In this document: positions 1 through 27,567 of the stretch, in pieces
How the letters are laid out: each line of letters begins with the position of its first letter
How positions within the stretch are numbered: position 1 is the stretch's first letter
DNA from: Planctomycetota bacterium
Lineage (GTDB): Bacteria > Planctomycetota > Phycisphaerae > FEN-1346 > JAACEH01
Reading direction: 5' to 3'
Length of the DNA stretch: 27,567 nucleotides
Assembly: GCA_016935955.1 (NCBI GenBank)
Contig: JAFGPY010000325.1
Location: 1 to 27,567, forward strand
Made by a program: the position numbers and the translations under genes
Notes under the pieces: model-generated
Database searches by the model: none
What the model saw: the letters and a program-made list of their open reading frames with translations, nothing else
What the model was told of the DNA's origin: nothing

Positions 1-330
1 GCTGAAGCGGACCGGGATGCCGAACAGCCGGAAAAGGGTCAGGCGACGTCCTAGCATGGGAAGGCTTTCCGGAGACTGGCTCCAGGTTCGTGCGGCTCAG
101 CAACCCGTCAGCCTATGTGGCACGCTCGCCCTCGGGCGTGACGCCAGGCTGCAAACGACAGGCTAAGTCCGCGTTCCCGGCCGAGGGCGGCCGGGCTACA
201 GTTTTTCAACGGGCGGTTAGCGGTCGGCCGCGCGGCGGCCCGTGCGGGGCGTCAGCGACGCGGCGGCAGGACTCGACTATACCCGTCTGCGGCCTCTCGG
301 GTCAAGCCGTTTGGGCCGGGAAGAAGGCTA
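1..330. other. Non-coding stretch at window start, with palindromes
   Basis: No convincing gene is seen here. An open frame runs through 90-362 but its translation is low-complexity and Arg/Pro/Gly-rich, as expected by chance in GC-rich DNA. The stretch holds short palindromes: a CACGC/GCGTG stem at 121-140, the repeat at 174-200 described separately, and a GCGTC/GACGC stem near 249-261. A gene ending left of the window edge cannot be excluded. Confidence 0.5.
174..200 (+). repeat. 27-bp GGCCG-palindrome repeat, copy 1
   Basis: This 27-nt sequence is repeated exactly at 17238-17264. Near-identical inverted copies occur at 15698-15725 and 15744-15769. The core is a GGCCG/CGGCC hairpin followed by GGGCTACA. 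It is always intergenic, as in REP-type elements. Confidence 0.75.
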
Positions 331-360
331 TTGACAACGTGTGCCGCCAAGGCTTAGCAT
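331..360 (+). promoter_or_regulatory. Sigma-70-like promoter of the 431 gene
   Basis: TTGACA at 331-336 and TAGCAT at 355-360 are separated by 18 nt. The predicted transcript would start near 367, giving a leader of about 60 nt before the ATG at 431. The same TTGACA/TAGCAT pair recurs before the gene at 24674. Confidence 0.5.
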
Positions 361-430
361 GACGCAAGATAAACATTTCGATTGCGCGTCTCATCTCTCG
401 CCGATCCACATCCCTTTTGGGGGCACTGCA

Positions 431-3400
431 ATGAGAAGGACCTCATTTGTCGCTGTGCTGCTGCTGGTGTGCTGTGGGCCGGTGTCGGCCCAGGAAGTCC
501 AGCTCGACCTCTCCGACGGTTTCAACTGGGACATCTGGTGCGGCGCCAGGGAGTTCCAGGCCCTGATGATGCATGACCTGGTGGACATGGGCATCGACCT
601 GATGGAGATGCAGGGCAGCTACGACACCCACAACGGGCCGACGTACCTGCTCGGCAACGGCGCATGGCTGATCTGCGAGATCGACGCCGAACTGGCCGAA
701 GAGATGGGTTGCGTCCAGGACTCCGGCGGCGTCTACATGGGCTACGCCGGCCCGGCGAGCTGGAACCGCCCAAGCTACAAGGACGGCACGCAGGGCACGC
801 CAATAGACGGCGTCCTGACCGGCGCCGACCGTACCTACCACATCGCTTCGCATGGCGGCAACGCCACGCTGCCCGGCGACTGGACCGAAGTCGAAGACAC
901 CACCACCTGGAACCTTGGCGGCAGGATCTCCGGTGAAGGGCTGGGCGTGAAGTTCAACATGATGTGCAACTGGACAACGCACAGCTCGGCCATGTGCAAC
1001 GACGTCTCGGTGACGGCCGAGTTGCCCGACGGGCAGAAGGGCTCGTACAACAACGTCAACTTCGTCGTGGCCGTGATGGACGGCAGCAACGGCGGCCGCC
1101 AGAAGCGCCTCTGGGCCCTCTACGGCACGGACGGCACTGACGAGGAACTGCTCTTCGCCTGGAACGATTCGGCCGCCGACCTGCGTCCGCAGATGGATGC
1201 CCTGGATCCCTCGGTCTACGAGCCGGACTTCAAGGCCGTCAACACGACGACCCAGTACTACAACTACGGTAGCGGCCCAACCGGCAACGTGGTGACCAAG
1301 AACCACACGATGTACGAGTTCGGCCAGCCGCTGGCTCTGAATCCCTCGAAGACCCTCTGGGGCTTCAAGATCGACGACAGCAATCCGGCGAGGAACTATA
1401 CTGCCCGCGGCGTAGCCATCTGGGCCGCCACGGCCTTTGCGGTTAGCGGTGAACCGGGCCGGCCGGACCCGGTGGTCTCGACGGTGGAGGTCGATCCGGA
1501 CCATATCCCGAGCGACGGGTCGGCGCCGGCCGTTGTGACCGTCACCCTGAAGGACCAGTACCATACCCTGCTGCCCGGTCTGGAAGGAATGATTGACTTC
1601 GCCGTGACGGGCGGCGGCATCAGCACGATCAACTTCGTCGAGGAGTCGAGCGAGGGCGTCTACGTCTACGAGTTCACCAACGACACGCCGGGGGAGAAGT
1701 ACCTGGAGGTCTCCGTGGACTTCGACCCGCCGGAGGCCCCGATCGTCATCAGCGGTCTGGGCAGGGTCATCGTTTATGATCCGGCCGACGTGCCGGTGGC
1801 CGACGCCGGGGCCGACATGATCGTCGAGGACCTGGACGAGTCGGGCGACGAGAGCGTCATGCTCGACGGCTCGGCCTCGACGGACCGCAACGGCACGATC
1901 GTCAGCTACGTCTGGAGCTGGTACGGGACGCAGCTCGCCGCGGGCGAGACGGCCATTGTGACGGTGCCGCTCGGCGCTCGCGAGATCGTTCTGACCGTGA
2001 CCGACAACGAGGGCTACACCGGCAGTGACTCGCTGTGGATCGAGGTCCGAGCCCATGGCTACGTGTCCGACCTCGTGCAGCTTGATATCTCGGGCGGCTT
2101 CAACGTGGACTCGCTGTGGGGCAGCCATGAGATGAAGGCCCTCTACTGGTATGCCTGGGACCACGACCCGGACTTGGACGGCACCGAGGCCCAGGGCTAC
2201 ACGACGAACGCCAACCCGCTGTTCCGCAACCCGGACATCGGCTGGATCGTCTGGACAGAGTACGGCAACGGCTTTGCCGCCGTGGTCAACAACACGCGCG
2301 ACACCTACACGACGGACCACCAGTGGTGGAACCCGGCGTACATCGACGGCGTCGAGGGCCTGCCTGAGAGCGGCTACCTGGCCGGCGTCACGGCGGACTA
2401 CTACATGGCCTCCTCGAGCGGCAACCCGGTCATGCCGGGCGACCTGGTCGAAGCGGGCGACGACCTCGAACTGCTGGCCCAGCTTGGCCCGGGCGGCTAC
2501 GCCGTCACCGGCCACGGCATGGACATCAGGCTCAACACCATGGCCGTAGGCTGCAGCAACAACACCGTCGACTGGCAGAAGGTCGAGGCCTACGCCGAGT
2601 TGCCGCTCAGTCAGCAGCGAAACTACGGGGCGCTGAACTGCGTGCTGGCGGCGTTTAATTACGCCCGGACGAACCGCGGACGTCACATGCGTCTGGCGGC
2701 CGTCTACACGGACGACAGCGAGGAAATCATCTGGGCCTGGACGGACGATGCCGACGACACCACGCCGTACCCGTCGGAACTGGTCCCGGTCGGCCCGGAC
2801 TACAATGCGCTGGTTCAGACCACGAGTTACTACGACAGCTTCAGTGGCAGCACGGGTGGCGTCGGCTGGCGCGACTACGCTCTGTACGAGTTTGCCGCTC
2901 CTGTGTTGCTGAACGGCAGGAGGGTGCTGAAGGCCCTGAGGCTGTACGACGGCAGCCCGACGACCAACTACCAGATTCGCGGCATCGCGATCTTCGCGGC
3001 CACGGCCGCGCCGTCGGACCTGCCCGGCGACCCGACCATCGAGGTCGTTCTGGAGGAAGACCTGCATTGGGTCTACCAGAACACGCCGACGCTTCTGTCG
3101 TACGGCCGCGGCCACAATGTGCGGTTGACTGTCAATGTCCTGGACCTGAACTACAACAACGAGGTCAGCATCGAAGTGGCCAAGGTGGACGGCAGCGGGC
3201 CGGGCGTCGTGACCATCGAGGACGATGATCCGCCCTCGCCCCTGACGAAGCTGCTCTACGGCAGCGTGCGAGGCACTTACCCCGCCAGCTACGGGGCCCT
3301 GGTTCTGCGGGTCACGGCCACGGGCGACCGGGCCGGCGCGACCGTCCAGGACGTTCCCTTCACGGTTCGCCGCCTGGGCGACATCGACGGCAACGGCGGC

Positions 3401-3559
3401 GTGGAGCCGACCGATTTCTCGGCCCTGATCAACGCCCTGAACGGTATGCCTCCGGCGGAGTACCCCGCCCGGGCGTATGACCTTGACGCCAATGGCGGCG
3501 CCGAACCGGGTGATGCGTCGATGATCATCAACATCCTGAACGGGTATCCGGTGCCGTGA
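431..3559 (+). CDS. Large secreted surface protein: duplicated domain, Ig-like, PKD, dockerin-like tail
   Basis: This encodes 1042 residues. The start at 431 is chosen because a classical signal peptide begins there (MRRTSF, hydrophobic core, cleavage after VSA near residue 20) and a GGGGG stretch lies 8 nt upstream. In-frame ATGs at 341 and 359 would put about 30 polar residues before the signal. Domains in order: repeat A (about 23-340, starting VQLDLSDGFN); an invasin/Big-1-like Ig domain (about 345-450); a PKD domain (about 453-540, with DGSASTD, YVWSW and LTVTDNEG); repeat B (about 549-858, starting VQLDISGGFN); an Ig-like domain (about 875-980); and a dockerin-like pair of calcium loops (about 982-1042, each followed by a helix ending LNG). 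Repeats A and B are clear paralogues of unknown fold and function. The last 165 or so residues match the end of the protein at 8750. It is probably exported and surface-associated, with calcium-dependent binding or anchoring. No catalytic motif was recognised. Confidence 0.85.
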   Translation: MRRTSFVAVLLLVCCGPVSAQEVQLDLSDGFNWDIWCGAREFQALMMHDLVDMGIDLMEMQGSYDTHNGPTYLLGNGAWLICEIDAELAEEMGCVQDSGGVYMGYAGPASWNRPSYKDGTQGTPIDGVLTGADRTYHIASHGGNATLPGDWTEVEDTTTWNLGGRISGEGLGVKFNMMCNWTTHSSAMCNDVSVTAELPDGQKGSYNNVNFVVAVMDGSNGGRQKRLWALYGTDGTDEELLFAWNDSAADLRPQMDALDPSVYEPDFKAVNTTTQYYNYGSGPTGNVVTKNHTMYEFGQPLALNPSKTLWGFKIDDSNPARNYTARGVAIWAATAFAVSGEPGRPDPVVSTVEVDPDHIPSDGSAPAVVTVTLKDQYHTLLPGLEGMIDFAVTGGGISTINFVEESSEGVYVYEFTNDTPGEKYLEVSVDFDPPEAPIVISGLGRVIVYDPADVPVADAGADMIVEDLDESGDESVMLDGSASTDRNGTIVSYVWSWYGTQLAAGETAIVTVPLGAREIVLTVTDNEGYTGSDSLWIEVRAHGYVSDLVQLDISGGFNVDSLWGSHEMKALYWYAWDHDPDLDGTEAQGYTTNANPLFRNPDIGWIVWTEYGNGFAAVVNNTRDTYTTDHQWWNPAYIDGVEGLPESGYLAGVTADYYMASSSGNPVMPGDLVEAGDDLELLAQLGPGGYAVTGHGMDIRLNTMAVGCSNNTVDWQKVEAYAELPLSQQRNYGALNCVLAAFNYARTNRGRHMRLAAVYTDDSEEIIWAWTDDADDTTPYPSELVPVGPDYNALVQTTSYYDSFSGSTGGVGWRDYALYEFAAPVLLNGRRVLKALRLYDGSPTTNYQIRGIAIFAATAAPSDLPGDPTIEVVLEEDLHWVYQNTPTLLSYGRGHNVRLTVNVLDLNYNNEVSIEVAKVDGSGPGVVTIEDDDPPSPLTKLLYGSVRGTYPASYGALVLRVTATGDRAGATVQDVPFTVRRLGDIDGNGGVEPTDFSALINALNGMPPAEYPARAYDLDANGGAEPGDASMIINILNGYPVP

Positions 3560-3593
3560 GCCACAAGGCATGCGGCCGGTGGAACGGTCTTGC

Positions 3594-3625
3594 AAGGGAG
3601 CCTCGACACGGGGCTCCCTTTTTTT
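3594..3625 (+). terminator. Intrinsic terminator after the surface protein gene
   Basis: AAGGGAGCC at 3594-3602 pairs with GGCTCCCTT at 3612-3620, giving a perfect 9-bp stem with a 9-nt loop. The following T-run reaches 3625. It lies 35 nt after the stop codon of the 431 gene. Confidence 0.9.
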
Positions 3626-3636
3626 GGGCATGATGC

Positions 3637-3796
3637 TAATACTACAACGCTACATCGTGGCATGGGCGTCCCGCCCATGCGTCCCACGGGCGTCTCGCCC
3701 GTGGGAAAATGGCGGTTGCAGGGCCAAGATGGCCCTGCGACTCACGGGCAAGATGCCCGTGCCACGGTGAAAAGGCCTTGTAGCGTTGTAGTACTA
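3637..3796. mobile_element. MITE-like 160-bp element with 18-bp terminal inverted repeats
   Basis: The left end (3637-3654) and the reverse complement of the right end (3779-3796) agree at 17 of 18 positions and read TA(A/G)TACTACAACGCTACA. Inside are four short perfect palindromes with 3-5 nt loops: 3661-3679, 3683-3705, 3719-3737 and 3743-3761. There is no coding capacity for a transposase. The element lies just after a terminator, in non-coding DNA. Calling it mobile is an inference from its structure, and no target-site duplication is evident. Confidence 0.5.
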
Positions 3797-3833
3797 AGGC
3801 CCGATCGTCGCAGGAAGGGTAGACGGGGAAAAT

Positions 3834-3879
3834 GGCGGGCGGGGCACCGCAAAACGACTGCGGTGAGTGCCCCGCCGCC
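3834..3879. other. Strong stem-loop of unknown role
   Basis: Positions 3834-3847 pair with 3867-3879 to give 13 bp with one bulged G at 3839, and a small inner CGC/GCG stem. No T-run follows on either strand, so it is not a standard intrinsic terminator. It lies about 390 nt before btuF. No riboswitch consensus was recognised around it. Confidence 0.5.
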
Positions 3880-4082
3880 TCGCACCATAGGTTGCGGCGC
3901 CGGTTTCCTAACGCTGGGCGTAGGACCGGTCCGCAGCACCCAAGCGCCCCAACCGAAACCACACAACCGCACGGTCGCAGAGCGTCGATCGTCAGGGTGT
4001 CGGGCTTACGACCGTGCGTTGTCTTGACAACGTGCCATGGTGCGGCGGGCTTCCCGGCATTTCCGGGCGCACCTGAAAAATG

Positions 4083-4195
4083 TGGCACGGGCATCTTGCC
4101 CGTGCGTGGCAGGGCCATCTTGGCCCTGCATGAAACCAAAGGCCACGGCCAAGATGGCCGTGGCACGCCTGGGCAGGATGCCCATGCCACTCTGT
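4083..4195. repeat. Array of four short palindromes, inverted relative to 3661-3761
   Basis: Units include CACGGGCA-TCT-TGCCCGTG (4086-4104), a CAGGGCCA-TCT-TGGCCCTG unit, a CCACGGCCA-AGA-TGGCCGTGG unit, and a degenerate GGGCA/TGCCC unit ending near 4195. The same unit types occur inside the 3637-3796 element with AGA loops, i.e. in the opposite orientation. These sit in the non-coding leader region before btuF. Translated through, they give the spurious 'GQDAHAT'-like strings. Confidence 0.7.
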
Positions 4196-4233
4196 TGAGG
4201 CGCACCCGCAATTCCACGCCGGCCGAATCGCTT

Positions 4234-4262
4234 TTGACTTTTTTTTCGGTCCGTCCTAGACT
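4234..4262 (+). promoter_or_regulatory. btuF promoter, probably leaderless
   Basis: TTGACT (4234-4239) and TAGACT (4257-4262) are separated by exactly 17 nt. Only 7 nt separate the -10 box from the ATG at 4270, so transcription would start at or next to the start codon. No Shine-Dalgarno sequence is seen upstream, which fits. Confidence 0.5.
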
Positions 4263-4269
4263 CTGCGGC

Positions 4270-5193
4270 ATGAATGACTTCGCGTTCCATCATTCCGGCC
4301 GCATCGTTGCGGCTCTGTGTCTTATCGCGGCCGTCCTTTTGGCCGCCGGTTGCGGAGAGGACTGCACGCCGCCGTCGAAGCCGCCGCAGGATCGCAACGT
4401 CGTCAGCCTGGTCCCGAGTATCACCGAGATCATTTTCGCCATGGGGCAGGGCGACCGCATGATCGGCCGCAGCAACTACTGCCTGTACCCGCCGCGCGTT
4501 CTGACGTTGCCCGCCTACGGCAGCTACACGGACGTCAGCATCGAGGAACTGCTGAGCGTTCACCCCGACCTGGTCGTCTTCAACACGTCGAAGGCCGAGA
4601 GCTACGGGCGGCTCACGGCGGCAGGCATCCGCTGCATCGCGCCGCCGACCGACACGGTCGAGCAGGTCTACGAGGCGATCGACATTCTGGGCGCCGAGCT
4701 GGGCGCCGCCGACGATGCCTCCGCCCTGGCCGCGCGGCTCAGGGGCCAGCTTGACACGGTGCGTCTCCGTGCGGCCGACAAGCCGCGGGTTCCCACGCTG
4801 ATGGTCTTCCCGAACATCATGGGCGAGGGCAACCAGGTCCGGGTCATCGGGCGCAAGACGTTCGTCTCCGAACTGCTCGACGTGGCCGGAGGCGAGAATG
4901 TCGTGCAGGCCGACGGCTACCCGCGCGTGCACTTCGAGACGATCACGCAATGGCCCGTGGAGGTCATCATCATCAGTGCCCCGGGCGACATCGCGCCGGG
5001 CCTGAGCGACGAGCAGTACCGCGAGCCGTGGGCCCGCTGGTCGTCGATTCCCGCCGTCGCGAAGGGGCGCATCGTCGTCCTTCGCGAGGCCTTCCTGACC
5101 ATTCCCGGCCCTCGCATGGCCGAGGCCGCCGAACTGCTGCTGCGGACCGTTCACGATGATCGGGCGACGGAACCGCAGGGGGGCGAGCCGTGA
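4270..5193 (+). CDS. btuF: Corrinoid ABC transporter substrate-binding lipoprotein BtuF
   Basis: This encodes 307 residues. It is predicted to bind a corrinoid outside the inner membrane and deliver it to the permease encoded next. The lipoprotein signal is visible: a hydrophobic stretch and lipobox LAAGC with the lipidated Cys at residue 28. The mature part has the periplasmic-binding-protein fold typical of BtuF: NVVSLVPSITEIIFA near the start, then IEELLSVHPDLVV, and GRKTFVSELLDVAGGENVV in the second lobe. The open frame extends upstream to 3832, but that part only translates intergenic palindromes. The ATG at 4270 gives the signal peptide and lies just after a promoter. Its stop overlaps the btuC start (GTGA). 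The family also includes haem- and siderophore-binding proteins. Corrinoid is preferred because of a cobalamin riboswitch 270 nt after btuD. Confidence 0.85.
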   Translation: MNDFAFHHSGRIVAALCLIAAVLLAAGCGEDCTPPSKPPQDRNVVSLVPSITEIIFAMGQGDRMIGRSNYCLYPPRVLTLPAYGSYTDVSIEELLSVHPDLVVFNTSKAESYGRLTAAGIRCIAPPTDTVEQVYEAIDILGAELGAADDASALAARLRGQLDTVRLRAADKPRVPTLMVFPNIMGEGNQVRVIGRKTFVSELLDVAGGENVVQADGYPRVHFETITQWPVEVIIISAPGDIAPGLSDEQYREPWARWSSIPAVAKGRIVVLREAFLTIPGPRMAEAAELLLRTVHDDRATEPQGGEP

Positions 5194-6215
5194 AGCTGAC
5201 CGCTCGCCGATACGCTCTGGTCATCCTCGTCGCGGCCGCCGTCTGGCTGATCGTTGCCGCCGCGTCGCTGATGGTCGGTCCGGTCAACATCTTTGCCGTG
5301 GACGATCTGGTCCGCCGGCAGATGCTCGAGAGCCGCATCGCGGAGGTCGTCACAGCCGCCCTGGTGGGCGCGGCCCTGGCGGCCAGCGGCGCGGCCTTCC
5401 AGGCCCTGCTTCGCAATCCCCTGGCCGACCCCTACATCCTCGGCGTCAGCGGCGGGGCCAGCCTGGGGGTCATCCTCGGCACGCTGCTGGTGCCGTCGGC
5501 GTGGCTGTTCATCGAACTGCCCTTGGGCGGCACCCTCAGCCTGGCGGGCCTGTGCGGCTTCGTCATGGCCCTGGTGGCCATCGTGGTCGTCTACCTGATC
5601 GCCCAGCGCCGCGGGCGACTCGATCCCTACCGGCTGATTCTCACGGGCGTGGTCGTCAGCGCCTTCTTTTCGGCAGCCATCATGCTGGCCGTAGCCCTGG
5701 CCGGCGACCGCCTGCGCAACGAGCTGATCTTCTGGTTGATGGGCGGGCTGGGCAACCCGCGCGACCAGCGCGGCGAACTGGCGCTGGCCGCCATGGGTAT
5801 CGTCGTGGGCCTGGGCGTCTTCGTCTACCAGGCCAAGGGCTTCAACCTGCTGGCCTTCGGCGAGGACGTGGCTGCAAGCCTCGGCCTTGCCGTCGAGCGT
5901 CACCGCCGCATGGCCTTCGTCGTGGCCTCGTTGCTGGCCGGCATCTCGGTCAGTCTGGCCGGGCCGATCGGGTTCGTCGGGCTGATCGTGCCGCACCTGG
6001 TGCGCATGGTCTTCGGATCCGACCATCGGCTGCTCGTGCCGCTGAGTGTTTTCGGCGGGGCCATCTTCCTGATGGTCGCTCATCGTCTGGTTCTGCTGAT
6101 TCCCTATGAGGTGGGCGGCGGTCTGCCGGTCGGCATCGTGACGGCAATGTGCGGCGTGCCGTTCTTCATCCTGTTGCTGGTCCGCGGGCGCGGCATCCGG
6201 GGAGGTGTCCTGTGA
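5190..6215 (+). CDS. btuC: Corrinoid ABC transporter permease BtuC (FecCD family)
   Basis: This encodes 341 residues, a usual length for the family. It forms the membrane channel of the importer. Multiple hydrophobic helices run the whole length. The FecCD hallmark is near residues 55-90: a GAALAASGAAFQALLRNPLA segment followed by DPYILGVSGGASLG. The late GPIGFVGLIVPHLVR segment is the coupling region that contacts the ATPase. The start is GTG at 5190, overlapping the btuF stop by four nucleotides, with an AGGGGG Shine-Dalgarno at about 5174-5180. It ends TGATG, sharing one base with the btuD start. Specificity for B12 rather than iron chelates is inferred from context. Confidence 0.88.
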   Translation: MKLTARRYALVILVAAAVWLIVAAASLMVGPVNIFAVDDLVRRQMLESRIAEVVTAALVGAALAASGAAFQALLRNPLADPYILGVSGGASLGVILGTLLVPSAWLFIELPLGGTLSLAGLCGFVMALVAIVVVYLIAQRRGRLDPYRLILTGVVVSAFFSAAIMLAVALAGDRLRNELIFWLMGGLGNPRDQRGELALAAMGIVVGLGVFVYQAKGFNLLAFGEDVAASLGLAVERHRRMAFVVASLLAGISVSLAGPIGFVGLIVPHLVRMVFGSDHRLLVPLSVFGGAIFLMVAHRLVLLIPYEVGGGLPVGIVTAMCGVPFFILLLVRGRGIRGGVL

Positions 6216-7030
6216 TGACGACCGCCAACGCAGCCATGCTCGGCCTGGCCAACCTCTCGTTCAGCTACGGCGCCGGCCGGTTCCAACTCCGCGGCATTTC
6301 CATCGAGATGGGCTGCGGCGAGTTCGTCGGGCTGCTCGGTCCCAACGGCAGCGGCAAGAGCACGCTGATCAAGCTGGTGATGCGGCTGCTGGACGCGGAC
6401 GCGGGCACGGTGACAGTGGCGGGTCGCGACGCGCGTCAGTACCGGTTGCGCGACTACGCGCGGCAGGTGGCCTATCTTCCCCAGGAGAGTCGCGCGACCT
6501 TCGCCTTCACGGCGCTGGAGGCCGTGCTCATGGGCCGCAGTCCGCACATGGGGGCGCTGGGCTTCGAGGCCGACGACGATTACGCGAAGGCCCGTGCCGC
6601 CCTGGATCGCGTCGACGCCGCCCGGTTCGCCGACACGATGCTCGACGAACTCAGCGGCGGCGAACGCCAGCGCGTCATGCTGGCTCGGGCCCTGGCCCAG
6701 GAGGCGCCGCTGCTGGTGCTCGACGAGCCGGCGTCGTTCCTCGACATTCGCCACCAGTACGACATGTACCGGCTGCTGAGGGCCGTGGCCCGCGAAGAGG
6801 GCAGGGCGTGCCTGTGCGTGGGCCACGACGTGAACGTGGCGGCGGCGTTCTGCGATCGGCTGGTGTTTCTCAAGGACGGGCGGTTGGAAGCGGTCGGGCG
6901 GCCGCACGACGTCGTGACCGGCGAACTCATCCACCGCGTCTACGGCATCGAGGCGGACGTCTCCACGGGATCGGCTGGCCAGCCGGTGGTGCAGCCGCGG
7001 GTGGCGGCGTTCGATTCGGGTGCACCTTAA
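6215..7030 (+). CDS. btuD: Corrinoid ABC transporter ATPase BtuD
   Basis: This encodes 271 residues and provides ATP hydrolysis for the importer on the cytoplasmic side. All nucleotide-binding motifs are present: Walker A GPNGSGKST (42-50, Lys48), Q-loop Gln90, signature LSGGE (146-150), Walker B LLVLDE with Asp170-Glu171, D-loop near 176-177, and H-loop His204. The ATG at 6215 is chosen over upstream in-frame starts because GGAGG at 6201-6205 lies 9 nt upstream and the start shares a base with the btuC stop. The gene ends in a repeat-rich gap without a clear terminator. The order F-C-D with overlaps indicates one operon. Confidence 0.88.
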   Translation: MTTANAAMLGLANLSFSYGAGRFQLRGISIEMGCGEFVGLLGPNGSGKSTLIKLVMRLLDADAGTVTVAGRDARQYRLRDYARQVAYLPQESRATFAFTALEAVLMGRSPHMGALGFEADDDYAKARAALDRVDAARFADTMLDELSGGERQRVMLARALAQEAPLLVLDEPASFLDIRHQYDMYRLLRAVAREEGRACLCVGHDVNVAAAFCDRLVFLKDGRLEAVGRPHDVVTGELIHRVYGIEADVSTGSAGQPVVQPRVAAFDSGAP

Positions 7031-7050
7031 GACGTGGCATGGTTTTGAAC

Positions 7051-7182
7051 CCCTCTCCCTCGACGGGAGAGGGTGGCCCGCCGAGCGACAGCGAGGCGCG
7101 GCCGGGTGAGGGTGACACCGCGTCGCAACGGTCCGCCTGCTCGTCCCCCTCACCCCATCCCCTCTCCCTCCAGGGGGAGGGG
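7051..7182. repeat. Facing pair of CCCTCTCCC hairpin repeats
   Basis: Two C-rich hairpins lie after btuD. CCCTCTCCC at 7051-7059 pairs with GGGAGAGGG at 7065-7073, a perfect 9-bp stem. A 10-bp stem with one T-G pair joins 7159-7168 to 7173-7182. The outer sequences mirror each other (AACCCCTC... and ...GAGGGGTT), so the unit is itself an inverted repeat. It may protect or end the btuFCD mRNA, but no T-run follows. Confidence 0.6.
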
Positions 7183-7258
7183 TTCCGCCGCCGAACGCGC
7201 GCGAACGAGCGCCACGTTCCTGAAGCGCGCCCTTCGATTTGTCGCAAGACGGTTTTGC

Positions 7259-7287
7259 TTGACCGCGCGGTCATTGTGTGTTATAGA
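7259..7287 (+). promoter_or_regulatory. Sigma-70 promoter of the riboswitch transcript, with palindromic operator candidate
   Basis: TTGACC at 7259-7264 and TATAGA at 7282-7287 are separated by 17 nt. Transcription would begin around 7294, a few bases before the first riboswitch stem (7298). A perfect 14-bp palindrome TGACCGCGCGGTCA at 7260-7273 covers the -35 region and may be a repressor or activator site. No regulator is assigned. Confidence 0.7.
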
Positions 7288-7297
7288 TAATCTTGTT

Positions 7298-7460
7298 GCA
7301 GGTGTCCCGACTTGGGGTCGGGATGAAAAGGGAAGCCGGTGCAAATCCGGCACGGTCGCGCCGCTGTGATCGGCCGACGGTCCCGCAGAATGCCACTGTC
7401 CTTGCCGTAAGGATGGGAAGGCGCGGGAGCCGAAGGGCCGTAAGTCAGAAGACCTGCCTG
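7298..7460 (+). ncRNA. Cobalamin riboswitch aptamer
   Basis: The conserved cobalamin riboswitch elements are in order. The closing stem is GCAGGT (7298-7303) with ACCTGC (7452-7457). The GGGAAGCCGGTGCAAATCC core starts at about 7330. A GCCGCTGTGAT B12-box segment follows, then the peripheral GAATGCCACTG...GGGAAGGC arm, and the 3' AAGTCAGAAGACCTGCC signature. The aptamer begins a few bases after a good promoter and is followed by a hairpin and an intrinsic terminator. This indicates transcriptional attenuation: bound B12 should favour termination at 7567-7599. The next gene is a PEP-CTERM protein at 7806, not a recognised B12 gene. Confidence 0.95.
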
Positions 7461-7516
7461 CGATGGTTACGAGAGTCTTCGCGAGAAAGACAGCGTAGCA
7501 ACGTAGGCCCTTGTCG

Positions 7517-7543
7517 GACCGGCACACCGCGGCTCTGCCGGTC
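7517..7543 (+). other. Hairpin between aptamer and terminator
   Basis: GACCGGCA (7517-7524) pairs perfectly with TGCCGGTC (7536-7543) around an 11-nt loop. It lies in the expression platform of the riboswitch. No sequence obviously complementary to the terminator arm was found, so its part in switching is unknown. Confidence 0.55.
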
Positions 7544-7566
7544 GAAAGATGTGGCCGTCATTGTTG

Positions 7567-7599
7567 CCCTGGCTTCGCTCGGCGAAGGCGGGGTTTTTT
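7567..7599 (+). terminator. Attenuator terminator of the riboswitch
   Basis: The 5' arm 7567-7578 pairs with 7582-7593 over 12 positions, with one G-G mismatch and one T-G pair. The loop is TCG and six T residues follow at 7594-7599. It lies about 107 nt after the aptamer and 206 nt before the start codon at 7806, with no gene in between, as expected of a riboswitch expression platform. Confidence 0.88.
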
Positions 7600-7805
7600 G
7601 TTGTCCTGACGCACGCCCTTGCGATGCGCACCCGGCGGCGGCAGGTCGATGAACTCTCCCCTCGTAATCTCCCTGTTCAGCAATGGCCGTCCTTGGCGCC
7701 GCGTCAGCGCCACAGGGGGCCGGGCGCGCCGGCGTAGGCGGGCGTGTCCCGAGAAGCCGCGGCCTTTATGGAACGAGGGCCGCAAACATCCTGAAGGAGA
7801 CTTCG

Positions 7806-8624
7806 ATGAACCGCATCATGTTGTGCAGTGTGTGTGTCGTGGCGTTGCTCTGTCAGACGTCGTGGGCCGATCCCTGGGCCGACATCGTCGTTTCGTACAA
7901 TGCCGGCGACGCGACCGATTACACGAATTCCTCGGTCGTTCTGGGCGAGCCCAGCCGCACGACGGCCGCCTGGCCCGAGGGCACCGAGAGCGTCCGCATG
8001 ACGGCCTCGGCGTGGCAGGAGAGCGAGGTCCTGAAGATCGGCAACGGGGGCAGCCTGGTGGTCGGATTCCGGACGCCCGTCGAGAACGATCCGCTGAACC
8101 CGTTCGGCATCGACCTGCTCATCTTCACGAACCTGGCCTATGCCTCGTCCGACTGGCCGGCCAACCAGACCATCGGGTCGCCGCTGTATTCTTTTGGCGG
8201 CGCGATCGGCACAATCTCCGTCAGCCAGGACGGCGTCCTCTGGTACCAGGTTACCAGCACCGGTCCGATGTTCCCGACGCACGCCTACCTGAGCGCCGAG
8301 GCCGACGCCTATGCCACGGGAGCGACGCCGACCGACTACACGCTGCCGGTCGACCCGTCGCTGTCGGGCGACGACTTCGCCGGCCTGTCGCTTACGGCGG
8401 CCCTGGCCCTGTATAACGGCAGTGGCGGCGGCTTGGGCATCGACCTGTCGGCCCTCGAGGGCGGCACGGTCGGCCTGGACTGGATTCAGTACGTGAAGAT
8501 CGAAGGGGCCACCAACGCCCTGGACGGGTTCGCCGACGTAGCGGCGGTCCCCGAACCGGCGACGATGCTGCTCCTGGGCGGCGGTCTGGCGGCCATGGCG
8601 ATGCGCCGACGCCGCGCGCGGTAA
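7806..8624 (+). CDS. PEP-CTERM surface protein under a cobalamin riboswitch
   Basis: This encodes 272 residues. The signal peptide is at 1-21 (cleavage SWA/D). The body is rich in beta-strand-like Gly/Thr/Ser segments, including GNGGSLVVGF and NPFGIDLLIF near residues 80-110. The C-terminal sorting signal is complete: VPEPATM at about 248-254, a short hydrophobic helix, then an arginine cluster ending RRRRAR. Proteins of this type are cut and processed by an exosortase; none is encoded in this window. AAGGAG at 7794-7799 lies 6 nt before the ATG, which fixes the start. The only promoter seen upstream is at 7259, so expression should depend on the riboswitch. This suggests a role in corrinoid binding or uptake at the cell surface. 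That role is inferred from regulation and from adjacent btuFCD; the fold itself was not recognised. Confidence 0.85.
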   Translation: MNRIMLCSVCVVALLCQTSWADPWADIVVSYNAGDATDYTNSSVVLGEPSRTTAAWPEGTESVRMTASAWQESEVLKIGNGGSLVVGFRTPVENDPLNPFGIDLLIFTNLAYASSDWPANQTIGSPLYSFGGAIGTISVSQDGVLWYQVTSTGPMFPTHAYLSAEADAYATGATPTDYTLPVDPSLSGDDFAGLSLTAALALYNGSGGGLGIDLSALEGGTVGLDWIQYVKIEGATNALDGFADVAAVPEPATMLLLGGGLAAMAMRRRRAR

Positions 8625-8640
8625 GACGACGTGAAGTAAC

Positions 8641-8694
8641 GGCAACCGGATCGCGGCGAGCCGCCCCGTTCCGTCGCGACCGGTTGCCTCTCTT
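8641..8694 (+). terminator. Terminator after the PEP-CTERM gene
   Basis: GGCAACCGG(A)TCGCG from 8641 pairs with CGCGACCGGTTGCC ending at 8688, a 14-bp stem with one bulged A. TCTCTT follows at 8689-8694. The T-tract is weak, so read-through into the 8750 gene is possible. Confidence 0.65.
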
Positions 8695-8749
8695 GTGATT
8701 CCGGGGACGCGGACTGCAATCGCGGCCCGATCTTATTCGAGGATGTGCG

Positions 8750-10591
8750 ATGGTTCGCATGGTGAGGATGATTCTGGCCTGCACGCTGTCGGTTCTCGGT
8801 GCGACGATGTTCGCAGCTGCCGACGACGGCGCGTGGACGCATCGCGGCCGCGACGTGGCTCGCAACAGTGTGGCCGATCCCGGTGCGGCGGCGCCTGCGA
8901 TCGCGACGCCGCGGTTCGTGGCGTCGGTCCCGGACGTCGACCTGGTGGGCCAGAGCGCGCCGGTCGTGGCCGACCACAAGGTGTTCGTCAGCGGTCGGCG
9001 GACCACGCTCGACGGCGACACCGAAATCGTCACGGACGTGGTGGCGGCCTTCAGCGAAATCGACGGGCAATTGGTCTGGGCCGAGCCGGTTGGCATCGCG
9101 GAGTGGGACAGCTTCAGCCCGCCGACCGTGGACCTGGCGCGCGGCAACGTGCTGATGGCCTCGGGCAACGCGGTGACGGCCCTGGACATGGACAGCGGCG
9201 CGCAGGTGTGGCAAGCCACGCTGGGCACGCGGCCGGTGGTCAACAGCAGCATTTGCGTGTTCGGCGACCAGGCCTTCGTCATCGACTACACCGGGGCGAT
9301 GCCCGGCGCGACGCTTTACGTCCTGAACCTCGATCCGAACCACGCGACCCTGGCGGCAGGGGAGGTGGCCTGGACGCAACCGATCAACAAGTGCGGCGGA
9401 GGCGACGAGGTGGCCGTTGACGAGTCGGGCGTCCCGATGCTGATCGTGACCGATTCGGACGGTTATCTGCGGCAATTCTCGCCCGACGGACAGACGGGCT
9501 GGGTGCTCGACGTTCCGGGGGCCGGCAGCTTCTATCCCCCGCCGCCGTTCGGTGCGTTCTTCGGCGGTTCGACGGTCGTCGAGGGGCGCGTCTATGCCGC
9601 CACGTACGAGTTCTACGGCGTCGAGGATTCGGGCCTGCTCTATTGCGTCGATGCGACGACCGGCGCGGAGATCTGGAGCGAACCGTCGGAGCGGACCGAT
9701 GCGATTCCGATTGTCACCGATTCGCTGGTGATCCTCAGTGCCGGGCTCGACGGCTATGGCAGCGTGCCCAAGGTAGAGGCCTTCGACAAGGTGACCGGCC
9801 TCAAGCAGTGGGAGTGGACGGGCGGCGGCGGATGGACCGTGCAGCCGGTGCTCGTGGGCGACACGCTGTACGTCGGGGCGCTGCCGGTCGACGACGACTA
9901 TGCGCCGTGCACGGCGCTGTACGCCCTGGACCTGACGAAGACGCCCGACGAGCCGGGTTTCATCGTCGCCAGCTACGCGGGGGCCGGCAGCAGTCCGGCC
10001 TTCGCCCATGGCAACATCTACACGATCGGGGCCGCAGGATTGCACGCCTTCGGTCCGGCGGTGACCCTGGCCGGCGACCCGGCGATTGAGGTGGCCACCG
10101 AGGACGGGCTGGACTGGGTCTATCAGAACACGCCGAACATTCTGGCCAAGGGCGGGCACTACGTGACCCTGACGGTGACCGTGACGGACCTGAACGGCAA
10201 CGACAGCGTCCGCGTCGCGGTGGCCAAGCGGCCGGGCAGCGGCGTGGGGGAAGTCGTAATCGCCGGCGGCGCGACGACGTTCGAGAGGCTCATCTACGGT
10301 TCCGACCGCAGCTTGGGCCTGGACGGGTACCTGACGCTGGACGTGACGGCCGCGGGCAACGTCGCAGGCAGCACGACGATCGGCGTGCCGTTTCGTTGCC
10401 GCGTGCTCGGAGACATCGACGGCAACGGAGGCGCGGAGCCGACCGACATGTCATCCCTGATCAACACGCTGAACGGCATGAAGCCGCCGGGCATTCCCGA
10501 CGCGGCGTTCGATCTGGACGCCAATGGCGGCGCCGAGCCGGGAGACCTGTCGCTGCTGATCAACATTCTGAACGGTCTGCCGGTGCGGTAG
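8750..10591 (+). CDS. Secreted PQQ-like beta-propeller protein with Ig-like and dockerin-like tail
   Basis: This encodes 613 residues. The ATG at 8750 has GAGG at 8739-8742; in-frame ATGs at 8762 and 8768 are possible alternatives. A signal peptide ends near residue 24 (FAAA/DDG). Residues of about 25-440 show PQQ/YncE-type propeller strands: repeated 'APVVADHKVFVS', 'VTALDMDSGAQVWQ', 'LYCVDATTGAEIW' and 'VEAFDKVTGLKQWEW' segments, each blade ending in a Trp. Residues of about 445-550 form an Ig-like domain, and about 552-613 two dockerin-like loops (DIDGNGGAEPTD and DLDANGGAEPGD). The last 165 or so residues match the end of the 431 protein. No ligand is shown by the sequence. Propellers of the BtuG type bind cobalamin on the Bacteroides surface, and the neighbours here are B12 genes, so a corrinoid-binding role is worth testing. 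A general surface scaffold is the alternative. Confidence 0.82.
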   Translation: MVRMVRMILACTLSVLGATMFAAADDGAWTHRGRDVARNSVADPGAAAPAIATPRFVASVPDVDLVGQSAPVVADHKVFVSGRRTTLDGDTEIVTDVVAAFSEIDGQLVWAEPVGIAEWDSFSPPTVDLARGNVLMASGNAVTALDMDSGAQVWQATLGTRPVVNSSICVFGDQAFVIDYTGAMPGATLYVLNLDPNHATLAAGEVAWTQPINKCGGGDEVAVDESGVPMLIVTDSDGYLRQFSPDGQTGWVLDVPGAGSFYPPPPFGAFFGGSTVVEGRVYAATYEFYGVEDSGLLYCVDATTGAEIWSEPSERTDAIPIVTDSLVILSAGLDGYGSVPKVEAFDKVTGLKQWEWTGGGGWTVQPVLVGDTLYVGALPVDDDYAPCTALYALDLTKTPDEPGFIVASYAGAGSSPAFAHGNIYTIGAAGLHAFGPAVTLAGDPAIEVATEDGLDWVYQNTPNILAKGGHYVTLTVTVTDLNGNDSVRVAVAKRPGSGVGEVVIAGGATTFERLIYGSDRSLGLDGYLTLDVTAAGNVAGSTTIGVPFRCRVLGDIDGNGGAEPTDMSSLINTLNGMKPPGIPDAAFDLDANGGAEPGDLSLLINILNGLPVR

Positions 10592-10616
10592 GGAACCACG
10601 GGGCGCCACGCACAAG

Positions 10617-10680
10617 CCCGCCGCACTGCGGCGGGATACGAACGTTCGCAAACCGTTCGATCCCCCAGCCATGCTGGGGG
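10617..10680. terminator. Two hairpins between convergent genes
   Basis: CCCGCCGC-ACT-GCGGCGGG (10617-10635) and CCCCCAGC-CAT-GCTGGGGG (10662-10680) are both perfect 8-bp stems. They lie between the end of the 8750 gene and the end of the minus-strand HD gene. Neither has a T-run, so termination is inferred from position. Confidence 0.4.
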
Positions 10681-10738
10681 CTTCAACGGCAGCGCCGCCA
10701 GCCGATTAGAGTCTATTCAACCGTGAAATGCTCTAGTA

Positions 10739-11302
10739 CTACAGCCCCAGCTTGCCGCTGATGGCCTTCATGGCATCGAGGACGAAGCCGATGTGTTCGT
10801 CGAGGGTGACGCCGAGTTCGGCGGCGCCGCGCTCGATCATCTCGCGGTCCACGCCGGCGGCGAACTGCTTTTCCTTCCACTTCTTCTTGACCGACTTGAC
10901 GGTGACGTCGGCCAGTTGTTTCGACGGCCGCACGAGGGCCACGGCGATGATCAGGCCCGTGAGTTCGTCCACGGCGTAGATGGCCTTTTCCATGAGCGAA
11001 TCGCGTGGCGTCTGCGTGTGCTCGGCGTGAGCCAGGATGGCCTTGACGAGTTGCTCGTCGTAACCTTGGCCGCGCAGGTAGTCGGCCCCCTTGAACGGAT
11101 GGTCGTCGAGGCTCGGGTACTTCTCGTAATCGAAATCGTGCAGCAGGCCGACGATGCCCCAGCGGTCCGGGTCCTCGCCGAACTTGACGGCGTAGGCCCG
11201 CATGGCCGCCTCGACGGCGTAGGCGTGCTTGCGCAGATTCTCGTTGGCGGTCCACTGGTTGAGGATGCTCTCGGTTTCCTCGTGGGTCGGCCACTTGGAC
11301 AT
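10739..11302 (-). CDS. HD-domain phosphohydrolase-like protein
   Basis: This encodes 187 residues. The metal-binding HD pattern is visible: His26, His55-Asp56 (GLLHDFDYEKYP), HAEH at 92-95 and Asp112 (AVDELTG). HD proteins usually hydrolyse phosphomonoesters or nucleotides, but the substrate is unknown. The open frame continues upstream into the antisense of rarA. The start at 11302 is chosen because AAGGAG lies at a normal distance upstream on this strand and a promoter precedes it. There is no signal peptide or membrane segment, so it is cytosolic. It is divergent from rarA. Its stop codon overlaps TAGTACTACA (10735-10744), which resembles the end of the 3637-3796 element. Confidence 0.82.
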   Translation of the reverse strand: MSKWPTHEETESILNQWTANENLRKHAYAVEAAMRAYAVKFGEDPDRWGIVGLLHDFDYEKYPSLDDHPFKGADYLRGQGYDEQLVKAILAHAEHTQTPRDSLMEKAIYAVDELTGLIIAVALVRPSKQLADVTVKSVKKKWKEKQFAAGVDREMIERGAAELGVTLDEHIGFVLDAMKAISGKLGL

Positions 11303-11342
11303 GGCGATTCTCCTTGCTATGCCTGCGGATTCGATGGCCCCG

Positions 11343-11371
11343 ACTCTACGGCCGTGGCGGACCGCTGTCAA
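11343..11371 (-). promoter_or_regulatory. Promoter of the HD-domain gene
   Basis: On the minus strand TTGACA (11371-11366) and TAGAGT (11348-11343) are 17 nt apart. Transcription would start near 11336, leaving a leader of about 34 nt that includes the AAGGAG ribosome site. Confidence 0.6.
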
Positions 11372-11430
11372 GCGGCAGAACGATTGCGGCCCGGGGCCGG
11401 GATACGCCCTTGGTACGGCGGCGGCCGCGA

Positions 11431-11439
11431 TGATATAAT
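11431..11439 (+). promoter_or_regulatory. Extended -10 promoter of rarA, probably leaderless
   Basis: TGATATAAT is a perfect TGn-TATAAT extended -10 element. Eight nt separate it from the rarA ATG at 11448, so the mRNA should start at the codon or within one or two bases. TTGGTA at 11410-11415 may serve as a weak -35 (18-nt spacer). No Shine-Dalgarno sequence is present. Confidence 0.6.
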
Positions 11440-11447
11440 CGCTGTCC

Positions 11448-12833
11448 ATGTCGAAGGATCTTTTCACCGACAGTCTCCAGAAGCGATTGGCCCAGGCGGC
11501 GCCCTTGGCGGTGCGCATGCGGCCGCGGACGCTCGACGAGTTCGTCGGCCAGGAGCACTTCATCGGCCCCGGCAAACTGTTGCGGCGAATGCTCGAGGCA
11601 GATCGCCTGCAGAGCGTGGTCTTCTTCGGTCCGCCCGGCGTCGGCAAGACGGCCCTGGCCACGGTCATCGCCGGCATGACCAGCGCCGAGTTCGTCCCGC
11701 TGGATGCCACGGCGAGCGGCGTGAAGGAAGTCCGGGCCGTGATGGAGGAGGCCCGCACGCGGCTGGAGGCCGGCGGGCGACGAACCGTACTGTTCATCGA
11801 CGAGCTGCACCGTTTCAACCGCGCCCAGCAGGACGTGTTGCTGGGCGACGTGGAGCGGGGCATCGTGATCCTGATCGGCGCGACGACGGAGAACCCGTAT
11901 TTCGCGCTGAACAGTCCGCTGCTGAGCCGCAGTACGGTCTTCCGGTTCGAGTCGCTGTCCAACGAGCAGGTCGTGGCGTTGCTTCGCCGTGCGCTGGCCG
12001 ACGAGGAGCGCGGTTACGGCAAGCACGCGATCGATGCGACCGACGAGGCCCTGGAGCACCTGGCCCGCACGAGCGACGGCGACGCGCGGCGGGCCCTGGG
12101 GGCGCTGGAGATCGCCGTGTTGAGCCAGATGAAGGCCGGCGGCGTCCGCAAGGGCCGCAAGCTCAAGATCGACCTGGCCGTGGCCGAGGAATCGATCCAG
12201 CAGAAGCAGATCGTCTACGACGGCACGGGCGACGAGCACTACGACGCCGCCAGTGCCTTCATCAAGAGCATGCGCGGCAGCGATCCCGATGCGGCCCTGT
12301 ACTGGATGGCCCGCATGCTCGAGGGCGGCGAAGACCCGCGGTTCATCGCCCGGCGAATCGCCATCTGTGCGGCCGAGGACGTGGGCAACGCCGATCCGAT
12401 GGCCCTGGTCGTGGCCAGCGCGGCCCTGGAGGTGAGCGAGTTCGTCGGCCTGCCCGAGGCCCAGTTGCCCCTGGCCCAGGCGGCCGTCTACATCGCCTGC
12501 GCTGCCAAGAGCAACGCCGTGACGATGGGCATCTTCGCGGCCCGCGAGGACGTTCGCGAGAACCGCACGCTGCCCGTGCCCGTGCACCTTCGCGACGCCA
12601 ACTACCGCGGGGCCGAGGCTATGGGTCACGGCAAGGGGTACCAATACGCGCACGACTCGGCCGGCGGCGTGGCGGCCCAGGACTACCTGGGCGTGGACCG
12701 CACCTACTACACGCCGACCGACCGTGGTTACGAGAAGAAGATTGCCGCCCGGCTGGAGGAGATTCGCGCCGTGCTTCGCCAGGGCAAGATCGAGGCGGCC
12801 CAACGCAAGAGGAACGCAGAGCATCGTGACTGA
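11448..12833 (+). CDS. rarA: Replication-associated recombination AAA+ ATPase RarA (MgsA)
   Basis: This encodes 461 residues, full length for the family. RarA acts at stalled replication forks and is related to clamp-loader subunits. Motifs: the PLAVRMRPRTLDEFVGQEH entry (19-37), Walker A GPPGVGKT (61-68), Walker B FIDELHRFN (116-124), sensor-1 GATTENPYFALN, an arginine finger in LLSRS, and the C-terminal RarA part with DEHYDAASAFIKS, GEDPRFIARR and GYQYAHD. The ATG at 11448 is the natural start: residues 1-18 match the usual RarA N-terminus and an extended -10 box sits directly before it. The stop overlaps the GTG start of the cyclo-ligase gene by 8 nt, so the two are probably cotranscribed. 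Confidence 0.95.
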   Translation: MSKDLFTDSLQKRLAQAAPLAVRMRPRTLDEFVGQEHFIGPGKLLRRMLEADRLQSVVFFGPPGVGKTALATVIAGMTSAEFVPLDATASGVKEVRAVMEEARTRLEAGGRRTVLFIDELHRFNRAQQDVLLGDVERGIVILIGATTENPYFALNSPLLSRSTVFRFESLSNEQVVALLRRALADEERGYGKHAIDATDEALEHLARTSDGDARRALGALEIAVLSQMKAGGVRKGRKLKIDLAVAEESIQQKQIVYDGTGDEHYDAASAFIKSMRGSDPDAALYWMARMLEGGEDPRFIARRIAICAAEDVGNADPMALVVASAALEVSEFVGLPEAQLPLAQAAVYIACAAKSNAVTMGIFAAREDVRENRTLPVPVHLRDANYRGAEAMGHGKGYQYAHDSAGGVAAQDYLGVDRTYYTPTDRGYEKKIAARLEEIRAVLRQGKIEAAQRKRNAEHRD

Positions 12834-13548
12834 GCCGAAGCATCCCCAATGCCGCACGTGCCGCGTCTGGCAGGCTCGCAAGGGCGAGGCCGACTTCTCG
12901 TGCCCCGGACTGCCGGAGCACAAGAGCGAGCTGCGCCGGGCGATTACCGTCAGCCTGTCGTCGATGACGCCCGAGATTCGTCGCCAGAAGAGCGAGGCGA
13001 TCTGCCGCCACGTGAAGGGAATCGACCTGTACGCGCGGGCCCGGACGGTGATGGCCTACGTGGCCCTGGAGATGGAGCCCGACCCGTGGTCGCTGATTCG
13101 CGAGATGTGGCAGGCCGGCAAGCGCGTCGTCGTGCCGCGCGTCGAGCCGCCGTTCGAAGAACCGCGCATCGGCTACCTTCACCAGAGGAAGGTCATCCCG
13201 GTGCTGCTGAAGCCGCAATATGTGGACGACCCGCACGACCACGGCGAACTGGAGATGACCGTCTTCGGCATCTGCGAGCCGAAGTCTGCGGCCGCGGCCG
13301 TTCCGCCGGACGAGATCGACCTGATCCTCGTGCCGTGCCTGGCCTTCGACCGCCATGGCAACCGCATGGGCAAGGGCGGCGGATTCTACGATCGTTTCCT
13401 GTCGCAGAACGGCGTGTCGGCTGCAACCTGTGGGCTGGCCTTCAGCGAACAGGTCTTCGGCCACCTGCCGGTGTGTCCGCACGATCACCCCGTCGATCTG
13501 CTGGTGACCGAGACGGGCGTCCATGATTTCCGTTGCAGCAAGGAGTGA
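12826..13548 (+). CDS. 5-formyltetrahydrofolate cyclo-ligase with Cys-containing N-terminal extension
   Basis: This encodes 240 residues from a GTG at 12826, which overlaps rarA by 8 nt. The enzyme converts 5-formyl-THF plus ATP to 5,10-methenyl-THF, recycling folate in the cytosol. The family pattern is clear: KSELRRAITVSLSSM near 32-46, a YVALEMEPDP segment, and the ATP/folate loop AFDRHGNRMGKGGGFYDR near 180-197. Typical members begin at the KSELRR segment. Here about 30 residues precede it, with CRTC at 9-12 and Cys26 in FSCPG. No in-frame ATG precedes the conserved region, so the extension is real unless another non-ATG start is used. AAGAGG at 12807-12812 is a possible but distant ribosome site. 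Confidence 0.85.
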   Translation: MTEPKHPQCRTCRVWQARKGEADFSCPGLPEHKSELRRAITVSLSSMTPEIRRQKSEAICRHVKGIDLYARARTVMAYVALEMEPDPWSLIREMWQAGKRVVVPRVEPPFEEPRIGYLHQRKVIPVLLKPQYVDDPHDHGELEMTVFGICEPKSAAAAVPPDEIDLILVPCLAFDRHGNRMGKGGGFYDRFLSQNGVSAATCGLAFSEQVFGHLPVCPHDHPVDLLVTETGVHDFRCSKE

Positions 13549-13573
13549 CCGATCGGAAATTAAGTACTCTTTC

Positions 13574-13682
13574 ATTGGGTGCCATGGCTGCCCTGTCGTA
13601 GATCCCGAGCGCCGTCGAGGGGCAGCCATGCGTGAGAGGGGGGCCATTCGGCATGCCTGCGGGAGCAGGCATGGCACCCAAT
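13574..13682. repeat. 109-bp inverted-repeat unit (GGGTGCCATG type), copy 1
   Basis: The ends are perfect 13-bp inverted repeats (ATTGGGTGCCATG at 13574-13586, its complement at 13670-13682). The interior has two facing GGCTGCCC/GGGGCAGCC and GCCTGC/GCAGGC palindromes. Relatives are at 14542-14616, 14623-14730, 17274-17383 and 22988-23096, all intergenic. Confidence 0.7.
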
Positions 13683-13804
13683 GTTTAGTGCCTGGGAGGC
13701 GAGGGCCTGCTCTGCGAGTTGTTTTCGATAGCGGAAAGACCAAGCCCGGCCGCGGCACGGTGTTTGATATCTGTGTGAAGAAGAGGCGAAAGGAGTTGTT
13801 GCAG

Positions 13805-14524
13805 ATGGCAGGCAAGATGCGCGTATTGGCAATGGGAGCCCACCCGGACGACATGGAGTTTCTGTGCGGCGGCACGCTGGCGCGATTCGCACGCGACGGC
13901 CACGAGGTCTTCATCGCCCATGTTTCCAACGGCGATCGCGGATCGTTCCGCCACCAGCGCGCGGAACTGGCCGGGATTCGCCGCAAGGAGGCCATTGCCG
14001 CCGCGGCGGTTATCGGGGCGACGAGCCTGACGGCCGGCATTCCCGACGGCGACGTGGCCAACACCGTGGAGAACCAGCGGCTCGTGACCGAAATGATTCG
14101 CCAGGCGCGGCCGAATCTGGTCATTGCGACCGATCCGAACGACTATCACGGCGACCACCGGGCGGTCGGCGAGATGGCTATTCACTGCACGTTCATGGCC
14201 ACCTGCCCGCTCTACGAGACGCCCTCGGCCGTGATGGACAAGGTGCCGCCGATCTACTTCTGCGACACCAGCGCGGGGCTGGGGTTCCAGCCGACCGACT
14301 GGGTGGACATCAGCGACGTGATGGAGACGAAGGTGGCCATGATGCGGGCTCACGAGAGCCAGTTCCAGTGGCTCGGCGAGCGGCCCGAGGCCCGCGACGG
14401 CATCGTCGGCGAGTACGAGGCGATCAACCGTTTCCGCGGCATCCAGTGCGGCGTGCGGTACGCCGAGGCCTTCCGCGTCTGCCCGACGCGGGCGCGGATC
14501 ACGCCGTACCGCGTGCTGCCTTAA
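13805..14524 (+). CDS. PIG-L/LmbE-type zinc deacetylase
   Basis: This encodes 239 residues. The family removes N-acetyl groups from GlcNAc-type sugars or related conjugates. Zinc ligands are visible: AHPDD (His13, Asp15-Asp16) and HGDHR (His115, Asp117, His118). GGTLARFARDGHEV after the first motif is also typical. The start at 13805 follows AAAGGAG (13788-13794) and gives the usual N-terminus with VLAMGAHPDD near residue 8. Upstream frame only translates the repeat at 13574-13682. There is no signal peptide, so it should be cytosolic. The exact substrate is unknown. Confidence 0.88.
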   Translation: MAGKMRVLAMGAHPDDMEFLCGGTLARFARDGHEVFIAHVSNGDRGSFRHQRAELAGIRRKEAIAAAAVIGATSLTAGIPDGDVANTVENQRLVTEMIRQARPNLVIATDPNDYHGDHRAVGEMAIHCTFMATCPLYETPSAVMDKVPPIYFCDTSAGLGFQPTDWVDISDVMETKVAMMRAHESQFQWLGERPEARDGIVGEYEAINRFRGIQCGVRYAEAFRVCPTRARITPYRVLP

Positions 14525-14874
14525 GCGGCATTAGGGGGGGCGGGTGCCATGGCTGCCCCGCAGTCATGCGAGCGCGTGGTGATGTTCGACATGCCTGCGG
14601 GGCAGGCATGGCACCCAAAGAGGGGTGGCATGGACCACGCTTGCGTGGCCATGATCCAGCTGGAGGGTGGGTCCCCCGGACCCACGCGCCGAGTTGTAAG
14701 AGCATGCCTGACGTAGCAGGCATGGCACCCAGCAGGAGATGCCGCTTGCCTGATTCCGTTCGGCGGTGCGGTTTTGTTGCGTTTTGCGGTTGACCCGTGT
14801 GGCAGGGAGGGTACCATGCCCCCCCTATAAGACGTCGCACGCCTGCGCGGCGCATTGTGCTGGAGTGATTTGCC
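14525..14874. other. 350-nt intergenic gap holding two repeat units and the SDR promoter
   Basis: Two inverted-repeat units of the GGGTGCCATG type occupy 14542-14616 (10-bp perfect ends) and about 14623-14730. The second contains a GTGGGTCC/GGACCCAC hairpin and a GCATGCCTG/CAGGCATG hairpin. The rest holds the promoter at 14790-14817. No gene is seen. Confidence 0.6.
14790..14817 (+). promoter_or_regulatory. Promoter of the SDR gene
   Basis: TTGACC (14790-14795) and TACCAT (14812-14817) are separated by 16 nt. The leader would be about 50 nt and contains GGAG at 14862-14865, 9 nt before the ATG at 14875. Confidence 0.45.
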
Positions 14875-15681
14875 ATGAACGCTGCATTGGGGCCGCTTGT
14901 CTCGGCTCGATTTCCCGACTTGAAAGGTAAGACAGTCGTCGTCACCGGAGCCAGTCGCGGCATCGGCCGCCACATCGGCCTGTTCTGCGGACGCCAAGGC
15001 ATGGACGTCGTTCTGGCCGGTCGCTCGGCCGACAAGGGCGAAGCCGTGGCCGCCGAGGTCCGGGCCGCAGGCGCTCGCTGCGAGTGGGTTACCGGCGACG
15101 TCTCGGACGAGGCCGTGGCGCAGCAGGTCTTCGACACGGCAATCCGGTCGTTCGGCCGCCTGGACGTGCTGGTCAACAACGCGGCCTGGAAGGGCGGCCG
15201 CCCGTTCCTGGACCTGGACGAGGATGCCTACCATCGCAGCTTCGAGAAGAACCTGCGGATGGTCTACCTGATGAGTCGCCTGGCGGGCCGCCACATGGCC
15301 GACCACGGCGGCGGATCGATCGTCCACATCTCGTCGGTCGGCGGCCTGCGGGCCCATCGCGGTACGCCGGGCTACGATGCCTCCAAGGGCGCCATCGACG
15401 CCCTGACGCGGGCCATGGCCCTGGACCTGGCGCCGCACGGCATCCGCGTCAACGCCGTGGCTCCCGGCTTCACGCCTGACGACTGGTTCCGCACCAATAA
15501 GCCTGAGGCCGTGCGCGACAAGGGCACCGGCATTCCGCTGGGACGCGAAGGCACGGGCGAGGAGGTTGCCGCCGTGGTGGCTTTCCTGGCCAGCGACGCT
15601 GCGGCGTACATCACCGGGCAGATTCTTTACGTCGACGGCGGCCTGACGGCGCAACTGACGCCGCCCGGCATCAGTATCTAG
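14875..15681 (+). CDS. Short-chain dehydrogenase/reductase (SDR)
   Basis: This encodes 268 residues, normal for a classical SDR. It is an NAD(P)-dependent oxidoreductase of a sugar, polyol or other alcohol. The cofactor loop TGASRGIG is at 24-31, NNA at 101-103, the catalytic Ser in HISS (153-154), and Tyr167-x3-Lys171 in YDASK. After Tyr-Lys comes the usual RVNAVAPGF segment (191-199). GGAG lies 9 nt before the ATG. The next two genes (sugar-acid dehydratase family and lactonase) suggest a sugar 1-dehydrogenase that makes a lactone, but the substrate cannot be read from the sequence. Confidence 0.9.
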   Translation: MNAALGPLVSARFPDLKGKTVVVTGASRGIGRHIGLFCGRQGMDVVLAGRSADKGEAVAAEVRAAGARCEWVTGDVSDEAVAQQVFDTAIRSFGRLDVLVNNAAWKGGRPFLDLDEDAYHRSFEKNLRMVYLMSRLAGRHMADHGGGSIVHISSVGGLRAHRGTPGYDASKGAIDALTRAMALDLAPHGIRVNAVAPGFTPDDWFRTNKPEAVRDKGTGIPLGREGTGEEVAAVVAFLASDAAAYITGQILYVDGGLTAQLTPPGISI

Positions 15682-16004
15682 CGGCCCTTTGGAGAAATGT
15701 AGCCCGGTCGCCCTCGGCCGGGGAACTCGGCCCCTTGAGGGGATGTAGCCCGGCCGCTCTCGGCCGGGAGACACGGACGCAGACGGTCGTCTTCAGCCTT
15801 TTTGTCACGCCCGAGGGTGGGCGTGCTACATAGGCTTGGCTTCTTCAACGCGCTGCAACGGCTGTGTCCGGCTCAGTTGTCCGACTTCCGATGTGCCACG
15901 GCGGGTCTTGCCCGCCGTGCTTCATGGCCACGCATGCGTGGCCATGCCACCCCGGAACGTAGTGGAAGGTTACCGAAAGCGGCGCAAGGCAAGGAGCAGG
16001 GGTC
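15682..16004. repeat. Repeat-rich 323-nt intergenic gap
   Basis: Contents in order: two inverted copies of the GGCCG repeat (15698-15725 and 15744-15769); a CACGCCC/GGGCGTG hairpin near 15807-15827; a CACGGCGGG/CCCGCCGTG hairpin (15897-15919); and a perfect 22-bp palindrome at 15924-15945 with GGCCACGC/GCGTGGCC arms. No gene or clear promoter is seen. Confidence 0.7.
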
Positions 16005-17207
16005 ATGGCCGATCTGAAGATCGAAGCGGTGCAGTGTTTCCTGACGCAGCCCGACACGCAGCGGCTGATCGTGGTCAAGGTGCTGACCAGCGAGCCGGGC
16101 CTGTACGGCCTGGGCTGCGCGACGTTCACGCAGCGGCACCTGGCGGTCAAGGCGGCGGTCGACCATCACATCGGCCCCTTCGTGGTCGGCAAGGACCCGC
16201 GGAACATCGAGGACCTGTGGCAGTCGGGGATGGTCAACAGCTACTGGCGCAACGGCCCGGTGCTGAACAACGCGATCAGTGGTGTCGACATGGCCTTGTG
16301 GGACATCAAGGGCAAGCTGGCCGGCATGCCGTGCTACCAGCTCTGGGGCGGCAAGTCGCGACCGGCGGCCGCGGTGTACGGGCACGCCGGCGGCAAGACG
16401 CCCGCCGAGGTGGTCGAGGGCGTGCGACGGTGGATGGAGAAGGGATTCCGCCACGTCCGTTGCCAGTTGGGCGGCTACGTGGGCCAGGGCGCGCAGCAGG
16501 CCCGGCCCGACGGGGCGCCCGAGGGAGCCTACTTCGACGCCCGCGAGAAACTGCACTCGATTCCGGTCATGTTCGAGGTCGTGCGGAACGAACTGGGCGA
16601 CGGCGTGGAACTGTTGCACGACGTGCACGAGCGGCTCGCGCCGATCGACGCCGTGTACCTGGCCAAGACGCTGGAGCCCTACCGCCTGTTCTTCCTCGAA
16701 GACCTGCTGGCGCCGGAGGACATCGACTGGTTCCGTCAGATTCGCTCCGTCTGCGCCACGCCGATGGCCATGGGCGAGCTGTTCAACCACCCGCGCGAGA
16801 TGGTGCCGCTGGTGAGCGAGCGGCTGATCGACTTCGTTCGCGTGCACATCTCGCAGATCGGCGGCGCGACGCCGGCGCTGAAACTGGCGCACCTGTGCGA
16901 GGCCTTCGGCGTGCGGACCGCGTGGCACGGGCCGGCCGACGTCTCGCCGATCGGCATGGCGGCCGCGGTGCACCTGGACGTGGCCGTGCACAACTTCGGC
17001 ATCCAGGAATGGTCGTTCCGCAAAGAGCGCGAACTGGAGATCTTCCCGGGCATGCCCGAAGTTCGCGGCGGCTACGCCTATCCGAACGAGCAGCCCGGCC
17101 TGGGCATCGACTTCAACGAGGCCCTGGCGGCCAAGTGCCCCTGCGACAACGACAACCCGACCTGGACCGTCAGCCGCCTGCCCGACGGAACGATCTGGCG
17201 GCCGTGA
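16005..17207 (+). CDS. Enolase-superfamily D-mannonate/D-gluconate dehydratase (ManD/RspA type)
   Basis: This encodes 400 residues, the standard length. The family dehydrates D-mannonate or D-gluconate to 2-keto-3-deoxygluconate using Mg2+. Diagnostic segments: RNGPVLNNAISGVDMALWDIKG (82-103, given here in two overlapping parts), Arg152 and Tyr158, Asp206 and His208 in LLHDVHERL, Glu232 in LFFLED, Glu258 in MAMGEL, and His308 in AWHGPADVSP. These match the metal ligands and acid/base residues of the ManD subgroup. A GGAG-type ribosome site precedes the ATG. The residue two after His308 is Pro310 rather than Ala, a feature recalled for low-efficiency members, so the physiological substrate may differ. 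It lies between an SDR and an SMP-30 lactonase. Confidence 0.9.
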   Translation: MADLKIEAVQCFLTQPDTQRLIVVKVLTSEPGLYGLGCATFTQRHLAVKAAVDHHIGPFVVGKDPRNIEDLWQSGMVNSYWRNGPVLNNAISGVDMALWDIKGKLAGMPCYQLWGGKSRPAAAVYGHAGGKTPAEVVEGVRRWMEKGFRHVRCQLGGYVGQGAQQARPDGAPEGAYFDAREKLHSIPVMFEVVRNELGDGVELLHDVHERLAPIDAVYLAKTLEPYRLFFLEDLLAPEDIDWFRQIRSVCATPMAMGELFNHPREMVPLVSERLIDFVRVHISQIGGATPALKLAHLCEAFGVRTAWHGPADVSPIGMAAAVHLDVAVHNFGIQEWSFRKERELEIFPGMPEVRGGYAYPNEQPGLGIDFNEALAAKCPCDNDNPTWTVSRLPDGTIWRP

Positions 17208-17399
17208 GGCGGGCACGCCCGCGCCGTGCCCCTATGCTTCCCGGCCGAGGGCGGCCGGGCTACATTCTTCGGAGGGTGGCATGCTTGTGCTTGCACAAGC
17301 ATGTCGATCGCGCCAACGCCGCTTCGCACGCTTCTGCCCCTCGGCTTTGCTCGGAATCTGCGACAAGCAGAAGCGTGGCACCCGTGAAAGGGACGACGC
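17208..17399. repeat. Intergenic repeats: exact GGCCG copy and GGGTG unit
   Basis: The 27 nt at 17238-17264 are identical to 174-200. A GGGTGGC...GTGGCACCC unit follows (17274-17383). Its inner part has a perfect 11-bp hairpin, 17280-17290 with 17293-17303. AAAGGGA just before 17400 can serve as the ribosome site of the next gene. Confidence 0.7.
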
Positions 17400-18272
17400 A
17401 TGGACGACTGCATCGAGATCATCGAGGACGCTTTCTACCAGGTGCTGCGCGACGACAGCGAACTGCGGCTGGTGGCCGACGGGTTCCGTTTCACGGAGGG
17501 GCCGGCGTGGTGGGCGGCCGCAGGGTGCCTGGTCTTCAGCGACATTCCCGACGACACCATTTACCAGTGGACCGAGGCCGAGGGGCTGAGCATCTGGCGG
17601 CGGCCGAGCCGGCACGCCAACGGCAATACGACCGACCGCGACGGCAACCTGCTGACCTGCGAGCACGGCAGCCGCACGGTCACGCGAACCTCGCCCGACG
17701 GCCAGGTGACGACGGTCGCCTCGACCTACAGGGGTTGCAGGCTTAACTCGCCGAACGACATCGTCGTCAAGAGCGACGGCGCGATCTGGTTCACCGATCC
17801 GCCCTACGGCATCAAGCCCGAACAGAGCGAGCAGCCGGCCAACTACGTCTTCCGCCTCGACCCCGGTGCGGTGGAGCCCGTGGTTGTTGCCTCGGACTTC
17901 TCGCGGCCGAACGGCTTGTGCTTCTCGTCCGACGAGCGGCTGCTCTACATCGCCGACAGCGACACGAAGATTCACCACGTCCGCCGCTTCACGGTCGGCC
18001 CGGACAATACTCTGAGCGGCGGCGAGGTGTTCGCCGTGATTGAGCCGGGCGTGCCCGACGGTATGCGCGTGGACGAGGCGGGGCGGCTCTGGACCACGGC
18101 GGCCGACGGTGTGCAGGTGTTCGCCCCGGACGGCCGGATGCTCGGCAAGATCCACACGCCGCAGACCTGCGCCAACTGCGCCTTCGGCGGGCCGGACGGC
18201 GACACGCTGTTCATGACCGCCACGAGCAGCGTCTGGTCGATTCGCCTGGCCACACGCGGCCTGATGTGCTGA
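17400..18272 (+). CDS. SMP-30/gluconolactonase-family lactonase
   Basis: This encodes 290 residues. The family is a six-bladed propeller that hydrolyses sugar lactones using one metal ion. The ligands fit: Glu33 (FTEGPAWW), Asn119 (SPNDIVV), Asn171 (RPNGLCF) and Asp220 (VPDGMRVD). The N-terminal LRLVADGFRFTEGPAW and central NGNTTDRDGNLLTCEHG are typical of gluconolactonases. There is no signal peptide, so it is cytosolic. With the SDR and dehydratase before it, it could supply the lactone-to-acid step between them. The order is SDR, dehydratase, lactonase on one strand, but repeat-filled gaps of 190-320 nt separate the genes, so a single operon is not certain. Confidence 0.9.
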   Translation: MDDCIEIIEDAFYQVLRDDSELRLVADGFRFTEGPAWWAAAGCLVFSDIPDDTIYQWTEAEGLSIWRRPSRHANGNTTDRDGNLLTCEHGSRTVTRTSPDGQVTTVASTYRGCRLNSPNDIVVKSDGAIWFTDPPYGIKPEQSEQPANYVFRLDPGAVEPVVVASDFSRPNGLCFSSDERLLYIADSDTKIHHVRRFTVGPDNTLSGGEVFAVIEPGVPDGMRVDEAGRLWTTAADGVQVFAPDGRMLGKIHTPQTCANCAFGGPDGDTLFMTATSSVWSIRLATRGLMC

Positions 18273-18431
18273 GTCCGAGCAGATTTGTTCTCGGTCATTT
18301 TCTCGGGTCCAAGCGATCCGGCGCGCACTCAAACTAAACCTATCCGCGAAAAGAGGTTTCCGTCTATATCCCGTCCGACGTTACAGAGGCGCCCGCACAT
18401 GAGGCGGAGCGTCGTTCTTCATTCGCTCAGT

Positions 18432-18460
18432 TTGACATCCCTGTCGCGCGCGTCTATGAT
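18432..18460 (+). promoter_or_regulatory. Strong promoter of the kinase gene, probably leaderless
   Basis: TTGACA (18432-18437) and TATGAT (18455-18460) are separated by exactly 17 nt. The -10 box ends 9 nt before the ATG at 18470, so the mRNA would begin 0-3 nt before the codon. No Shine-Dalgarno sequence is present. Confidence 0.72.
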
Positions 18461-18469
18461 GACGTTGCT

Positions 18470-19714
18470 ATGACACCAGAGACTCCGCAACTCCAGCGAA
18501 TGACCGTCGACGACCGCTTCTTCGAACTGTACGACCGCATGATCGGCGAGGTCGAACTGGCGGCCGTCCTGCGCGACGTGGCCGACGTCGTCTGCCAGAG
18601 CCTCGAATCCGAACGCGCCACGGTCTACCTGGTCGAACCCGAGACGAGCACCTTGGCCGCAGCGGCCGTGGTCGGCAACGTGTCGCAGATCATCCGCGTG
18701 CCGATCGACGAGCACTCGCTGGCCGGATTCTGTGCCCTGACGGGGCGCACGTTCTCCGTGCCCGATGCCTACGGCGACCTGGGCGGCATTGATTCGCGGC
18801 TGCAATTCGACCGTTCGTGGGACCGGGTGAACGATTTCCGGACGCGCGACGTGCTCTGTGCCCCGGCCGTCTTCAAGGACGAGACCGTCGGCGTCGTGCA
18901 GGCGGTCAACAGTCGCGGCACGCCGTTCGGCGACGAAGACCTGGCGTCGTTGCGGGCGATCGCGCGGCTCGTCGGCTATGCCCTCTACCATGCCCGTCTC
19001 TACGACGACCTGGTCACGATGAAGCGCCTCGAAAAGGAGAAGGCCGGTTTCCTGCGGATCATGGTCCACGAACTGAAGAGTCCCGTGGCGGCTGCACGCA
19101 TGCTGACCTCGGCCCTCAGTGACAAGGTCGCAGGCGATCCTCAGGCGAGGACGCTGGCCGACCGCGTCGGGAACCGCATGGACCGGATGCTGGAGATGGT
19201 CGGCGAGATGCTGACTCTGGCTCGCGTCAAGTCGGGCGAACCGATGGGCGACATTGGCGTGCTTGACCTGGCGACCGAGGTGCGCAGTTGCTGCGACCTC
19301 TATCGCGACCCGTGCGAGGCCAAGGGGCTGAGGTTGGACGTGGTGGTGCCGCAAGGGGCCGTGCGTGTTCGTTTTGACACCCAGGCATTGGCCCTTGTCC
19401 TGTCGAACCTTGTCTCCAATGCCGTCAAGTACACCGAGGCCGGATCGGTCACCGTTACGGTGGATGCCGACGAGGAGCACGCGTTGCTGACCGTCGCCGA
19501 CACGGGCATGGGAATTCCCGAGAAGGACATGGCCAAGCTGTTCACGGAGTTCTTCCGCGCCAGCAACGCCAAGAAGGCAAAGATTCCCGGCTCGGGCGTC
19601 GGACTGTCGGGCGTCAAGCAACTGGTCGAGCGATTCGACGGTCAGCTTCGATTGACGACGTGCGAAGGGCAGGGCAGCACGTTCGCCGTTCGCCTGCCGC
19701 TGCACGACGGGTGA
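18470..19714 (+). CDS. Soluble GAF-domain sensor histidine kinase
   Basis: This encodes 414 residues with no membrane segment, so it senses a cytosolic signal. Domains: a GAF-like domain (about 25-175; ERATVYLVEP, VLCAPAVFKDETVGVVQAVN); a linker coiled coil (about 177-195); a dimerisation/phosphoacceptor domain with His200 in IMVHELKSPV; and a catalytic ATPase domain with N-box Asn317 (LSNLVSNAVKYTE), G1 DTGMGIP (344-350), F-box LFTEFFRAS and G2 GSGVGL (374-379). All residues for autophosphorylation are present. No response regulator is adjacent, so it is an orphan kinase within this window. The ligand of the GAF domain is unknown. Confidence 0.93.
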   Translation: MTPETPQLQRMTVDDRFFELYDRMIGEVELAAVLRDVADVVCQSLESERATVYLVEPETSTLAAAAVVGNVSQIIRVPIDEHSLAGFCALTGRTFSVPDAYGDLGGIDSRLQFDRSWDRVNDFRTRDVLCAPAVFKDETVGVVQAVNSRGTPFGDEDLASLRAIARLVGYALYHARLYDDLVTMKRLEKEKAGFLRIMVHELKSPVAAARMLTSALSDKVAGDPQARTLADRVGNRMDRMLEMVGEMLTLARVKSGEPMGDIGVLDLATEVRSCCDLYRDPCEAKGLRLDVVVPQGAVRVRFDTQALALVLSNLVSNAVKYTEAGSVTVTVDADEEHALLTVADTGMGIPEKDMAKLFTEFFRASNAKKAKIPGSGVGLSGVKQLVERFDGQLRLTTCEGQGSTFAVRLPLHDG

Positions 19715-19797
19715 CGGGACGTAGGGTGGCTGCTCATCCCTCGACGTTGCTCGGGTCTGCGACAGGGGCAGGCATGGTATCCGTAAGCACAATGCAT

Positions 19798-19827
19798 GGA
19801 GCCGCCAGACTCGGGTCTGACGGCTCC
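19798..19827. terminator. Hairpin between convergent genes
   Basis: GGAGCCG-C-CAGAC pairs with GTCTG-A-CGGCTCC around a TCGG tetraloop: 12 bp with one mismatch. It sits between the kinase gene and the end of the minus-strand gene at 19857 and may stop transcription from both sides. No T-run is present on either strand. Confidence 0.5.
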
Positions 19828-19856
19828 TGTGGTTTCACGCGGCTTCTGCAACAACA

Positions 19857-21953
19857 CTATTTCGGGTACTCGATCTTGATGTCGTCGACGAAGAGCGGGC
19901 CGGCCTGTTCGTTCAGCAGGTAGATGGCCACGGCGCCCTTGGGCGTGTACTTGGGCGTCAGGCGGCGGACTTCCTGCCCGTTGCCGGTCACCTTGACGGC
20001 CGCCGGGTCGGTGAAATCGAACACGCATTCGACCCAGCCGTTGCCTCGCCGCACGCCGCTCGGGTGCGGGCTGAACCACTGGTTCTCGCCGGTGTTGACC
20101 CAGGCGTACTCCTGGTCGCCGCCGAGATAACCGCGCCAGCATTGCCGCAGGCAGAACTTGTCGCCGTTGGCCGTCACGATGCCCCAGGCGGGGCCGTTGG
20201 TGGACTGCTTGCCGAACTTCTGCCCGCTGTCGTAGACCCACATCGTGATGCGGACCGGCAGGTCGTCGTACTCGCCGAACGCGAGCCGCGCGGTCGTGTC
20301 GACCTTCAGCGACTTGCGGCCGCCATGCTTCTGCTCGCTGCTGACGACGGCGCCTTCGAGGTGCCAGCGGCTGTCGAGCTTGCTCTCGAAATCGACCGTC
20401 AGCGTCTGGCCCTTCTCCAGGGCCTCAGCCTCCGTCTTCGCGCGGCGCTTGCCGACCTTGACCCAGACCGGCGACTGGCGGCTCTCGCCGGCCAACGTCC
20501 AGCGGATCGTGTACTGGCCAATGTCCTTGCGGCCGGTCTTGGGGTTGGTCCCGTCCCAGAGCGGCGCGTTGTACTCGCTGCCCTGCGGCACGTCGATCTC
20601 GTGCAGTGTGCCGAGCACCTCGCTGCCGTCCTTGTCGAGCAGCTCGATCTTCAGGCTGCCGGCCGCACGGGTCTGGCACGCCAGGCGGACGCGATCGTTG
20701 TTGGCCGTCTCGACCCAGTTGGGAATGATCACGCTCATCGTGATGTTGCGGCCCGGATCGAGCGGCACCTTGACCACCTCGACCTTCTTCTCGTCCTCGA
20801 CGTAGCGGCGCTTCCAGCCGCCGAGCTTGTCCGTGACGTTCCGCAGGTAGGCCAGGGCGATGCGGTCGCGCGGCGAGTTGCCGCCGACCTGCTTCTCGTA
20901 GACTGCGCGGATCTGCGGGTCGAAGCGGGCCAGAGCCGGCCACAGTTGCCCGGCGTCGGTCGTTCCGTCGGCGCTGCGCCACTTGCCGGCGGCGATCATC
21001 CAGTGATTCGTGCGGATCATCCGCTGGAGGTCCTCGCGCTCGTAGACCAGGCCCGAGTCGTAGACCTCCACGAAGTCGGCCGTCTCGCCCGCTTGGTAGC
21101 CCGGCCGCGACGAGTGCACGCCTACCCAGCTCTTCGGGGCGCTGCCCTCGATGTCGTAGGGGCCGTGCGGCATCCAGAAGTTCCAGACGATGCGGTCCTC
21201 GTCCGGGTAATAGCGCCACATGGTCTTCGCGCGGCCGTAGACCTTCAGCACCCGCTCGCGGTACTCGGGTTTGCCCGTCACGCGCCACAGCCGCAGCAGA
21301 ACGATCGACACGCTGTAGTGCTTATTGAGGTTTTCGCTGATGGTGCGACTCGGGCGGTCGACCCACTTGTTGGTCTTGACGTCGACCAGCTTGCCGTAGG
21401 TGTGGTAGCTGCCCCAGCCGGCGGCGTCCTCGTAGTAGCAATCGCGACGGTTCCACTTGTCCCAGCAGATGCGCGTGGCCAGATCGACGTAGCGTTTGGC
21501 CTTGGCGCCGAAGCGCGACTTGAGCTTCGAGTCGGCCTGGACGATTTCGGCGAAGCGAACCAGCGGCGCGCACAGGACCGCGTCGCCGACCACGGCATCG
21601 GTGGCCAGTTCGGTGCCCTTCTCGCTGATCGGGTCGCCGATCCAGCCCTCGTAGCCGTCCGGGTCCTTCTGCAACTTCGAGAGGTAAAAGTCGAAGAACT
21701 TCTCGGCGGCCTCCAGCCACTTCGGGTTGCCGAAGGCCTCGTAGCCGTCGAGGAAGGTCTCGGCCGAGTAGGCGGCGTACCAGCAGAACTGCTCGCCCGT
21801 GCCGGCGTTGGGCCGCACACCTCGTATGACTTGGTCGCAGTAGGCCGCCGGGTCGGGTTCCGGCACGTTGCCGGCCTGTGCCCAGGCAAGGCCGGTCGGT
21901 ACCGTCATGGCCATGACCATCATGGCCACCGCTAGGATTGCAGTGCGCTTCAT
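19857..21953 (-). CDS. Large secreted protein, probable alpha/alpha-barrel with C-terminal jelly-roll
   Basis: This encodes 698 residues. The start at 21953 is chosen because a clear signal peptide begins there (MKRTAIL, cleavage after AWA near residue 25) and AAAGGGA lies upstream; the frame extends further to 22037. Residues of about 30-400 are helical with many Trp/Tyr pairs (EQFCWYAAYSAETFLDGYEAFGN, FYLSKLQ, KTMWRYYPDED; the first in two overlapping parts), resembling six-hairpin glycoside hydrolases and polysaccharide lyases. A middle Ig-like part has PLWDGTNPKTGR and GQYTIRWTL, as in FlgD/FN3-like modules (about 420-530). The C-terminal 160 or so residues look like a carbohydrate-binding jelly-roll (TVDFESKLDSRWHLEG ... 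LFVDDIKIEYPK). Catalytic residues could not be assigned. A role in polysaccharide breakdown or binding is inferred. Confidence 0.75.
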   Translation of the reverse strand: MKRTAILAVAMMVMAMTVPTGLAWAQAGNVPEPDPAAYCDQVIRGVRPNAGTGEQFCWYAAYSAETFLDGYEAFGNPKWLEAAEKFFDFYLSKLQKDPDGYEGWIGDPISEKGTELATDAVVGDAVLCAPLVRFAEIVQADSKLKSRFGAKAKRYVDLATRICWDKWNRRDCYYEDAAGWGSYHTYGKLVDVKTNKWVDRPSRTISENLNKHYSVSIVLLRLWRVTGKPEYRERVLKVYGRAKTMWRYYPDEDRIVWNFWMPHGPYDIEGSAPKSWVGVHSSRPGYQAGETADFVEVYDSGLVYEREDLQRMIRTNHWMIAAGKWRSADGTTDAGQLWPALARFDPQIRAVYEKQVGGNSPRDRIALAYLRNVTDKLGGWKRRYVEDEKKVEVVKVPLDPGRNITMSVIIPNWVETANNDRVRLACQTRAAGSLKIELLDKDGSEVLGTLHEIDVPQGSEYNAPLWDGTNPKTGRKDIGQYTIRWTLAGESRQSPVWVKVGKRRAKTEAEALEKGQTLTVDFESKLDSRWHLEGAVVSSEQKHGGRKSLKVDTTARLAFGEYDDLPVRITMWVYDSGQKFGKQSTNGPAWGIVTANGDKFCLRQCWRGYLGGDQEYAWVNTGENQWFSPHPSGVRRGNGWVECVFDFTDPAAVKVTGNGQEVRRLTPKYTPKGAVAIYLLNEQAGPLFVDDIKIEYPK

Positions 21954-22067
21954 AAACGTGTCCCTTTCTCTGCGATTCGGCCGCAAGCCGACGGGCCTGC
22001 GGCAAAAAGGTCCCATTCGCCAGACGCCCCCCTGCATCGTTTAACCGCACCCAAGCCTCGGGTTGCG

Positions 22068-22076
22068 TGTTAAAAT
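22068..22076 (+). promoter_or_regulatory. Extended -10 element of the aldo/keto reductase gene
   Basis: TGTTAAAAT matches TGn-TATAAT at 8 of 9 positions, counting the free n. No good -35 box lies at the usual distance. The leader would be about 30 nt and holds GGGAG 9 nt before the ATG at 22114. Confidence 0.4.
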
Positions 22077-22113
22077 CCAAGTCTCGCGCCACAATTGTGC
22101 TGGGAGCTGATCC

Positions 22114-22950
22114 ATGAGCCGACTGCCGACGCGCCCCCTGGGACGAACTGGCTTCGACGTCACCGTGCTGGCCCTGGGCGGCGTCACCTACAACCTGCTG
22201 CCCGACGCCGAGGCCGCCGCGGTGGTCCAGCGGGCCATCGACCTGGGCATCAACTACATCGATACGGCCCACAGCTACAAGGAGAGCGAGCAGAAGATCG
22301 GCCAGGTGATGCCGGAACGCCGCGACGAGGTCTTCCTGGCCACCAAGAGCACCAGCCGCGATTACGACAGCATGGCCGCCGACATCGAAGAGAGCCTGCG
22401 ACGGTTGCGCACCGATCGGCTGGACTGTGTGCAGTTGCACGATTTCAAGGACGAAGAGGACCTCAGGGCCGTCCTGTCGCCCGACGGGGCACTGAAGGCT
22501 ATCGAGAAGTTCCGCGCCGGCGGCACCGTCCGTTTCGTCGGCATCACCGGCCACCGCGACCCGGCCATCCTGGCCAAGGCCATGGGAGAGTATGCGTTCG
22601 ACACGGTGCTCTGCGCCCTCGGTGCGGTGCATGCCGCCGTGCGACCGTTTCATCCGACGATCCTGGCCGCAGCCCAGGCGCGAGGCGTCGGCGTCCTGGG
22701 CATGAAAGTCATGGCCTACGCCTTCCTGAAGGACCACGCCGAAAACGCCCTGCGTTACGTCATGGGCCTGCCCGGCGTCGCTACGGCCGTGGTGGGCATG
22801 GACGACCTGGCCCAGCTCGAAGCGAACGTGGCCGTGGCCAGGGCCTGTCGCCCCCTTGCCGCCGATGAGCAGGCCGAACTGCTGGCCGAAGCCCGCCGCA
22901 TCTACCAGGCCCGGGCCAAGGACGCTTGGTTCATCAAACTGCCAACCTGA
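22114..22950 (+). CDS. Aldo/keto reductase
   Basis: This encodes 278 residues with a TIM-barrel AKR pattern: LGRTGFDVTVLALGG at 9-23, then the catalytic tetrad Asp50, Tyr55, Lys78 and His109 (INYIDTA, SYKESE, LATKST, VQLHDF). It is NADPH- or NADH-dependent and reduces aldehydes or ketones. A GGGAG ribosome site precedes the ATG. It lacks the four-Cys iron-sulfur tail found in some related reductases, since the protein ends soon after the barrel at AWFIKLPT. It is divergent from the 21953 gene. The substrate is unknown. Confidence 0.92.
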   Translation: MSRLPTRPLGRTGFDVTVLALGGVTYNLLPDAEAAAVVQRAIDLGINYIDTAHSYKESEQKIGQVMPERRDEVFLATKSTSRDYDSMAADIEESLRRLRTDRLDCVQLHDFKDEEDLRAVLSPDGALKAIEKFRAGGTVRFVGITGHRDPAILAKAMGEYAFDTVLCALGAVHAAVRPFHPTILAAAQARGVGVLGMKVMAYAFLKDHAENALRYVMGLPGVATAVVGMDDLAQLEANVAVARACRPLAADEQAELLAEARRIYQARAKDAWFIKLPT

Positions 22951-23660
22951 GCGGGACGGCAGGCGAGTCCGTGCGGCTGGCCCCCTCGGCGGGTACCATG
23001 CCTGCCCCTGTCGCAGATCCCGAGCGCCGCCGAGGGACAGGCATGCCGAATGGTTCTCGTCTCGCGCATGGCTGCGGGGCAGCCATGGCACCCGCCGCAG
23101 AATACCGAAATCCGCTGTAGGACACGGCCTCTGCCGGCTAACCCGCCGCTGGCCGCCGATTCCTGACAGTTCCCTCTGAAGGACCAGATGCCAGAACCGG
23201 CCGATGGTGCCGTGCCATACACATGGTACACACGGGCGGCCCCACCATGTGCCATCCGAGTCGCCCCAGTGTTTCCGAATCTCGACGTTGAAGGGCAGCA
23301 AGTAGGCTTCCGCTTTGTGCGGACACGTTTCCCAAGGGCATCGTTGTATTCTAAGTCTAGCTAATACAATGCCTTGTGTTGTGATAGTGCGTGTTTCCAA
23401 GAAGTGGCACGGGTTTTGCCATTTCTTGGGGTAAAGGGAATGTGTGTCTCCTGCCGGCCTCGTGAGGGGCTTGGGGGTTGCCTGCGCCATGGCTGAATTC
23501 CTGGGGCCATGGGGCGGGGAGCGCGGCCATGCTCCATGCTCTCAGCGGCAAGGCAGGGCGACACGTGCGGGCGACGTGCCGGCTGCCGGTCACTGGGCCG
23601 AGGGGCTGCGGCGTGGAATGCCGTTGGAGCTGCATCTACGAAAGGGCAAGGATCGTGACT
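22951..23660. other. 710-nt gap: repeat unit, sigma-54-like promoter, long leader
   Basis: A GGGTGCCATG-type unit occupies 22988-23096. Its ends are 13-bp inverted repeats with one mismatch, and its interior resembles 13574-13682. From 23100 to 23345 nothing is recognised. A minus-strand translation there looks somewhat protein-like (Trp-rich) but has no identifiable family or ribosome site. A TACAAT box lies at 23365-23370 without a good -35. The hairpin and sigma-54-like site at 23397-23429 are listed separately. The rest is leader for the caspase gene. Confidence 0.5.
23397..23429 (+). promoter_or_regulatory. Sigma-54-type -24/-12 element inside a 13-bp palindrome
   Basis: TGGCACG (23405-23411), four bases, then TTGC (23416-23419) gives GG-N10-GC, the exact sigma-54 spacing and consensus. 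The site lies in an inverted repeat: CCAAGAAGTGGCA (23397-23409) pairs with 23417-23429 with one G-T pair. It is about 240 nt before the caspase ATG. Sigma-54 control of PEP-CTERM genes is known in other bacteria. The overlap with a palindrome means it could instead be an RNA hairpin or a repeat. Confidence 0.45.
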
Positions 23661-24470
23661 ATGACACTGAAGCGACTCTGTTTCGTGGTGACGTTGGTCA
23701 TGTTGCTGGGCACTGCGGCTCAAGGTCGCGAGGTCTGGTTCCTCGGGGTCGGCAACGACGGCTATGACGACGACACCTCGGCCGCATTTGCCGCCCTGTC
23801 TGCCCAATGGACGGCCACGGGCGACACGGTCCACGGCCAACTGTTCGTCAATCACGGTGGCACGCAGATCGTCTCGGACCTGGCGTGGCTGGTCACCAAC
23901 GCGGGGCCCGGTGACTTGGCCGTGTTCTACTACAGCGGACACGGCGGTTACGAGAACGAGAACAACGGCGACGAGTTGGCCGGATGGGCCCTCGACTCCT
24001 ATGACGAGACCATCGGCCTGACCGGCGGCACGTGGGCCCGTGAGGACGACCTCACGGCCGCACTGACCGGGATCAACTCCGGTGTCACGCTGCTGACGAT
24101 CTTCGACACCTGCTACGGCGGCGGATTCGTCGGCGGCACGCAGGACCTCAATGCGCTGGACAATCTTCTGTTCATCGCGGCCTCCACCGAACTGACGCTG
24201 TCCTACGGGGGCGATCCGCTCAGCGTCCTGACCGAGCAACTGGTTGCCGGCGTGGCCGCCGGTCTGCCCGCCGACACGAACTTCGACGGGATTCTCACTT
24301 TCGACGAGTGGGTGGCCTACGCTCAGGCAAACATCAGCGGGCAGAAGACCACGCCCTACGTCGGCTTCAGCGGCGGCAACGACTACGCGATCATCGTTCC
24401 CGAGCCGGCCACGCTTGTCCTGCTCGGCTTCGGTCTCGGCGGCCTGTTCGTCCGTCGGCGCAGCCGGTAG
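23661..24470 (+). CDS. Caspase-like (C14) protease with EF-hand loop and PEP-CTERM anchor
   Basis: This encodes 269 residues. The ATG at 23661 has AAGGA 8 nt upstream (23648-23652) and begins a signal peptide (1-22, AAQG/R); upstream frame is not protein-like. The caspase fold is shown by the first strand VWFLGVGND (25-33), the catalytic His94 in FYYSGHGG, and Cys151 in IFDTCYGGGF. An EF-hand loop DTNFDGILTFDE lies at 205-216 with Asp/Asn/Asp and Glu at positions 1, 3, 5 and 12. The sorting signal is VPEPATL at 246-252, a hydrophobic helix, and RRRSR. The protein should be an exported cysteine protease, possibly calcium-activated as metacaspases are, anchored or processed by an exosortase. 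The substrate is unknown. Activity is plausible because both catalytic residues are kept. Confidence 0.85.
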   Translation: MTLKRLCFVVTLVMLLGTAAQGREVWFLGVGNDGYDDDTSAAFAALSAQWTATGDTVHGQLFVNHGGTQIVSDLAWLVTNAGPGDLAVFYYSGHGGYENENNGDELAGWALDSYDETIGLTGGTWAREDDLTAALTGINSGVTLLTIFDTCYGGGFVGGTQDLNALDNLLFIAASTELTLSYGGDPLSVLTEQLVAGVAAGLPADTNFDGILTFDEWVAYAQANISGQKTTPYVGFSGGNDYAIIVPEPATLVLLGFGLGGLFVRRRSR

Positions 24471-24508
24471 CATTCGGTCTGTGCCGGTTTCCATCTGATC
24501 AGACCTTT

Positions 24509-24549
24509 GCGGCGCGGCGACCGGCGAATCGTCGCGCCGCTTCTTTTTC
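24509..24549 (+). terminator. Intrinsic terminator after the caspase gene
   Basis: GCGGCGCGGCGA (24509-24520) pairs with TCGTCGCGCCGC (24529-24540) over 12 bp with one G-T pair and an 8-nt loop. TTCTTTTTC follows. It lies 38 nt after the stop codon. Confidence 0.9.
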
Positions 24550-24611
24550 TCCCCCAGCGGTGAAGTTCCTCCTGCCTGCCGCGCCCGGACCGCGACGGTC
24601 GAATGTGACGC

Positions 24612-24639
24612 TTGACACTCCGTGCCGCCTCGCTAGCAT
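24612..24639 (+). promoter_or_regulatory. Promoter of the aminotransferase-amidohydrolase operon
   Basis: TTGACA (24612-24617) and TAGCAT (24634-24639) are separated by 16 nt. The leader is about 28 nt and contains GGAGG at 24662-24666, 7 nt before the ATG at 24674. Confidence 0.62.
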
Positions 24640-24673
24640 GGACGGCTGGTCTGCCTTCAGGGGAGGAACCGAG

Positions 24674-25993
24674 ATGGCTACCGCACGGGGTGTCGTGAAG
24701 CTGGCTGTCTGTGGGGGCAAGAAGGCCGTGCCGCGGATGCCCGCGGACCTGACCGAATGGCCCGTCATCGGTCCGGAGGATGAGCAGGCGATTCTCGGCG
24801 TGCTCCATCGCCGGGCCATGAGCAGCAACGACGTCACCAAGCAGTTCGAGGCCGAGGCGTGCAAGTACTTCGGTGCGGCCCACGCCCTGGGCTACTGCAA
24901 CGGCACGGCGTCGCTGCTCGGGGCGATGTGGGCCTGCGGCGTGGCGGCCGGCACGGAGATCATCGGCCCGAGCCTGACGTATTGGGCGTCGGTCATGCCG
25001 GCCTGGAGCCTCGGGGCGGGAATCGTCTTCGCCGACTGTCAGGCCGACACGTTGTGCCTCGACCCGGCCGACATCGAGCACCGCATCACGCCGCGGACGC
25101 GGGCGATCGTCTGCACGCACAATTACGGTCATCCCTGCGACATGGACGCCATCATGGCCGTGGCCCGCAAGCACGGGCTGAAGGTGATCGAGGACGCGAG
25201 CCACGCCCAGGGCGGACTGTACAAGGGCCGCATGCTCGGCACGATCGGCGACGTGGGGTGCATGAGCCTGATGACCGGCAAGAGCCTCGTGGCGGGCGAA
25301 GGCGGGTTGCTCATCACGAACGAACGTCTGCTGTGGGAACGGGCGGTCGCTTTCGGTTTCTACGGGCGGACCGGCGCGGGGCGCTACACCGGCACACAGA
25401 ACGAGGTCAGCGATCCGGAGCTGTCGCGGTTTCGCGGTCTGCCGCTGGGCGGCGTGAAGCACCGCATGTGCCAGTGGTCGGCGGCCATGGGCCGCGTGCA
25501 ACTGAAACACTACGGGAAGCGCATCGCCGAGATTCAGAAGGCGATGAACCGTTTCTGGGATTGCCTCGACGGCGTGCCGGGCCTGAGGGCCCACCGCGTG
25601 GCCCCCGACAGCGGCAGCACCATGGGCGGGTGGTATTTCCCGATGGGGCTCTATCGCAGCGAGGAACTCGGCGGTTTGCCGATCGAGACGTTCTGCGAAG
25701 CCGTGACGGCCGAGGGCGTGCCGACCAGTCCCGGAGCCAACTTCCCGCTGCACCTGCACGCCGTGTTCCACGAGGCCGATGTCTACGGTCACGGGCGGCC
25801 GACGGCCGTCGCTCTGGCCGATCGCGACGTGCGGCAAGGGCCGGGCTCGCTGCCCGTCAGCGAATCGGTGCCGCGGCGCGTCTACAAGGTGCCGTGGCTG
25901 AAGCATGACCGGGCGCAGCTCATCGGCAAGATCGCCGGCGCGTTTCGCAAGGTGGCCGAACACGCCGACCAATTGCTGGAGAAGGCCAGGTGA
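24674..25993 (+). CDS. DegT/DnrJ/EryC1-type PLP-dependent aminotransferase-like enzyme
   Basis: This encodes 439 residues, longer than the usual 370 or so. The family transfers an amino group from glutamate or glutamine to keto-sugars; some members have other PLP chemistry. The fold-type I pattern is present: FGAAHALGYCNGTASL (66-81), HNYGHPCDMDAI (149-160), Asp174 and His177 in VIEDASHAQGG, and the PLP lysine Lys203 in LMTGKSLVAGEGGLL. GGAGG at 24662-24666 fixes the start, although the open frame reaches back to 24308. The stop overlaps the next gene's GTG start (GTGA), so the three genes to 27524 form one operon with amidohydrolases, an unusual partner for a sugar aminotransferase. The substrate is unknown. 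Confidence 0.88.
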   Translation: MATARGVVKLAVCGGKKAVPRMPADLTEWPVIGPEDEQAILGVLHRRAMSSNDVTKQFEAEACKYFGAAHALGYCNGTASLLGAMWACGVAAGTEIIGPSLTYWASVMPAWSLGAGIVFADCQADTLCLDPADIEHRITPRTRAIVCTHNYGHPCDMDAIMAVARKHGLKVIEDASHAQGGLYKGRMLGTIGDVGCMSLMTGKSLVAGEGGLLITNERLLWERAVAFGFYGRTGAGRYTGTQNEVSDPELSRFRGLPLGGVKHRMCQWSAAMGRVQLKHYGKRIAEIQKAMNRFWDCLDGVPGLRAHRVAPDSGSTMGGWYFPMGLYRSEELGGLPIETFCEAVTAEGVPTSPGANFPLHLHAVFHEADVYGHGRPTAVALADRDVRQGPGSLPVSESVPRRVYKVPWLKHDRAQLIGKIAGAFRKVAEHADQLLEKAR

Positions 25994-26739
25994 CGATTCC
26001 CCTTTTCGATGTTCAGACCGGATTCGGCGGCGCGCGGCCGGGCCAGCAGGTGTTGCCGCTCGAAGAGTTGCTCGGCGAGATGGACCGCCTGGCGATCGGC
26101 CGAGCCCTGGTCCGCACGGCGCCGGCCGACCTGGACGCCGACTTCGTCTGGTCGAACGAGACGCTCCTGGCCGCCACGGAGACCGGTGAGCGGCTGGTGC
26201 CGTGCCCGGTTGTGGTCCCGAGCGCCGGCGACGACCTGCCGCCGGAGCCGGAGCACATCGGCGCCCTGATCGAGCACGGCGCGCGGGCGGTCACGATTCG
26301 GCCGGGGCCGGACTGCTGGAGCCTGGCTCCGTGGTGTTGCGGTCAGTTGATGTCGGTTCTGCAGGAACGGCGTCTGCCGGTGTTCTGCCAGGAGTCGCTG
26401 GTCAGCCTGGAGCAGGTGGCCGAACTGGCCGACCGCTATCCGGACCTGCCGCTGATCGTCGCCGGCGTGGTCTATCGGAGCATGCGGAAGATCGCGCCGC
26501 TGGTGATGCGGTTCGACAACGTCTACCTGTCCACGGGCACGAACTTCACCGTGCACATGGGCATCGAGCGGCTGATCGATCTGGTCGGCCCCGAGCGGCT
26601 GCTGTTCGGCACGGGCTTTCCCGACGTCGAGCCGGCCATGGCCGTCGGCCAACTGATGTACGCCGACCTGGGCGACGACGACCGTCGGCTCATCGGGGCG
26701 GGGAACCTGGAGCGGCTGATCGCGGAGGTTCGCTCATGA
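25990..26739 (+). CDS. Amidohydrolase-2-like paralogue lacking all metal ligands
   Basis: This encodes 249 residues from a GTG at 25990 that overlaps the previous stop by four nucleotides. The fold matches the next protein in order and length: paired strands GARAVTIRPG, RLPVFCQESL, LPLIVAGVVY, VYLSTGTN and ERLLFGTGFPD, as in the amidohydrolase-2 barrel. Each position that binds metal in the partner is changed here: DVQTG has Gln9 and Gly11 in place of HxH; the later His sites are Gln134 and Val160; and the Asp site is Gly209. It is therefore unlikely to be a metal-dependent hydrolase and may be a structural or regulatory partner. It has no signal peptide. It ends ATGA, overlapping the next start. 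Confidence 0.8.
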   Translation: MTIPLFDVQTGFGGARPGQQVLPLEELLGEMDRLAIGRALVRTAPADLDADFVWSNETLLAATETGERLVPCPVVVPSAGDDLPPEPEHIGALIEHGARAVTIRPGPDCWSLAPWCCGQLMSVLQERRLPVFCQESLVSLEQVAELADRYPDLPLIVAGVVYRSMRKIAPLVMRFDNVYLSTGTNFTVHMGIERLIDLVGPERLLFGTGFPDVEPAMAVGQLMYADLGDDDRRLIGAGNLERLIAEVRS

Positions 26740-27524
26740 CGACCCTTCTGCAGCGCGTGCGACTCGGCGAGCGGCTGGACGACCTCGACATCATCGACAT
26801 GCACGGGCATCTGGGCCGGCCGCCGTTCGGCGTGCCCGACTTGTCGCCGGACGCGGTCGTCGCGTCCATGGACCGTATCGGCGTGCGGACGATCGTCTGC
26901 AGCCACATTCATTGTATCTGCGCCGGACCCACGGACGCCAACGAGCAGGTGCTGGAGGCCGCGCGGGCTTTCCCCGGCCGCATTCTCGGCTACGTCCGTC
27001 TCTGGCCGACCGACGCCGAGACGGTCCGCGCCGAAACCGAGACGTACCTGAACCGGGGCTTCGTCGGCCTCAAGCTGCACAACACGAACGGGTTCGCCTA
27101 CACCGATGCGGCCTACGCTCCGGCGCTGGCCATGGCCAACGAGCGGCGGATGCCGGCGCTGCTGCACACCTGGGGCCTGGCCCACGAGTTCGAGCAGGTC
27201 CGCACGTTGGCCGCATGCTACCCGGAGGTGGCGCTGCTGCTGGGACACTCGGGCGCCAGCGGCGCGGAGGCCGAGTACGTGCAGGTGGCCCGGGAGTTCG
27301 AGAACGTCTACCTCGAAGTGTGTATGAGCCTCGGTCCGCGCGGCCTCATCGACCGCATGGTCGAAGGCACCGGCGTCGAGAAGGTCGTCTGGGGCAGCGA
27401 CGCGCTGTTCCTGAACCAGGCCCAGCAACTCGGCAAGGTGATCGGCTCGCGACTGAGCGACGACCTGAAACGGGCCGTCCTCTCGACCAACGCCCAGCGA
27501 CTCCTTGGCCGCATCCAACGTTAG
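26736..27524 (+). CDS. Amidohydrolase-2 family metal-dependent hydrolase
   Basis: This encodes 262 residues. The ATG at 26736 overlaps the previous stop (ATGA), with GGAGG at 26723-26727. The active-site set is complete: His23 and His25 (DMHGHLG), Lys113 (GLKLHN), His144 (LLHTWG), His171 (LLGHSG) and Asp222 (VWGSDALF). This family hydrolyses amides or lactones, or decarboxylates small aromatic or sugar acids. The reaction here is unknown. The close pairing with an inactive-looking paralogue and a PLP enzyme suggests a joint pathway or complex. There is no signal peptide. The gene ends 43 nt before the window edge, and no terminator is visible. Confidence 0.88.
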   Translation: MTTLLQRVRLGERLDDLDIIDMHGHLGRPPFGVPDLSPDAVVASMDRIGVRTIVCSHIHCICAGPTDANEQVLEAARAFPGRILGYVRLWPTDAETVRAETETYLNRGFVGLKLHNTNGFAYTDAAYAPALAMANERRMPALLHTWGLAHEFEQVRTLAACYPEVALLLGHSGASGAEAEYVQVAREFENVYLEVCMSLGPRGLIDRMVEGTGVEKVVWGSDALFLNQAQQLGKVIGSRLSDDLKRAVLSTNAQRLLGRIQR

Positions 27525-27567
27525 GTCTAGTCTCTCCTGTCAGGTGCCATGTAGGATTTCGTATAAA

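Follow-up and report, generated by a model that had tools for sequence, protein, structure and literature searches.

The window considered here, the whole stretch of DNA that was analysed (27,567 nucleotides of contig JAFGPY010000325.1 from a Planctomycetota bacterium), carries a cobalamin riboswitch upstream of a gene for a 272-aa surface protein of the exosortase type. The aptamer belongs to RF00174 and lies at 7283-7475 on the forward strand, where cmscan matched the full model (1-189) with 133.9 bits against a gathering score of 31.5 (E 7.2e-34), and it is the sole Rfam match in the window at the gathering threshold. An earlier note on this DNA had placed the aptamer at 7298-7460, which is confirmed as the core of the Infernal match, with ligand binding and switching predicted from membership of RF00174. 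Further along the same strand is an intrinsic terminator at 7566-7599 that would serve as the expression platform, its stem-loop (7566-7594) has a folding energy of -20.7 kcal/mol (z -3.47, 0 of 200 shuffles being equally stable) and is directly followed by a run of six T (7594-7599). The terminator had also been named in the earlier note and is borne out by the leader of L001, the closest relative fetched, whose family protein is 73% identical to the 272-aa protein. In the alignment of the two leaders a 47-base block spanning the terminator is identical, with the flanks on both sides diverged.

The promoter that had been claimed fares less well. A consensus scan of 7000-8800 gave 0 sigma-70-like sites (0.2 in shuffles); TTGACC at 7259-7264 and TATAGA at 7283-7288 are readable by eye as promoter boxes, which is weak evidence, and the leaders of the window and L001 share a block of 14 bases with TTGAC at its end. 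The description of the region as a full attenuator therefore holds for the aptamer and the terminator, but not for the promoter in the consensus scan, nor as a feature of the whole family, as a crude scan of the 300-330 nt past the aptamer found terminator-like sites in 6 of 71 homologous leader regions compared with 8.8 in shuffles. For the family at large, attenuation of transcription is thus unsupported as the mode of control. In the window a leader of 330 nt separates the aptamer from the ATG at 7806, with a ribosome-binding site, AAGGAG, read at 7794-7799.

The first gene after the riboswitch (7806-8624, forward strand) encodes a PEP-CTERM protein, as had been proposed. The sorting motif at 8544-8612 (residues 247-269) matches PF07589 with 31.6 bits (cut-off 20.7), the only Pfam match of the protein, and TIGR02595 with 26.1 bits (cut-off 16), a helix spans residues 251-271, and the PEP motif is followed by a hydrophobic helix and a basic tail. 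No lipobox is seen by eye in the signal peptide (Cys15 follows LL), the PEP-CTERM tail standing in place of a lipoprotein anchor of the BtuH type; the mature protein would comprise residues 22-246. A long GC-rich hairpin lies 3' of the gene at 8641-8688 (stretch 8615-8710, z -2.0) and possibly limits readthrough into the gene that follows.

That gene, at 8750-10591 on the same strand, encodes a secreted 613-aa beta-propeller of the PQQ/BamB type with a C-terminal dockerin (PF13360, PF00404). The gene order is kept in relatives and the propeller fold is also seen in the structure model, although the model is poor at residues 441 to 598. Among the matches listed its nearest are tetrathionate hydrolase, BamB and quinoprotein dehydrogenases, with BtuG absent from the 25 PDB sequences and the 50 Foldseek rows listed, so that identity with BtuG is unsupported by both profile and fold. 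On the other side of the riboswitch, three genes on the same strand resemble btuFCD and end around 250 nt 5' of the aptamer, all of them scoring below the NCBIfam cut-offs for B12 proteins. The first (4270-5193, PF01497) encodes a BtuF-like ABC substrate-binding lipoprotein, the lipobox read by eye, which scores 62.3 bits with NCBIfam BtuF (cut-off 234) and has TIGR04281 as its best NCBIfam match, likewise below cut-off. The second (5190-6215) encodes a BtuC-like permease of the FecCD family (PF01032, 259.8 bits) with BtuC as best NCBIfam match at 211 bits (cut-off 461), and the third (6215-7030, PF00005) a BtuD-like ATPase whose best NCBIfam match is the corrinoid ABC transporter ATPase at 240.6 bits (cut-off 537), with nearly as high a score for the F420-0 and heme transporter models. 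Elsewhere in the window, 431-3559, which precedes the btuFCD-like genes, encodes a secreted protein of 1042 aa that has Invasin_D3, PKD-like and dockerin domains, and 23637-24470 a PEP-CTERM protein with a caspase-like (Peptidase_C14) domain.

Beyond its sorting signal, the 272-aa protein is a remote homologue of the C-terminal B12-binding domain of BtuH. Its best Foldseek matches are the B12-binding domain of Bacteroides BtuH/BtuGH, a fold match obtained independently of the riboswitch, and the relationship is also found by VIA and by a two-step profile bridge from the family to BtuH through protein L088 and alignment A2 (E 2.7e-29, then 1e-36). Direct PDB sequence searches, by phmmer with the protein and with the family profile, found no BtuH. 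The residues that contact B12 in BtuH2 are recognisable unevenly. Asn399 of BtuH2, which contacts phosphate, aligns with N109 and the Asn is kept in 49 of 50 members, the position of Gln333 is a gap in the family alignment, and Trp577/Leu578 and His476/Tyr510/Trp511 have no clear counterparts and are not alignable with confidence, most of the corrin contacts of BtuH2 being unrecognisable in the family. The 272-aa protein also lacks the acidic DxNxNG loop that the BtuH-like set has kept. B12 binding by the 272-aa protein is thus a prediction from homology. The earlier view that the riboswitch is followed by something other than a known B12 gene has to be qualified, the protein being remotely related to BtuH and the btuFCD-like genes ending so close to the aptamer.

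It is apparent that the linkage of riboswitch and family is not confined to the window. A family profile (A1) was built from 50 homologues, taken from the best 120 of 506 found, and a scan of a genome collection with it gave 196 relatives, of which the best 80, chosen by protein similarity alone, are the loci studied here. When the whole genomes of these loci were searched with Infernal, 75 of the 80 had RF00174 (37/40 and 38/40), and coordinate mapping placed a riboswitch upstream on the same strand in 70 of the 80 loci at a distance of 46-2505 nt (median 191 nt), so that homologues are generally riboswitch-linked, against the refuting condition of the earlier note that they would generally lack riboswitches. 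Both cobalamin motifs are present in 64 of the 70 mapped stretches, whereas in the other six the cobalamin box looks diverged or truncated by eye, and in 55 of the 70 linked loci the riboswitch is the only RF00174 match of the genome at E<=1e-3. Ten loci have no mapped riboswitch: four have less than 450 nt upstream, and in five of the remaining six a rescan at E<=0.5 found none, whilst L017 begins inside its operon. With such linkage, where chance would give roughly 8e-5 per gene in a stretch of 600 nt, and with a BtuH fold match made without riboswitch information, it is scarcely credible that the riboswitch serves another gene and that an ordinary PEP-CTERM surface protein stands beside it by chance, a reading favoured by the 330-nt leader and by the large number of PEP-CTERM genes in such genomes but already contradicted by the linkage and the profile bridge.

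The same relationship can be followed in 149 sampled genomes of the phylum, drawn around genome G009, among which RF00174 occurs in 127 and a family match (E<=1e-3) in 17. Seven of these matches, that of G009 being counted, are strong (E<1e-40); all but one are riboswitch-linked, and the exception (G191) is at a contig end. Five of the ten weak matches are riboswitch-linked (G091, G125, G183, G208, G215), the other five (G137, G143, G169, G171, G176) are unlinked at the matched positions, and in three of these the match is confined to the C-terminal end. The riboswitch does not always precede a BtuH-like operon in the phylum. Of 60 stretches behind riboswitches, from 56 genomes of the sample taken mostly in table order with some at contig ends left out, 10 have a match to the family, the propeller, or the prepilin or c10 proteins described below; by eye, a TonB plug match starts within 1 kb past the riboswitch in at least 21 genomes of the sample. 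The same switch thus stands ahead of a TonB-receptor gene in some genomes and ahead of the surface operon in others.

Around the 80 loci, profiles for the BtuH-like family, the propeller, another family named c10 and a prepilin-type protein (whose scanned members carry N_methyl and DUF1559) reveal a conserved operon. The order riboswitch-family-prepilin is found in 34 loci, riboswitch-family-propeller-prepilin in 22, riboswitch-prepilin-c10-family in 4, riboswitch-family alone in 4 and riboswitch-family-propeller in 3, with other arrangements in the remaining 13, ten of which are those lacking a mapped riboswitch. Where at least 2800 nt are available downstream, the prepilin, counted up to 3 kb upstream or 4 kb downstream of the family gene, is present in 59 of 62 loci and the propeller in 25 of 62. 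At E<1e-10 the prepilin profile has 69 matches within the operon neighbourhoods (542 kb) and 3 in the 610 kb beyond them. In both the window and L001 the family and the propeller occur without a prepilin, and in the L001 genome there are three riboswitches, one preceding family-propeller, another propeller-family-prepilin and the third prepilin alone, so that each cobalamin riboswitch found there precedes proteins of these three types; the lone prepilin-type gene behind its own riboswitch is at L142:436-1428. In 79 of the 80 loci the DNA retrieved holds no relative of BtuF, BtuC or BtuD (E<=1e-8).

A number of further features of the operon proteins were observed. The C-termini of 55 prepilins fall partly into two patterns, a (Y/F)xPDW type that always occurs with a propeller (14/14) and an NGFLSDDD-like type that never does (0/11), with 30 fitting neither. 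Family c10 is a secreted family (DDIEFWVGSGSN ... WGYRWDG) present in 8 of the 80 loci (L004, L005, L017, L053, L054, L065, L071, L078), and a Pfam scan of three members gave a dockerin only in one and nothing in two. In two readings, P0139 and P0160, a DUF4465 (BtuJ-type) domain shares its frame with a BtuH-like domain; a stretch resembling a signal peptide precedes the second half, and they are perhaps fusions, or neighbouring genes read together. By eye, the second halves of P0179, P0139, P0160 and P0142 have their own prepilin or signal-peptide-like start, thus each of the four may in fact join adjacent genes, and no weight is placed on them.

Whether the relatives are likely to depend on external B12 was judged from 40 genomes picked among the 70 that are riboswitch-linked, many of them draft MAGs. 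Exosortase (PF09721) is present in all 40. A B12-type MetH domain was found in 29 genomes; 14 of 30 MetH matches have one in-frame stop inside the aligned stretch, and in all 6 of these 14 that were checked the stop is the last or third-last residue and so is the natural end of the protein. CobS was found in 4 genomes, in 3 of them over the cut-off, with no match in the other 36. The FecCD permease is matched in 36 of 40, strongly in 31 (E<1e-60) and weakly in 5, with none in 4, and the 9 genomes without a strong match count slightly against the explanation preferred below, as do the loci without a BtuF, BtuC or BtuD relative. A TonB plug was found in 6 genomes, with no match in the other 34, the chromosome-level genomes G024 and G054 among them, in a search whose control was positive in E. 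coli, Caulobacter and Bacteroides. The cultured planctomycete Lacipirellula limnantheis (locus L054) likewise has no plug match, and its FecCD matches are weak. Thus the relatives examined mostly show no CobS and mostly no TonB plug, yet mostly have MetH and mostly a FecCD match, from which it follows that some route of capture would be needed.

The plug is far from rare in the phylum, being found in 107 of the 149 sampled genomes. Without correction for kinship, it is present in 1 of 7 genomes with a strong family match compared with 106 of 142 others (p 0.002), in 7 of 17 with any family match compared with 100 of 132 (p 0.007), and in 6 of the 40 genomes examined compared with the same 100 of 132 (p 5e-12), an inverse relation that may in part be due to membership of particular clades. 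Neither the conserved operon nor the absence of TonB receptors from most of the relatives examined lies within the coordinates with which the earlier note was concerned.

Parts of this arrangement have precedents. BtuH, BtuG and BtuJ are known in Bacteroidetes (PMC8941943, PMC12751083), the latter paper proposing that BtuH hands B12 over to BtuBG in Bacteroides, which by analogy is a model for the propeller here. BtuH/BtuGH of Bacteroides thetaiotaomicron (PDB 7biz, 8blw) and the 272-aa protein share a homologous B12-binding domain, and they are alike (PMC12751083) in cobalamin-riboswitch control, in being surface proteins and in being accompanied by a propeller protein, which is fused in BtuGH. 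In contrast to BtuH/BtuGH, the 272-aa protein has a PEP-CTERM tail and not a lipid anchor, is a single domain without PKD, and has shortened loops on the B12 side as well as no acidic DxNxNG loop, whilst the operon of its relatives includes a prepilin-type protein and 34 of 40 of their genomes examined show no TonB plug. The propellers of BtuG are of the YncE type; likewise a secreted beta-propeller is the next gene in the window, but it is of the BamB/quinoprotein type, with BtuG not among the matches listed. As in the BtuB-BtuFCD uptake of Gram-negatives, the FecCD permease is retained by most relatives, and in other genomes of the phylum RF00174 precedes a TonB-plug gene, whereas most genomes with the BtuH-like operon show no Plug domain.

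Secreted B12 binders of another family also occur in this phylum, to which the genus Mucisphaera belongs. PMC13398666 describes a DUF4465 protein of this planctomycete that binds B12, and BtuJ/DUF4465 (PF14717) proteins as secreted B12 binders that are riboswitch-linked in Bacteroides and present in planctomycetes. Membership of the 272-aa family in this group is ruled out, as PF14717 matches none of the 50 members at E<=1; no TPAY motif is seen by eye in the 272-aa protein. Riboswitches linked to PEP-CTERM genes are, in PMC12530212, those for c-di-GMP and not those for cobalamin. Among open-licence PMC papers no literature was found on a BtuH-like PEP-CTERM protein, a cobalamin-riboswitch prepilin or BtuB-less B12 uptake in planctomycetes.

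Taken as a whole, the locus is probably a B12-scavenging operon, with an exosortase-anchored B12-capture protein in a system that is mostly without BtuB. RF00174 aptamers with a terminator are OFF switches when ligand is bound, and it is from this established knowledge that the direction of control is inferred. Abundant cobalamin would bind the nascent leader RNA and end transcription at the terminator at 7566-7599, whereas when cobalamin is scarce the 272-aa protein and the propeller behind it would be made. The 272-aa protein would then be secreted and sorted by exosortase via its PEP-CTERM tail, and the displayed BtuH-like domain, by reason of its homology to BtuH, would capture cobamides on the outside of the cell. 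Transfer across the outer membrane, which in most of the relatives examined appears to have no BtuB, may be the task of the propeller and, in relatives, of the prepilin-type protein, these roles being putative and the passing on of captured B12 to the importer a guess. A BtuFCD-type transporter would then carry out the import. The suggestion that this is a surface protein made at low B12, possibly a corrinoid-capture factor, is thus supported, with capture itself predicted from the remote homology to BtuH.

PEP-CTERM and prepilin proteins are common as surface or matrix components, and it could be argued that at low B12 they attach the cell to B12 producers or to surfaces, as a B12-responsive form of adhesion or biofilm in which the fold no longer binds B12. 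The unrecognisable corrin contacts would fit with this, as would the prepilin being the most constant partner (59/62 loci). However, the homology is specifically to a B12-binding domain and the phosphate-contacting Asn is kept in all but one of the members, whilst the relatives mostly have neither CobS (36/40) nor plug (34/40) and yet carry MetH (29/40) and FecCD (36/40), which makes adhesion an unlikely explanation, if the foremost of the alternatives to scavenging. Less probable again is that the ligands of the family are not complete cobamides but a precursor of B12, a degraded corrinoid or some other tetrapyrrole. The loss of recognisable BtuH2 contacts could be read in this manner, along with the scores of the btuFCD-like proteins below the NCBIfam B12 cut-offs and the near-equal scores of the ATPase with F420-0 and heme models, but the riboswitch is of the cobalamin class, and with no CobS match in 36 of the 40 relatives examined it is hard to see how incomplete corrinoids would be completed.

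Porins are too narrow for B12, whose textbook route across the outer membrane is BtuB, thus in relatives that seemingly need B12, and mostly have neither CobS nor a plug, something else must serve, and the often single cobalamin riboswitch per genome points to one operon. It can be proposed, tentatively, that in many planctomycetes without a TonB-dependent receptor riboswitch-controlled BtuH-like capture, often with a propeller, is joined by a dedicated prepilin-type protein that as a pilus or pseudopilus carries cobamides to or through the outer membrane, a TonB-independent route replacing BtuB. The question of uptake is made directly testable with three proteins. A scavenging role would suggest a function for a surface family of more than 500 proteins and for a subfamily of prepilins, it would extend capture of the BtuH type from lipoproteins to exosortase-anchored proteins, and it points to an undescribed way in which B12 is collected.
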